Assembly (NCBI GenBank): GCA_003963145.1
Contig: RXJJ01000010.1
Location: 29,558 to 93,557 of the forward strand
Source of the DNA: Bradyrhizobiaceae bacterium
GTDB taxonomy: Bacteria > Pseudomonadota > Alphaproteobacteria > Rhizobiales > Xanthobacteraceae
Reading direction: 5' to 3'
Length of the DNA: 64,000 bases
Under the pieces are notes generated by a model. That model saw only the letters and a program-made list of their open reading frames with translations. It ran no database searches and was not told where the DNA came from. Both the position numbers and the translations under genes were made by a program. This document shows positions 1-64,000 of this stretch, one piece after another; position 1 is the stretch's first letter, and the number at the start of each line of letters is the position of its first letter.

Positions 1-1430
1 ATACGCACGCGGTAGTCGATCAGCTTCAGTCCCTCGATGTATTTCTGGTACTTGCCGAGGTCCTTGCGCAGCGCCACGTCGAGCGCGTTGACAGGGCCAT
101 TGCCCTCGCCCGCGGAAATCAGCTGCTCGCCGCCGACATCGACCTTCACCACCGCCATCGCCACGGTGACACGCTGACCGAGCGCGTTGCTGCGTTGCTC
201 GACGTTGACGTCGAACTGCAGGACACGGATGTAGTCCGGCACCTTGCCGAGCGTGCGCCGCGCCAGCAGATCGAACGATGCGTCGGCAGATTCATAAGCG
301 AAACCCGCCGCCTCGCGCTCCTTCATTTCCTCGATCAGCCGGGTCAGCTTCGGATCGTTTTTCTCGAAAGGAATGTTCGCCCGCTCCAGCGCGGCGAGAA
401 CGTTGGAGCGGCCCGCCTGATCGGACACCAGCACCTTGCGGTGATTGCCGACCGCCTCGGGCGCGATGTGCTCGTAAGTGTGCGGGTCCTTCAGCACGGC
501 CGAGGCGTGGATTCCCGTCTTGGTGACGAACGCGCTTTCGCCGACATAGGGCGCGTGCATGTCCGGCGCGCGATTGAGGATGTCGTCGAGCGAGCGCGAC
601 ACCTGCACCAGTGTCTTCAGATTTTGATCCGATACGCCGATATCGAATCTGTCGGCGAATTCGCCCTTCAGCTTCAGCGTCGGGATCAGCGAACACAGAT
701 TGGCGTTGCCGCATCGCTCGCCAAGACCGTTCAGCGTGCCCTGGATCTGGCGCACGCCGGCGCGCACAGCGGCAAGCGTGTTGGCCACCGCCTGCTCGGT
801 ATCGTTATGGGCATGGATTCCGAGATGATCGCCGGGGATGTGCCCGACGACCTCCCGGACGATTGTTTCGATCTCGTCCGGCATGGTGCCGCCATTGGTA
901 TCGCACAGCACCACCCAGCGCGCGCCGGACTCATACGCAGCCTTCGCGCAGGCCAGCGCGAAGGCCGGATCTTCCTTGTAACCGTCGAAAAAGTGCTCGC
1001 AATCCAGCATCACCTCGCGGCCTGCCGCCTTCGCGGCAGCAACGCTGTCGCGGATCGAGGCGAGATTTTCTTCGTTCGTGGTCTGCAGCGCGACACGCAC
1101 CTGATAGGCGGAAGCCTTGGCGACGAAACAGATCGCGTCCGCCTTCGCCTCGAGCAACGCGGCAACGCCCGGATCGTTCGACGCCGAGCGGCCTGCGCGC
1201 CTCGTCATGCCGAAGGCGGTGAACTTCGCATGTCCGAATTTCGGCTTGCGCGAGAAAAAATCGGTATCCATCGGGTTGGCGCCGGGATAGCCGCCCTCGA
1301 TGTAGTCGATGCCGAGTTCATCGACCATCTGCGCGATCAGCTGCTTGTCGTGCAGCGTGAAGTCGACGCCATGCGTCTGCGCGCCGTCGCGCAGCGTGGT
1401 GTCGAACAGATAAAGGCGCTCGCGGCTCAT
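1..1430 (-). CDS. cimA: Citramalate synthase (truncated by window start)
   Basis: Reverse-strand reading from ATG at 1430: [53 protein letters not shown]...; later HIPGDHLGIHAHNDTEQAVANTLAAV. Alpha-IPMS/citramalate synthase signature. Absent from the ORF track because it runs off the edge. Confidence 0.85.
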   Translation of the reverse strand, partial: MSRERLYLFDTTLRDGAQTHGVDFTLHDKQLIAQMVDELGIDYIEGGYPGANPMDTDFFSRKPKFGHAKFTAFGMTRRAGRSASNDPGVAALLEAKADAICFVAKASAYQVRVALQTTNEENLASIRDSVAAAKAAGREVMLDCEHFFDGYKEDPAFALACAKAAYESGARWVVLCDTNGGTMPDEIETIVREVVGHIPGDHLGIHAHNDTEQAVANTLAAVRAGVRQIQGTLNGLGERCGNANLCSLIPTLKLKGEFADRFDIGVSDQNLKTLVQVSRSLDDILNRAPDMHAPYVGESAFVTKTGIHASAVLKDPHTYEHIAPEAVGNHRKVLVSDQAGRSNVLAALERANIPFEKNDPKLTRLIEEMKEREAAGFAYESADASFDLLARRTLGKVPDYIRVLQFDVNVEQRSNALGQRVTVAMAVVKVDVGGEQLISAGEGNGPVNALDVALRKDLGKYQKYIEGLKLIDYRVR

Positions 1431-1960
1431 GACGGCCTCTCGCCCGGCTGGTCGTTGGCTGCCAGCATTTTCTTCATCGTGGTGTTGGCCAGCCACTCAT
1501 CGCCGACGGTGACGGTGTTGCGGCTTTCTCCGGCATAGCCCCGCTTCTTGAAAAAAGGTTCGGCGGTGTCGCTGGCATCCACGGTCAGCCGCGTTGCGCC
1601 GCGCGCGCCGGCCAGCTTCTCGATGGCATCGCAGAGCGCGCTCGCCACGCCCTGCCGCGCCGCGCCGGGATGAACATAGAGCATGTCGAGGTGATCGGCG
1701 CCCTTGAGGGACACGAAGCCGACCGGCGAGCCCTGCAGGGTCGCGACCAGCGTCAGCTGAGAACCAAGACGCTTGCCGAACGCCTCTTCGTCGTCGGCGA
1801 CGGCGGCCCATGCGTCGCGCTGGTTCTCGGAATAATCGTCCTCGGTCAGCCCTTCGACGCTCGCGGCAAAGATCGCCGCGAGGATCGGAACGTCCGCCGG
1901 CAGGAATGGCCGCAGCCCGATTTGTGGAAATGCCTGCGCCATCATCGCGCGACCTCCCAC
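1427..1960 (-). CDS. GNAT family N-acetyltransferase
   Basis: 177 aa; GNAT-like core [27 protein letters not shown]; overlaps the cimA start by 4 nt. Confidence 0.8.
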
Positions 1961-3429
1961 GTGGTCACGGGCTTGCCGTCGGCGTCTTTGCCGTCCTTGA
2001 TCGCGATGCCCATCGCAGCGAGTTGGTCGCGGATGCGGTCGGATTCCGCAAAATCCTTGCGAGCACGGGCGGATTCGCGAGCCATAATAAGCGGCCCGAC
2101 CTTTTCCATTAGATCGCGGCGGCGTGCATTTGCCGGATTTGATCCGTAGGGGCGGGAGAATTCGATGCCGAGCAATCGAAGAGTAGAAATCAGGAAAGGT
2201 AACCTCTCGGGTTCCCGTCTCACTTCATTAGCTAAATGATGCACGCGGTCTAGCGCGCGATGGGTGTTGAGATCGTCGGCCAGCGCCTCCATCACCTCTC
2301 GGTCTGGTTCACCAACCTTAAGCATGAGCGACGGATTGTTCAGGGGCTCGATAATTCGGTCGACAAGAAGCTCCCATTGAACAACTTGGTCTTCTGCTTC
2401 CCATAGTCTTTTGATTGTCCAGTCTATCGGTTGCCGATAATGTGTCTTTAGCATCGCGACGCGAACAACGTTTCCCGCCCAAGTCTTTTTTCCAAAAGTA
2501 TCCATTGTAAGCAATTCGTTGATGGTGACGAAATTGCCGAGGCTCTTCGACATCTTCTCGCCTTCGACCTGCAGGAAGCCGTTGTGCATCCACACATTGG
2601 CCATGCGGCTCTGGTGAAACGCGCAGCAGGACTGCGCCATCTCATTCTCGTGATGCGGAAACACGAGATCGATGCCGCCGCCGTGAATGTCGAACTGGTG
2701 CGGATAGTTCTGCCCCGACGACAACGTGGCCTTCACATCTTCCCATAAAAGTTTGTCGGCCATCGCCGAGCATTCAATGTGCCAGCCCGGACGGCCCGGC
2801 GCCCCGATGCCGGCTGGCGAGGGCCATGACGGCTCGCCCGGCTTCGAGGGCTTCCACAAAACAAAGTCCATCGGCGCGCGCTTGTACGGCGCGACATCGA
2901 CCCGCGCGCCGGCCAGCATTTCATCGAGCGTGCGCCGCGCGAGGCTGCCGTATTTCTGATCGGTGGCGACACTGAACAGGACATGATCCTGCTCGACATA
3001 GGCGTTTTTATTCGCGATCAACTTTTCGATGATCGCGCGCATCTCCCCGATATGCTCGGTCGCGCGCGGCTCGGCGCTGGGGCGCAGACAACCCAGCTCA
3101 TCGACATCGGCATGGAATTGCTTCTCGGTCTGCTCGGTGACCTTGCGAATCGCCTCGTTCAGCGGCAGGCCGGGAAAGTCGCGCGCCGCGCGATCGTTGA
3201 TCTTGTCGTCGACGTCGGTGATGTTGCGGACATAGGTGACGTGTTTCTCGCCGTAGAGATGCCGCAGCAGGCGAAACAGCACGTCGAACACGATGACCGG
3301 GCGCGCGTTGCCGATATGGGCGAAGTCATAGACCGTCGGCCCGCACACATACATACGCACGTTCGAAGCATCGAGCGGCACGAAAGCGCGCTTTTCCTTC
3401 GTCAGCGTATCGTAGAGCTTCAGCTCCAT
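1942..3429 (-). CDS. cysS: Cysteinyl-tRNA synthetase
   Basis: [53 protein letters not shown] motif. Start placed at 3429 rather than the ORF-track 3543. Confidence 0.93.
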
Positions 3430-3735
3430 CGCGGCTGTCCCATAACAAAAGAATCCCATCCCTTGCGGCCGGGTCGTCAAATCATCTCTTTTGAGAAAAG
3501 ACGGCTCCAGCCAGCGTTTAGCTAGCGAATAATCCCACGGCAAATGCCGAAAATGGAGAGAGAACCGTTCATGGCCGGCACAATGGTCCGCGCAGGCGGG
3601 CGCGTCAAGCGCGATGGCGGCCTCTGGTAAAGGGAATTTAGGCTCATTTCATTGTGACCGCAAAAGCCGGTTAAGCAATCTTAACACATCGCCCGTATCG
3701 GTATAAAGCCTCCGCTCCCTCCCGTCCGGTGCCTT

Positions 3736-4059
3736 ATGCGACTGATTCCCGCGATTCTTGTTTCCGCGTCCCTTGGCTGCGCTCTTCTTGCCGCTTCCGT
3801 GTCTTCCTCACTCGCCGACAGCGAGGTTTTCATCGTCGCCAATCAGCCAGACGGCTATGGCATCGACCATTGTCTGGCCAATGGCGAACGCTGCGGAGCC
3901 CCGGCGGCACGCGCCTATTGCCAGTTGCACGAATTCTCCCAGGCCAGCGCCTATCGTCGGGTCGATCCCGACGAGGTGACAGGCTCGGTTCCCGTCTCCG
4001 CCGGTACATGCAAGGGCAGCGGCTGCGACGAGTATGTCGCCATCACCTGCCAGCGGTGA
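3736..4059 (+). CDS. Small secreted Cys-containing hypothetical protein
   Basis: 107 aa, N-terminal signal peptide (MRLIPAILVSASLGCALLAASVSSSLA), mature part with several Cys. Confidence 0.65.
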   Translation: MRLIPAILVSASLGCALLAASVSSSLADSEVFIVANQPDGYGIDHCLANGERCGAPAARAYCQLHEFSQASAYRRVDPDEVTGSVPVSAGTCKGSGCDEYVAITCQR

Positions 4060-4176
4060 ATCCGGCGGCCTTGGCTGCCTTTAATGCGCCCTGAATCGGA
4101 CGTGACCTCGCCGCCGGAAGCCTGTATGTGAAGCGGCGTCGGCCGCCATGCGGCTGGATTTCGAGCCGGATTCAGC

Positions 4177-5277
4177 GTGCCAATGCCCCCCCGTTCGTTC
4201 CCGAAATACGTCCTGCTGCTGGGCGTTGCCCTGACGGCCAGTTCCACAGCTTTTGCGCAGGTAATCTCGCAAGGCCCGGGCAGCCCGATGTGCCAGCGCC
4301 TTGAGGGCCAGCTGGCCAGCATCAATAGCGGCGCGGGCAGCGGCGGAGACCCCGCGCGCGCCGACCAGATCAGGCGCTATCAGGATGCCGCGACAAAACA
4401 GCAGGCCGAACTGGAGCGTGTTCAGGGCCAAGCAAGGCGGCAGGGTTGTGAGAGCTCCGGCTTCTTCTCGATGTTCACCGGCCAGTCCGCGCAATGCGCC
4501 CCGATCAACAACCAGATCCAGCAGATGCGCGCCAATCTGGATCAGATCACGACCAGCCTTCAGCAGTTGCGCAACGGCGCCTCGACCGTGGACGATAACC
4601 AGCGCCGCTCGGTGATGCTTGCGCTGGCGCAGAACAATTGCGGCCAGCAATACGTCAATGCTGTTCGCTCCACCGGCGGCTTCCTCGACACGCTGTTCGG
4701 CGGCGGCGGCAATAATCCGGGAATGAGCGATCCCAACGCTCCGAATGCAGGCACCTACCGCACGGTCTGCGCGCGCAGCTGCGACGGCGCGTATTTCCCG
4801 ATCTCGTTCGCGACCGTCCCGAGCCGCTTCCAGGACGACGAGCGCACCTGCAAGGCGCTGTGCCCGAATTCGGAAGCGACATTGTTCACCTATCGCAATC
4901 CGGGCGAGGATATCGGACAGGCCGTGTCGCTGAACGGACAGCCCTACTCCCAGTCGCCCAACGCTTTCCGCTTCCGCACCCAGTTCGACAAAACCTGCAG
5001 CTGCCGCGCGCCGGGCCAGAGCTGGGCCGATGCGCTCAAGAATGTCGACGATTCCAGCGCTGCGGCGCAGGGCGACATCATCGTCACGCCGGAAAACGCA
5101 AAGAAACTATCGCAGCCGGTGGCGACACCTGCCTCGCGCCGTCAGCCGGCGACGGCATCACCGGCCCCCGCTGCGCCGGAGACCGCCGATACCGCCACAT
5201 CAACGGGCGACAAACCGATCCGCTCGGTGGGACCGACATTCGTTCCCAATCAACCGTCGCCCAGCCGCCCGAACTGA
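4177..5277 (+). CDS. DUF2865-like secreted protein
   Basis: Signal peptide, coiled region PMCQRLEGQLASINSG...QIRRYQDAATKQQAELERVQGQARRQGC, then YRTVCARSCDGAYFPISFAT. Confidence 0.7.
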   Translation: MPMPPRSFPKYVLLLGVALTASSTAFAQVISQGPGSPMCQRLEGQLASINSGAGSGGDPARADQIRRYQDAATKQQAELERVQGQARRQGCESSGFFSMFTGQSAQCAPINNQIQQMRANLDQITTSLQQLRNGASTVDDNQRRSVMLALAQNNCGQQYVNAVRSTGGFLDTLFGGGGNNPGMSDPNAPNAGTYRTVCARSCDGAYFPISFATVPSRFQDDERTCKALCPNSEATLFTYRNPGEDIGQAVSLNGQPYSQSPNAFRFRTQFDKTCSCRAPGQSWADALKNVDDSSAAAQGDIIVTPENAKKLSQPVATPASRRQPATASPAPAAPETADTATSTGDKPIRSVGPTFVPNQPSPSRPN

Positions 5278-5295
5278 CGGCCTCGCGTTTGTGAC

Positions 5296-6645
5296 CTAGC
5301 GGCTCGCGGCCTCCAGCCGGCGCAGCACTTTCGCACGGCCGATCAATGGCAACAGCGCCTTCAATTCCGGTCCCTGCTCGCGCCCGGTCAGTGCAAGACG
5401 CAGCGGATGAAACAGGGCCTTCCCTTTCTTGCCGCTCGCAGCTCCCACAGCCTTCGTGAATTTCGACCAGGTTTCTGTATCCCACGGCTCGGATGGCAGA
5501 TGCGGAATGGACAGCGCGACCAGATCGGTATCGTCCGAAGTGAACGTATCGCTGCCGGAAACGACCTCCCACCACTGGCGCGCATCGTCGAGACGCTCGA
5601 GATTGCCGCGAACCGCGAGCCAGAACGCTTCGGCATCCCGATTGACGCCGAGAACGCTCAAACGATCCGCGACATTCGCAAAAGGCAGGATATGCAGCGT
5701 GCGCGCGTTCAGGCCGTTCAATTCCGCCGGATCGAATTTTGCCGGTGAGTGCGAAATGTCGGACAAAGCGATTCGGGTCATCAGATCGTCGAGACTCACC
5801 ACCGGCTCGACATTGTGCGAGGTGCCGACCAGCACCGACAGCGCCGCGACCGCCTGCGGCTCGAACCCCTCCTCGCGCAAGGTGCCGAGCGACAGATGCC
5901 CGAGACGCTTCGACAGGCCCTCGCCACTCGGCAGCGTCAGCAGATTGTGATGCGCGAAGCGCGGCGGCTTCGCACCGAGCGCCTCGAACAGCTGAATCTG
6001 CACCGCGGTGTTGGTGATGTGGTCTTCGCCGCGAATGATGTCGGTGATGCCCATGTCGATGTCATCGGTGACTGATGGCAGCGTGTAGAGATACGAGCCA
6101 TCGGCGCGGATCAGCACCGGATCGGACAACGAAGCCGTATCGATGCTGGTTTCCCCGCGCACGCCGTCGACCCAGCCGATGATCTTGTGGTCGAGCTTGA
6201 AACGCCAATAAGGCTTGAGGCCTTCGGCGGCATATTCGGCGTGACCCTCCGGTGTGATCTTCAGCGCCGCGCGATTGTAGATCGGCGGAAGATGCCGCGC
6301 CTGCAATCGCTTGCGCTGATATTCCAGTTCCTCTTCCGTCTCGTAGCACGCGTAAAGAAGACCGGCGTCGCGCAGCTTCTTCGCCGCCGCATCGTACAGC
6401 GCCACCCGTTCGGACTGCCGCTCGACACGGCCCGGCACGACGCCCAGCCAGTCGAGATCGATCGCGATGGCGTCGGCGAATTCCTTTGTCGAGCGCGCGC
6501 GGTCGGTATCGTCATAGCGCAGCACAAACTGTCCGCCATGCCTGCGCGCGTGCAGATAATTGAACAAAGCGGTGCGCGCATTGCCGATATGAATGCGCCC
6601 GGTCGGTGAAGGCGCGAAGCGGACGACGGGTTTCTCAGCCATCAA
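5296..6645 (-). CDS. gltX: Glutamyl-tRNA synthetase
   Basis: [36 protein letters not shown] (KMSKS-like). Confidence 0.9.
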
Positions 6646-8386
6646 TGGCCTCGGCCGAACCGCTGGCGCGAGAGACGAGAGCCTGATCCGGCTCGGCGGG
6701 ACGTTCGCCCGCGTCGCGGAATTTGTTGACGATCGGATAGCGGCGGTCGCGGCCGAAATTCCGGCGCGTCACCTTTACGCCGGGCGGCGCCTGACGGCGC
6801 TTGTATTCGGCAAGATTAAGCAACCGGTCGATACGGACCACGGTGTCGCGGTCATATCCTTCGGCGATGATGGAGGCGAGCGGCGCCTCGCGCTCGACCA
6901 GCCGCTCCAGAATGGCGTCGAGGACATCATACGGCGGCAACGAATCCTGATCGGTCTGGTTCTCGCGCAATTCGGCGGTCGGCGGACGCGCGATGATGCT
7001 GACCGGAATGACCTTGCCGGACGGGCCGAGCGCGCCTTCCGGCTTCCATGAATTGCGTAGCGATGACAGACGGAACACCTCAGTCTTGTAGATGTCCTTG
7101 ATCGGATTGAATCCACCGTTCATGTCGCCGTAGAGCGTCGCGTAGCCGACCGACATTTCCGACTTGTTGCCGGTTGTCACCAGCATGTTGCCGAACTTGT
7201 TGGACATCGCCATCAGCAGCACGCCGCGCGTGCGCGCCTGCAGATTTTCCTCGGTGACGTCGCGGTTACGGCCCGCGAAGGTGTCCTTGAGGATCGTCTC
7301 GAAACCGCTGATCGCGGCGGCAATCGGCAGCACGTCGTACTGGATACAGAAATTGCGCGCGATCCGCGCTGCGTCATTGATCGATTCCTTCGCGGTGAAC
7401 TTGAACGGCAGCATCACCCCGCGCACGCGCTCGGAGCCGATGGCATCGACCGCGATCGCAAGGCACAAGGCCGAGTCGATACCGCCGGAAATGCCGAGCA
7501 GCACGCCCGGAAACGCATTCTTGGTGACGTAGTCGCGCAAGCCCAGCACGCAGGCGGCGTAATCGCCCCGGTCGCCGTCGAGCACCGGCGAAACCGGGCC
7601 CTTGCAGACCCAGCCCCCCTCGCTTTTGGTCCAGCGCAAGGTGGTGATGTTTTCGACGAAACCCGGCAACTGAAACGCCAGCGACCGGTCGCCGTTCAGA
7701 CCGAACGAAGAGCCGTCGAACACGAGTTCATCCTGTCCGCCGACCTGATTGAGATAGACCAGCGGCAACCCGCTTTCCGTCACCCGGGCGACGGACACCG
7801 CCATCCGCATGTCGTTCTTTTCGCGCGTATAGGGCGAGCCGTTCGGCACGATCAGGATTTCAGCGCCGGTCTCCAGAAGACATTCGACGACGTTCTCGTA
7901 CTCGTCGGATTCCTCCATCCAGGTGTCTTCACAGATCGGCACGCCGACGCGCACGCCGCGCACCGTCACCGGCCCGGCAGCGGGGCCTCGCGCGAACACG
8001 CGCTTTTCGTCGAACACGCCGTAATTGGGAAGATTGGCCTTGAAGCGCAGCGCCGCGATCCGCCCGCCATCGAGCAGCGCGCAGGCGTTGTAGAGTTTGC
8101 CGTCATCGACCCAGGGGGTGCCGATCAGGACCGCAGGCCCGCCATCGGCGGTCTCGCGCGCGAGATCCTCGATAGCCGCGCGGCAGGCGGCCTGAAAAGC
8201 CGGTTTCAGGACGAGATCTTCTGGCGGGTAGCCGGCGATGAACAGTTCGGACAGAACCAGAAGATCGGCCTTGTCCTTCGCCGCGCGCGCCCGGGCATCG
8301 CGCGCCTTCTGCGCATTGCCGGAAATGTCCCCGACAATCGGATTAAGCTGCGCCAGCGTGATCGTGAAATTTGCAGGATCGGCCAT
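6635..8386 (-). CDS. nadE: Glutamine-dependent NAD+ synthetase
   Basis: N-terminal nitrilase-like domain plus [23 protein letters not shown]-loop. Confidence 0.92.
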
Positions 8387-8445
8387 GCGAAGGTTTTAGT
8401 CCGCTTCGCGAGTTCTTCGCAATATCGCGCGCAACGGCGCGGGAT

Positions 8446-9834
8446 TTAAAATCCCGCGACCGCCGGTATCGGTTTCACCTTGCCGTCACGCTCGTTCTTG
8501 AGGAGTTCGGCGATCAGGAAAGCCATGTCGATCGACTGCTCGGCGTTCAGACGCGGATCGCAGGCCGTGTGATAACGGTCGTTGAGGTCCTCGTCGGTGA
8601 TCGCACGCGCGCCGCCGATGCACTCGGTCACGTTCTGGCCGGTCATTTCCAGATGCACGCCACCCGGATGGGTGCCTTCCGCCGCATGAACCGCGAAGAA
8701 GGTCTTCACCTCCGACAGGATGCGATCGAACGGCCGCGTCTTGTAGCCGGTGGTCGACGTGATGGTGTTGCCATGCATCGGATCGCACGACCACACCACG
8801 ACCTTGCCCTCGCGCTTCACCGCCCGGATCAGATGCGGCAGATGCTCGGCCACCTTGTCCGCACCGAAACGATTGATGAGCGTCAGACGTCCCGGCTCGT
8901 TTTCCGGGTTAAGGATGTCGATCAGCTTGAGCAACTCGTCCGGCTTGAGCGAGGGACCGCATTTCAGCCCGATCGGATTCCTGATGCCGCGGAAATATTC
9001 CACGTGGCCATGATCAAGCTGGCGGGTGCGATCGCCGATCCAGAGCATGTGGCCCGAGGTCGCGTACCAGTCGCCGGTCGTCGAATCGACGCGCGTGAAG
9101 GCCTGCTCGTAACCGAGCAGCAGCGCCTCATGACTGGTGTAGAAATCGGTCGCGCGCAGTTCGGGGTGGCTTTCGAGATCGAGGCCGCAAGCGCGCATGA
9201 AATTCAGCGCGTCGGAGATGCGGTCGGCCAGTTCCTTGTAACGGCGCGACTGCTGCGAATCCTTCAGGAAACCGAGCATCCACTGATGCACGCTCCCGAG
9301 ATTGGCGAAGCCGCCCGTCGCGAATGCGCGGAGCAGGTTGAGCGTCGCCGCCGACTGCCGGTAGGCCATCAGCTGGCGACGCGGATCGGGAACACGCGCT
9401 TCCGCCGTGAAGGCGGCGTCATTGACGATATCGCCGCGATAGCTCGGCAGTTCGATGCCGTCCTTTTTCTCGGTCGGCGAGGAACGCGGTTTGGCGAACT
9501 GCCCCGCGACACGGCCGACCTTCACCACCGGCAGCGCGCCGGCATAGGTCAGCACCACCGCCATCTGCAGCAGCACGCGGAAGAAATCGCGGATGTTGTT
9601 GGCGCCATGCTCGGCGAAGCTCTCGGCGCAATCGCCGCCCTGCAACAGGAAGGCCTCGCCGGCGGCGACACGCGCCAGCGACTTTTTCAGGTTGCGCGCC
9701 TCGCCTGCAAAAACCAGCGGCGGAAACGTCGCAAGCTGCGCCTCGACATCCGCGAGCGCCTTCGCGTCGGGATAATCCGGCACCTGAAGCACCGGCTTTG
9801 AGCGCCAACTCTCGGGTGTCCACCGCTCGGACAT
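8446..9834 (-). CDS. Class II (plant-type) 3-deoxy-7-phosphoheptulonate synthase
   Basis: [62 protein letters not shown]. Confidence 0.93.
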
Positions 9835-9961
9835 GACCTGAAACTCCTGAAACGAATAAGGAAGCGCGGGTTATACACACCCTGCCCCGGTCCTGAAAGC
9901 TGCCAATTCGGCCTTTTTTGCCAATAGCTTAATCAGGCACGCGACGCGGGCGCGAAAAAAA

Positions 9962-9988
9962 CCGCCGGCTCCTTAAATGGGCCGGCGG
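9962..9988 (-). terminator. Rho-independent terminator of the downstream-reading beta-propeller gene
   Basis: ccgccggctccttaaatgggccggcgg with an A-run on the + strand side (T-run on the minus strand). Confidence 0.7.
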
Positions 9989-10016
9989 CTCGTCATCTGC
10001 AACTGGCTCTCGCGTC

Positions 10017-11186
10017 TCAGCGTTCGGCGACGCCGATGCCCGCCGGCCCCGTCGCCTTGATCGCGCCCGAGCGCTTCAGAGCCTTGCCGTCGAAATCGAA
10101 CACCTGGATTTCGTTCTCGACCATGCACTGGACCAGGATTTTCTTGTTGTCCTTGCTGAATGCCACGCCCTGGCACCAGTGGCCGACACCCGCTTCGGCC
10201 ACCGGGGTCAGTTTTTTGTCCTTGAGGCTGAACACTTTCAGGATGCCGCCATCATTGTAGATCGGCGAAGCCTTGGCCTTGTTCGAACCGTTCATCACAG
10301 CCAGAGCGAGATACTGGCCGTCCGGCGACAGCTTCATGCCTTCCGGTGTCGGGCCCACCGAGACTGTATCGATCGTGCGCGGCGGCTTGGCCTTGACGTC
10401 GATAACGCTGACCGTATCGGTATCGCCATTGCCGTTGTTGAGGCCGAGATCGGCCACGATCGCAACATCGCCCTTCGGCGACATGCTCAGGCCATAGGGC
10501 CGCAGACCGGCGCCGACATCGCGCTTGGTGTATTCGACCTTGTCCCCGTCAACCGACAACACCGACACCTTGTGATCGCCGTCGCGGGTGACCAGAGCCA
10601 TTTTTCCATCGGGCGTGAAAGCAACGGCGCTCGGTCCGGAAGCCGGTGCGCCGAAATCGATCTTGCCGGCGGGGGTGAGCGTTTTGCCCTCGGCCTTGAA
10701 AACAGAAACCGTGCCTTCGGCCCGGTTGGCGACCAGAACCAGATTTCCGGCAGGGCTGATCGCAACGCCCGAAGCTCCCGCTCCAGCTTCATGCGTGGCC
10801 ACGACGGCAGGCGGTTTGGCCTTGATGTCGATGACGGACAGCTTGTTGTCGGGCACGGCCTTCTTGGGATCGGCGGGATCGATCTTCATTGCGCCGGTCA
10901 CAAGCGCGAAAGATTCGTCCCTCGAAACCGCGACACTCATCGGCGGGCCGACCGCGCTGGTCGGGACCTGCACCTCGCCGATGACCTTGGGCGGGGTCTG
11001 ATTGAGGTCGATCACGAACACGTTGTCGGGCGCGACCGTCGCCGGCACTTCAGGCTTTCCGTCGTTCAAGGACGATTTTCCGTCGTTGGCGGAGACAGCG
11101 ATCTGGGCTCTGGCGAAACCTGGAAACAGCGATGCCAGCGAGACAGCAAGCATCAGCGCGCAAACGCGCGGGGCATTGACAAGCAT
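10017..11186 (-). CDS. YncE-like/7-bladed beta-propeller periplasmic protein
   Basis: Signal peptide; repeated blades (VSVFKAEGKTLTPAGKI, NKLSVIDIKAKPPAVVAT, DTVSVIDVKAKPPRTIDTV). Confidence 0.75.
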   Translation of the reverse strand: MLVNAPRVCALMLAVSLASLFPGFARAQIAVSANDGKSSLNDGKPEVPATVAPDNVFVIDLNQTPPKVIGEVQVPTSAVGPPMSVAVSRDESFALVTGAMKIDPADPKKAVPDNKLSVIDIKAKPPAVVATHEAGAGASGVAISPAGNLVLVANRAEGTVSVFKAEGKTLTPAGKIDFGAPASGPSAVAFTPDGKMALVTRDGDHKVSVLSVDGDKVEYTKRDVGAGLRPYGLSMSPKGDVAIVADLGLNNGNGDTDTVSVIDVKAKPPRTIDTVSVGPTPEGMKLSPDGQYLALAVMNGSNKAKASPIYNDGGILKVFSLKDKKLTPVAEAGVGHWCQGVAFSKDNKKILVQCMVENEIQVFDFDGKALKRSGAIKATGPAGIGVAER

Positions 11187-11335
11187 TGGACGTTCTCCCA
11201 CCCGATTTTTTGAATTTGTTGACCGGGCGCGCAGCCGGGCAACGGCGCGTCCATGCGCACGAATTAACACCGGCGATCCGGGATTAGTCCAATGGATTTG
11301 TCTGAACGCGGCGCAGCAAAATCGCCGGCGATCGT

Positions 11336-12721
11336 CTATTCCGCCGCCTGACGCACATGTCGCGAGGTCGGCGCTCGCATTGTCACGAGTTCTTCCGCAG
11401 AGGTTGGATGCAGCGCCATGGTTGCATCGAAATCGGCTTTGGTGGCCTTCATCTTCACCGCAATGGCGACGATCTGAATGAGTTCGGCGGCATCGGGACC
11501 GATGATGTGGCAGCCGAGAACGCGATCGGTCTCACCATCGACCACAAGTTTCATCAGCAGGCGGCTCGTGTTGCCCGAGACGGTCGATTTAAGCGTGCGG
11601 AAATCGGTCTTGTAGATATCGACATGGGTGAACTGCGCCATCGCTTCGGCTTCAGTCAGTCCCACCGTGGCCACCTGGGGCTGCGAGAACACCGCCGTGG
11701 GGATGTTGCTGTGATCCACCTTGGTCGGCCGGTTACCGAACACAGTGTCGGCAAAGGCGTGGCCTTCGCGGATCGCAACCGGCGTCAGGTTGATCCGGTG
11801 AGTCACGTCGCCCACGGCATAGATATGCGGGACGCTGGTCTGCGAACGATCATTGACCGCGATGCCGCCATTCATGGGGTTGAGCGCGACACCGGCCTTC
11901 TCCAGCCCGATCCCCGCGACATTGGGATGGCGGCCGATTGCGAATATCACCTGATCGGAAGCGATGCTTGCCCCGCTCGTCAGATGCGTCGTGAAAACAT
12001 CGCCATGGCGCTCGACCCTGTTGATGGTGCAGCCGGTGATGATGGTGATACCGGCCTTCTCCATTTCACTGCGGACATGGGCGCGTACATCCTCGTCAAA
12101 TCCGCGCAGGATGTTGTCGCCGCGATAGATCACGGTGACGTCCGAGCCCAGTCCGGCGAAGATCGAGGCGAACTCCAGCGCGATATAGCCGCCGCCCTGG
12201 ATGACGATGCGGCGCGGCTGTTCTTTCAAATGGAAAATCTCGTTGGACGAGATGACATGTTCGATACCGGGAATCGCCGCGCCGTGGTTGGGCGTCGAGC
12301 CGGTAGCGATCAAAATGTATTTTGCCCGGACTGTCCGGCCGGTGGATAAACGCAGCGTATGCGGATCTTCGAAAACAGCGCGCGCCTTGACGATTTCGGC
12401 TCCCGATTTCTCGACATTGGCGGTGTAGATCGACTCGAGCCGGGCGATTTCCTTGTCCTTGTTGGCGATAAAGGTCGTCCAGTCGAACTTCGCCTCGGGG
12501 ATTGTCCAGCCAAAGCCGGCGGCGTCCGCGATTTCCTCGTGAACGTGCGAGGCATAGACCATCAGTTTTTTCGGCACGCAGCCGCGAATGACGCATGTCC
12601 CTCCCATGCGGTATTCTTCGGCGATCATGACACGGGCGCCGTAACCGGCGGCGATCCGCGCGGCGCGAACACCGCCCGAGCCGCCACCAATCACGAAAAG
12701 ATCGACGTCCGTATCAGCCAT
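11336..12721 (-). CDS. gor: Glutathione-disulfide reductase
   Basis: GGTCVIRGCVPKKLMVYA redox-active Cys pair; GSGGVRAARIAA FAD motif; C-terminal dimerisation domain MALHPTSAEELVTM. Confidence 0.9.
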   Translation of the reverse strand: MADTDVDLFVIGGGSGGVRAARIAAGYGARVMIAEEYRMGGTCVIRGCVPKKLMVYASHVHEEIADAAGFGWTIPEAKFDWTTFIANKDKEIARLESIYTANVEKSGAEIVKARAVFEDPHTLRLSTGRTVRAKYILIATGSTPNHGAAIPGIEHVISSNEIFHLKEQPRRIVIQGGGYIALEFASIFAGLGSDVTVIYRGDNILRGFDEDVRAHVRSEMEKAGITIITGCTINRVERHGDVFTTHLTSGASIASDQVIFAIGRHPNVAGIGLEKAGVALNPMNGGIAVNDRSQTSVPHIYAVGDVTHRINLTPVAIREGHAFADTVFGNRPTKVDHSNIPTAVFSQPQVATVGLTEAEAMAQFTHVDIYKTDFRTLKSTVSGNTSRLLMKLVVDGETDRVLGCHIIGPDAAELIQIVAIAVKMKATKADFDATMALHPTSAEELVTMRAPTSRHVRQAAE

Positions 12722-12768
12722 CTGGTTGTCCTCGGACGCGGCCTAGCCGCGTCCGGCAATCGCCGCGA

Positions 12769-13272
12769 TCAGATGTCCTTGCCGCGGGCCTTCATTTCGA
12801 GACGGAACTTGGTGTTGATTTCGCCCGACATCTTGGCCGCCCATTCATCCATGAACTGACGAGCCACCTCAAAAACCTGCGGCTCCTGCTGGAGCGACTT
12901 CGTGCCGAGCGGCGACTTGTAGAACGCCAGCAGATCCTTCAGCTCCTGTTCGGTGAACTGGGTGGCATAGATCTTCGCAAGCTGTTCGCCGATCTCACGT
13001 TCGCGTCCGGCAAGGTCCGTGGCGACCTTGAGCGAGACGTCGTTCAGGTCCTTCTGATAGTTCAGGTTGTTCTGGGTGAGAACAAGCTTGACCCGCTCGA
13101 CCAGATTGGGAACGGCGTCCTTGTAAAGAATATCGACGTGCTTGAGAGCAAGAATTTCCTTGGCATAGCCGATGCCGGCAGGCGTCGGGGCGTTTTGCGC
13201 CTGGGCCGGGGCGCTCGCAATCACCAGCGCGGCGAAGCCGGCGATCAACATCGAATGAACTAGTCGCTTCAT
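12769..13272 (-). CDS. DUF2059 domain secreted protein
   Basis: Signal peptide; QLAKIYATQFTEQELKDLLAFYKSPLGTK. Confidence 0.8.
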   Translation of the reverse strand: MKRLVHSMLIAGFAALVIASAPAQAQNAPTPAGIGYAKEILALKHVDILYKDAVPNLVERVKLVLTQNNLNYQKDLNDVSLKVATDLAGREREIGEQLAKIYATQFTEQELKDLLAFYKSPLGTKSLQQEPQVFEVARQFMDEWAAKMSGEINTKFRLEMKARGKDI

Positions 13273-13295
13273 TTCTTTCTCCTCAAATCCGGCCC

Positions 13296-13994
13296 TCAGG
13301 ACCGATCAACGACACGAATTCCTTGGGATCCGGCGAGAATCGCCGTTGCCGCGAGTCCGATGAAAAGCCCGTGCTCCATGACCCCAGGCACCCCGTTAAG
13401 CAACGCCGCCAGACGGGGCGCATCGGGGATGCGTCCCAAATGGGCATCCACGATCCAGTGGCCGCCATCGGTGACAAAAGCATGGCCGTCGACGCCCTTG
13501 CGGATGGTTATTTCACCGGCAACCCCGGCCTGTTTGAAACAACCCTCGATGGCGCTGCGCGTCGCGGCGAGACCGAACGGGACCACCTCGATCGGCAAGG
13601 GAAAGCGACCCAGTGTCTCGACCCATTTACTGTCGTCGGCGATCACCACCATGCGCGATGACGCCGTGGCGACGATCTTCTCGCGCAAAAGCGCGCCTCC
13701 GCCCCCTTTGATGACATTCAGCCGTACGTCGATTTCGTCGGCGCCATCCACGGTCAGATCGAGATGGTCGATCTTCTCAAGCGTTGTCAGCGGTACACCG
13801 CAGCGCTCCGCATCAGCCCGGGTGGCTTCGGACGTCGGTACGCCGATGACTTTCAAGCCGCCGCGCACGCGCTCGCCCAGCAATTCGACAAAATGCTTCG
13901 CGGTCGAGCCGGTCCCGAGCCCGAGCCTCATGCCATCCGCGACATATTCAACCGCGCGGGCGGCCGCCTGTCGTTTCAACTGGTCCATCGACAT
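13296..13994 (-). CDS. rpiA: Ribose-5-phosphate isomerase A
   Basis: [47 protein letters not shown]. Confidence 0.93.
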
Positions 13995-14140
13995 TAAGGG
14001 ACTTTCGATCCGCCGCGAGGTCCTTGCGGCGGGGCATATCTAGCGTTGTTCGCCGCCAAGGAACAGGCCGTAAAACGAGGTTTTTCGTGTTTTGACAGGT
14101 CCTGCTTGCATCGCCATCCGGAGCACGATAGCGAACGGAC

Positions 14141-14827
14141 ATGACAGCCCCCCCTCTTATTGTGTTCGATCTCGACGGCACGCTGGTGGACAGCGCGCCC
14201 GACCTGATCGGAGCACTGAATTTTGTCCTCGGCCGCGAAGGTCTCGCCCCGGTACCGGTCAAATCCGCGCGCAAGCTGGTCGGCGCAGGCGCCCGCGCCC
14301 TGATCGAGCGAGGTCTCGAACTCGAGGGACGCACGATGTCGCCGGACCGGATTTCGCAGCTCACCGGAGATTTCATTTCCTATTACGCCGACCATATCGC
14401 GGACGAGACCCGGCCTTTCGATGGCGTTGAAGCGACGCTCGACGAATTGTCGGCGCGTGGCTTCAAATTCGCGGTCTGCACCAACAAGCTCGAATGGCTG
14501 TCGAAACGCCTGCTCGACCGGCTCAGCCTGGCTTCGCGGTTTGAAGCGATTTGCGGCGCCGATACTTTCGGCGTCCAGAAGCCGGATCCGATCATCCTCA
14601 AACAGACGATCGCCCAAGCCGGCGGCACAGTATCCGCCTCCATCATGATCGGCGATTCCGGCCCCGATGTCGGCGTGGCCCGGCGGGCGGGCGTGCCGGT
14701 GATTGGGGTCGATTTTGGCTACACGCCCGTCTCGATCGCCGAGCTTGAGCCGGATGCAATGATTTCACATATGCGAGACCTGCCGCACGCGGTGGACCGC
14801 GTTCTGGCGTCACGGCCAATCGCCTAA
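14141..14827 (+). CDS. gph: Phosphoglycolate phosphatase (HAD)
   Basis: VFDLDGTLVDSAPDLIGALN; GDSGPDVGVARRAGVPVIGVDFGYT. Confidence 0.85.
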   Translation: MTAPPLIVFDLDGTLVDSAPDLIGALNFVLGREGLAPVPVKSARKLVGAGARALIERGLELEGRTMSPDRISQLTGDFISYYADHIADETRPFDGVEATLDELSARGFKFAVCTNKLEWLSKRLLDRLSLASRFEAICGADTFGVQKPDPIILKQTIAQAGGTVSASIMIGDSGPDVGVARRAGVPVIGVDFGYTPVSIAELEPDAMISHMRDLPHAVDRVLASRPIA

Positions 14828-14997
14828 ACCACTGATTTTGCACAATAAAATTACAGGCCGCTTTCCGCAGCGGCGTTAACCCTTTGTTAAGAAAGGCCCA
14901 CCCGTGGTTGCGTCGGTTTGGCGCGGCCCGTATGGTCCGCCGCGGGGGCTAAAGGGGACGAATGCGGATTTATCCGCATCGAAACGACAGGTTTATC

Positions 14998-15432
14998 ATG
15001 CGTGTCTTCTTGCTTGTTACGGCGAGCGTGCTGCTTGCCGGGTGCTCCTCAACATCCATGCCCTCCATGGATTTCTTCAAGTCCAAGCCTGTTGAGGTCG
15101 CCCTCCAGCTTGAATCCACCCCACCGGGCGCCACCGCGACAACCTCGCTAGGCCCAAGCTGCAAGACACCGTGCTCGGTTTCAGTCGCGGCGTCCGAGAA
15201 CTTCTCGGTGACCTACGGTCTCGCCAAATATCAGACCGCGACCGTGCCCGTAACGGTGACAACCCAGATGGGCTCGCCTCCGGTCCTCGACCCCAACCCC
15301 GCGGTCGCCGAACTCCAGCCGCTGACTCCGACGAGGAAAACAGCCTCGAAGAAGCGCGCTGCAAAACCGAAAGCTGCCGCGCCTGACAGCGATGATTCCT
15401 CGCCCTTCCCGCCGCCGCCCCCGGCGCAATAA
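14998..15432 (+). CDS. Small PEGA-like lipoprotein
   Basis: Lipobox LLAGC; LESTPPGATATTSLGPSCKTPCSVSV; start taken at 14998. Confidence 0.7.
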   Translation: MRVFLLVTASVLLAGCSSTSMPSMDFFKSKPVEVALQLESTPPGATATTSLGPSCKTPCSVSVAASENFSVTYGLAKYQTATVPVTVTTQMGSPPVLDPNPAVAELQPLTPTRKTASKKRAAKPKAAAPDSDDSSPFPPPPPAQ

Positions 15433-15494
15433 CAGGCGTTGTCATAATTACGTTGTGCAGGCCCTTGCGAATGCTTACATAAAGCAAAAGTGGC

Positions 15495-15524
15495 ACCCGG
15501 ACGTGGGGCCACGCTTCGGGTTTT
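15495..15524 (+). terminator. Candidate terminator between the lipoprotein gene and moaA
   Basis: ACCCGGACGTGGGGCCACGCTTCGGGTTTT, arms ACCCG/CGGGT and CGTGG/CCACG followed by TTTT. Confidence 0.5.
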
Positions 15525-15528
15525 GTGC

Positions 15529-16560
15529 ATGAACGCCCATCCGACTTCACCGATGACCGGGAATACGGTGATGACCGACCCCTTCGGCCGGAACATCTCG
15601 TATTTGCGGGTGTCGGTGACCGATCGCTGCGATCTGCGCTGTTTCTATTGCATGTCCGAAGACATGACGTTCCTGCCCAAGGCCGATCTGCTGACGCTGG
15701 AAGAACTTGACCGGCTGTGCTCGGCCTTCATCGCCAAGGGCGTGCGCAAGTTGCGCCTGACCGGCGGCGAGCCCCTTGTGCGGCGCAACGTCATTTCGCT
15801 GTTCCGTTCGCTCTCGCGCCACCTCGAATCCGGTGCCCTGAGCGAACTCACGCTGACCACGAACGGCTCGCAGCTTGCGAATTTCGCGGGACAGCTTGCC
15901 GAGTGCGGCGTGAAGCGCATCAACGTGTCGCTCGACACGCTCGATCCGGACAAGTTTCGCAGCATCACCCGCTGGGGCGATCTGCCGAAGGTGCTTGCCG
16001 GCATCGAGGCCGCGCGTGAAGCGGGCATGAAGGTGAAGATCAACGCGGTGGCGCTGAAGAACATCAACGAGGACGAAATTCCCTCGCTGATGGAATGGGC
16101 GCACGGCAAGGATATGGACCTTACCCTGATCGAGGTCATGCCCATGGGCGATATTGCCGGCGGGCGCATTGATCAATACGTGCCGCTGTCGATGCTGCGC
16201 TCGCGTCTTGCCGCGAAATACACTCTCACCGACCTCAGTGAAACCACAGGCGGCCCTGCCCGCTATGTCAGCGTCAGTGAGACCGGCGGCAAGCTCGGCT
16301 TCATCACGCCGATGACCCACAATTTCTGCGAATCGTGCAACCGCGTCCGCATCACCTGCACCGGCACGCTGCATACCTGCCTCGGCCACGAGGATGCCGC
16401 CGACCTGCGCAAGCCGTTGCGCGCCTCTTCCGACAATGAATTTCTCGCCGCCGCGATCGACCGCGCCATCGCCCTCAAGCCCAAGGGCCATGACTTCATC
16501 ATCGACCGCCGCCACAACCGGCCGAGCGTCAGCCGCCATATGAGCGTGACAGGCGGCTAG
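15529..16560 (+). CDS. moaA: GTP 3',8-cyclase MoaA
   Basis: Radical-SAM CDLRCFYC; C-terminal [21 protein letters not shown]-terminal GG. Start may be 15529 or 15571; the ORF-track start at 15490 lies in a terminator-like hairpin. Confidence 0.93.
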
Positions 16561-16733
16561 GCCAAAAGCGGGGTTTTCGCCACAGTTGGCGGCTTCGACC
16601 AAAGTCAAAAACTCTCCGATTGACGCCAGCTTTGCGCGCTGGTTTTGTCTTGCCGAATCCGGGCGATGACTGAAAAACCGACACGCGGCAGGCGTGATAA
16701 TAAAGTCCGACACAATCGAGGGGGAAGCGGGTC

Positions 16734-17330
16734 TTGCAGGCTCTTTTAAAGCTTAGCGGCAAAATCGACGCGTTCACGACGTTTGTGGGACGATGGGTAT
16801 CGTGGCTGATCGTGCTCGCCGTGATCATCTCGGCGGGCAATGCGATCATCCGCAAGGTTTTCGACGCCTCCTCCAACGCCTATCTCGAACTGCAATGGGT
16901 GCTGTTCGCCATCGTCTTCCTGCTCTGCTCGCCGTGGACCCTGCTCAGCAACGAGCACATCAAGATCGACATCATCAATCATACGCTTCCGCTGCGGGTT
17001 CGCAGCTGGATCGATATGCTTGGCCATATTCTGTTTCTGGTGCCGTTCTGCGTGGTGCTGATCTGGACCTCCATTCCCTTTTTCCTGACGTCGTTTCATC
17101 AGAATGAGCAGTCCTTCAGCGCCGGCGGCCTGCCGCAATGGCCGGCCAAGTCGTTAATCATGATCGGCATGGCACTGCTCCTGGTGCAGGCCGTTTCGGA
17201 AATCATCAAGCGCGCGGCGGTGATGCGCGGAATTCTGCCCGATCCCAACAAGCTGGCACTCAGCACGCACGAGCTTGCCGCGCTCGAAGCGGAACGACTC
17301 GCCGAAGCCATTTCGTCCGAAAAACCGTGA
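16734..17330 (+). CDS. TRAP transporter small permease (DctQ)
   Basis: Four-TM small permease, LVLAVIISAGNAIIRKVFDASSNAYLELQWVLF; TTG start; directly upstream of the large permease. Confidence 0.85.
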   Translation: MQALLKLSGKIDAFTTFVGRWVSWLIVLAVIISAGNAIIRKVFDASSNAYLELQWVLFAIVFLLCSPWTLLSNEHIKIDIINHTLPLRVRSWIDMLGHILFLVPFCVVLIWTSIPFFLTSFHQNEQSFSAGGLPQWPAKSLIMIGMALLLVQAVSEIIKRAAVMRGILPDPNKLALSTHELAALEAERLAEAISSEKP

Positions 17331-17370
17331 TCGCCATCCGCAAAATTTTCAAACCGGGGACACCGCAAGC

Positions 17371-19218
17371 ATGATCGCTATGTTCATTCACTACATGGCG
17401 CCGATCATGTTCGTCTCATTGGTGCTTTTCCTTTTGCTCGGCTATCCGGTCGCGTTCTCGCTCGCGGCCAACGGCTTGCTGTTCGCCTTTATCGGCATCG
17501 AACTGGGACTGTTCAGGCCCGATTTTCTGCAGGCCCTGCCCGAGCGCGTCTATGGCGTGATGAACAACGAAACGCTGCTCGCGATTCCGTTCTTCACGTT
17601 CATGGGGCTGGTGCTCGAACGATCCGGCATGGCTGAAGACCTGCTGGAAACGATCGGACAATTATTCGGCAGCATCCGGGGCGGCATCGCCTATGCCGTG
17701 GTGTTCGTCGGCGCATTGCTGGCTGCGACCACCGGCGTTGTGGCGGCGTCGGTGATTTCCATGGGCCTGATCTCCTTGCCGATCATGTTGCGCTACGGCT
17801 ATGACCGCCGGGTCGCCACCGGCGTGATCGCCGCCTCCGGCACGCTGGCGCAAATTATCCCGCCATCGCTTGTGCTGATCGTCATGGCGGACCAGCTCGG
17901 CCGCTCCGTCGGCGACATGTATGAAGGCGCGTTCATTCCCGGCATCGTGCTGTCGATTCTTTACGCGACCTATATTTTTCTGGTCACGCTCATCAAGCCC
18001 GCCGCCGTTCCGGGGCTGCCGCTGGAAGCGCAAACGCTGCGCGAACCGGAAACCGCCGAACACAAGGCGATCCTGCCCCTTGCCGCGCTTTCATCAGCGG
18101 CAACGGCCTATTTCTTCGTGGTTAAGCTGGGGCTTTTCGACTGGACCTCGCCCGTCTTCAACAAGATCTCGGCCAATCCGCAGGTTCTTCACGGATTCTG
18201 GTTCCTGATCCTGTTCGTTCTGTTTGCCAAGCCATTCATCGGCATCATCCGCACGATGACCATCTCGCTGTATCTCACGCTTGTGGGCGCAACCGCGATC
18301 GCACTGGTCGCGATGAGCTTCACCAGCGTCAAGGCCGGCGCGGATTATGTCGTGCTGACGATGTCGATCGTGGTGGCCATCTCTTTCGTCCTGGCCGTCA
18401 TCAACAAACTGCTTGGCCTCAGTTTGCTGTCCAAGCTTGCCGAGCAGGTCGTCTTTGTCATGGTGCCGCCGCTGGGCCTGATCTTCCTCGTGCTCGGAAC
18501 CATTTTCATTGGCGTCGCCACGCCGACCGAAGGCGGCGCCATGGGCGCGGCCGGCGCCATGATCCTGGCGGTCATGAAACGGCGCCTGTCGTGGGATCTC
18601 ACGCGACAGGCCGCCGAATCCACGGCCAAACTTTCCGCCTTCGTCATCTTCATCCTGATCGGCGCGCGCGTTTTCTCGCTGACATTCTACGGCGTGGACG
18701 GCCACCGCTGGGTCGAGGAACTGCTGGTTTCGCTGCCCGGCGGACAGACCGGGTTCCTGATCTTCGTCAATCTCTTCGTGTTCATTCTGGCGTTCTTCCT
18801 CGATTTCTTCGAGCTCGCCTTCATCGTCATTCCGCTGCTCGGCCCCGCAGCGGAAAAACTCGGTATCGACCTGATCTGGTTCGGCGTCATACTCGGCGTC
18901 AATATGCAGACCTCGTTCATGCACCCGCCATTCGGATTTGCGCTGTTCTATCTGCGCTCAGTCGCGCCCAAGGAGCCCTATACCGACCGCGTCAGCGGCA
19001 AGCGGATGGAGCCGGTCACCACAGGTCAGATCTACTGGGGCTCGGTGCCTTTCGTCATCATCCAGGTCATCATGGTCGGCCTCGTGATCGCCTTCCCCTC
19101 CATGGTGATGCACTACAAGGGAACGCTTTCCACCGTCGATCCCAACAAGGTGGACTTCCAGATCCAGACGCCCGACATGCCGCCGCCACTCGATCTCGGT
19201 CCGGTCCAGATCAAGTAA
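17371..19218 (+). CDS. TRAP transporter large permease (DctM)
   Basis: Multi-TM; ETLLAIPFFTFMGLVLERSGMAEDLLETIGQLFG; IIPPSLVLIVMADQLGRSVGDMY. Confidence 0.88.
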   Translation: MIAMFIHYMAPIMFVSLVLFLLLGYPVAFSLAANGLLFAFIGIELGLFRPDFLQALPERVYGVMNNETLLAIPFFTFMGLVLERSGMAEDLLETIGQLFGSIRGGIAYAVVFVGALLAATTGVVAASVISMGLISLPIMLRYGYDRRVATGVIAASGTLAQIIPPSLVLIVMADQLGRSVGDMYEGAFIPGIVLSILYATYIFLVTLIKPAAVPGLPLEAQTLREPETAEHKAILPLAALSSAATAYFFVVKLGLFDWTSPVFNKISANPQVLHGFWFLILFVLFAKPFIGIIRTMTISLYLTLVGATAIALVAMSFTSVKAGADYVVLTMSIVVAISFVLAVINKLLGLSLLSKLAEQVVFVMVPPLGLIFLVLGTIFIGVATPTEGGAMGAAGAMILAVMKRRLSWDLTRQAAESTAKLSAFVIFILIGARVFSLTFYGVDGHRWVEELLVSLPGGQTGFLIFVNLFVFILAFFLDFFELAFIVIPLLGPAAEKLGIDLIWFGVILGVNMQTSFMHPPFGFALFYLRSVAPKEPYTDRVSGKRMEPVTTGQIYWGSVPFVIIQVIMVGLVIAFPSMVMHYKGTLSTVDPNKVDFQIQTPDMPPPLDLGPVQIK

Positions 19219-19228
19219 GCAAAAAAAA

Positions 19229-19250
19229 CCGGCCTTCTGACGAAGGCCGG
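19229..19250. terminator. Bidirectional terminator between dctM (+) and the SBP gene (-)
   Basis: aaaaaaaaCCGGCCTTCtgacGAAGGCCGGattttt. Confidence 0.85.
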
Positions 19251-19273
19251 ATTTTTCATTTGTCTGTTCTCGA

Positions 19274-20365
19274 TCAGGTGCGGGTACGCGAGCGGATCTG
19301 AAAACTGTCGAAAGTGTATTCGGCGACCTGCCACCACAGATAACCGTCACCGCGAAATGCTTGCATCGCCTCGATCGATGTCTTGAAGTCCGGATTCTTC
19401 GCCGAAATTTCCGTCCACAATTCGTTTGTGGCCTTCAGGCTTGCTTCCAGAATTTCGTTGCTGAAGGGCCGCAGCTGCACGCCGCCGGCGACAAGGCGCT
19501 TGAGCGCCGCCGGATTTTGCACGTCATAACGCGCCGCCATATAGGTATTGGCGTTCGCCATCGCATTGGCGAGGATCGCCTGATAATTCTTCGGCAGCGA
19601 GTTCCATTTCTTCAGATTGGTGAAGGCATGGATCATCGGACCGCCTTCCCAGAAACCGGGGTAATAATAAAACGGCGCGACCTTGTTGAAGCCGAGCTTC
19701 TCGTCGTCATAGGGACCGACCCATTCGGCGGCGTCGATCGTGCCCTTCTCCAGCGCCGGATAGATATCGCCTCCCGCCAGCTGCTGCGGCACGACGCCGA
19801 GTTTCGCCAGCACCTGCCCTGCAATGCCGCCGATCCGCATTTTCAATCCCGAAAGATCGGCCACGGTCCTGATTTCCTTGCGAAACCAGCCGCCCATCTG
19901 GGTATTGGTATTGCCGCACGCGTGCCCGATCACACCGTATTTCTTGAAAAACGCGTTGCCGAGCTGCTCGCCGCCGCCCTGAAGCCACCACGCATTCTGC
20001 ATCCGCGCATTGAGGCCGAACGGCACCGAGCCGTAGATCGCGAAGGTCGGGTCCTTGCCGACATAATAATAGGCAACCGTGTGGCACATCTCGACCGTGT
20101 CATTGGACACAGCGTCGAACGCCTGAAGCCCAGGCACGATTTCACCCGCCGCAAAAACCTGAATCTGAAATTTGTTGTCGGTCATCTCGGCAACCTGCTT
20201 GGCCATGTATTCGGCCGCGCCGTAGATGGTATCGAGCGATTTGGGGAAGCTGGACGTCAGCCGCCACTTGATCTCGGGCGCGGACTGGGCGATCGCCGGC
20301 GACGCCACGGCGGTGGCCGCCGCTGCGCCGGCTGCCGACACTTTCAAAAAATCACGACGTTTCAT
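19274..20365 (-). CDS. TRAP solute-binding protein, TakP (2-oxo acid)-like, copy 1
   Basis: RR-type signal [74 protein letters not shown]. Confidence 0.85.
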   Translation of the reverse strand: MKRRDFLKVSAAGAAAATAVASPAIAQSAPEIKWRLTSSFPKSLDTIYGAAEYMAKQVAEMTDNKFQIQVFAAGEIVPGLQAFDAVSNDTVEMCHTVAYYYVGKDPTFAIYGSVPFGLNARMQNAWWLQGGGEQLGNAFFKKYGVIGHACGNTNTQMGGWFRKEIRTVADLSGLKMRIGGIAGQVLAKLGVVPQQLAGGDIYPALEKGTIDAAEWVGPYDDEKLGFNKVAPFYYYPGFWEGGPMIHAFTNLKKWNSLPKNYQAILANAMANANTYMAARYDVQNPAALKRLVAGGVQLRPFSNEILEASLKATNELWTEISAKNPDFKTSIEAMQAFRGDGYLWWQVAEYTFDSFQIRSRTRT

Positions 20366-20444
20366 AAGGGCATCTCCTCATGCCGGCTTTTTTTGAAGGT
20401 CCGGCGTAAGGCGCAGCATGCCGCAGGCCCTCGAAATAGCAAGA

Positions 20445-20472
20445 GACCCGGCCCTCTTGCGAGAGCCGGGTC
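20445..20472 (-). terminator. Hairpin between the two SBP genes
   Basis: GACCCGGcCCTCTTGCGAGAGCCGGGTC. Confidence 0.5.
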
Positions 20473-20500
20473 CCATCTAGACATTCCGACGAAGTTTGGA

Positions 20501-21682
<1,182 letters not shown>

Positions 21683-21737
21683 CTAAACCATAGTCGCATA
21701 AAGAAAATCGGCGGCGCAGCTTTAACCGGGCGTGGTT

Positions 21738-22883
21738 TTATGCTGCGGATGGCTGGAGCGCGAGACGCTCCTTGATGCGCTCACAGATCGCCCGATAGAT
21801 CGCGGCGTGCGGGCCATCCGGATCGCTTTCCACGACCGGCGTGCCGGCATCGGAGGTTTCCCGAATCGCCATATGCAGCGGAACTTCGCCGAGGAACGGC
21901 ACCTTCAGCCGCTCCGCTTCATGGCGCGCGCCGCCATGGCCGAAAATGTCCGACCGGGTGCCGCATTCGGGACACTGGAAATAGCTCATGTTCTCGACAA
22001 TGCCGAGGGTGGGGACGCCGACCTTGGCGAACATCGCAATGCCGCGTCGCGCATCGATCAACGCAAGGTCCTGCGGCGTGGAGACAATGATCGCGCCTTT
22101 CAGCGGCACCTGCTGGGCGAGCGTAAGCTGGGCGTCGCCAGTGCCGGGCGGCATGTCCACGATCAGAACGTCGAGCGTGCCCCATGCCACGTCCCACAAC
22201 ATCTGGCGAACCGCCGACATTACCATCGGGCCGCGCCAGACCATCGGCGTCTCCTCGCCGACCAGAAAGCCGATCGACATCAGCGGCATGCCGAATCGTC
22301 GGATCGGAATCATCTTCTTGTCGTCATCGACCGTCGGCTTCTCGTTGATGCCGGTGAGACGCGGAACCGACGGCCCGTAAATATCGGCATCGAGCAACCC
22401 CACACGTAAGCCGAGATCGCGCAGCCCAAGTGCGATGTTGAGTGCGGTGGTGGATTTGCCGACCCCGCCCTTGCCGGAAGCAACCGCGATGATGGCGCCG
22501 ATGCCGGGAATCGCCATCTGTTTGCCCATCGGGGAATCGCCTGGAACGGCCTGTGGCTGGTGCGACGCCACCGGCTTCACGCCCGATCCGGGTGCATGAT
22601 GCGTATGACCCTGATGCGGCGCAGGCGTTGCGCCGGGCTTGCGTTCGGCTGTCAGCGCCACCATCACCGTGGTCACGCCGGGAATGCCGCGCACCGCCTC
22701 CTCGGCTCGCGTTCTGACATCTTCCCACACACGGGCCTCGGCTGCATCGACGTTGATCGAGAAGAACACCTTGCCGTCACTGGCCGTGATCTCGGAGAGC
22801 ACCTTGGCGACGCTGAGCGGCACACCGCGCGGGGTTGGGATCTTGCCGAGGCTGTCGAGGACCTGCTGTTTCGTTACGCTCAA
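21738..22883 (-). CDS. Mrp/NBP35 (ApbC) Fe-S carrier P-loop ATPase
   Basis: N-terminal MIP18/DUF59-like domain; ASGKGGVGKSTTALNIALGLRDLG; DMPPGTGDAQLTLAQ. Confidence 0.9.
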   Translation of the reverse strand: MSVTKQQVLDSLGKIPTPRGVPLSVAKVLSEITASDGKVFFSINVDAAEARVWEDVRTRAEEAVRGIPGVTTVMVALTAERKPGATPAPHQGHTHHAPGSGVKPVASHQPQAVPGDSPMGKQMAIPGIGAIIAVASGKGGVGKSTTALNIALGLRDLGLRVGLLDADIYGPSVPRLTGINEKPTVDDDKKMIPIRRFGMPLMSIGFLVGEETPMVWRGPMVMSAVRQMLWDVAWGTLDVLIVDMPPGTGDAQLTLAQQVPLKGAIIVSTPQDLALIDARRGIAMFAKVGVPTLGIVENMSYFQCPECGTRSDIFGHGGARHEAERLKVPFLGEVPLHMAIRETSDAGTPVVESDPDGPHAAIYRAICERIKERLALQPSAA

Positions 22884-23073
22884 CCTGCTGTCTCCTTGCG
22901 GACATCAAACGATGGAGAGGGCCGAAGGCCACTTGCACCGCACCAAGGGGGTTTCATGGAATTTATCACTCTCCCTATATGTGAGTCACCTTTGCCTTTG
23001 CCAATCTATTGTTGTCGAGGGAGTCTAAGCCCGCTTTAATGCTGCGTTTCAGCCGAACGCACACGGAGCCGCC

Positions 23074-23778
23074 ATGATTTCGCACACCGAAATCCTTCTC
23101 AGACTGGTGTCGGCGGCCGCGCTCGGCAGCCTTGTCGGATTTGAGCGCGAACGTCTGCTCTGGGCGGCGGGGATTCGCACGCATATGCTGGTGTGTGTCG
23201 GCTCGTGCCTGATCATGATCGTGTCCGCCTTCGGCTTTGCGGATGTCCTTGGTCAGGAGCACACGGTCCTCGACCCCTCACGCGTCGCCGCCCAGGTCGT
23301 GTCCGGCATTGGCTTTCTCGGAGCGGGTTCGATCCTGGCGCGCGGCGAAATTGTCAAAGGTCTGACCACCGCCGCAAGCATCTGGACCGTCGCCGCGATC
23401 GGACTTGCCATCGGCGGCGGGCTCTATTTCGCAGGCATCGCCTCCACCATCGTCATCCTCATCATTCTGGCGGGCGTCAAACCGCTTGAGGAGGCGTACC
23501 GCGCGCGCAACCAGACCTGCCAGTTCAGGATCACCGCCGAGCAAGGCGGCCTCACCCTCGATGACATACGGCAGACACTGGAGGTGCGCCCCGCGCAGAT
23601 CAAAAGATTTGTGATCGAAAATCGTAACGAGGACGGCACCGAAGATATTCTTGTGCTTCTGACCAAGGTGTCCTCGCAGGACATCGCGGGTTTCAGAGGC
23701 AAACTCAACGATCTGACGGCCGTGCGGACCGTCGATCTCCTCAGGCGCAGCGCTGACAGTGCTGCAGGAGGCACCTGA
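23074..23778 (+). CDS. MgtC/SapB family membrane protein
   Basis: LGSLVGFERERLLWAAGIRTHMLVCVGSCLIM; GFLGAGSILARGEIVKGLTTAASIW. Confidence 0.85.
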   Translation: MISHTEILLRLVSAAALGSLVGFERERLLWAAGIRTHMLVCVGSCLIMIVSAFGFADVLGQEHTVLDPSRVAAQVVSGIGFLGAGSILARGEIVKGLTTAASIWTVAAIGLAIGGGLYFAGIASTIVILIILAGVKPLEEAYRARNQTCQFRITAEQGGLTLDDIRQTLEVRPAQIKRFVIENRNEDGTEDILVLLTKVSSQDIAGFRGKLNDLTAVRTVDLLRRSADSAAGGT

Positions 23779-23960
23779 CAACCGATATTCATCGGTTTTG
23801 TGCCGCCAACACCTCCAGTCTTAATGTGAGCCGCCGCCGGCAAATTTACACTTCGTTAACCTGATTAATTTGAGGTTTAAGCCACCTCTTAATGTTTTCA
23901 CGCCAGAAATAGAGCGCCGGAAAATCGGCCTCGCGTTGCGTTTGGGATTTTCGTTCGTTC

Positions 23961-25538
23961 ATGAGTGACCTCGTACCGCTGCCTTCGGACACTGCAGCCG
24001 GCGCGCCGGCTCGTCATCGGCGGGCCGCCACGCAGCGCGTTCGCGAAGCCCGCGATCGGCTGACATCGACCAGCGGCACACGTCCGGCTTTCGACCACGA
24101 ATTGCTCCGCCAATACGCGCAAACGAGGCTCTCCGCTTCGCTCGTCGTGATGCTTCTGGTGATCGCGACGGGAATCCTCGCCTCCCTGTGGATTTCGCCG
24201 CTCAACGCCGGCATCTGGACCTGCGGCATCCTTATCATTCACGCGCTGGTGATCCGCTACTGCAATAAATTTCTGGGCATTCCCTCGTCCGCGCCCGACA
24301 TCACCCGCAAATGGCGGCTGCGCTTCGTGCTGCTCGATCTGCTTTACGGTCTTGCCTGGACCGTGATCCTGCTTCACCCCTCCGGCGTCGATGCGGTGTC
24401 GAACACCCTGATGCTGTTCGTGATGCTGCTGGTGGTCGCGGTTTCCAGCATGCTGGCGGCGAGCCTGCCCATCGCCGCCTTCGCAGCGACGATACCCGTG
24501 ACAGTCGCGGTCGCCGTCAATTTCGTGATGCGCGGAACGCTCGACGATTATATTCTCGCGGCGCTGGCCGTGACCGCGGAGTGTTACTTCGGTCTGCTCG
24601 CCCACAGGCTGCACTCGAACACACTCGCCACGCTGCAAGCGCGTGCCGAAAAGGACGCCTTGATCGGCGAGCTTGAACAGGCCAAGGCGATTTCCGACGA
24701 GGCACGCCACCGTGCCGAAGCGGCGAACGTCTCCAAATCGCGCTTCCTCGCGCAGATGAGCCACGAACTGCGCACGCCGCTGAACGCCATTCTCGGATTT
24801 TCCGAAGTGATGAAGAGCGAAATCTTCGGCGCGCATGCGGTGCCCGTTTACAAGGAATATTCCGCCGACATTCATAATTCCGGCGTTCACCTGCTCAATC
24901 TCATCAACGAGATTCTCGATCTGTCGCGCATTGAGGCGGGACGTTATGAATTGAACGAGGAGCCCGTGTCGCTCGCACATGTGGTGGCGGACTGCCATCA
25001 TCTGCTCAAGCTGCGCGCCTCCAGCCGCAACATCGTCATCCATGAGATGTTCGAGCAGGACATGCCGAAGCTGTGGGGCGACGAGCGTGCGGTGCGCCAG
25101 ATCGTGCTCAACCTGTTGTCCAATTCGATCAAGTTCACGCCGCAGGGCGGCGAAATCTGGCTCAAGGTGGGTTGGACCGCGTCCGGCGGACAATATCTCA
25201 GCGTCAAGGATAACGGTCCGGGCATTCCCGAAGACGAAATCCCGATCGTGCTCGCCTCCTTCGGCCAGGGCTCGAACTCGATCAAGTCCGCCGAACAGGG
25301 CGCGGGGCTTGGCCTTCCGATCGCGAAAAACCTCGTGGACATGCATGGCGGAACTTTCACCATAAAGTCCAAGCTGCGGATCGGCACCGAGGTCATCATC
25401 ACATTCCCGCCGGAGCGGGTGATGAGCGCGCTGGCGCCAATGTCGGACGATTCTCCCCCGCTTCAGCCTGAACCCCTGACCAGCGAGAAAAGCCGCCCCC
25501 GGCACAGGCCGATCATGAGCGCCGGCACCGGACTTTAA
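23961..25538 (+). CDS. Membrane sensor histidine kinase
   Basis: TM region; H-box SRFLAQMSHELRTPLNAILGFSEVM; HATPase NNSIKFTPQGG / DNGPGIP / GAGLGLPIAKNL. Confidence 0.88.
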   Translation: MSDLVPLPSDTAAGAPARHRRAATQRVREARDRLTSTSGTRPAFDHELLRQYAQTRLSASLVVMLLVIATGILASLWISPLNAGIWTCGILIIHALVIRYCNKFLGIPSSAPDITRKWRLRFVLLDLLYGLAWTVILLHPSGVDAVSNTLMLFVMLLVVAVSSMLAASLPIAAFAATIPVTVAVAVNFVMRGTLDDYILAALAVTAECYFGLLAHRLHSNTLATLQARAEKDALIGELEQAKAISDEARHRAEAANVSKSRFLAQMSHELRTPLNAILGFSEVMKSEIFGAHAVPVYKEYSADIHNSGVHLLNLINEILDLSRIEAGRYELNEEPVSLAHVVADCHHLLKLRASSRNIVIHEMFEQDMPKLWGDERAVRQIVLNLLSNSIKFTPQGGEIWLKVGWTASGGQYLSVKDNGPGIPEDEIPIVLASFGQGSNSIKSAEQGAGLGLPIAKNLVDMHGGTFTIKSKLRIGTEVIITFPPERVMSALAPMSDDSPPLQPEPLTSEKSRPRHRPIMSAGTGL

Positions 25539-25584
25539 GAACGAGCAGTCTGATGAAATGCATAGTTAGTGCGGCAGGTGCGGC

Positions 25585-26100
25585 GTGACACGTTTGCTGA
25601 TGGCGATGGCGATACTGGTGGCGAGCGCGGGCTCGATCTTCGCCGTGCAGGAGCCGGCTGTCTTCCACGGCGTGGCGCGCTCGATGCTCAAGACGATCAG
25701 CCTGCATCTGAACCGGAACAATATCCGCGCTGTCGAAGTCGCCCGAGCCGCGAGTGGCGATTTCATTCTGCACGCCAAGGTCAATGGCGTCGGCACGCCG
25801 ATGGTGATCGACACAGGCGCGACATCGGTGGTGCTGACCTACGAGACGGCAAAGGCCGTGGGGCTGCCCATCGAGCTTGCGGATTTCGACACAGAGATTG
25901 AAACCGCAGGCGGCCGCGTGAAAGCGGCGCGGCTGACGCTCGACCGCCTCGCGGTCGGCAAGCTGGTGGAATTGTCGGTGCCGGCGCTGGTGGTGCCGCG
26001 CGGGCAGATGAAAACCAATCTGCTCGGCATGAGCTTCCTCAACCGGCTGGAAAGCTGGGAAGTGCGTCCCGACAAATTATTGCTGCACGGCTATCCGTAA
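25585..26100 (+). CDS. Retropepsin-like clan AA aspartic protease
   Basis: Single N-terminal TM/signal; MVIDTGATSVVLTYETAKAVGL (DTG), NLLGMSFLNRL. Confidence 0.8.
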   Translation: MTRLLMAMAILVASAGSIFAVQEPAVFHGVARSMLKTISLHLNRNNIRAVEVARAASGDFILHAKVNGVGTPMVIDTGATSVVLTYETAKAVGLPIELADFDTEIETAGGRVKAARLTLDRLAVGKLVELSVPALVVPRGQMKTNLLGMSFLNRLESWEVRPDKLLLHGYP

Positions 26101-26106
26101 CACCGT

Positions 26107-27159
26107 TCAGGCGGCTTCGGATTCCATATCCGCGTCGCCGATCCGCCCGATCGCATCGCGCAAGGCCTCGAGACTCGCGTCCGCGCCGGTGCAATTTTCG
26201 GCCAGGGCCCGGCGGAAAGCACGCGCACCCGGCACGCCATGAAACGCGCCGACCAGATGCCGCGTGATAGCGTGCAGCCGCACGCCCTGTTCACGCTGCG
26301 CCTCGATATAAGGAAACAGCGCCTCCAGCGCCGCGCGCATCGAGGCGAAAGGCGCTGGTTCGCCGAAAACCCGAGAGTCGACATTGATCAGCCGCCACGG
26401 CTCCTGATAAGCGGCGCGGCCGAGCATCACCCCATCGACGTGATCGAGATGCGCCCTCGCCTCCTCGAGGCTGCCGATGCCGCCATTGATGGCGATCGGC
26501 ACATGCGGCATCGCCGCCTTGAGACGATAGACGCGCTGGTAGTCGAGCGGCGGGATGTCGCGGTTCTGTTTCGGCGACAGGCCCTCCAGCCACGCCTTGC
26601 GCGCATGCACGATCAATCCGTCTGCCCCCGCATCGACAACACCGCGCGCCAATGTGTCGAGGGCGACTTCCGGGTCCTGATTGTCGATGCCGATGCGGCA
26701 CTTGACCGTCACCGGAACGCTAACGGCCCACTTCATTGCCGCGACGCATTCGGCGACAAGCTGCGGCTCCGCCATCAGGCACGCGCCGAAGCGGCCGTCC
26801 TGCACCCGGTCCGACGGACACCCGACATTGAGATTGATTTCGTCGTAGCCGAAATCCTCGCCGATCTTCGCGGCTGCGGCGAGGTCCTGCGGGTTCGAGC
26901 CGCCGAGCTGCAACGCCACCGGATGTTCGCTCGGATCAAACCCGAGCAGCCGCGCGCGGTCGCCATGGATCACGGCACCCGTCGTCAGCATCTCGGTATA
27001 AAGTCTTGCGTGGCGGCTCAGCAGGCGATGGAAAACGCGGCAATGACGGTCGGTCCAGTCCATCATCGGGGCCACGCTGAAGCGCCAGGACGGGCCAAGC
27101 CCCTCCTGATCTGTTAAATCAAGCGTTTTCAACGTCTTATCTGACACTCTTCGACTCAA
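26107..27159 (-). CDS. dusA: tRNA-dihydrouridine(20/20a) synthase
   Basis: RFSVAPMMDWTDRHCRVFHRLLS; EINLNVGCPSDRVQDGRFGACLM. Confidence 0.92.
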   Translation of the reverse strand: MSRRVSDKTLKTLDLTDQEGLGPSWRFSVAPMMDWTDRHCRVFHRLLSRHARLYTEMLTTGAVIHGDRARLLGFDPSEHPVALQLGGSNPQDLAAAAKIGEDFGYDEINLNVGCPSDRVQDGRFGACLMAEPQLVAECVAAMKWAVSVPVTVKCRIGIDNQDPEVALDTLARGVVDAGADGLIVHARKAWLEGLSPKQNRDIPPLDYQRVYRLKAAMPHVPIAINGGIGSLEEARAHLDHVDGVMLGRAAYQEPWRLINVDSRVFGEPAPFASMRAALEALFPYIEAQREQGVRLHAITRHLVGAFHGVPGARAFRRALAENCTGADASLEALRDAIGRIGDADMESEAA

Positions 27160-27220
27160 TCCAAAACGCGGCGCGCGTCGAGATGTAACACGGATATAGC
27201 GATGCGCCGAGCCTCCACCA

Positions 27221-28813
27221 TCACCCCGGACTATCCGGCAAGATCACAACGCCCTCGGCACCACGCAGAGTGAAATCGATCGGGACGGGGCAGTTCAACC
27301 TGTCCATGAAGTTGGACAGCAGAATTTGCCCGTTCAAATCCTTTGGCAACGGAATGATGTGGCTGCCGAAGTTCAACGCGACGATGAGACCGCGGCCCTG
27401 ATGTTCGCGCTGGTACACGAGCAGATCGCCGTCCTGCAAAATCCGCCTGTAGCTTCCCACCGCCAGTTCGGGACGCTTGCGGCGCAAGTCAAGAAGCGCG
27501 CGATACAGATTCAGCATCGAGGTCTTGTCAGCGGTCTCCGCCGCGACATTGCGCCGGGCGAAATCATCTCCCAGCGGCAGCCAGGGTTCGCCATTTGTAA
27601 ACCCGGCATGGCGTGATTGATCCCATTGCATCGGCGTGCGGCAGCCGTCGCGGCCAAGGCCCCTCCCCGGCAGATTCTTCTCCCACGGATCACGCACGCG
27701 ATCCGGCGGGATCGTCACCTGCGTCATGCCGATTTCGTCGCCGTAATAAAGCGTCGGCGTGCCGCGCAGGGTCAGCAACAGCATCGCGGCCAGGCGCGCC
27801 TGATCCTCACCGATCCGGCTCGCCAGACGCATGCGATCGTGATTGCCGAGCACCCAGTTCGGCCATGCGCCCTGCGGCAGAACTTTCTCATATCTGTCGA
27901 TCAGATCGCCGACAGACTGCGCGGTCCAGGGCGTGCCGATGAGCGAGAAGTTGAACGGCAGCTGCGCGCCGTCGAGATTCTTTCCGTAATACGCCGTGAG
28001 CTTTTCCGGCGGCAGATAAATCTCGCCAATCAGCACGCGATCCTCGAATTCGTCCATCACGCGCCGCAGGCCGGCGACGATGTCTTGAACCTCCGGCCGG
28101 TCGGTCGAATGGATATGCGACAGCTCCTGATAGGGCGGCATGCCGGCCATAAAATCGGGATTGGGCGGATCGTCGCGAAACTGCGCGTCCTTGATCAGGT
28201 GCCACATCACATCGACGCGGAAGCCGTCGACGCCGCGCCGCAGCCAGAACCGCATCACCTCATGCATCGCCTCGCGCACGTCGGGATTGCGCCAGTTCAG
28301 ATCCGGCTGCGAACGCAGAAAGGCATGATAATAATACTGACCGCTCGCCTCATCGAACTGCCAGGCGCTGCCGCCGAATTCGGACAGCCAGTTGTTCGGC
28401 GGCCCGCTTCCCTGCCCATCGCGCCAGATGTACCAGTCGCGCTTCGGGTTATTCCTCGAGCTCCGGCTTTCGATGAACCACGGATGCCGGTCGGAGGTGT
28501 GATTGGGAACGAGATCGAGAATGACCTTGAGGCCCTGCGCATGCGCCGCGGCGACCAGCGCATCGAAGTCCGCCATCGCGCCGAACAGAGGATCGATGCC
28601 GGTATAGTCGGAAATGTCGTAGCCGAAATCCGCCATCGGCGAGGGAAACACCGGCGACAGCCAGAGCGCATCGACGCCGAGCTCGCGCAGGTACGGCAGG
28701 CGCGCGATGATGCCGCGCAGATCGCCGACCCCGTCGCCGTCGCTGTCCTGAAACGAGCGTGGGTAAATCTGATAGAGCACCCCGCTCTGCCACCAGCGGA
28801 AATTATCGATCAT
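27221..28813 (-). CDS. GH13 alpha-glucosidase-type glycosyl hydrolase
   Basis: WWQSGVLYQIYPRSFQDSDGDGVGDLRGI; DGFRVDVMWHLIKD; GNHDRMRLASR. Start set at MIDNFRWW. Confidence 0.88.
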   Translation of the reverse strand: MIDNFRWWQSGVLYQIYPRSFQDSDGDGVGDLRGIIARLPYLRELGVDALWLSPVFPSPMADFGYDISDYTGIDPLFGAMADFDALVAAAHAQGLKVILDLVPNHTSDRHPWFIESRSSRNNPKRDWYIWRDGQGSGPPNNWLSEFGGSAWQFDEASGQYYYHAFLRSQPDLNWRNPDVREAMHEVMRFWLRRGVDGFRVDVMWHLIKDAQFRDDPPNPDFMAGMPPYQELSHIHSTDRPEVQDIVAGLRRVMDEFEDRVLIGEIYLPPEKLTAYYGKNLDGAQLPFNFSLIGTPWTAQSVGDLIDRYEKVLPQGAWPNWVLGNHDRMRLASRIGEDQARLAAMLLLTLRGTPTLYYGDEIGMTQVTIPPDRVRDPWEKNLPGRGLGRDGCRTPMQWDQSRHAGFTNGEPWLPLGDDFARRNVAAETADKTSMLNLYRALLDLRRKRPELAVGSYRRILQDGDLLVYQREHQGRGLIVALNFGSHIIPLPKDLNGQILLSNFMDRLNCPVPIDFTLRGAEGVVILPDSPG

Positions 28814-28882
28814 GCGCCGGGCCGCTCCTCGCGGACCTGTGCCCGCCAGACAACCTATGACGCAATCCCGCAAATAAAAAAA

Positions 28883-28904
28883 GGCCGGGGCTACTGCCCC
28901 GGCC
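28883..28904 (-). terminator. Rho-independent terminator downstream of frc
   Basis: aaaaaaaGGCCGGGGctactgCCCCGGCC; T-run on the minus strand. Confidence 0.85.
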
Positions 28905-28932
28905 AAGGTCATCCTCGGGGGAGACTTACAAG

Positions 28933-30210
28933 TTACTCAGCAGCGGCCAGAGGCTGGTCGCCGATCGCACCCGATGCGCGAACTTCGCCGATCTGAGCAT
29001 CGGAGAACTTCAGCACATCGCGCAGGATTTCTTCAGTGTGCTCGCCGAGCAGCGGCGAGCGTTCCACGACTGTCGGGGAGTCCGACAGCTTGATCGGGTT
29101 GCCGACCGAGATGTACTCGCCGCGCACCGGATGATCGACCTTGACCAGCGTGCCGGTCGCGTACAGCGACTGGTCCTCGGCGATTTCCTTCATCGACAGG
29201 ATCGGGCCGCACGGAATGTCGAACTTGTTGAGAATGTCCATCGCCTCGAACTTGGTCTTGGTCATGGTCCACTGTTCGATACGCCCGAAAATCTCGTTCA
29301 GGCGCGGCAGGCGGGCCGCCGGCTTGGCGTAGTTCGGATCGGTCTTCCAGGTCGGCTCGCCGATCACGTCGCAGATCTTCTCCCAGACCGGAGCCTGGGT
29401 GATGAAATACAGATACGCGTTCGGATCCTGCTCCCAGCCCTTGCACTTGACGATACGGCCCGGCTGGCCGCCGCCGGAATCGTTGCCAGCGCGCGGGGTG
29501 GCGTCGCCGAACGGAATGCCCTCACCGAACTGGCTGTATTCCTTGAGCGGACCGTGCGCGAGGCGCTGCTGGTCGCGCAGCTTGACGCGGCAGAGATTGA
29601 GCACGCCGTCCTGCATCGCAGCGGTGACGCGCTGACCCTTGCCGGTCATGGTGCGCTGATAGAGTGCGGTGACAATGCCGAGCGCGAGGTGAAGGCCGGT
29701 ACCGGAATCGCCGATCTGCGCGCCGGTGACCAGCGGGAAGCCGTCACGGAAGCCCGTGGTGGAGGCTGCGCCACCGGTACACTGGGCGACGTTCTCGTAA
29801 ACCTTGCAATCCTCGTAGGGACCGGGGCCGAAACCCTTGATCGAGGCAACGATCAGCTTCGGGTTGATCTTGTTGATGGTCTCCCAGGGGAAGCCCATGC
29901 GGTCGAGCACGCCGGGGCCGAAATTCTCGACCAGCACGTCGCACGACTTGATCAGCGCGGTGAGAACTTCCTTGCCCTTGGCGTTCTTGGTGTCGAGCGT
30001 GATCGAACGCTTGTTGTGGTTGAGCATCGTGAAATAGAGGCTGTCCGCGTTCGGAACGTCCTGCAGCTGGCCGCGGGTGATGTCGCCCACGCCCGGACGC
30101 TCGACCTTGATGACGTCGGCGCCGAACCATGCCAGCAACTGGGTGCAGGTTGGGCCGGATTGAACATGCGTGAAGTCGAGGATTCGAACACCCTGTAGCG
30201 CCTTGGTCAT
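28933..30210 (-). CDS. frc: Formyl-CoA:oxalate CoA-transferase
   Basis: [40 protein letters not shown]; catalytic-Asp motif [15 protein letters not shown]; 425 aa; beside oxc. Start moved to 30210. Confidence 0.93.
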
Positions 30211-30289
30211 AACTTCCCTCCGATTGATTCTTGTATTTCCCGTTTGCTCTGGCTTCGCCGCCCGCGAAGGCGGGCGGCGCGCCGTTCGA

Positions 30290-32020
30290 TCACTTCTTTT
30301 TCTTGACGACGCTTTGCGGATTGAGATTGCCGATGCGGCCGCTCTCGCTGCCTGCGCCCGGATCAATCACAGCGTTGATAAGAGTCGGCTTGCCCGAATC
30401 CATCGCCTCGTTCACGGCCCGGCGAAGTTCGTCCGGGGTGGTCACGTTGGCTCCGATGCCACCGAAAGCTTCCATCATCTTGTCGTAGCGGGCACCCTTC
30501 ACGAACACGGTCGGTGCCGGATCGCCGCTACCCGTCGGATTGACATCGGTGCCGCGATAGATGCCGTCATTGTTGAAGATGACGATACAGACCGGCAGGT
30601 TGTAGCGGGCGATGGTTTCGACTTCCATGCCCGAGAAACCGAAGGCCGAGTCGCCTTCCAGAGCCAGAACCGGCTTGCCGGTCTCGATCGCAGCCGCGAT
30701 CGAATAGCCCTGGCCGATGCCCATGATGCCCCAGGTGCCGACGTCGAGACGCTTGCGAGGCTTGTACATATCGACAACGCCGCGCGCGAGATCGAGCGTG
30801 TTGGCGCCTTCGTTCACGAAGATCGCATCCGGGCGCTCCTTGATGACATCGCGAAGCACACCCAGCGCGCCATAGTAATCCATCGGCGTGTTGTTGTTGC
30901 GCAGCTTCGGCGCCATCTTGGTGATGTTGTCGTTCTTCTTCGTCGTCACCGCGGTAGTCCAGTCGGACGCGGCGGGCGTCCACTTGTCGCCCATGCCGTT
31001 GAGAAGCGCGGTCACGCAGGAGCCGATGTCGCCGACAACCGGCGCCACGATCTCGACGTTCGAGTCCATTTCCTTCGGCTCGATGTCGATCTGGATGAAC
31101 TTCTTCGGAGCGTCGCCCCAAGCCTTGCCCTTGCCGTGACTGAGCAGCCAGTTCAGGCGCGCGCCGATCACCATGACGACGTCGGAATCCTTGAGAACGG
31201 TCGAGCGCGCAGCGCCCGCGCACTGCGGATGGGTGTCGGGAAGAATGCCCTTCGCCATGCTCATCGGCAGGAATGGAATGCCGCTCTTTTCAATGAGTGC
31301 CTTGAGCGCGTCGTCGGCCTGCGCGTAGGCAGCGCCCTTGCCGAGAATGATGAGCGGCTTTTTCGCACTCTTGAGCACGTCGAGCGCGCGCTTGACCGAC
31401 TCCGGAGCCGGAATCTGCGCCGGAGCAGCGTCGATGACCTTGACCAGCGACTTCTCGCCGGCTGCGGCGTCCATCACCTGGCCGAACAGCTTGGCGGGCA
31501 GATCGAGATAAACACCGCCGGGACGGCCGGAAACCGCGGCACGGATCGCGCGGGCGACGCCGATGCCGATGTCCTGCGCGTGCAGCACGCGGTAGGCCGC
31601 CTTGCACATTGTCTTGGCGACGGCGAGCTGGTCCATTTCCTCGTAGTCGCCCTGCTGAAGGTCGACGATCTCGCGCTCGGACGAGCCGGAAATCAGGATC
31701 ATCGGGAAACAGTTGGTCGTGGCGTGAGCCAGCGCGGTCAGGCCGTTGAGGAAGCCCGGCGCAGAAACCGTGAGGCAGATGCCCGGCTGTTTTGTGAGAA
31801 AGCCAGCGATCGACGCGGCGTAGCCGGCGTTCTGCTCGTGGCGGAATGAAATGACCCGGATGCCCTCGGCCTGCGCCATGCGGCCGAAATCCGTCACCGG
31901 AATGCCCGGCACGCCATAAATGGTTTTGACGCCGTTCAGCTTGAGCGCGTCGATGATAAGATGGAAGCCGTCTGTCAGCTCCTGATCATCGGTGTTCTGT
32001 ACGACTGCTGCGACTGACAT
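30290..32020 (-). CDS. oxc: Oxalyl-CoA decarboxylase
   Basis: ThDP enzyme; [84 protein letters not shown]. Confidence 0.93.
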
Positions 32021-32338
32021 AGTGTTCTCTCCCAGGATATCGCCGCTTGCCGCGGCTTCTGTGTAACGTCGCTCGCTTGCGATGTGCTCGGCAAGCGGGC
32101 TTCAAGATCATTCCCTAGTGCGGCATTGAAACGTAGTTACGGGCCGGCGCATCTGCCTGGAGAATCCCGGTGCCGAAAGCGCATCCTTCGCCGCCAACTG
32201 GCTTGGCTTTTGCGAAATGACTGCGCTTGAACTTCATCGGCCGCCCCGAATACTCAATGCGGAAGACAGTGATTGCGACAAACAGACGCGCTTCGCACCA
32301 CTCTCCCTTCAATGGGAAAGCAGCACGGCAAAACTGAG

Positions 32339-32356
32339 TGGCATACCAAATACCAA
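32339..32356. promoter_or_regulatory. Candidate operator, site 1 (oxc/oxlT intergenic)
   Basis: TGGCATACCAAATACCAA; 16/18 identical to 49762..49779. Confidence 0.5.
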
Positions 32357-32384
32357 CTGTCAATAATTCTGAAATGTCGCATTG

Positions 32385-32401
32385 TCGTTGCAGTGCAACG
32401 A
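32385..32401. promoter_or_regulatory. 17-bp inverted repeat in the oxc/oxlT intergenic region
   Basis: TCGTTGCA-G-TGCAACGA, perfect 8-bp arms. Confidence 0.4.
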
Positions 32402-32666
32402 GAAAATGCCAACACGACAGGCGAGAAATCGCATTCAAACAAAATGGGCGTTTGCCACTCGCGAGTTAAACGCCGGACGATTCACGACGCAGCTTTTGGT
32501 GCACTGCAGCTTGGCGGGTTTGCCCGGAAAAGATTTTCACAAGCATCCTCCTAACGCCTTGTGCTTCATCGTCCTGACTTAACAGCCGACTCTTAATCTT
32601 GGCGGTCTTGTTCATTGCGGTCTGAAAACGAGGGTTCTGTGCGGTCCGACTTTTCCCTCTTGCCTA

Positions 32667-32685
32667 TTGGCATATCATATACCAA
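32667..32685. promoter_or_regulatory. Candidate operator, site 2 (upstream of oxlT)
   Basis: TTGGCATATCATATACCAA, 8 of 9 arm positions pair; followed by AAATC as at the 49.76 kb site. Confidence 0.55.
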
Positions 32686-32733
32686 AATCCTTCCTTACGC
32701 GCTCCATAAGAGAGTGCGATTGGGAGGAACGAT

Positions 32734-34044
32734 ATGACGGTATCGGCGGGTAATGACGCTACGCGCGTCAACGACAGCTATCGATGGATGCAATTGGCCA
32801 TCGGTGTCGGCTGCATGGTGATGATTGCTAACCTTCAATACGGATGGACGTTCTTCGTCCCCGACATTCAGAAAAAATTCGGCTTCGATCGCGCTGCGAT
32901 TCAATGGGCCTTCACTCTCTTCGTATTGTTCGAAACCTGGCTGGTGCCGATCGAAGGCTGGTTCGTGGATAAATACGGTCCGCGTCTGGTCGTCCTTTTC
33001 GGAGGCGCGCTGTGCGCGATCGGCTGGGTCATCAACTCCTACGCCACCTCGCTCAACGCTTTCTATATCGGTCAGGTGATCGCAGGCATCGGCGCGGGCG
33101 CTGTGTACGGCACCGCCGTAGGTAACGCCCTGAAGTGGTTTCCCGATAAACGCGGTCTTGCCGCCGGCATCACCGCCGCGGGCTTCGGTGCAGGTTCGGC
33201 TCTCACGGTCGCCCCGATCCAGGCCATGATCAAGGACTCCGGCATTCAGGCCGCATTCTTTAACTTCGGCATCGGTCAGGGCCTGATCTGTATGGTTCTG
33301 GCGCTGTTCCTTGCTGCTCCGAAGAAGGGTCAGGTCCCTGCTCCGGTTCAGAACGAAAGCATCCAGCAGACCCGCCGCGATTACAGTCCCGGCCAGGTTG
33401 TGAAGACACCGATCTTCTGGCTGATGTATCTCATGTTCGTGATCGTCGGCGCGGGCGGCCTGCTTGTGACCGCCAACCTCAAGCCGATTGCAGCCGACTG
33501 GAAGATCGACGCCATTCCGGTGACGCTGATCGGCCTGACGATGACGACGGTGACATTCGCTGCGACCATCGACCGCATCCTCAACGGTTTGACCCGGCCC
33601 TTCTTCGGCTGGATCTCGGACAAGATCGGCCGCGAGAACACAATGTTCATCGCCTTCGGCATGGAAGGCATCGGTATCTATCTGCTTTACCTGTGGGGCC
33701 AGAACCCGGTTTGGTTCGTCATCCTCTCGGGCTTCGTGTTCTTCGCATGGGGTGAGATTTATTCCCTCTTCCCGTCGACCTGCACCGACACGTTCGGTTC
33801 GAAATTCGCAACCACCAACGCGGGCCTGCTCTATACCGCGAAGGGCACGGCTGCGTTGCTCGTTCCGTTCGGAAACTATCTGCAACAGTACACCGGCAAC
33901 TGGGACACCGTGTTCCTGGTCGCTGCCGGCGGCAACATCCTGGCATCCTTGCTGGCTCTGCTTGTGCTCAAGCCATGGCGCAAAGTGGTTGTCGAGAGGA
34001 GCCACGCCACGATGCCGGCAACCGCCGGACAATACGCAACCTGA
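32734..34044 (+). CDS. oxlT: Oxalate/formate MFS antiporter (OxlT family)
   Basis: 12-TM MFS; YGWTFFVPDIQKKFGFDRAAIQWAFTLFVLFETWLVPIEGWFVDKYGPR; Lys in a late helix LLYTAKGTAALLVPFGN; adjacent to oxc/frc. Confidence 0.87.
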   Translation: MTVSAGNDATRVNDSYRWMQLAIGVGCMVMIANLQYGWTFFVPDIQKKFGFDRAAIQWAFTLFVLFETWLVPIEGWFVDKYGPRLVVLFGGALCAIGWVINSYATSLNAFYIGQVIAGIGAGAVYGTAVGNALKWFPDKRGLAAGITAAGFGAGSALTVAPIQAMIKDSGIQAAFFNFGIGQGLICMVLALFLAAPKKGQVPAPVQNESIQQTRRDYSPGQVVKTPIFWLMYLMFVIVGAGGLLVTANLKPIAADWKIDAIPVTLIGLTMTTVTFAATIDRILNGLTRPFFGWISDKIGRENTMFIAFGMEGIGIYLLYLWGQNPVWFVILSGFVFFAWGEIYSLFPSTCTDTFGSKFATTNAGLLYTAKGTAALLVPFGNYLQQYTGNWDTVFLVAAGGNILASLLALLVLKPWRKVVVERSHATMPATAGQYAT

Positions 34045-34339
34045 CGATGGATCAGCGGGCCCGCCGGCATCCCCGGCGGGCCCGTTGCCTTTAAGTGAAG
34101 ACCCTCTTTTACGAAGAAGACGCAACGAGCAGAAACAGCGAACGATCCGATCGAAAGACAAAGTCTGCCCGGTCGGCAGCACCACCACCGCCTGATCCCC
34201 GCAGCGTGACGGATGCTGCCGGAGCCGATCAGGGTTTTCGAACCAATCTCAACCGGCCCGATTGCCGAGTTTGAAACCAAACCATTCCCGGAGCATGTCC
34301 GGTCTCACGGCTTAACGCTGAAACATTGGAGTTTGACTT

Positions 34340-36472
34340 ATGGCCACCGATAAAGCTTCCGTCCGCAAGATTCTCGACGCTGTCAAAGCCGACGGCCGCA
34401 CCAGCCTCACCGCCCCCGAAGGCAAGCTGGTTTGCGATGCGTACGGCATTCCCGTCCCGGGTGAAGGCGTTGCCAAGTCCGCCGCCGACGCCGCCAAGCT
34501 CGCGTCCGGCATGGGCTATCCGGTGGTGATGAAGATCGTCTCGCCGGACATTCTCCACAAGACCGAGGCCGGTGGCGTGATCGTCGGCGTCAAGGACGAT
34601 GCCGCCGCGAAGGCCGCTTACGACACCATTCTGGCCAACGCCAAGAAGTACAAGGCCGACGCCAAGATCGAGGGCATCCAGGTTCAGCAGATGCTGATGG
34701 GCGGCACCGAGGTCATTATCGGGAGCATCACCGACGGCTCGTTCGGCAAACTCGTGGCCTTCGGCCTCGGCGGCGTGCTCGTCGAAGTTCTCAAGGACAT
34801 CACCTTCCGTCTCGCGCCGACCGACAAGACAGAAGCGCTGTCGATGCTCGACAGCATTCAGGCCAAGGAAATGCTGCACGGCGTGCGCGGCGGCGACCCG
34901 GTCAACCGCGACGCGCTGGCTAACATCATCGCCAACGTTTCGCAGCTCGTGACGGACTTCCCAGAAATCGTCGAGCTCGATCTCAACCCGGTGTTCGCAA
35001 CCAAGAAGGACGCGATCGCAGCTGACGTGCGTATCGTCGTCGACTTCGACTACAAGCCGAAGCCCGCGCCGCGCTCGAACGAAGAGATCGTCAAGCAGAT
35101 GAACCGCATCATGCAGCCGAAGGCGCTGGCCGTGATCGGTGCGTCGTCGGAGAACGGCAAGATCGGTAACTCGGTGATGAAGAACCTCATCAACGGCGGC
35201 TACAAGGGCAAGATCTATCCGATCCACCCGAAGGCTGACGAGATCATGGGCCACAAGGCCTACAAGAGCGTTCTCGACGTGCCGGGCGAGATCGACACCG
35301 CCGTGTTCGCGATCCCCGCGAAGTTCGTTGCCGGCGCACTGAAAGAGTGCGGCGAGAAGAAGATTCAGGGCGCGGTGCTGATCCCCTCGGGATTTGCCGA
35401 AGCGAACGAGCCTGAATTGCAGGAAGAGATCGTCGAGATCGGCAAGAAGTACAACATTCGCCTGATGGGGCCGAACATCTACGGCTTCTACTACACCCCG
35501 GCCGATCTGTGCGCCACGTTCTGTACCGCGTACGACGTCAAGGGCTCGGCGGCGCTGTCGTCGCAGTCCGGCGGCATCGGCATGGCGATCATCGGCTTCT
35601 CGCGCTCGGCCAAGATGGGTGTGTCGGCGATCGTCGGTCTCGGCAACAAGTCGGACATCGACGAGGACGATCTGCTCGCCTTCTTCGAGCAGGACCCGAA
35701 CACCAGGATTATCGCGCAGCACTGCGAGGATCTGAAGGATGGCCGCGCGTTCGCGGAAGCCGCCAAGCGCGTCTCCAAGAAGAAGCCGGTCGTCGTGCTC
35801 AAGGCGGGCCGCACCTCGGCCGGCGCCAAGGCCGCGTCGTCGCACACCGGCGCGCTGGCCGGTAACGACAAGATCTACGAGGACGTGTTCAAGCAGTCGG
35901 GCGTGATCCGGGCGCGGTCGCTGCGCCAGCTTCTCGAATTCGCGCGCGGCATTCCCGTGATGCCGACCCCGAAGGGCGAGAACGTGCTCATCATCACGGG
36001 CGCCGGCGGTTCAGGCGTGTTGCTGTCGGACGCGGTGGTCGATAACGGCATGTCGCTGATGACCATGCCGCCGGACCTCGACGCGGCGTTCCGCAAGTTC
36101 ATTCCGCCTTTCGGTGCCGCCGGTAACCCGGTGGACATCACGGGCGGCGAACCGCCGATCACTTACGTCAATACCGTCAAGCTCGGCCTGACCGACGATC
36201 GCATTCATTCGCTGATCCTCGGTTACTGGCATACCATCGTCACACCGCCGATGGTGTTCGCCAAGAACATGGTCGATGTGAAAAATGAGATGAAGGCCAA
36301 GGGCATTGAAAAGCCTATGGTGGCTTCGCTGGCGGGCGACGTCGAGGTTGAGGAAGCCGCTGAATATCTGTACCAGAACGGCATCCCGGCCTACGCCTAC
36401 TCCACCGAGCTTCCGGTTGAGGTTCTTGGCGCAAAATACAAGTGGGCGCGCGGCGCCGGCCTCATCAAGTAA
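34340..36472 (+). CDS. ADP-forming acyl-CoA synthetase (acetate--CoA ligase family), ATP-grasp domain first
   Basis: N-terminal ATP-grasp (GYPVVMKIVSPDILHKTEAGGVIVGV), then CoA-binding/ligase part (PKALAVIGASSENGKIGNSVMKNL...; AASSHTGALAGND). Confidence 0.85.
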   Translation: MATDKASVRKILDAVKADGRTSLTAPEGKLVCDAYGIPVPGEGVAKSAADAAKLASGMGYPVVMKIVSPDILHKTEAGGVIVGVKDDAAAKAAYDTILANAKKYKADAKIEGIQVQQMLMGGTEVIIGSITDGSFGKLVAFGLGGVLVEVLKDITFRLAPTDKTEALSMLDSIQAKEMLHGVRGGDPVNRDALANIIANVSQLVTDFPEIVELDLNPVFATKKDAIAADVRIVVDFDYKPKPAPRSNEEIVKQMNRIMQPKALAVIGASSENGKIGNSVMKNLINGGYKGKIYPIHPKADEIMGHKAYKSVLDVPGEIDTAVFAIPAKFVAGALKECGEKKIQGAVLIPSGFAEANEPELQEEIVEIGKKYNIRLMGPNIYGFYYTPADLCATFCTAYDVKGSAALSSQSGGIGMAIIGFSRSAKMGVSAIVGLGNKSDIDEDDLLAFFEQDPNTRIIAQHCEDLKDGRAFAEAAKRVSKKKPVVVLKAGRTSAGAKAASSHTGALAGNDKIYEDVFKQSGVIRARSLRQLLEFARGIPVMPTPKGENVLIITGAGGSGVLLSDAVVDNGMSLMTMPPDLDAAFRKFIPPFGAAGNPVDITGGEPPITYVNTVKLGLTDDRIHSLILGYWHTIVTPPMVFAKNMVDVKNEMKAKGIEKPMVASLAGDVEVEEAAEYLYQNGIPAYAYSTELPVEVLGAKYKWARGAGLIK

Positions 36473-36484
36473 GGGTCTAAACTG

Positions 36485-37683
<1,199 letters not shown>

Positions 37684-37684
<1 letters not shown>

Positions 37685-38592
37685 TGTCTGTGATGATCGA
37701 CAAGAACACGAAGGTCATTTGCCAGGGCTTCACCGGCAAGAACGGCACCTTCCACTCCGAGGCCGCGATCGCCTACGGCACCAAGATGGTCGGCGGCACT
37801 TCGCCCGGCAAAGGCGGCTCGACCCATCTCGGCCTGCCGGTGTTCGATACCGTCAAGGAAGCGCGGGAAAAAACCGGTGCCGATGCCAGCGTCGTGTACG
37901 TGCCGCCGCCGGGCGCCGCGGATGCGATTTGCGAAGCCATCGATGCGGAAGTGCCGCTGATCGTCTGCATCACCGAGGGCATTCCGGTGCTCGACATGGT
38001 GCGGGTGAAGCGCGCCCTCTCCGGCTCGAAATCTCGCCTGCTCGGACCGAACTGCCCCGGCGTCGTCACCGCCGGCGAATCGAAGATCGGCATCATGCCG
38101 GCCAACATCTTCAAGCCGGGCAATGTCGGTATCGTGTCGCGCTCCGGCACGCTGACCTACGAAGCGGTGTTCCAGACCTCGCAGGTCGGCTTCGGCCAGA
38201 CCACCGCGGTCGGCATCGGCGGCGATCCGGTGAAAGGCACCGAGTTCATCGACGTGCTTGAGATGTTCCTCGCCGACGACAAGACTCACTCGATCATCAT
38301 GATCGGCGAGATCGGCGGTTCGGCCGAGGAAGACGCCGCCCAGTTCCTCAAGGACGAGGCCAAGCGCGGCCGCAAGAAGCCGATGGTCGGCTTTATCGCG
38401 GGCCGCACCGCCCCTCCCGGACGGCGCATGGGCCATGCCGGCGCGATCGTCGCTGGTGGCAAGGGCGACGCGGAATCCAAGATCGCGGCGATGGAATCGG
38501 CCGGGATCGTGGTGTCGCCGTCGCCTGCACGGCTCGGCAGCACGCTGGCCGATCTGCTCAAGGGCGCTAAGCCTGAAAAGCGCTCGGCGTAG
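37684..38592 (+). CDS. sucD: Succinate(or malate)--CoA ligase alpha subunit, copy 1
   Basis: [56 protein letters not shown]; start overlaps the sucC stop. Confidence 0.9.
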
Positions 38593-38617
38593 TTCTTTAG
38601 AAATTACAAAGATATGA

Positions 38618-38641
38618 CCAAGGCCCCGACCGGGGCCTTGG
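38618..38641 (+). terminator. Rho-independent terminator after sucD
   Basis: CCAAGGCCCCgaccGGGGCCTTGGtttt. Confidence 0.88.
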
Positions 38642-38666
38642 TTTTAAGAGACAGACACGATAAGGC

Positions 38667-38676
38667 TGGGATATTA
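38667..38676. promoter_or_regulatory. Weak candidate operator upstream of the GntR gene
   Basis: TGGGATATTA within GCTGGGATATTAGTGTTATACGAAATGCCAGC; fits TGGNATAYYA. Confidence 0.3.
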
Positions 38677-38710
38677 GTGTTATACGAAATGCCAGCGCAT
38701 TTAACGTAGT

Positions 38711-39490
38711 GTGCCGCCGATGCCGGATCAGACCAGAGAGGCTGCCCTCGTGAAACCCCGCGTCCAGCGAGCGCCCTCAGCCAAGACGCCAGCCAAGTCC
38801 ACACCCGAACTCGTGGTCGGCCGGTTCGCACCGGAACAGACTTTCAAGACCCGTGCCTATGAGGCGCTCAAGCACGCCATCCTCGAGATGGATATTTACT
38901 CTTCGGCGGAACCGACCTGGATCGACGAGCGCCAGCTCTCCGAACAGCTCGGCGTCAGCCGCACCCCGGTGCGCGAAGCCATCGTCATGCTCGAGCATGA
39001 GGGACTGGTGAAATCGGTCGCGCGCAAGGGCGTGATGGTCCTGAAAAAGACCCGCCGCGAAGTGATCGACATGATCCATGCGTGGGCAGCGCTGGAAAGC
39101 ATGGCGGCGCGCCTCGCAACGCTGCATGCCAGCGACGAGTCCATCGCGGAACTCCGCAAATTGTTCGAGGGCTTCAACGAGGGCCACAAGCCCGCCGATC
39201 ACCTCAGCGAGTATTCGACCGCGAACATCAAGTTCCACCAGAGCATCGTCAAGCTCAGCGGCTCGCAGGTGCTGGTGGACATGACCGAGCAGGTGCTGCT
39301 GCATGTGCGCGGTATCCGCCGCATCACCATCGGCCGCGACGACCGCGCCTCGCGCTCGATCGTCGATCATCTTGCGATCATCGACGCGATCGAAAAGCGC
39401 GACACCGAGCGCGCGGCGAAACTCTCGCGCGACCATACGCTGGGCCTCGCCGACTATGTCGAGGCGCACAGCGAAGGCATTTTTGACTGA
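38711..39490 (+). CDS. GntR family (FCD-type) transcriptional regulator
   Basis: wHTH WIDERQLSEQLGVSRTPVREAIVMLEHEGLVKSVARKGVMV plus helical C-terminal domain. Confidence 0.9.
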   Translation: MPPMPDQTREAALVKPRVQRAPSAKTPAKSTPELVVGRFAPEQTFKTRAYEALKHAILEMDIYSSAEPTWIDERQLSEQLGVSRTPVREAIVMLEHEGLVKSVARKGVMVLKKTRREVIDMIHAWAALESMAARLATLHASDESIAELRKLFEGFNEGHKPADHLSEYSTANIKFHQSIVKLSGSQVLVDMTEQVLLHVRGIRRITIGRDDRASRSIVDHLAIIDAIEKRDTERAAKLSRDHTLGLADYVEAHSEGIFD

Positions 39491-39498
39491 CGCTTCCG

Positions 39499-39545
39499 CG
39501 TTCTGTCGTTTCCCGCGGGTCAAGCCCGCGTATGACAAGCTTGTG
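39499..39545. repeat. Fragment of a dispersed palindromic intergenic repeat
   Basis: cgttctgtcgtttcccgcgggtcaagcccgcgtatgacaag; CGCGGG-tcaag-CCCGCG stem at 39514..39530; opposite strand translates to VIRGLDPRE, a peptide typical of alphaproteobacterial intergenic repeats. Confidence 0.45.
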
Positions 39546-39549
39546 AACC

Positions 39550-40323
39550 TTACTGCACAAACGTGTTGTGCAGGCTGCCGATCCCCTCGATCGCCACTTC
39601 CATCTGATTGATCGGCTCCTTGATCGTGCCGACGCCCAGCGACGTGCCGCAGCAGATCAGATCGCCCGGCAGCAGCGTCATGTCGTGCGAGATCATGCTC
39701 ACCAGTCTGTGCGGGGGGAAGATCATGTCCGAGAGCGGATAGTTCTGCCGCTCCTCGCCGTTCAGGATCATACGCACATGAAGCGTGGTCGGATCGATCC
39801 CAACGGCGATGGCGGGACCGAACGGGCCGAAATGATCGAAGCTCTTGGCGCGCACCCATTGCGCGAAGGTGGCATCCTTCGAGATGATGTCGGCGGCGGT
39901 GACGTCGTTGACGCAGGTGTAACCAAAGATCGCCTTCGCCGCCTCGTCCTCCGACGCGTTGGCGCAACGCTTGCCGATCACGATTCCAAGCTCGGCCTCG
40001 AACACCACGCGCCCGTCATAGGATTTCGGCCGCGGGATCGACGCGCCCGGCGAGGCGATGCTGGAATTGGCCTTCATCAAATAGAGCGGCTCGGCCGGCT
40101 CGGCGACTTTCAGCTTTGCCGCCAGCGCGTGGAAATTGTTCCACAGCGCAATCACCTTGGTGGGCTCCGACGGCGGCAACAATTCGACGCCTGAAAGCTC
40201 AATCGTCTGCCCGGTGGCCTTTGGCGAGGTGTACATATCGCCGCTATGTTCGGCGATGTGACCTTCCTTCAGCGTGCCGAAGCCCGTCTTTCCGCCCGCG
40301 CGATAGCGCACCCATTTGGTCAT
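39550..40323 (-). CDS. Fumarylacetoacetate hydrolase family protein
   Basis: VFEAELGIVIGKRCANASEDEAAKAIFGYTCVNDVTAAD; FGPFGPAIA; LLPGDLICCGTSLGVG. Confidence 0.88.
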   Translation of the reverse strand: MTKWVRYRAGGKTGFGTLKEGHIAEHSGDMYTSPKATGQTIELSGVELLPPSEPTKVIALWNNFHALAAKLKVAEPAEPLYLMKANSSIASPGASIPRPKSYDGRVVFEAELGIVIGKRCANASEDEAAKAIFGYTCVNDVTAADIISKDATFAQWVRAKSFDHFGPFGPAIAVGIDPTTLHVRMILNGEERQNYPLSDMIFPPHRLVSMISHDMTLLPGDLICCGTSLGVGTIKEPINQMEVAIEGIGSLHNTFVQ

Positions 40324-40352
40324 CGTTCCCTCACTCCACCTGGTTTTATTTT

Positions 40353-41765
40353 TTAAACGCTGATAACGCGAAGATTGTTGGTCGATCCCGACTTGCCGAA
40401 CGGCACGCCGGCTACCACGACGATGCAGTCGCCCGGTTTGGCGAGGCCGCTGTCCTTGGCGTGGCGTGCCGCCTCGCTGACCATCTCGTCATAGTTGGCG
40501 ATCTCGGGCGTCACCATGCCCTGCGATCCCCACAAGAAGGCAAGCCGGCGAGCGGTGGCCTCGCTCGGGGTCAGACTCAGAATGGGAATGCGCGAACGCT
40601 GGCGCGCAATGCGATACGCCGTCGTGCCGCTCGAGGTGAAGGCCACGATACACGCCGCGTTGATTGAGTTGCCGACCTCCGCGGCCGCAGCGGCGATCGC
40701 ATGCTGCGGCAAGGGTTCAATCTCCGGATGCAGCGCCTCGACAATCTGCCGGTAGGCCTTGTGTTGTTCGGTGCGCCGGATGATGCGGTCCATGGTCGAG
40801 ACCGCCTGCACCGGGTACTGGCCCGAGGCGGATTCCGCCGACAGCATCACCGCGTCCGAACCGTCATAGATCGCGGTCGCGACGTCCGACGCCTCGGCGC
40901 GTGTCGGCGTCGGCGTGTGGATCATCGATTCCAGCATCTGGGTGGCGATAATCACCGGCTTGCCCGCGAGACGGCATAGCCGGACCAGATCCTTCTGCGC
41001 GCCCGGCACGTCCTCGGGCGGAATTTCGACGCCCAGATCGCCGCGCGCCACCATGATCGAATCCGACAGATTGACGATGTCCTCGATCGTCGTCATCGCG
41101 GCGGGCTTTTCGATCTTCGACATCACCCCTGCCCGGCCATTCACGAGCGAATGCGCCTCGATCAGATCGGATGGCCGCTGCACGAAAGAGAACGCAACCC
41201 AGTCGACGCCAAGATCGAGACCGAATTTCAGATCGGCCCGGTCCTTCTCGGTGATCGGCGACAGCTTGAGCAGCGTATCGGGAAGATTGACACCCTTGCG
41301 ATCGCTGACGACGCCGCCGGTCACGACCTTGGCCTCGATCACGTCATTCGTTCCGCCCGTCGCGGACAGACGAACCTTGCCGTCATCGATCAAAAGCTGG
41401 TGACCCGGCATGATCGCTTCGAAGACTTCCTTGTGAGGAAGCGGCAAGGCGCCGTCCCTGGCCGCGGCGGAGAGAATGAATTTCACGCTGTCGCCGGTCT
41501 TCAACTCCTTCTTGCCGCCCTCGAGCGGCCCGAGACGGATTTTCGGGCCCTGCAAATCCTGCAGCACTGCGATCGGCGTGCCGACCTCCTTCTCCAGAGC
41601 GCGGATCGCGTTGTACCGCGCGCGATGATCCTCATGGGAGCCGTGGCTGAAATTGAGGCGGAACATATCGACGCCGGCCTCGAACAATTTGCGGATCATC
41701 TCCGGCGACGAGCTCGCCGGTCCCAGTGTGGCAACGATCCTCGCGCGCCGATTGCGCCCCATCAT
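40353..41765 (-). CDS. pyk: Pyruvate kinase
   Basis: RRARIVATLGPASSSPEMIRKLFEAGVDMFRLNFSHG; IMVARGDLGVEIPPEDVPGAQKDLVRLCRLAGKPVIIATQMLESM. Confidence 0.93.
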   Translation of the reverse strand: MMGRNRRARIVATLGPASSSPEMIRKLFEAGVDMFRLNFSHGSHEDHRARYNAIRALEKEVGTPIAVLQDLQGPKIRLGPLEGGKKELKTGDSVKFILSAAARDGALPLPHKEVFEAIMPGHQLLIDDGKVRLSATGGTNDVIEAKVVTGGVVSDRKGVNLPDTLLKLSPITEKDRADLKFGLDLGVDWVAFSFVQRPSDLIEAHSLVNGRAGVMSKIEKPAAMTTIEDIVNLSDSIMVARGDLGVEIPPEDVPGAQKDLVRLCRLAGKPVIIATQMLESMIHTPTPTRAEASDVATAIYDGSDAVMLSAESASGQYPVQAVSTMDRIIRRTEQHKAYRQIVEALHPEIEPLPQHAIAAAAAEVGNSINAACIVAFTSSGTTAYRIARQRSRIPILSLTPSEATARRLAFLWGSQGMVTPEIANYDEMVSEAARHAKDSGLAKPGDCIVVVAGVPFGKSGSTNNLRVISV

Positions 41766-41931
41766 GATATCCCTTTCCAGCGAATCGGTACGAATGCACC
41801 GGGCGACATGTATCAAACCCGAATTTCGTATCGATCATTTGACGCGCAGCCGCAAGACCGCAGCCGCAGCACTGGCGTGCTTTTATGCGTGATCGCAGCC
41901 GGATGCGAGAGCCGGCTGCGAGAAAAAGACG

Positions 41932-42951
41932 TCAGGCCGTCGCGGCCTGGGGGACAGGCGCTTCTTCGGGAAACGTCGGATAAACGCCATTCGAGCGGCC
42001 CATCTGCTGGGCCAGCGCGAGAACGGTGTCGATATAGGGCGTCTGCACCTTCGCCAGACGGCCCATTTCCTGCACCGCACTCAAAAGCGCGTCGATCTCA
42101 AGCGGGCGCTTCTTGTCGAGGTCCTGAAGCATCGAGGTGCGATGCGCGCCGACACCTGCCGCGCCGTTGATGCGGCGCTCGACATCGACCCGGAAATTCG
42201 CGCCGAAATGATGGCCGATCTGCTGGGCCTCCAGCATCATGTTGCGCGCGATCGCGCGCGTGCCGGGATCGGTGGCGACGATATCGAGCGTCGCATGGGT
42301 CAGCGCCGAAATCGGATTGAAGCACAGATTGCCCCACAGCTTGATCCAGATGTCGTCGCGGATGTCGTCATAGATGCGCGGCTTGAGGCCGCCCTTCGCC
42401 AGCGTGTCAGCCAGAGCCTGCAGACGCGGGCTCTTGGTGCGGTTCGGCTCGCCGATGCCGAACTGGTCGCCGTAGATGTGCTTGATGACGCCCGGCTCGG
42501 TGATTTCGGTCGCGGGATATACTGTGGCACCGATCACGCGCTCGGGACCGATCGCGTTCCACTGGCGATTGCCCGGATCGACGCTCTGCAAACGCAGTGA
42601 CAAAAATTTGTCATCGAGGCCATAGAAGTACCACCACGGCACGCCGTTCTGCGCGGTCATCACCGCCGTGTTGGGTCCGAACAGCGGCTTCATCTGCTCG
42701 GCCGATTCCCAGGCCTGATGCGCCTTGAGGCCGACAATGATGAAATCCTGCGGGCCGAGTTCTTTCGGATCGCTGGTCGCGCGAATATCCGCGATACGCT
42801 CTTCGCCGTTGATGAGGAGCTTGAGCCCGTTGGCCTTGATCGCTGCGAGATGCGCGCCGCGTGCCACGATCGACACGTCGACACCGCCCTGCTTCATCAT
42901 CACGGCCATATAGCCGCCGATCGCGCCGGCACCGAAAATACAGACCTTCAT
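41932..42951 (-). CDS. 2-dehydropantoate 2-reductase-like (PanE/ApbA family); candidate oxalyl-CoA reductase
   Basis: MKVCIFGAGAIGGYMAVMMKQGGVDVSIVARG NADP fold; TAQNGVPWWYFYGLD; IWIKLWGNLCFNPISALT. Confidence 0.85.
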   Translation of the reverse strand: MKVCIFGAGAIGGYMAVMMKQGGVDVSIVARGAHLAAIKANGLKLLINGEERIADIRATSDPKELGPQDFIIVGLKAHQAWESAEQMKPLFGPNTAVMTAQNGVPWWYFYGLDDKFLSLRLQSVDPGNRQWNAIGPERVIGATVYPATEITEPGVIKHIYGDQFGIGEPNRTKSPRLQALADTLAKGGLKPRIYDDIRDDIWIKLWGNLCFNPISALTHATLDIVATDPGTRAIARNMMLEAQQIGHHFGANFRVDVERRINGAAGVGAHRTSMLQDLDKKRPLEIDALLSAVQEMGRLAKVQTPYIDTVLALAQQMGRSNGVYPTFPEEAPVPQAATA

Positions 42952-43020
42952 GAACCCCTCCGCATTTTAAATTCTGACCGGCCGCCCGAAGCCTCCACCA
43001 CGAGCGGCCGGCCGTTTGAT

Positions 43021-43908
43021 TTAACCCTTCGCAACCTCGTGTTTCGCCATGATCTCGAGCGCGCGAACCATTGCCGAATGATCCCAGGCCTTGCCGCCAT
43101 GCGCCGCGCAGGAGTTGAACAATTCCTGCGCCGTCGCCGTGTTCGGCAACGACACGCCGAGCGCGCGTGCGCCCTGCAAAGCCAGGCTGAGATCCTTCTG
43201 GTGCAGTTCAATCCGGAAGCCCGGATCGAAGGTGCGCTTGATCATGCGCTCGCCGTGCACTTCGAGAATTCGCGACGCCGCAAAGCCGCCCATCAGAGCC
43301 TGCCGCACCTTCGCGGGATCGGCGCCGGCCTTGGAAGCGAACAGCAGCGCTTCCGCCACCGCCTCGATGTTGAGCGCGACGATGATCTGGTTGGCCACCT
43401 TGGTGGTCTGGCCGTCGCCATTGCCGCCGACATGGGTGATATTCTTGCCCATCAGTTCGAAATAGGGCTTCACCGTCGCGAAGTCCTCGGCATGACCGCC
43501 GACCATGATGGTCAGCGACGCCGCCTTGGCGCCGACCTCGCCGCCGGAGACGGGCGCATCGAGATAACGCGCGCCGAGCTTTTCGACCTTCTCGGCGAAC
43601 TTCTTGGTCTCGATCGGCGAGATCGAGCTCATGTCGACGACGATCTTGCCCTTCGACAGACTCTGCGCGACGCCGTTTTCGCCAAACAGCACGGCTTCGA
43701 CGTGCGGTGTGTCCGGCACCATGATGATGATGATATCGGCGTGCTTGGCGACCTCTGCGGCGTTGGCTGCCACTTTTCCCTTCGACTTGAGATCGGCGGG
43801 AACGCCTTCGATGGTATGAAGATAAACCGTGTGGCCGGCGGCCAGAAGATGGCTTGCCATCGGTGCACCCATGGTGCCGAGACCGATAAAGCCGAGCGTT
43901 TTAGACAT
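43021..43908 (-). CDS. glxR: Tartronate semialdehyde reductase (2-hydroxy-3-oxopropionate reductase)
   Basis: LGFIGLGTMGAPMASHLLAAGH; DAPVSGGEVGAKAASLTIMVGG; between hyi and the PanE-like gene. Confidence 0.9.
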   Translation of the reverse strand: MSKTLGFIGLGTMGAPMASHLLAAGHTVYLHTIEGVPADLKSKGKVAANAAEVAKHADIIIIMVPDTPHVEAVLFGENGVAQSLSKGKIVVDMSSISPIETKKFAEKVEKLGARYLDAPVSGGEVGAKAASLTIMVGGHAEDFATVKPYFELMGKNITHVGGNGDGQTTKVANQIIVALNIEAVAEALLFASKAGADPAKVRQALMGGFAASRILEVHGERMIKRTFDPGFRIELHQKDLSLALQGARALGVSLPNTATAQELFNSCAAHGGKAWDHSAMVRALEIMAKHEVAKG

Positions 43909-43947
43909 TCGATAACTCCCCTACGGATCGGTGCGCATTTGCGCGGA

Positions 43948-44718
43948 TTATTTCGGCAACCAGCCAAGTCCCGCGAAGGTCTCGCCCCTGGGCTTGTACT
44001 CGGCGCCGATCCAGCCCTTGTAACCGATCCTGTCCAGAAAAGCGTAGAGGAACGGGTAGTTGATTTCGCCGGTGCCCGGCTCGTTGCGGCCCGGATTGTC
44101 GGCCAGCTGGATATGGGCGATTTTCGGCAAATTCGCTTCGATGGTGCGGGCGAGATCGCCCTCCATGATCTGCATGTGATAGATGTCGTACTGATCGTAC
44201 AGATTGTCCGATCCGACCTCCGCGATCAGCGCGATGGCCTGCTTTGTCGTCGTCAGGAAGAACCCCGGAATGTCGCGGGTGTTGATCTGCTCGACGAGCA
44301 GCTTGATGCCCTCGTTCTTGAGCGCCGCGGCCGCGAATTTCAGGTTCGACACCAGCGTGTCGTGATGCTTTTTCGCATCCGCGCCTTGCGGCAAAACGCC
44401 CGACAGGCAATTCACCTGCGTACATTTGAGCGCCTTGGCGTAAGAGATCGCCGTCTTCACGCCTTCCTTGAACTCGTCAACACGATCCGGAAAGATCGCG
44501 ATGCCGCGCTCGCCCTTCTCCCAGTTGCCCGCAGGCAGGTTATGGAGCACCTGGGTCAGGCCATGCGTCGAAAGCTGCTTGGCAAGCTCCTCGGCCGGAA
44601 ACGGATAGGGAAACAGATATTCGACGCCCTTGAAGCCGGCCTTCGCCGCGGCGGCGAAACGCTCCATGAACGGCACTTCGTTGAACAACATCGTCAGATT
44701 GGCTGCAAAGCGCGGCAA
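43948..44718 (-). CDS. hyi: Hydroxypyruvate isomerase
   Basis: PRFAANLTMLFNEVPFMERFAAAAKAGFKGVEYLFPY; LVEQINTRDIPGFFLTTT; adjacent to gcl. Confidence 0.92.
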   Translation of the reverse strand: MPRFAANLTMLFNEVPFMERFAAAAKAGFKGVEYLFPYPFPAEELAKQLSTHGLTQVLHNLPAGNWEKGERGIAIFPDRVDEFKEGVKTAISYAKALKCTQVNCLSGVLPQGADAKKHHDTLVSNLKFAAAALKNEGIKLLVEQINTRDIPGFFLTTTKQAIALIAEVGSDNLYDQYDIYHMQIMEGDLARTIEANLPKIAHIQLADNPGRNEPGTGEINYPFLYAFLDRIGYKGWIGAEYKPRGETFAGLGWLPK

Positions 44719-44760
44719 GGCGCCCTCCTTATCGCTTGAAAGTTCTCGCTATCGCGCGCG

Positions 44761-46554
44761 TCAGCCCTCCACGGGCTGAAGCTTGCGGGTGTTTTCCGCC
44801 GGCACATCGTCGAGCGGCAGATCGAGAACTTCCTCGAATTCCACGATGTTGTCGATCTCTGTTCCCATCGCGATATTGGTGACGCGCTCCAGAATGAACT
44901 CGACCACCACCGGCACGCTGAACTCGGCCATCAGTTCGCGCGCCTTTTTAAAGGCCGCCTGCGAATCTTTCGGATCGCGCACCCGGATCGCCTTGCAGCC
45001 GAGCCCCTCCGCCACCGCTACGTGATCGACGCCGTAAGCGCCAAGCTCGGGCGCGTTGATGTTCTCGAACGACAGTTGCACGTGATAATCCATGTCGAAG
45101 CCGCGCTGGGCCTGACGGATCAGGCCGAGATACGAGTTGTTCACGACGACGTGGATGTAGGGCAGCTTGAACTGCGCGCCGACCGCAAGCTCCTCGATCA
45201 GGAACTGGAAGTCGTAGTCGCCTGACAGCGCGACGATCTGCCGGTCCGGATCGGCAGCACGCACGCCGAGCGCCGCAGGGAGCGTCCAGCCCAATGGGCC
45301 CGCCTGACCGGCGTTGATCCAGTTGCGCGGATGATAGACGCCGAGGAACTGGCCACCCGCGATCTGCGACAGGCCGATGACGCTGACATAACAGGTGTCG
45401 CGTCCGAATGCCTTGCTCATCTCTTCATAGACGCGCTGCGGCTTGATCGGCACGTTGTCGAAATGGCTCTTGCGCAGCATGGTGCGCTTGCGGTCCTGAC
45501 ACGCCGCCGGCCACGCCTGACGCTCCTTGAGCCTGCCTGCCTTGCGCCAGTCTCTTGCGACGGCAACGAACAATTCGAGCGCGGCCTTGGCGTCGGAGAC
45601 GATGCCGAGATCGGGATTGAACACGCGGCCGATCTGCGTCGGCTCGATGTCCACATGCACGAACTTGCGGCCCTTGGTGTAGGTTTCGATCGAGCCGGTG
45701 TGGCGATTGGCCCAGCGGTTGCCGATGCCGAGCACGAAATCGGATTCCAGCATCGTGGCGTTGCCATAGCGGTGGCTGGTCTGCAGGCCGACCATACCGG
45801 CCATCAGCACGTGATCGTCCGGAATCGCGCCCCAGCCCATCAGGGTCGGCACCACGGGGATGTTCGCGATCTCGGCGAACTCGACCAGCAGGTCCGACGC
45901 GTCGGCGTTGATGATGCCGCCACCCGCCACGATCAGCGGCTTCTCGGAGGCGTTGAGCATCTCCAGCGCCTTCTCGGCCTGCTTGCGGTTCGCGGACGGC
46001 TTGTAGACCGGCAGGCTGGCATAGGTCTCTTCGTCGAACTCGATCTCGGCGAGTTGCACGTCCAGCGGCAGGTCGATCAGCACCGGGCCGGGACGGCCCG
46101 AGCGCATGATGTGGAACGCCTGCTGGAACACACGCGGCACCAGCGCCGGCTCGCGCACGGTCACGGCCCATTTGGTCACGGGCTTGGCGATCGATTCGAT
46201 ATCGACCGCCTGGAAATCCTCCTTGTAGAGCCGCGCGCGGGGCGCCTGCCCGGTGATGCAGAGGATCGGAATGGAATCCGCGCTGGCCGAGTAGAGCCCG
46301 GTGATCATGTCGGTCCCGGCCGGGCCGGAGGTGCCGATGCACACGCCGATATTGCCGGATTTGGCCCGGGTGTAACCCTCGGCCATGTGGGCGGCGCCCT
46401 CGACGTGGCGGGCGAGAATGTGGCCGATCGAGCCACGCTTCTTCAGCGCCGAATACAGCGGATTGATCGCCGCTCCGGGAACCCCGAACGCCTGCGAGAT
46501 TCCCTCTTTCTCAAGAACGATGACGGCGGCGTCGACTGCACGCATGCGGGCCAT
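44761..46554 (-). CDS. gcl: Glyoxylate carboligase (tartronate-semialdehyde synthase)
   Basis: [58 protein letters not shown] with Val in place of the usual ThDP-activating Glu, as in E. coli Gcl. Start at 46554. Confidence 0.95.
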
Positions 46555-46581
46555 TGAACTTCCCTCCCAATATTTTTTCGT

Positions 46582-46591
46582 TGGCATACCA
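46582..46591. promoter_or_regulatory. Candidate operator in the gcl leader
   Basis: TGGCATACCA, identical 10-mer to 32339..32348. Confidence 0.45.
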
Positions 46592-46663
46592 GAGGGCACA
46601 TCCGGGCATGGGTCAAGTTATTCCAGAATATTTTTCCATTTTTGTTGCATAAGAATTTATATC

Positions 46664-46677
46664 GTATATTCATATAC
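46664..46677. promoter_or_regulatory. Palindrome in the gcl/iclR divergent intergenic region
   Basis: GTATAT-TC-ATATAC perfect 6-bp arms. Confidence 0.4.
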
Positions 46678-46749
46678 TTGAATTTCCGATCAGCTTTCTT
46701 GATGAGCCATTCAAAAAAATATTTCAAACTTCATGGGAGATGATCCGTC

Positions 46750-47592
46750 ATGAAAACGCTGGAGCTGAGCCGCAAGCGCGGCAGACCCCGGGCCTTCAAT
46801 CCGCAAAACAAGGCGGGGTCCATTCAGGCGCTCGACCGCGGCCTGACCCTGCTGCGGGTGGTGGCCGAATCCGACGGTCTGACCCTGACCGACCTCGCCC
46901 AGCGCACCGGCATCGCCCCCTCCACCGTCCACCGCCTGCTGTTCACCCTGCAGGCCCACCGCTTCATCGCTCACGACGAGGAGCGCGGATTGTGGTTCAT
47001 CGGCGTTGACGCCTTTCAGATCGGGACGGCCTTCCTGCGCAATCGGCGCCTCGCCGGTATGGGACGCGAGACCATGCGGCAGTTGATGGAGCAGACCGGT
47101 GAGACCGTGAACCTCGGCATCGAGGATGACGGCGAAGTGGTGTTCATCTCGCAGATCGAGAGCCACAACACGCTGCGCGCGTTCTTCCGCGCCGGATCGC
47201 GCAGCCTCATGCATGCCTCCGGCGTCGGCAAGGCGCTGCTCGCGGGATTGTCCGAAGCCCGCGTGAGGCAGATTCTCTATTCGAAGGGGTTGCTGCGTTT
47301 CACCGACAGAACATTGATCGACCCAGCGGCTCTGTTCGCCGAACTTGCGGAAAGCCGGCGGCGCGGCTGGGCGGTGGATGACGAGGAGCGCACGCTCGGC
47401 ATGCGCTGCGTCGCCGCGCCGATCTATAACGAACTCGGCGAAGTCATCGCGGCTGTGTCGATGTCCGGACCCGCGGTGCGTATTACCTCACCGCGCCTCG
47501 GCGAGTTCGGTCCCATCGTGATGCGCGCGGCGGACCAGATCACGGCGTCCATCGGCGGGATTTTGCCGAAACGCGCCGATCAGCTCAATTGA
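46750..47592 (+). CDS. IclR family transcriptional regulator
   Basis: GSIQALDRGLTLLRVVAESDGLTLTDLAQRTGIAPSTVHRLLFTLQAHRF; HASGVGKALLAGL. Confidence 0.92.
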   Translation: MKTLELSRKRGRPRAFNPQNKAGSIQALDRGLTLLRVVAESDGLTLTDLAQRTGIAPSTVHRLLFTLQAHRFIAHDEERGLWFIGVDAFQIGTAFLRNRRLAGMGRETMRQLMEQTGETVNLGIEDDGEVVFISQIESHNTLRAFFRAGSRSLMHASGVGKALLAGLSEARVRQILYSKGLLRFTDRTLIDPAALFAELAESRRRGWAVDDEERTLGMRCVAAPIYNELGEVIAAVSMSGPAVRITSPRLGEFGPIVMRAADQITASIGGILPKRADQLN

Positions 47593-48466
47593 TCTGCCTG
47601 AGCGCCTGCCGCATGGTCGCACCGACAAGATGCGAGCTTGGCGCGACACGCACGCCGGCTTTCTCAAGCGCGGCGATCTTGCTGCTGGCGTCGCCGCGCC
47701 CGAACATGGTCAACGTGCCGGAATGGCCCATGCGGCGCTCGGGCGGTGCATGCTGTCCGGCGATCAGCGCGACGATCGGCTTGGTCACCTTGCGTCCCTG
47801 CAGGAATTCGGCGACCTCCTGCTCTTCCGTGCCGCCGATCTCGCCGATCAGGACGATGCCCTGCGTCTCGGGATCGGCGAGGAACAGCTCGACGCACTGA
47901 ACCATGCTGACGCCGTGGATCGGGTCGCCGCCGACGCCGACCGTGGTGGACTGGCCCATGTTCTCGGCCGATACCTGCGCGACCACTTCGCTGGTCAGCG
48001 ACGCCGAGCGCGATACGATGCCGATGCCGCCGGGCCGCTCGCTGCCGGTCGCCATCACGCCGATCATGCAAACGTCGGGCGCGAGAATCCCTTGAGAATT
48101 CGGACCGATCAGCCTTGTCCGCGAGCCGTCAAGCGCCTGACGCACCCGCACCATGTCGAGCGCGGGCACGCGCTCGGTGACGACCACGACCAGCGGCACC
48201 TCCGCCTCGATCGCCTCGATCATCGCATTCGCCGCGTTGGCGGGCGGCACGAAAATCATGCTGGCGTTGGCTCTCGTGTCCGCGACCGCTTTTTTCAACG
48301 TGTCGAAGATCGGCAGGTTGAGATGCGAGCGGCCGCCCTTGCCCGGCGTGACGCCGCCGACCACGGTGGTGCCGTATTCCATCATGCGCGCGGTGTGGTG
48401 CGTGCCGGCCCAGCCGGTCATGCCCTGGCAGACAACGCGGGTGTCCTTGTCGACGAGAATGGCCAT
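47585..48466 (-). CDS. SucD-like acyl-CoA ligase alpha subunit, divergent copy 2
   Basis: MAILVDKDTRVVCQGMTGWAGTHHTARMMEYGTTVVGGVTPGKGG; GPNSQGILAPD; RRMGHSGTLTMFGRGD (phospho-His retained). Confidence 0.85.
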   Translation of the reverse strand: MAILVDKDTRVVCQGMTGWAGTHHTARMMEYGTTVVGGVTPGKGGRSHLNLPIFDTLKKAVADTRANASMIFVPPANAANAMIEAIEAEVPLVVVVTERVPALDMVRVRQALDGSRTRLIGPNSQGILAPDVCMIGVMATGSERPGGIGIVSRSASLTSEVVAQVSAENMGQSTTVGVGGDPIHGVSMVQCVELFLADPETQGIVLIGEIGGTEEQEVAEFLQGRKVTKPIVALIAGQHAPPERRMGHSGTLTMFGRGDASSKIAALEKAGVRVAPSSHLVGATMRQALRQIN

Positions 48467-48468
48467 GT

Positions 48469-49641
48469 TCAAGCTCCCTTCTGCGCGAGCGCGACGGCCC
48501 GTGTCGCGGCTGTCCACATGTCCGGGCAGTTTTCCACCTTGCAGCCGAAGCTGACGAAACGCTCGCGCGCGAACTCGGCATTGTTGCCGGCGAGCCGCGC
48601 CACCACCGGAAGCGAACGCCCGGTGCGGCGAATGGCGATGCCAAGACCTTCCGCGATGGTGTCGCAGGGTTGCATGCCGCCGCCGTGGACATTGAGGAAA
48701 ATCGCCTTCAGCGACGGATTGTCCAGAAGAAGCCCGAAGCCGTAGGCAACATCGAGACTGGTTGCGGTGGTGCGGATATCCATGAAGTTGCCCGGACGCC
48801 CGCCCGCCGCGCTGACGAGATCAACGGTGGCGAGGCCAAGCCCCGCGCCATTGGCGACGAGCCCGATATTGCCGTCCATGCTGACATAATTGAGCTGATG
48901 GCGCTGCGCCTCGACTTCGCGCTGATCGATATCGTCCTCGTCGCGCAAGGCGGCGAGATCCGGGTGGCGGAACAGGGCATTGTCCTCCAGCACCATTTTC
49001 ACATCGAGCGCCTGGAAGCTCCCGTCGCGCAGGACCGCAAGTGGATTGATCTCGATCAGGCTGGCGTCGAGTTCGACAAAGGCGCGGCGCAGGCCGTCGA
49101 TCATCGTCTCGAAAGCGTCAACCGATCCGGCATCGACACGGATTCTGTTGGCGAACGCCTTGACCTCGTCGGCGCGCCGCGTTCGCCCGTCGCCGAGACC
49201 GAGACGCTCCAGCTTCAGTTCGCCGCGCGCCGCGCGTTCCTCGATGTCGTCGCCGCCTTTGGCCGCGCCGAGCAGCGTCACCTGTCCGGTCGATCCGTCG
49301 ACCAGCATCGCGACATAAAGATCGCGCACGCGCTCGACGCCGACCTCAAGATAAAGCCGCTTGACGACACGGCCCGCCGCGCCGGTCTGCGCGGTGACAA
49401 GCTTCTTGCCGAGCAATTTTGCGGCCGCGGCCTTCGCCTCGCTCGGCGAATGCACCAGCTGGACACCGCCGGCCTTGCCACGCGCGCCGGCGTGGACCTG
49501 TGCCTTCACGGCGATGGTAGGTGAACCAAGTTCGGCCGCGATGGCGCTGGCCTGATCGGCGGTAATGGCAACCTTGCCGCCGGGCGTCGGCAGCCCGTAG
49601 CCGGACAGAATCTCTTTGGCCTGAAACTCGTGCAGATTCAT
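48469..49641 (-). CDS. SucC-like acyl-CoA ligase beta subunit, divergent copy 2
   Basis: MNLHEFQAKEILSGYGLPTPGGKVAIT; AVKAQVHAGARGKAGGVQLV; altered loops FMDIRTTATS and NVHGGGMQPCD. Confidence 0.85.
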   Translation of the reverse strand: MNLHEFQAKEILSGYGLPTPGGKVAITADQASAIAAELGSPTIAVKAQVHAGARGKAGGVQLVHSPSEAKAAAAKLLGKKLVTAQTGAAGRVVKRLYLEVGVERVRDLYVAMLVDGSTGQVTLLGAAKGGDDIEERAARGELKLERLGLGDGRTRRADEVKAFANRIRVDAGSVDAFETMIDGLRRAFVELDASLIEINPLAVLRDGSFQALDVKMVLEDNALFRHPDLAALRDEDDIDQREVEAQRHQLNYVSMDGNIGLVANGAGLGLATVDLVSAAGGRPGNFMDIRTTATSLDVAYGFGLLLDNPSLKAIFLNVHGGGMQPCDTIAEGLGIAIRRTGRSLPVVARLAGNNAEFARERFVSFGCKVENCPDMWTAATRAVALAQKGA

Positions 49642-49761
49642 GCGCAACCTCCCTCGCCTGTTCAATCCGGCTGTTTGGTTGCCACGCAATCTGCGATGCC
49701 CGTGCTCTGTCGGCACTTAATGTGAGGCACCGGTCGCGAAGCCAGCTTCGGGATCGACGGC

Positions 49762-49779
49762 TGGTATACTAAATACCAA
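49762..49779. promoter_or_regulatory. Candidate operator between sucC2 and the quinone oxidoreductase gene
   Basis: TGGTATACTAAATACCAA (arms TGGTAT/ATACCA), followed by AAATC. Confidence 0.55.
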
Positions 49780-49935
49780 AATCTCGCTGCGCGCAACGTG
49801 ACAAATGCAGCGGGCAAAAATCAGCCTATCACGACCGCGCGCGCGAGGCCTGTTCTGCTGTGTCGCAGCTTTTCATTTGCATTCAATTCGCCTATTTCGC
49901 ACGGCGCCTGCCCTCAAATCCGAAAGCACCGCAGC

Positions 49936-50904
49936 ATGAAAGCCTTTGTCTATGGCGCCAATGGCGCCGCACTGACCGAGATCGACAAGCCCAAGCCCAC
50001 CGGAACGCAGGTGCTGATCCATGTTCGCGCTTGCGGCATGAACCGCGCCGACCTCGGAATGATCGCCGGCCATGTCCATGGCGCAGCCGGCGGCCCGGGC
50101 ACTGTCCTCGGTATGGAGTTTGCGGGCGAGGTTGCCGAACTCGGGCCCGAGGCGAAGAACGTCAAGGTTGGCGACCGCGTGATGGCTTCGGGAAGCGGAG
50201 GTTATGCGGAATACGCCCTCACCGATCATGGCCGCCTGCTTCAGATTCCCGCGGGCATGAGTTTTGAGGACGCCGCGACGCTGCCGATCGCGCTCTCCAC
50301 GATGCACAACGCGGTTGTTACCGTGGGCGGACTGCAAGGCGGACAATCGGTGCTGGTGCAAGGCGCAAGCTCGGGCGTCGGCCTGATGGCGATGCAGATT
50401 GCCAGGCTCAAGGGCGCGAAACTGGTGATCGGCTCGTCGACCGACGCCGCCAAGCGCGCCAGGCTGTCGGAGTACGGCGCAGACCTTGCCATCGACTCGA
50501 ACGACAAGGGCTGGGTCGGTCAGGTCTTGAAGGCAACGGACGGCAAGGGCGTCGATCTGATCATCGACCAGGTGTCCGGCAAACTGGTGAACCAGAATCT
50601 CGCGGCGACCAAGGTGCTCGGCCGCATCGTCAATGTCGGCCGGCTTGGCGGCACACACGGCGATGTCGATTTCGATCTGCACGCCGCGCGGCGCATCAGC
50701 TATATCGGCGTCACCTTCCGCACCCGCACGATCGAAGAAATCCGCGACATCTTCACGGGGATAAAGGCGGACATCTGGCCGGCCGCCGAAACGGGCAGGC
50801 TGAAATTGCCGATCGCGCGCGTGTTCCCCTTCAATGAGATCGCCGACGCCGTTGCCTTCATGTCGGCCAACAGGCATTTCGGCAAGATCGTTCTCAAGCT
50901 TTGA
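49936..50904 (+). CDS. Zinc-independent MDR quinone oxidoreductase-like protein
   Basis: MKAFVYGANGAALTEIDKPKPTGTQVLIHVRACGMNRADLGM; VLVQGASSGVGLMAMQIARLKGAK. Confidence 0.88.
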   Translation: MKAFVYGANGAALTEIDKPKPTGTQVLIHVRACGMNRADLGMIAGHVHGAAGGPGTVLGMEFAGEVAELGPEAKNVKVGDRVMASGSGGYAEYALTDHGRLLQIPAGMSFEDAATLPIALSTMHNAVVTVGGLQGGQSVLVQGASSGVGLMAMQIARLKGAKLVIGSSTDAAKRARLSEYGADLAIDSNDKGWVGQVLKATDGKGVDLIIDQVSGKLVNQNLAATKVLGRIVNVGRLGGTHGDVDFDLHAARRISYIGVTFRTRTIEEIRDIFTGIKADIWPAAETGRLKLPIARVFPFNEIADAVAFMSANRHFGKIVLKL

Positions 50905-51074
50905 AAAACATGCGCGCGACACGAAAATCTCTTCGCGCCTCTCGCTGCAAAGAGTCCGAAACGTGTCTGTTCCCGGTTCGGACTCATTTTCTGAGTCACG
51001 GATTCACGTGGACAGAAATTATTTTCAATTAAGGATTCGTTGACTCTCGACAGGGCGTAAAAACTGGATTCAAA

Positions 51075-51088
51075 TCGAATCGATTCGA
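51075..51088. promoter_or_regulatory. 14-bp perfect palindrome upstream of the histidine kinase
   Basis: TCGAATCGATTCGA. Confidence 0.35.
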
Positions 51089-51144
51089 AATGACACCACG
51101 ACGTGTTTTTCGGGCGGGGCGATGGGAAGACAGGGGGCGAGAGC

Positions 51145-53616
51145 ATGGCGCGCGCGCAAATAGCGGGCACCTGCGTCCAATCCGATTCGATCAAGGGATT
51201 GGCGCAGTCGATTGCGAAGCCAGCCTATCATCGACTGGTTGTCGCCGAGCCCCTTCTGCGCCGCGCCGTGCCGACGCTCATCATCGCCTTCCTGCTCACC
51301 ATTTTCGTCGGCGCCGTCGTTCAGATCGCCGACCAGACCCGCCAGAAACACACCGCGATCAAGCGCGAAGTCTCCGCGCTCGCTGACGTATTGTCCGAGC
51401 GTCTCGACCGGATCGGCCCGGTGCATCAGGATCGCGATACGGTGTCGGGCCGGCTGCAGCTCGTGATGCCTACCCTGGTGCCTGACTGGGCGAACGTTGC
51501 AGGACGTCATATTCTTATCGCCGGCGCCGGACAGCAGGTGCTGGCGCGCTATCCGGCGGACGGCCTGTCCGCAAATCCGGACACCATTCTCGAACTTGCA
51601 AGCGCGGCGCAATCCTTGCCCGCCCAATCCTTTCCTGCGCAGGACGCCGTGATCGAGGCGACGCTGCCGAATGGCCATCAGGCGTTCATCGCGCAGCGAA
51701 CGGTGAAATCCCTGCCCGGTCAGATCGTGGTCGTCCAGGAACGATCCGAATCGGTCTGGCGTTCCGATGCCGCTCTTCAGATGACGCTGTCCGCCACCAC
51801 CGGATTCGTCGTTCTCATTCTGGGCTTCGCGTTCCACTGGCAATCGAGCCGCGCGCGCGAGGGCGATCTCATCAACGACGCCGTGCGCAGCCGCATCGAT
51901 ACCGCCCTCAACCGCGGCCGCTGCGGATTATGGGACTGGGATCTGTCGCGCGGGCGGATTTTCTGGTCGCAATCGATGTTCGAGATTCTCGGGCTGGAAA
52001 GCCGCAGTGATCTGCTCGCCTTCGGCGAGATCAACGCGCTGGTACATCTCGACGACATCGACCTGTTGCAGGTCGCCGATCAGCTGGTATCGGGGAACAT
52101 CACCCAGATCGATCAGACCTTCCGCATGCGTCACGCGGAGGGTCACTGGATCTGGTTGCGGGTGCGCTGCGAACTCTCGCCCGCCAATGGCGACAGCGGC
52201 GATCATCTGATCGGCATCGCCGTGGACATCACCGAGCAAAAAAATCTCGCGGAAAAAACCATCGAGGCCGATCTGCGGCTGCGCGACGCGATCGAGACGA
52301 TCCCCGAAGCGTTCGTGCTGTGGGACGCCAATAACCGGCTCGTGCTATGCAATTCGCATTTCAAGCGCCTGCACAAACTGCCCGACTCGGCGGTGGTGCC
52401 CGGCACGTCATACGAGACCGTGATTTCCGTCGGCAGCATGCCGGAGATACGCGCCCGGCTTGCCGAAAACGGCGCGGCGCCCGGCGCGCGCACCTTCGAG
52501 GCACAACTCGATGACGGCAGCTGGCTGCATATCAGCGAGCGCCGCACCAAGGACGGCGGCTATGTGTCGGTCGGCACCGACATCACCAAGATCAAACAGC
52601 ACGAACAGCGGCTGATCGACAACGATCTGCGCCTGACCGCGAACGTCATCGACCTGAAGCGCTCGCAGGCCGAACTGGAGCGTCAAGCCAGCGAGCTTGC
52701 CGACCTCGCGCTGAAATACGCCGAAGAAAAACAGCGCGCCGAGGAAGCCAACCAGACCAAATCGAAATTCCTGGCGAATATGAGCCACGAACTTCGCACG
52801 CCGCTCAACGCCATCATCGGTTTCTCGGAAGTCATGGGCAGCGGCATGTTCGGCGACCTCGGCTCGGACAAGTATCAGGAATATTGCAACGACATCCTGA
52901 CCAGCGGCAATTATCTGCTCGAGGTCATCAACGACATTCTCGACATGTCCAAGATCGAAGCCGGCCGCATGACGCTCGATCTCGAACCGCTCGATCTTGC
53001 CGATACCCTCGACGAATCCCTGCGCGTCGTCTCCGGCCGCGCCGAGACGAAGAGCCTTATCGTCGAATCCGATATCGAGGGCAGCATTCCGGTGGTCGCC
53101 GACCGCCGCTCGATGAAACAGATCGCGGTCAATCTGCTTTCAAACGCGGTGAAGTTCACGCCGGATGGCGGACGAGTCATCGTTCGCACCCGTCTTCTGG
53201 AAAATTCGGTGATGATGATGATCGCGGATACCGGCATCGGCATCGCGCCGCACTCGCTGAAGAAACTGGGGCGGCCGTTCGAACAGGTCGAAAGCCAGCT
53301 GACCAAGACTTATCACGGCTCCGGGCTCGGGCTTGCCATCGCCAAGTCGCTTGTCAATGTGCATGGCGGCTCGATGAAACTGCGCTCGCGGCTCGGCGTC
53401 GGCACCGTAGTTGCGGTGATGCTGCCCCGTAACGCCCGCACCGACCTGCTCAGCGAGGTCGAGGCGATGACGCCTGCGCTTCGAGCCGTTTCAAAAAAAT
53501 CGCGCGCACGTCGGCCTGACTTTCCCGAAGGCGCGCTTGCAGCGAGGAGAAGTCTGGCGCGTCAGCGGCCCGCGTCATCACGCGCAGCAAATCCTCCCCC
53601 GCGCTTTCTGGTTTGA
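51145..53616 (+). CDS. PAS-containing sensor histidine kinase
   Basis: N-terminal TMs, PAS repeats, H-box SKFLANMSHELRTPLNAIIGFSEVMGS, HATPase GSGLGLAIAKSLVNVHGG; tail antisense to the glnE 3' end. Confidence 0.87.
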   Translation: MARAQIAGTCVQSDSIKGLAQSIAKPAYHRLVVAEPLLRRAVPTLIIAFLLTIFVGAVVQIADQTRQKHTAIKREVSALADVLSERLDRIGPVHQDRDTVSGRLQLVMPTLVPDWANVAGRHILIAGAGQQVLARYPADGLSANPDTILELASAAQSLPAQSFPAQDAVIEATLPNGHQAFIAQRTVKSLPGQIVVVQERSESVWRSDAALQMTLSATTGFVVLILGFAFHWQSSRAREGDLINDAVRSRIDTALNRGRCGLWDWDLSRGRIFWSQSMFEILGLESRSDLLAFGEINALVHLDDIDLLQVADQLVSGNITQIDQTFRMRHAEGHWIWLRVRCELSPANGDSGDHLIGIAVDITEQKNLAEKTIEADLRLRDAIETIPEAFVLWDANNRLVLCNSHFKRLHKLPDSAVVPGTSYETVISVGSMPEIRARLAENGAAPGARTFEAQLDDGSWLHISERRTKDGGYVSVGTDITKIKQHEQRLIDNDLRLTANVIDLKRSQAELERQASELADLALKYAEEKQRAEEANQTKSKFLANMSHELRTPLNAIIGFSEVMGSGMFGDLGSDKYQEYCNDILTSGNYLLEVINDILDMSKIEAGRMTLDLEPLDLADTLDESLRVVSGRAETKSLIVESDIEGSIPVVADRRSMKQIAVNLLSNAVKFTPDGGRVIVRTRLLENSVMMMIADTGIGIAPHSLKKLGRPFEQVESQLTKTYHGSGLGLAIAKSLVNVHGGSMKLRSRLGVGTVVAVMLPRNARTDLLSEVEAMTPALRAVSKKSRARRPDFPEGALAARRSLARQRPASSRAANPPPRFLV

Positions 53617-56434
53617 ACGTCCCGCTGACGCACAACCGCAGCACCTGCGTCAGATCGTAGAACAGCCGCGCCGCCGAACGCAGCGTGTCGGCTTCCGATG
53701 AATCCAAAAGACCCAGCCTGACGGCGGTATCGATCACCTCGATCGTATTGACGCTGAGAATTTCCGGGTGATCCGCGGCATGGACGAGCTGCAGATATTG
53801 CGCGAGAAACTCGATATCGACGATTCCGCCGGCGGCGTATTTCAAATCCCAGATGTTGCCGTCGCCCTTCTCCTCCGCGATGGCATGCCGCATCTCGAGC
53901 ACGTCACTGGCGATGATCGCCTTGTCGCGCCGCCGCGTCAGCACCTCGCGGATGATATATTCGATATGCCGCACAAAACCGGGCGAGGACGAAATCACCC
54001 GCGCCCGTGTCAGCGCCATATGTTCCCACGTCCATGCCTCGTGATCCTGGTATTCGCCGAACGAGTCGATGCGTGTGGCGACCGGCCCGGCGCGCCCCGA
54101 CGGACGCAGCCGCATGTCGATGTCGTACAAAACGCCGTAATTTGTTCGCGTGGTAAAGGCGCTGATGAGACGCTGGGTGTAGCGCGCGAAATATTGGCCG
54201 CCATGCAGCGGCTTTTGACCGTCGGAATCGGGATTGTCGTGGTCGAAATCGTAAATGAAAATCAGATCGAGATCGGACGACGCCGTCATCTCGCGGCTGC
54301 CGAGCTTGCCCATCGCGACGATGGCGCTCTCCTGCCCCTTGATGCGGCCGTGCAGGGATTCGAACTGCTCGCTGACCAGCCGGTGGACGGTCTGCACGAT
54401 GCCTTCGGCGACGTTGGCGAACGCGGTGCTGGCTTGTTGGGCCGACACCGTGCCGGACAAGATCCGCGTGCCGATCAGGAACAGGCTTTCCTGCCCGAAA
54501 AGACGCAGCCGGTCGAGAAACTCCTCGTATGAGTTCGCATCCGCCAGCGTCGCCGCAAGACGTGCCGAAAGCTCCTCGCGATCCGGCATCGCGCCGAAGA
54601 AACGCGGATCGACCAGACCATCCATGATCTGGGGGTGCTGGGCCAGCATGTCTGCAAGACGCGGCGCGGCGCCGAGGATAAGCGCGACCAGCGCGACCAG
54701 ATCCTTGTTCTGCGCCAGAAGCGAGATGAGCCGTCCGCCACGGGTGAGCGCCTGCAGGAAGCGATCGAAGGCGATGACGGCGGCATCGGGCGATTCAGCG
54801 CGCGACAGGCCGCGGATCAGGTCGGGAACGAACTCCTGAAAGGCGGCGTGCGTGGTGTCGACACGCAGCGCGCGATACTCGCCTTTCAGCCAGCGCTGCA
54901 ACGCCTCGGCGACCGTTTTGGGCGACTTGAATCCGAGTCTCGCGAGATACGCCAGCAGCCGCGCATCGTCGGGGCCGGCGGCATAATCGGCGTCGGGAAG
55001 TCTGACGGTGCCTGTCGGGTCGCCCTCGAACAGCCGCTCGTAATGACTTTGCACGCAGTTCAGATGCGTGAGCAGATCGGCGGCGAACGCGGCGCGGTTG
55101 TCATATCCGAAAAAACGGGCGAAGCGTTCGACGGCATCGGACTGTTCGGGAAGCGTGTGGGTCTGCTCGTCGGCGACCATCTGCAAACGGTGCTCGACCC
55201 GGCGCAGAAATTCATAGGCAGCGGTAAGCTCATCGCGAGCCTGAAAGGTGATCCAGTTGCTGGACGCCAGAGCATCCAGCGCCTCGAGCGTCTGCCGCGC
55301 CCGAAGCTCGGGATGCCGTCCGCCCGCAATCAGCTGCTGGGTCTGTGCGAAGAACTCGATTTCGCGGATCCCCCCGCGCCCGATCTTGACATTGTGGCCT
55401 TCGACCGAAATTTCGCTCTGTCCGCGAAACGACTGCATCCGCCGCTTCATGTCGTGAATGTCGTTGAGCGCGGCGAAATCGAGGTGCTTGCGCCAGACGA
55501 ACGGCGCGATATCGGCGAGCATCGCCTCGCCCGCGGCAGGATCGCCAGCGCAGGGCCGCGCCTTGATCATGGCGGCACGCTCCCAGGTCCGGCCTTCCCG
55601 CTCATAATAACCGAGCGCGGCAGCTGTCGAGATCGCGGGCGGTGTCGACGACGGATCCGGCCTCAGCCGCAGATCGACGCGAAACACATAACCATCCTCT
55701 GTGCGCTGCTGGAGCAGCCGGGACAGCCCTTGCGCGATCCGGACGAAGAACGGCGAAGGCTCGACGCCCTCGGCCAGCTTCGCCCGCTCGCGGTCGTAAT
55801 AGACAATGAGATCGATATCCGACGAATAGTTCAGTTCGTCCGCGCCCATCTTGCCCATGGCGAAGACAATAAGGCCGCTACCCTCTTCCGGCCTATCCGG
55901 CGAAGGAGCCAGCAGGCGTCCGCGCGCAACTTCCTGCGCCAGCAGAAAATGCACGGCGCATTGCACGGACGCCGCCGCAATGTCGGTCAAAGCGCGCGTC
56001 ACCTTCATCACCGGCCACACGCCACCGATGTCGCACAGCGCAATCAGCAAAGCGGCTTCGGATTTCATGTGCCGCAAACGGCGCATGAGGCCGGCTTCAT
56101 CGGCATCGTCGGCCGTCTCACGCGCCGTCCGCGCGATCAACTCAGCCAAATGCAAGTCCGGATCGCCGGACAGCAGACGAATGGCGCGCGCTGGATCGGC
56201 GCGGATCAGATCGAAAAGATAGGGAGAGGATTCGGCGATGCCTTCAATGACGACCTTCGTCTGCGCATTCTGCGCCACGATGGCCTGCAAGGCGCGCGCG
56301 TGATCGGCAGAGCAATCGGAGAGCCAGTCCGCGACGCGACGGCGCGCTTCGTCCGGCGCGAACAGCTGCGGTCCGGTGACAAAACGCGCGGCCAGGGAGA
56401 TGCCATTAGCATCGCTGGTCGCAGTTGGAATCAT
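53450..56434 (-). CDS. glnE: Bifunctional glutamine synthetase adenylyltransferase/adenylyl-removing enzyme
   Basis: Two nucleotidyltransferase halves: GKMGADELNYSSDIDLIVYYD and GKLGSREMTASSDLDLIFIYD; 994 aa. Confidence 0.95.
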   Translation of the reverse strand: MIPTATSDANGISLAARFVTGPQLFAPDEARRRVADWLSDCSADHARALQAIVAQNAQTKVVIEGIAESSPYLFDLIRADPARAIRLLSGDPDLHLAELIARTARETADDADEAGLMRRLRHMKSEAALLIALCDIGGVWPVMKVTRALTDIAAASVQCAVHFLLAQEVARGRLLAPSPDRPEEGSGLIVFAMGKMGADELNYSSDIDLIVYYDRERAKLAEGVEPSPFFVRIAQGLSRLLQQRTEDGYVFRVDLRLRPDPSSTPPAISTAAALGYYEREGRTWERAAMIKARPCAGDPAAGEAMLADIAPFVWRKHLDFAALNDIHDMKRRMQSFRGQSEISVEGHNVKIGRGGIREIEFFAQTQQLIAGGRHPELRARQTLEALDALASSNWITFQARDELTAAYEFLRRVEHRLQMVADEQTHTLPEQSDAVERFARFFGYDNRAAFAADLLTHLNCVQSHYERLFEGDPTGTVRLPDADYAAGPDDARLLAYLARLGFKSPKTVAEALQRWLKGEYRALRVDTTHAAFQEFVPDLIRGLSRAESPDAAVIAFDRFLQALTRGGRLISLLAQNKDLVALVALILGAAPRLADMLAQHPQIMDGLVDPRFFGAMPDREELSARLAATLADANSYEEFLDRLRLFGQESLFLIGTRILSGTVSAQQASTAFANVAEGIVQTVHRLVSEQFESLHGRIKGQESAIVAMGKLGSREMTASSDLDLIFIYDFDHDNPDSDGQKPLHGGQYFARYTQRLISAFTTRTNYGVLYDIDMRLRPSGRAGPVATRIDSFGEYQDHEAWTWEHMALTRARVISSSPGFVRHIEYIIREVLTRRRDKAIIASDVLEMRHAIAEEKGDGNIWDLKYAAGGIVDIEFLAQYLQLVHAADHPEILSVNTIEVIDTAVRLGLLDSSEADTLRSAARLFYDLTQVLRLCVSGTFKPESAGEDLLRVMTRAADAPDFSSLQARLRESQADVRAIFLKRLEAQASSPRPR

Positions 56435-57870
56435 GTGGGATGTTGTTCCACGCCGCGGCGGGTGCTGGCAAGCGGAACGAGGGGAACCGACAAGATTGCG
56501 CGCAACCCCGGATCGGCGTCGGCCAGTTGCAGTTCGCCGCCATGCAAGGTGGCTACGGCGGATGCGAGGCTGAGCCCAAGACCGGAGCCGGGCTGCGTGC
56601 GGCTGGCTTCAAGGCGCACGAAACGCTCCATCGCACGCGCGCGGTCGGCGGCGGGAATGCCCGGGCCGTGATCGGTGACACTAAAATGAAAATTGCCGCC
56701 GTCCGGCCGGGCCTCGATCAGAATATCGGACGGCCCGGTTTGCCGACCGTTCTGCCCCTCAACCGGCTTGCCGTACTTGATCGCGTTCTCGACCAGATTG
56801 GCCAGCGCCTGACTGATCAGTTCGCGGTTGCCATGGACGGTCGCGGGTTGCGCCGTCACTGAAAGCGTCAGTCCCCTGTCCTCGGCGAGCGGTTCGTAAA
56901 GCTCCTGAATGCCATGCGCGACCTCGGCGGCGTCGAAATCGACCATGTTGTCGCGCGCCTGCCCCGATTCGGCCCGCGCGATCATCAGCAATGCATTGAA
57001 AGTGCGGATCAGGCTGTCGGATTCGTCAATGGTGCCCTCAAGCGCCGCGCGATACTCGGTTTCATTGCCGCCCAGAGCGAGCGCCTCCTCGGCGCGGTTG
57101 CGCAGCCGCGTCAGTGGGGTTTTCAGATCGTGCGCGATGTTGTCGGAGACTTCCTTCAATCCCGCCATCAGCGCCTCGATGCGGTCGAGCATGGCGTTGA
57201 GATGTTCGGCAAGACGGTCGAGCTCGTCGCCGCTGCGACCCACCGGCACGCGCTCGGACAGATCGCCGGCCATGATCCGCTGCGTGGTGCCGGTCATCGC
57301 ATCGATGCGGTAAAGCACGCGGCGCGCGACGAATACGCCGCCGCCGAGGCCGAGCAGCAGCACGATCACCACCGACCACTGCGCCGCCTTGGCGACAATG
57401 CCGAACAGGCGGCGGCGCTCTTCCAGATCGCGGCCGATCAGAAGACGAAACCCGCCGGGCAATTGCGCGACCCGGACCAGCGCGAAATGGCTGCGCGTAT
57501 CGGTTTCATCGAGCCGACGATAGAAGGTTTCGGCCCAGCCGGGCTTGTCCATCACGCCGGGCTGCAGAGAACCGACATTGCCGGCCACCGCCTGCCCTTG
57601 CGGCGTGGTGACGAGATAAAGATTCGCGCCGGGCCGCAAGGCACGGTTCTCGATCGCGTAGACCAGACCGCGAATGCCGCCATGGTTATATTGATCGGTC
57701 AATTCGACAAGTTCACTCTCGACCGTCTCGGTGATCTGATCGGTAATCATGCGCCGCGTATTCCAGGCGAAATAGCCCAGCAGCGACGCCGCGAACAGCG
57801 CGAACAGGAAAAGATAAACCAGCGTCAGACGAAACGCGGTGGTCCGGATCAGCTTACCGAATGCCGTCAC
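56431..57870 (-). CDS. HAMP sensor histidine kinase
   Basis: Two TMs, HAMP, DNIAHDLKTPLTRLRNRAEEAL H-box, HATPase DHGPGIPAADRARAMERFVRLEASRTQPGSGLGLSL. Confidence 0.9.
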   Translation of the reverse strand: MTAFGKLIRTTAFRLTLVYLFLFALFAASLLGYFAWNTRRMITDQITETVESELVELTDQYNHGGIRGLVYAIENRALRPGANLYLVTTPQGQAVAGNVGSLQPGVMDKPGWAETFYRRLDETDTRSHFALVRVAQLPGGFRLLIGRDLEERRRLFGIVAKAAQWSVVIVLLLGLGGGVFVARRVLYRIDAMTGTTQRIMAGDLSERVPVGRSGDELDRLAEHLNAMLDRIEALMAGLKEVSDNIAHDLKTPLTRLRNRAEEALALGGNETEYRAALEGTIDESDSLIRTFNALLMIARAESGQARDNMVDFDAAEVAHGIQELYEPLAEDRGLTLSVTAQPATVHGNRELISQALANLVENAIKYGKPVEGQNGRQTGPSDILIEARPDGGNFHFSVTDHGPGIPAADRARAMERFVRLEASRTQPGSGLGLSLASAVATLHGGELQLADADPGLRAILSVPLVPLASTRRGVEQHPT

Positions 57871-58579
57871 GGATCATGTACCCGGCACCGCGAATGGTGT
57901 GCAGCAATGGGCGTTCCTGGCCCTTGTCGATCTTCGAGCGCAGGCGCGAGATATGCACGTCGATCACATTGGTCTGCGGATCGAAATGATAATCCCAGAC
58001 ATTTTCCAGCAGCATGGTGCGCGTTACGACCTGCCCGGCGTGCTTCATCAGATATTCGAGCAGGCGGAATTCGCGCGGCTGCAGCGTGATCTCGGTCTTG
58101 CCGCGCGTCACGCCATGCGACAGGCGGTCGAGCTCGAGATCGCCGACGCGATAGACGGTATCTTCGCCGGGACCGCCATGGCGGCGCGACAGAACCTCGA
58201 CGCGCGCAAGCAATTCGGCGAAGGCGTAAGGCTTGGGCAGATAGTCGTCGCCGCCCGCACGCAAACCCTTGATGCGGTCATCGACCTGACCGAGCGCGGA
58301 CAGGATCAGCACCGGCGTCCGGTTACCCTTGTCGCGCAGCGCGCCGATCAACGACAGTCCGTCACGCTTGGGCAGCATCCGGTCGACCACCAGCACGTCG
58401 TAGTCGCCGCTCTCGGCGAGAGACAGGCCCTCTTCGCCATCGGCGGCGAGTTCGGCGACATGACCGACCTCGCGAAAGGCTTTTGCGAGGTAGTCAGCCG
58501 ATTCGCGGTCGTCTTCGATGATCAGGAGGCGCATCTTCGATTCAGCCGGAGGAAAAATAATATCGGTATTCATCACCAT
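57854..58579 (-). CDS. OmpR-family response regulator
   Basis: RLLIIEDDRESADYLAKAFREVGH; VVDRMLPKRDGLSLI; wHTH LQPREFRLLEYLMKHAGQVVTRTMLLENVWDYHFDPQTNVIDVHISRLRSKID. Confidence 0.93.
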   Translation of the reverse strand: MVMNTDIIFPPAESKMRLLIIEDDRESADYLAKAFREVGHVAELAADGEEGLSLAESGDYDVLVVDRMLPKRDGLSLIGALRDKGNRTPVLILSALGQVDDRIKGLRAGGDDYLPKPYAFAELLARVEVLSRRHGGPGEDTVYRVGDLELDRLSHGVTRGKTEITLQPREFRLLEYLMKHAGQVVTRTMLLENVWDYHFDPQTNVIDVHISRLRSKIDKGQERPLLHTIRGAGYMIRDGIR

Positions 58580-58627
58580 GGCGCGGACACCACCTGGAAT
58601 GCAAGTCGGCAGGGACCCCTAAAAAAA

Positions 58628-58660
58628 CGGGCGACGAAGCTGGGGAGACCTCGCCGCCCG
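58628..58660 (-). terminator. Terminator downstream of degP
   Basis: aaaaaaaCGGGCGaCGAagctggggagaccTCGcCGCCCG; T-run on the minus strand. Confidence 0.65.
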
Positions 58661-58786
58661 CCTATTACCTTTCGACAGAGGGGGGCTTATTCCATCGAAA
58701 GGGCGGATATGGGAACAGACCTCTCAACCTGTCCCCGGAAGACGCCGCCGGTAGGGGCCTGAAACCGGCGGCATCGTCCAAACGTG

Positions 58787-60373
58787 TCAGCCCTTGTTGA
58801 CGGGCACCGCGACGAAGCGTGACGAGTCGCCGCTACGCACCCGCATCAGGACGCTGTTCTTGTTGTCGGCCTTCGCGGCGGTGATCGCGTCGCGAATCTC
58901 GGCGGGCGTGCCCACCAGCTTGCCGGCAACCTCGAGGATCACATCACCCTCCTTGAAGCCGCGATCGGCAGACGCGCCCTTCGGATCGACGTCGGTCACG
59001 ACCACGCCTTCCTTGCCGGCACCGGCAACCGATTTGGCGGGCGCGACGGTGAGACCGAGGTTGGGCAAGTCGGCGCCTTTGCTCAGCTTGCCGTTGTCAT
59101 CGTCCGAGCGCAGGTCGGCCTTCGCGGTCTTGGCATCCGGCAATTCGCCGAGCGTCAGGCTGAAATTCTTGTCCTGACCCTTCCGGAAAATCGCGAGCTT
59201 CACCGTCGCGCCTGGCGCCATGCCGCCGATGGTGCGGGCGAGCTCGCGCGCATCCTTGACCGGCTGGCCGTTGACGGCGGTGATGACGTCACCGGATTCG
59301 ACCCCGGCCTTCGCCGCCGGGCCGTTCGACTGCGGTTCGGCGACCAGCGCGCCTTCGCTCTTCTTCAGACCGAGGCTGTCGGCAATCTCCGGCGTCACCT
59401 GCTGGATCTGAACGCCGATCCAGCCGCGGCTGACCGTGCCCTTGTCCTTGAGCTGCGCGACGACGGTTTTCACAGTCGAGGCCGGGATCGAGAATGCGAT
59501 GCCGACACTGCCGCCCGACGGCGAGTAGATGGCAGTGTTGACGCCCATCACCTCACCCTGCGTGTCGAATGCCGGACCGCCGGAGTTACCCTTGTTCACG
59601 GGCGCGTCGATCTGAATGAAGTCGTCATACGGACCGTTGCCGATGTCGCGGCCACGCGCCGAGACGATGCCCGCCGTCACCGTGCCGCCGAGGCCGAACG
59701 GATTGCCGACCGCCAGCACCCAGTCGCCGATGCGCGGCTGGCCGTCGGACAGCTTGGCGAACGGGAAGTCCGTGCGGCCCTCGACCTTGATCAGCGCGAC
59801 GTCGGTGCGCGGATCGGTGCCGATGACCTTCGCGCTGTAAGTCTTGCCGTCGTCGGTGGTCACTTCAACGGTGTCGGCGCCGTCAACAACGTGGTTGTTG
59901 GTCACGGCATAGCCGTCAGCCGAAATGAAGAAGCCCGAACCCTGGCCGGTCACGACGCTGCCACGGCCGCCGCGCGGACCGCGGTTACCCGGGAAGCCAT
60001 CCGGACCGCCGAAGCGGCGGAAGAAGCGCTCCATCGGCGAGCCGGGCGGGAACGGATTGTCCATTTCCGTATCGCTGGAATTCTGCTTTTCGGTCATCTT
60101 GACGCGAACCGAAATCACCGACGGCTTCACGCGCTCGACGATGTCCGCAAAGCCGGCAGGCTGCTGGGCCTGACGCAGGTCCTTGCTGACCTGCGCGTGC
60201 GCGGCGGTGGTGAAAACGTTGAGGTCGCCCTGCTGCGCGCCAAAGCCATAGACGGCGACGCCAAGGCCGGCGACGACCGACGCCATCAGCGCGAATTTAC
60301 GTGCCGAAAACAGCGAACGGCGCGGAGCGACGTAAGAAGGAAAACGGGAAAAGTCGGTGTTCGGGTCGGACAT
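58787..60373 (-). CDS. degP: Do-family periplasmic serine endoprotease with two PDZ domains
   Basis: YAVTNNHVVDGADTVEV; DPRTDVALIKVEG; GNSGGPAFDTQGEVMGVNTAI. Confidence 0.93.
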   Translation of the reverse strand: MSDPNTDFSRFPSYVAPRRSLFSARKFALMASVVAGLGVAVYGFGAQQGDLNVFTTAAHAQVSKDLRQAQQPAGFADIVERVKPSVISVRVKMTEKQNSSDTEMDNPFPPGSPMERFFRRFGGPDGFPGNRGPRGGRGSVVTGQGSGFFISADGYAVTNNHVVDGADTVEVTTDDGKTYSAKVIGTDPRTDVALIKVEGRTDFPFAKLSDGQPRIGDWVLAVGNPFGLGGTVTAGIVSARGRDIGNGPYDDFIQIDAPVNKGNSGGPAFDTQGEVMGVNTAIYSPSGGSVGIAFSIPASTVKTVVAQLKDKGTVSRGWIGVQIQQVTPEIADSLGLKKSEGALVAEPQSNGPAAKAGVESGDVITAVNGQPVKDARELARTIGGMAPGATVKLAIFRKGQDKNFSLTLGELPDAKTAKADLRSDDDNGKLSKGADLPNLGLTVAPAKSVAGAGKEGVVVTDVDPKGASADRGFKEGDVILEVAGKLVGTPAEIRDAITAAKADNKNSVLMRVRSGDSSRFVAVPVNKG

Positions 60374-60516
60374 GAAAATCTCCAGGCGGGGACTGACGAA
60401 TCTCGCGATGCGAATCTCGTGGTGCCACTGCGGCACCTGATGACCTGAAGATGGAGAGCGCGGCCTTACCGCGCGCTGACAGGGGAATTAATGTTTTGTA
60501 ATAAAGGCAGATATTG

Positions 60517-61059
60517 TCAGATTGACTTGTCCGCTGGCGGCTCGGCCGCAATCAGCTTTTCGAGCCGCGCCTCCTCCTCGGGGGAAAGCCGGAGCAGGGT
60601 TTCATCCCCCGCGTTGCGGGCTCTGCGCCGATAATAGAGCCACAGGCCAAGGCCGCCGCCGAACAGCACAACGGGCGTCAACAGCCATAGCGGCAGCGTG
60701 TATCCCTCGACACGCGGCTTGAGCAGGACGAATTCGCCATAGCGCGCCACCAGAAAATCGATGACCTGCTGATCGCTGTAGCCCGCCGCGATCCGCTCCC
60801 GCACCAGCAGCCGCAGGTCGCGCGCCAGCGGCGCATCCGAATCGTCGATCGACTGGTTCTGGCAGACCATGCAGCGCAATTGCTGCGACAGAGCGCGGGC
60901 ACGGTGCTCCTGCGCCGGGTTGGACATGATCTCGTCGGGCTGCACCGCGCGGGCGGACGAAACAAATATCGTCATTGCGAGGAGCATCGCGACGAAGCAA
61001 TCCAGCAAGCACCGGACTATCCATGGATTGCTTCGCTTCGCTCGCAACGACGGTTTCAT
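60517..61059 (-). CDS. ccmH: Cytochrome c-type biogenesis protein CcmH (CycL)
   Basis: LRCMVCQNQSIDDSDAPLARDLRLLVRERIAAGYSDQQVIDFLVARYGEFVLLKPR; start ATG 61059 with GGAGtagGGGG Shine-Dalgarno-like sequence overlapping the ccmF stop. Confidence 0.92.
   Translation of the reverse strand: MKPSLRAKRSNPWIVRCLLDCFVAMLLAMTIFVSSARAVQPDEIMSNPAQEHRARALSQQLRCMVCQNQSIDDSDAPLARDLRLLVRERIAAGYSDQQVIDFLVARYGEFVLLKPRVEGYTLPLWLLTPVVLFGGGLGLWLYYRRRARNAGDETLLRLSPEEEARLEKLIAAEPPADKSI
60971..61051. repeat. 81-bp REP-like imperfect palindromic repeat inside ccmH
   Basis: GTCATTGCGAGGAGCATCGCGACGAAGCAATCCA ... TGGATTGCTTCGCTTCGCTCGCAACGAC; arms are inverted copies; translates in frame to SLRAKRSNPWIVRCLLDCFVAMLLAMT. 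Confidence 0.85.
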
Positions 61060-61063
61060 CCCC

Positions 61064-63046
61064 CTACTCCGCCGGCTGCAGCATGCGGGCGGTCTTTGCG
61101 GGCTTCGGCGCCCCGACGCGCAACCTGCGATCGGACAGAGAGAGCAAACCGCCAAACGCCATCATCACCGGGCCGAACCAGATCAGCAGCACGAGCGGCT
61201 TGTAATAGACGCGCACGGCGATCGCGCCGTCCGCATTGCTTTCGCCGAGCGAGATATAGACCTGGCTTGCGCCGCGCGTGAGAAGCGCAGCCTCGGTGGT
61301 CGAAGACCCGCGAGCCGGGAAATTGCGTTTCGAGGGCGTCATCGTGCCGACGACTGACCCATCGCGGGACACGGTGAAGCGCGCGACCTGTTCGCGATAG
61401 TTCGGGCCCTGCTGCTGGGAAATGCCGTCGAGCCGCGCGGAATAGGCCCCGACCTGCGCGATATCGCCGGGGCGCATGGTCGCGATCTTCTCGGCGTTCC
61501 ATGTCGATTCGCAAACAATCCCGATCAGCGCGATGCCAAGCCCGGCATGGGCGAACATCGCTCCCCAGCTCGCGCGCGGCAAACCCTTGGCGCGGGCCCA
61601 CGACGTCGCCGGCGGCGCACCAAAGAGATTGATACGCTGGACGATATCGGTCAGCGCGCCGAGAATGACGAAAATCGCGACGCCGATCATCAGCGGCGCC
61701 AGTGCGCTGCCACCGCGCATCCACGCCCAGACGATGGCGAACGAGACCAGCGAAACGATGCCTGCCGCCGTCAGGCGCTGCGAAGCGGCCAGAAGATCGC
61801 CGCGCTTCCACGCCAGCAGGGGGCCGAACGGCACCGCCAGCAGCAGCGGCAGAAACAAAGGCGCGAAGGTGAGATTGAAGAACGGTGCACCGACCGAAAT
61901 CTTGTCGCCGGTCAGAATTTCCAGCGCCAGCGGATAGAGCGTGCCGACCAGCACCGTAGCGCAGGCCGTAGTGAGAAACAGATTGTTCAGCACCAGCGCG
62001 CCTTCGCGCGAGATCGGCGCGAACAGCCCGCCCTGTTTCAGCGTGCCCGCCCGCCATGCATAAAGAGACAGGCCGCCGCCGATGAACACGCAAAGAATGA
62101 GCAGGATGAAGACGCCGCGCGTCGGATCGGTCGCAAAGGCGTGAACCGAGGTGAGAACGCCCGAACGCACCAGAAACGTGCCGAGCAGCGACAGGGAGAA
62201 CGTGAGGATCGCAAGAAGAATGGTCCACACTTTCAGCGCATCGCGCTTTTCCATCACCAGCGCGGAATGCAACAGCGCGGTGCCGGCGAGCCATGGCATC
62301 AGGGAAGCGTTCTCGACGGGATCCCAGAACCACCAGCCGCCCCAGCCAAGTTCGTAATAGGCCCAGTACGATCCCATCGCGATGCCGAGCGTCAGGAATA
62401 TCCACGCCATCAGCGTCCACGGCCGCACCCACCGCGCCCATGCGGCGTCGATGCGGCCTTCGATCAGCGCGGCAATCGCAAACGCAAAGGAAATCGAAAA
62501 GCCGACATAACCGAGATAGAGCATCGGCGGATGCACCGCGAGGCCGATGTCCTGCAATACAGGATTAAGGTCGCGCCCCTCGATCGGCGGATTAGCAATC
62601 CGCAGGAACGGATTCGAGGTCAGGAGAATAAAAAGATAGAACGCGGCCGCGATCCACGCCTGCACTGCAAGAACATGCGCTTTCAGCGACAGCGGCAGAT
62701 TGCTGCCGAAGGCCGCGACCAGCGCGCCGAACAGGCCGAGGATCATCACCCACAATAGCATCGAGCCTTCGTGGTTCCCCCACACGCCGGTGATCTTGTA
62801 GATCAGCGGCTTGAGGGAATGCGAATTCTCGTAAACGTTCACGACCGAAAAATCGGATGTGACGTGCAGCGTCACCAGCGCCGCGAACGACCCCGCGACA
62901 AAAACGAACTGCGCCAATGCCGTCGTGCGCGCGACATTCATCAGGGCGGCATCCTGCACGCGCGCGCCGATGATGGGAACGAACGACTGGATCAGCGCCA
63001 GAGCCAGCGCCAGCACAAGCGCATAATGTCCCGCTTCCGCGATCAT
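61064..63046 (-). CDS. ccmF: Cytochrome c heme lyase CcmF (CycK)
   Basis: [53 protein letters not shown] (WWD motif). Confidence 0.95.
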
Positions 63047-63540
63047 TGGGTCGTCCGCGCGCCGGAGGACGTTTTCATGTCGCCGGCGCTCGACTGCCTG
63101 CCGTAATCGTCCTTCCAGTGGCCTTCCTTTTTCAATTCATCCGCCACGGCCTTGGGCATGTAGGTCTCGTCATGCTTGGCGAGCACGGTATCGGCACGAA
63201 ATACGCCGTTGGCGTCGAGCGCGCCTTCCGAAATCACGCCCTGCCCTTCGCGGAACAGGTCGGGCAAGATGCCCTGATACGTCACCGGCACACGCGCGCT
63301 GCCGTCCGTCACCTCGAAGCGCACCTGCAGCTGGTCGCCGCGCACCAGCGACCCCTTCTCGACCAGTCCGCCGAGACGGAAGCGCTGGCCCGGCACGATA
63401 TGCTGTTCGGCGATCTTTCCGGGGGTTGCAAAAAACGTGATCGAGCTGCGCATCGCATTCAGCACAAGGCCGACGGCTAGCGCCAGCACCGCCAGCGCGC
63501 CTCCGATCATGGTCAATCGCCGCTGCTTGCGCGTCATCAA
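63043..63540 (-). CDS. ccmE: Cytochrome c maturation heme chaperone CcmE (CycJ)
   Basis: [58 protein letters not shown] (heme-binding HxxxY). Confidence 0.94.
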
Positions 63541-64000
63541 GAATTATCCAGTCCAAGGCCTTTCAGGCCGTCATTCAACTGTTTCAGCCGTTCGGGATCT
63601 TTCGCCACGGCCTGCCGCGCCTCGGCGAGCGCGGCCTTCGCCTTGCCGGTATCGCCGAGCACCATATAGGCCCGCACCAGCCGCAGCCAACCCTCGACGT
63701 CATCGCCATCAGTTTTCAGCCGCATTGCGAGACGATCGACCATGCCGCGGATCATGGTGGCGCGGTCATCGGCGGCCATGCCGTTTGCGCTCGCGATGGC
63801 CTCATCGGACAGCTGCGGCGCGCCAACGCCTCCAACACGCGCCAGCGCCGCCTGCACCAGCGGTTTCCATGGCGCGTCCTGTGGCGCTGACGTCAACATC
63901 GCGCGCCAGATATCGCCAGCCTCCTTGAGGCGGCCATCCTGCTCGGCGGCCAGCGCCGTGAAGTAACGTCCCTTGATGTCCTGCGCGTCGAGCGCCAGCG
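63537..64000 (-). CDS. ccmI: Cytochrome c biogenesis TPR protein CcmI (CycH), C-terminal part; runs off window end
   Basis: Continuous frame to window end ([44 protein letters not shown]); TPR-like [31 protein letters not shown]; 4-nt overlap with ccmE. Confidence 0.88.

Follow-up and report, generated by a model that had tools for sequence, protein, structure and literature searches.

The panE2/apbA2-type gene described here lies in a 64,000-nt stretch of DNA from a Bradyrhizobiaceae bacterium (hereafter the window) and most probably encodes a PanE2/ApbA2-type oxalyl-CoA reductase (EC 1.2.1.17, also known as CoA-acylating glyoxylate dehydrogenase) that uses NADP(H), a reading given a probability of about 0.88. 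For this genome, we infer the function from homology, gene context and the conservation of catalytic residues; reaction, reversibility and growth phenotype are taken from orthologues. The enzyme kind is already known, and the link from oxalyl-CoA to glycerate is not new.

The orf started with ATG at nt 42951, preceded by a GGAGGG ribosome-binding-like stretch, and ended with TGA at nt 41932 on the minus strand, the strand being a point on which the earlier note was silent; its 339 codons contained no internal stop. The predicted protein (the window protein) matched PF02558 with 89.8 bits and PF08546 with 98.7 bits, both above the Pfam gathering scores, and NCBIfam NF005089 with 472 bits, far above chance at a cut-off of 223. 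It is a member of the ketopantoate reductase (ApbA/PanE) superfamily. The orf and the profile matches confirmed that an intact gene of this family is located between pyk on the 3′ side and glxR-hyi-gcl on the 5′ side in the same strand, and the reported proximity to oxc and frc held as well, the two genes being 10–13 kb away (Table 1). The genes gcl, hyi, glxR and panE2 were codirectional, with 42, 39, and 69 bp between successive genes. No promoter-like sites were observed in a promoter scan, and a terminator-like hairpin was located at the panE2 stop, such sites being about as frequent in shuffled sequence.

Table 1. Features annotated around panE2, with coordinates in the window
Gene	Predicted product	Position	Strand	Basis
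frc	formyl-CoA:oxalate CoA-transferase	28933..30210	-	TIGR03253, 724 bits; start inferred
oxc	oxalyl-CoA decarboxylase	30290..32020	-	TIGR03254, 1019 bits; closest solved structure M. extorquens OXC, 7ayg
oxlT	oxalate/formate antiporter	32734..34044	+	TIGR04259, 660 bits
	ADP-forming acyl-CoA ligase, acetate-CoA ligase type, 710 aa	34340..36472	+	TIGR02717 and relatives, below equivalog cut-offs
sucC1-sucD1	canonical-type succinate-CoA ligase	36485..38592	+	NF001913, 589 bits; NF004230, 457 bits
	GntR-family regulator of oxalate clusters	38711..39490	+	profile match, context in relatives
fah	FAH-family hydrolase	39550..40323	-	profile match; near panE2 in 18/87 clade loci
pyk	pyruvate kinase	40353..41765	-	TIGR01064 above cut-off; start inferred
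panE2	panE2/apbA2-type, probable oxalyl-CoA reductase, 339 aa	41932..42951	-	ORF, profile matches, homology, context, tree
glxR	tartronate semialdehyde reductase (2-hydroxy-3-oxopropionate reductase)	43021..43908	-	NF011633/TIGR01505 above cut-off; 69 bp upstream of panE2
hyi	hydroxypyruvate isomerase	43948..44718	-	TIGR03234 above cut-off
gcl	glyoxylate carboligase	44761..46554	-	TIGR01504, 1167 bits; start inferred from profile match
	IclR-family regulator, divergent from gcl	46750..47592	+	NF045644 BhcR, 380 bits, cut-off 350
sucD2	divergent succinate-CoA-ligase alpha paralogue, candidate oxalate-CoA ligase subunit	47585..48466	-	profile match, context, co-occurrence
sucC2	divergent succinate-CoA-ligase beta paralogue, altered active-site loop NVHGGGM	48469..49641	-	profile match, context, co-occurrence, loop comparison

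Several neighbours had features of their own. The IclR-family regulator passed the BhcR model cut-off, and no beta-hydroxyaspartate cycle genes were found among the genes annotated here. The sucC1D1 pair may be the only canonical succinate-CoA ligase of this genome, the other two sucC homologues being only 37% identical. The 710-aa ligase is 73% to 91% conserved in oxalate clusters, with oxalate or formate as candidate substrates, and the loci in which the FAH-family gene recurs near panE2 include those of Methylobacterium and Phyllobacterium.

PanE2 of Methylobacterium extorquens AM1 has been identified as an oxalyl-CoA reductase (Schneider et al. 2012, as cited in PMC8411744 and PMC9485241). 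Purified M. extorquens PanE oxidized glyoxylate with CoA and NADP+ (Km 0.36 mM) in a reaction described as reversible (PMC9485241), and PanE2 served as oxalyl-CoA reductase in a coupled in vitro assay (PMC8411744). In Cupriavidus necator, the doubling time on oxalate was 6.5 h and rose to 10 h upon deletion of apbA2, as compared with 13 h upon loss of the glycerate pathway (PMC7486775); the link between oxalyl-CoA and Gcl thus has genetic support in this organism, because the two losses resemble each other. The M. extorquens and C. necator proteins share 51% identity and 66% positives (PMC7486775).

Through the solved M. extorquens OXC (7ayg), an M. extorquens-like genome was found whose OXC is 99% identical to it. 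This genome encoded one close homologue of the window protein (46.5% identity), in the gene order oxlT, fah, panE2, and AMP-forming acyl-CoA ligase. The homologue shared 51.3% identity and 67.0% positives with that of C. metallidurans, values that match the published 51% and 66% and thereby support its assignment as M. extorquens PanE2, which is probable rather than certain. The window protein was 58% identical to the C. metallidurans homologue, encoded inside an oxalate cluster, and is therefore closer to the studied oxalyl-CoA reductases than to true PanE (23% identity to the E. coli protein), although an identity of only 46.5% to the presumed biochemically studied enzyme counts against equating their functions.

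The M. extorquens PanE2 resembles the window protein in belonging to subfamily NF005089, in its conserved active-site residues, and in having oxlT and FAH-family neighbours. It differs in that the presumed oxalate activator of the M. extorquens-like genome is an AMP-forming ligase and in that the window gene, unlike its M. extorquens-like counterpart, sits behind gcl-hyi-glxR. M. extorquens uses the serine cycle. The C. metallidurans homologue, as in the window, lies beside frc, oxlT, sucC1D1, the 710-aa ligase and fah, but with another thiamine-diphosphate enzyme instead of oxc and no adjoining gcl. ApbA2 of C. necator, a CoA-acylating glyoxylate dehydrogenase, is likewise paired with the glycerate pathway (PMC7486775).

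The motifs GAGAIGGYM, IWIKLWGNLCFNPISALT and QNGVPWWYFYG, quoted in the earlier note, were all found in the window protein. The last of these had been considered unusual; however, PWWYF or PYWYF is common to nearly all relatives with an oxalate context and constitutes the normal signature of the family. In these relatives it starts a shared insert of about 22 residues after the NG motif. E. coli PanE (PDB 1ks9 and 1yjq) has the same fold family, the NADP-binding GxGxxG and the Lys-Asn-Asn-Ser-Glu active site, but lacks this insert. The fold of the window protein was taken as settled by its 40% identity to PDB 3ghy, an uncharacterized 'ketopantoate reductase protein', presumably from Ralstonia, which possesses a PWWFF insert. 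In an alignment, the window protein retained the catalytic Lys, Asn, Ser and Glu residues of E. coli PanE (K204, N102, N208, N212, S273 and E285), and Leu took the place of E. coli N194 throughout the 57 clade rows examined, the window protein included. The PWWYF insert and this Leu are candidates for CoA or substrate recognition. Because the PanE active-site residues are all kept, hydride transfer to the carbonyl of a 2-oxo acid is plausible. Oxalyl-CoA may be viewed as a 2-oxo acid carrying S-CoA as its R group, to the carbonyl of which a ketopantoate reductase site would transfer hydride; the resulting thiohemiacetal would collapse to glyoxylate and CoA, and a catalytic cysteine would not be needed. 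True PanE has the same residues, which therefore do not prove the substrate by themselves.

Alternatively, panE2 could encode a true ketopantoate reductase serving pantothenate synthesis and lie in this cluster by happenstance, which would agree with the database name of the family, 2-dehydropantoate 2-reductase, and with the retention of the ketopantoate-site residues other than E. coli N194. This alternative is very improbable in view of the low identity to E. coli PanE (23%), the location of the pantothenate genes, and the context in dozens of genomes, which consists of oxalate genes, not pan genes. In the same genome, panB and panC were located on contigs C29 and C25, respectively, both away from the contig of panE2, and a more PanE-like gene (L003), which shares 27% to 29% identity with the window protein as well as with E. 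coli PanE, was situated about 13 kb from panC. Since these genes lie elsewhere, a role in pantothenate synthesis makes little sense at this locus, as had been argued. The genome also possesses a second PanE2-type gene (L002, C8:150370–151371), 68% identical to the window protein and with no oxalate genes nearby. As this paralogue sits in an unrelated place, panE2 may be redundant, and its existence counts to some extent against the assignment as oxalyl-CoA reductase.

In a tree of 66 rows, the window protein fell within a 29-row clade (100/99), which was contained in a 38-row clade (100/98) together with cluster genes of Cupriavidus, Azospirillum and Phyllobacterium; the Methylobacterium genes were further out in the same large group. 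An exclusive 57-row clade of oxalate-context genes without 3ghy was absent from the tree and was not rejected by the AU test (p 0.42). Joining of the window protein with E. coli PanE gave an AU p of 0.084, with a very long E. coli branch and weak rooting. In this phylogeny, of the kind suggested in the earlier note, the window protein was nested among oxalate-context genes, and the attachment of the distant outgroup was weakly determined. It grouped neither with E. coli PanE nor with pan genes, although the AU test on these long branches is not decisive. The one same-genus genome searched had only a 61% version of panE2, situated in that genome's oxalate cluster. This suggests exchange or replacement of panE2 versions within the family. 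No relatives of the window protein were found on viral contigs.

The window protein and OXC were each used to search about 398 genomes from this order, the own genome not counted. Of these genomes, 64 had a gene with at least 55% identity to the window protein, 83 had oxc, and 47 had both (odds ratio 23, Fisher, relatedness uncorrected), and 23 of 67 such genes were within 20 kb of oxc. Neighbourhoods within 10 kb were inspected at 87 clade loci and 9 outgroup loci. At 26 of the clade loci there was oxc, frc, oxlT, the 710-aa ligase or the alternative thiamine-diphosphate enzyme; a ligase closely related to the one that adjoins M. extorquens panE2 occurred at 27, SucC2D2 at 19, and gcl, hyi or glxR at nine. 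Either oxc/frc/oxlT or the M. extorquens-type ligase was present at 48 clade loci, a number rising to 63 once SucC2D2 and gcl/hyi/glxR were counted, as against none of the 9 outgroup loci with any of these oxalate, ligase or glyoxylate-pathway neighbours. The remaining 24 clade loci, many of them on short contigs, had no diagnostic neighbour, which tells against the oxalyl-CoA reductase assignment. The order gcl-hyi-glxR-panE-pyk-fah recurred in another family (f20, locus L083).

The position of panE2 directly after glxR in the window and in L083, L089 and L118, and beside gcl and hyi in L110 and L111, would also suit another reductase of the glyoxylate/glycerate pathway, acting on tartronate semialdehyde, hydroxypyruvate or glyoxylate. 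There is little to recommend such an enzyme, however: tartronate semialdehyde reduction is already carried out by GlxR, gcl/hyi/glxR accompany only nine of the 87 clade loci versus 48 with oxalate or ligase genes, and deletion of apbA2 affects growth on oxalate (PMC7486775).

With panE2 as an oxalyl-CoA reductase, the cluster can be read as a route for oxalate use. OxlT would import oxalate, and Frc and/or a CoA ligase would form oxalyl-CoA, part of which would be decarboxylated by Oxc to formyl-CoA for energy. Another part would be reduced by PanE2 to glyoxylate, and Gcl-Hyi-GlxR would convert glyoxylate to glycerate, thereby allowing a soil-type bacterium to make biomass from oxalate. The proposal that this enzyme links oxalyl-CoA to Gcl is supported by homology, by context in many lineages and by published experiments on orthologues, and would by analogy apply to the present protein.

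The reaction is reversible, and its direction in vivo is not fixed by sequence. The same enzyme might run mainly in reverse, from glyoxylate, CoA and NADP+ to oxalyl-CoA, draining glyoxylate through Oxc/Frc or yielding oxalate, succinyl-CoA and ATP. Such a direction has been observed in vitro for the M. extorquens enzyme (PMC9485241), and it is suggested for C. necator, whose growth on glycolate is supported by the oxalyl-CoA route in the absence of the glycerate pathway (PMC7486775). In P. fluorescens, acylating glyoxylate dehydrogenase is linked with oxalate CoA-transferase and succinyl-CoA synthetase (PMC2752808), the window cluster having sucC1D1, and a similar mode is suggested in outline for Bradyrhizobium, which on arabinose induces gcl-hyi-TSR and shows increased Frc and Oxc (PMC5996035). 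The pntAB genes for NAD(P) transhydrogenase were close to panE2 in five loci (L021, L022, L024, L080 and L089), directly downstream in most, which fits the use of NADPH and suggests that NADPH supply matters for oxalate assimilation. Reversal as the main direction is unlikely, though not negligibly so: OxlT imports oxalate, panE2 sits directly behind the glyoxylate-consuming gcl-hyi-glxR, and the pntAB neighbours in relatives could supply NADPH. The first two of these features favour reduction during growth on oxalate.

The genes accompanying panE2 differed among lineages. In many genomes without oxc nearby, an AMP-forming acyl-CoA ligase gene adjoined or overlapped panE2 (L025:8472–10981; L122–L140; L078:9464–12054). 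The best profile match of this ligase was a fatty-acid ligase model, below cut-off, and it is probably a bacterial oxalyl-CoA synthetase. In L021 (22880–24634, minus strand), L023 (16627–18282, plus strand), L096, L098 and L114, a thiamine-diphosphate enzyme with about 25% identity to Oxc was encoded where oxc would be, beside frc in most of these loci, and was 78% to 81% conserved between classes. Its closest solved structures are 2-hydroxyacyl-CoA lyases, and it is possibly an alternative oxalyl-CoA decarboxylase.

The divergent pair SucC2D2, encoded on the minus strand, differed from the usual type in two loops, both consistently across relatives: NVHGGGM was present in place of NIFGGI in the beta subunit, and SRSASLTSEVV replaced another 11-residue loop in the alpha subunit. 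Elsewhere in the order there were 44 sucC2D2-type genes with at least 45% identity, of which 34 had oxc or panE2 within 10 kb, and several of the remaining ones were on short contigs; sucD2 directly preceded panE2 in ten loci. SucC2D2 and the AMP-forming ligase next to panE2 were never found together among the 87 clade loci. As a tentative proposal, SucC2D2 could act as an ADP-forming oxalate-CoA ligase and feed PanE2, in place of the AMP-forming oxalyl-CoA synthetase of other lineages. A literature search of partial coverage found no such ligase; if the proposal is true, SucC2D2 would be a previously unrecognized, alternative way to activate oxalate. This pair is the freshest lead obtained here and deserves more attention than panE2.

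For the family as a whole, many genes of the panE2 type are mislabelled in databases as pantothenate (vitamin B5) reductases. A usable rule for re-annotation follows, in which a PanE of the PWWYF type, if encoded beside oxalate or CoA-ligase genes, is assigned to the assimilatory branch of oxalate use. Surveys of oxalotrophy score mainly oxc and frc.

Follow-up and report, generated by a model that had tools for sequence, protein, structure and literature searches.

The CcmH protein encoded in the analysed window (the whole stretch of DNA, 64,000 nt) most probably owes its signal peptide to a dispersed palindromic repeat. We are confident that a REP dimer, read from the usual ccmH start codon, has taken the place of the ancestral signal peptide and would direct the export of CcmH, and that the same happened independently in G015, a distant relative in the genus. 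In the scenario we propose, a head-to-head dimer of CGTC-tagged REPs would have inserted into ccmH, with codon 3 on one side and the tail of the old hydrophobic core on the other, an event that would have cost about 30 nt net of the old signal sequence. Translation would begin at the normal start beside the ccmF stop, the left REP unit would supply the positive n-region and the right unit most of the hydrophobic core, and the surviving residues IFVSSARA would complete the core and provide the cleavage site. The resulting composite peptide would stand in for the ancestral one in exporting CcmH, and a separate event of the same kind would account for G015.

The ccmF-ccmH junction and its REP dimer

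The gene ccmH lies on the minus strand (60517-61059; ATG at 61057-61059) and encodes 180 aa, identified as CcmH by the Pfam family PF03918 (E 5e-53) and by the motif LRCxxCQN. The gene upstream, ccmF (61064-63046, minus strand; Pfam PF16327 and PF01578), ends with a TAG codon that was located at 61064-61066 from the sequence and the ORF list, and the ccmH ATG follows 4 nt further on, with GGGG in between. This start at 61059 and its distance from the ccmF stop had been given by an earlier reading of the same DNA (the sequence-only reading) and were confirmed in the sequence. The ribosome site which that reading wrote as GGAGtagGGGG needs a minor correction: a Shine-Dalgarno-like GGAG is present within the end of ccmF (61067-61070, minus strand), 7 nt 5' of the ATG, and this GGAG alone makes up the site. 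A single match to ccmH was found in the host genome (G000). The mature region is under strong purifying selection and the gene is functional (dN 0.051 and dS 0.85 between G000 and its sister G019). On the minus strand, the N-terminus translates as MKP-SLRAKRSNPWIVRCLLDCFVAMLLAMT-IFVSSARA-VQPDEIMSNP.

The repeat, a REP dimer of the group that we call family A, occupies 60970-61052 on the minus strand, lies in frame as ccmH codons 4-30 and has CGTC at both outer ends, as established by repeat matches and by comparison with published elements (PMC3733652). It had been described as an element of 81 bp or 27 codons; the 27 whole codons (61050-60970) stand, and the full repeat DNA measures 83 nt. 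Its left unit (CGTCGTTGCGAGCGAAGCGAAGCAATCCA; 61024-61052) encodes SLRAKRSNP, the charged n-region, and its right unit (TGGATTGCTTCGTCGCGATGCTCCTCGCAATGACG; 60970-61004) encodes DCFVAMLLAMT, most of the hydrophobic core; between them lies a 19-nt spacer (61005-61023) that is peculiar to the ccmH copy, all three on the minus strand. A search of the 3.86-Mb host genome returned 25 matches at E<=1e-3, 18 of them full length, bearing out the earlier description of a dispersed palindromic repeat. Members of the family share a layout of two inverted units, with CGTC outermost and CCA toward the middle, and a spacer that varies from copy to copy. The outer ends of the ccmH copy, at 61052 and 60970, read CGTC...GACG. 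Genomic copies read CGTC-ATTGC...GCAAT-CCA, with an A-T pair at the start of the stem and a short CCA tail, and the ccmH left unit differs from them by an A to G exchange at the first stem position. Judged by its letters, the ccmH repeat, with its many dispersed relatives in the host genome, fits a head-to-head dimer of CGTC-tagged REPs as described by Di Nocera et al. (PMC3733652). The published CGTC REPs have stems of 8-9 bp and fall into families 1-4 according to loop type (PMC3733652).

Signal peptide, start codon and RNA structure

The predicted signal peptide of CcmH spans 38 codons (MKPSLRAKRSNPWIVRCLLDCFVAMLLAMTIFVSSARA; 60946-61059, minus strand). It was delimited by its hydrophobic core and by a cleavage site assigned through homology with other Afipia CcmH proteins, in which A-x-A precedes VQPDE. 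No fixed sequence is required of a signal peptide, as long as it offers charge, a run of hydrophobic residues and a motif for cleavage. Of the 38 codons that precede the conserved site (...ARA, then VQPDE), 27 belong to the repeat, and the segment IFVSSARA (60946-60969, minus strand) aligned with the sister G019 and with G015 as the leftover of the old signal peptide, comprising the core end and the cleavage region. The peptide shows the features of a Sec signal, namely a net charge of +4 ahead of the core, a core value of 2.73 and A-R-A before V. On the Kyte-Doolittle scale (11 residues), the core with the repeat reached 2.73 in G000 and 2.86 in G015, within the range of relatives with ordinary signals (2.3-3.4); the same window without the repeat gave 0.49 (MKPIFVSSARA, G000) and 0.42 (G015). 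The repeat-free remnant MKPIFVSSARA lacks a hydrophobic core, and the repeat-bearing peptide resembles those of the relatives. The assignment of the positive n-region to SLRAKRSNP and of most of the h-region to DCFVAMLLAMT, already made in the sequence-only reading, agrees with these values, and we infer that the composite peptide directs export and is cleaved.

Against this reading stand an n-region of unusual length (about 20 aa) and an Asp directly ahead of the core. One could also suspect a mis-called start: ccmH might begin within the repeat, at TTG codon 18 or ATG codon 25, so that the repeat would be untranslated or would encode a short leader. In-frame internal starts do exist, among them ATG-38 (MLLAMTIFVSSARA) and TTG-45 (LLDCFVAMLL...), and according to Di Nocera et al. 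(PMC3733652), REPs that appear at the N-terminus of an ORF may mostly be extragenic. We nevertheless regard an internal start as very unlikely. The only in-frame ccmH start with a Shine-Dalgarno match is the ATG at 61059, 5' of the repeat, which is preceded by GGAG; none of the internal starts (TTG-58, TTG-45, ATG-38 and ATG-34, all inside the repeat) has such a match. From TTG-45 onward, initiation would remove all positive charge ahead of the core, and G015 has TTG instead of ATG at the ATG-38 position. Moreover, each of the four starts would still employ repeat codons and keep repeat-encoded hydrophobic residues, leaving the signal peptide partly repeat-derived. As only 8 non-repeat codons stand between the repeat and the mature protein, no signal peptide could work without residues encoded by the repeat. 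An internal start had been raised in the sequence-only reading as an objection to its own proposal, i.e. that the translation is functional and the repeat exapted. The start options, together with the core and the normal signals of relatives, favour the proposal, with export of CcmH as the presumed outcome. Most likely, and most simply, the composite peptide represents a tolerated replacement that brings no new property, kept because almost any charged sequence followed by a hydrophobic one is accepted as a signal peptide.

Ten of the 18 full-length genomic copies are open in the ccmH frame, and 2 of the 18, one being ccmH itself, also have a core of at least 2.3, a threshold taken from the range in relatives and applied to few copies. 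Across both strands and three frames, a signal-like core was reached in 4 of 108 copy-frame combinations, and in 15 of 9000 shuffled sequences read in one frame. These counts lend weak support to the view that repeats of this family come ready-made for use as signal peptides. Both ccmH captures belong to the rare signal-like kind, as selection for a working signal peptide predicts, an agreement that supports such selection rather than proving it. Among the copies and pattern matches inspected, ccmH was the only case in the host genome in which a copy was seen to run from a start with a Shine-Dalgarno sequence into a recognisable gene. A pattern of Shine-Dalgarno sequence, ATG and family A repeat, run on 29 genomes, matched in many places; in the subset of matches inspected, it hit two long recognisable genes besides ccmH. 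One, named by eye as a LivM-like permease (G025, L189), carries the repeat near its N-terminus (MMSPAIPLFVIASEAKQS...), and the other was named, likewise by eye, as an ABC ATPase (G017, L210). Neither was counted, since both have plausible downstream starts. At about 1501-1581 of L003, a family A copy lies in frame just 5' of a membrane-protein-like ORF (NMSTAGNLLIAVLLLAANAFFVAAE) and is probably untranslated.

The repeat hairpin is stable (about -49 kcal/mol, z -2.2) and begins no more than 10 nt from the A of the ccmH ATG, where it could lower ccmH translation. The repeat starts 11 nt past the ccmF stop (gap 61053-61063). For E. coli, ribosome stalling and mRNA decay were reported where a REP lies no further than 15 nt from a stop codon (PMC5082802); the spacing at ccmF is as in that report, and the REP might lower ccmF expression. 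The strong hairpin close to the ATG and the position inside the 15-nt range would both suit the assumption that the repeat is kept as an RNA hairpin tuning ccmF-ccmH translation or mRNA stability, with its coding sense as a by-product. We consider this unlikely: a hairpin alone leaves unexplained why both species have an open frame with a signal-like core, a combination offered by 2 of the 18 genomic copies, and CcmH would still need a signal peptide, for which there is no other candidate. A hairpin role and a coding role can coexist.

The second repeat-bearing ccmH

All 29 genomes of the genus sample carry ccmH. Comparison of the ccmF-ccmH junctions, which the sequence-only reading had recommended, revealed that most relatives are repeat-free there and have a normal signal peptide of 21-23 aa, which begins just past the ccmF stop and shares the same end point (AxA before VQPDE). 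In G015 (JAFKKP010000196.1), a family A repeat is found at the same ccmH codon, in the same frame and with the same length, reading MTPSLRAKRSNPSLQRHLLDCFVALLLAMTILSYPAHA directly before VQPDE. Compared with the relatives, G000 and G015 each have 17 additional codons, 27 being gained and about 10 lost (net +51 nt). In the glnE tree, G019 was the partner of G000 (100/99), and G013 and G026 were those of G015 (100/100); the repeat is missing from ccmH in all three sisters. A forced grouping of G000 with G015 was rejected (p 5e-13), and on the tree the repeat trait needs two changes. When the two ccmH genes are compared, the repeat arms are identical at 61 of 63 positions (97%), compared with 39% for the six spacer codons and 69% for the mature region (arms versus mature gene, Fisher p 2e-7), and the arms show a dS of 0.07, the mature part one of 0.65. 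The arms are thus younger than the split between G000 and G015, and spacers so unlike each other suggest that different copies served as sources. Taken together, the identities of arms, spacers and mature genes are best read as two independent captures of a family A repeat.

G000 and G015 agree exactly in insertion point, frame, spacer length (19 nt) and net gain (+51 nt), and this might instead reflect one insertion, either moved between the two lineages by recombination or kept from an ancestor. We hold this to be quite unlikely, given spacers so much less alike than the arms and given that flanks and mature genes group with each host's own clade; common descent would in addition demand losses that restored normal signal peptides in many lineages. 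Homogenisation of the arms by recombination with other copies is possible, yet it would leave the spacer difference unexplained. Repeats are also a usual cause of misjoins, and the G015 contig ends shortly upstream, within ccmF. An assembly error or a decayed gene is nonetheless extremely improbable: in G000, ccmH sits inside a 93.5-kb contig of a 99.8% complete genome, its mature region is under purifying selection, and the independent assembly of G015 has the same architecture, with clade-appropriate flanks on both sides. The second genome thereby makes the local error against which the sequence-only reading had cautioned unlikely. The two captures are the only family A cases detected: the junction pattern (repeat arm, then VQPDE) matched G000 and G015 alone among 399 genomes of the family, and no further repeat-bearing ccmH was found in an order sample of 298 genomes. 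A looser pattern at order level gave two chance matches, which are not ccmH by sequence.

Other repeats at the junction and known systems

Elsewhere in the genus and the family, palindromic repeats of the unrelated families B, C and D were found at the same junction. Family C (CGTCCCCGCG..., translated as SPRKRGP...YGSPLSRGR) is present in G018 and G007 and, together with family B, in G022; the junction of G009 resembles the family C case, judged from its translation. Family C is multicopy, with 49-81 matches in these four genomes. In all four loci L040, L047, L049 and L080, family C follows the ccmH start, and no stop interrupts the frame from the repeat, over its full length, into CcmH; G022 (L049) has family B stacked behind it. 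G018 and L080 have no downstream ATG, so that translation likely runs through the right arm at least. The hydrophobic core of these two is native, and the repeat is likely translated as an extension only. Family B (PHPNPLP), likewise multicopy, contains an ATG with a ribosome site inside the element in G002. Some of the junction repeats are probably translated as N-terminal extensions. Family D (CTCATCCTGAGGAG...) lies 5' of a new ccmH ATG in L084, L096 and L097 (Bradyrhizobium and relatives), where its end reads as a ribosome-site-like AGGAG, AGGA or GAGG 5-8 nt before the ATG. A strict search of the L084 genome returned one other copy only of family D, which we presume to be an abundant repeat. 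In L112 (Tardiphaga), the CcmH motif lies 385 nt past the ccmF stop, and no repeat was recognised in the interval.

Within the genus, the presence of any repeat at the junction requires at least 6 changes on the glnE tree; the ccmE-ccmF junction, taken as a control for repeat density, was usable in few loci. We tentatively suggest, at somewhat less than even confidence, that the ccmH start is a recurrent landing site for selfish palindromic repeats from several unrelated families, which on capture become coding or translation-start sequence, the signal peptide and start region being repeatedly rebuilt in the genus and the family. The sequence-only reading of the ccmH repeat in G000 held; capture on at least two occasions and the other repeat families at the junction lie beyond its scope.

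Selfish DNA seems to have been reused more than once as a working protein part. The case offers a clean and testable example of selfish non-coding DNA that a conserved protein has come to need; it includes a natural replicate, an ancestral signal known from sister species and a c-type cytochrome phenotype that is easily assayed. It also carries a warning for annotation: SLRAKRSNP...LLAMT is usually, and rightly, ignored as a translated repeat, and trimming it in ccmH would delete a real N-terminus. A literature search for the peptide SLRAKRSNP gave no match.

CGTC REPs are known from Bradyrhizobium and Rickettsia (Di Nocera et al. 2013, PMC3733652), and the ccmH element shares with them the CGTC end tags, the CCA tails, the head-to-head dimers, the occurrence in Alphaproteobacteria and the many copies. 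That survey described intragenic copies encoding 20-30 aa and took most N-terminal copies as probably extragenic; unlike those, the copy in ccmH very probably has a coding role and would form a required part of the protein. Rickettsia palindromic elements, as far as the review account goes (Ogata et al. 2000, reviewed in PMC2229807), also lie in frame within conserved genes whose products are still functional. They are presented there as tolerated inserts, whereas the ccmH insert appears to replace a functional segment. In Yersinia, an RU-2/YPAL repeat lies within the predicted signal peptide of YPO1552 (Delihas 2007, PMC2759123). YPO1552 is a putative exported protein of one lineage; CcmH, in contrast, is a conserved core protein with a known ancestral signal, and the repeat was apparently captured in two lineages. 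What is new, as read from these genomes, is a conserved core gene whose signal peptide has apparently been replaced by a repeat, and this twice.
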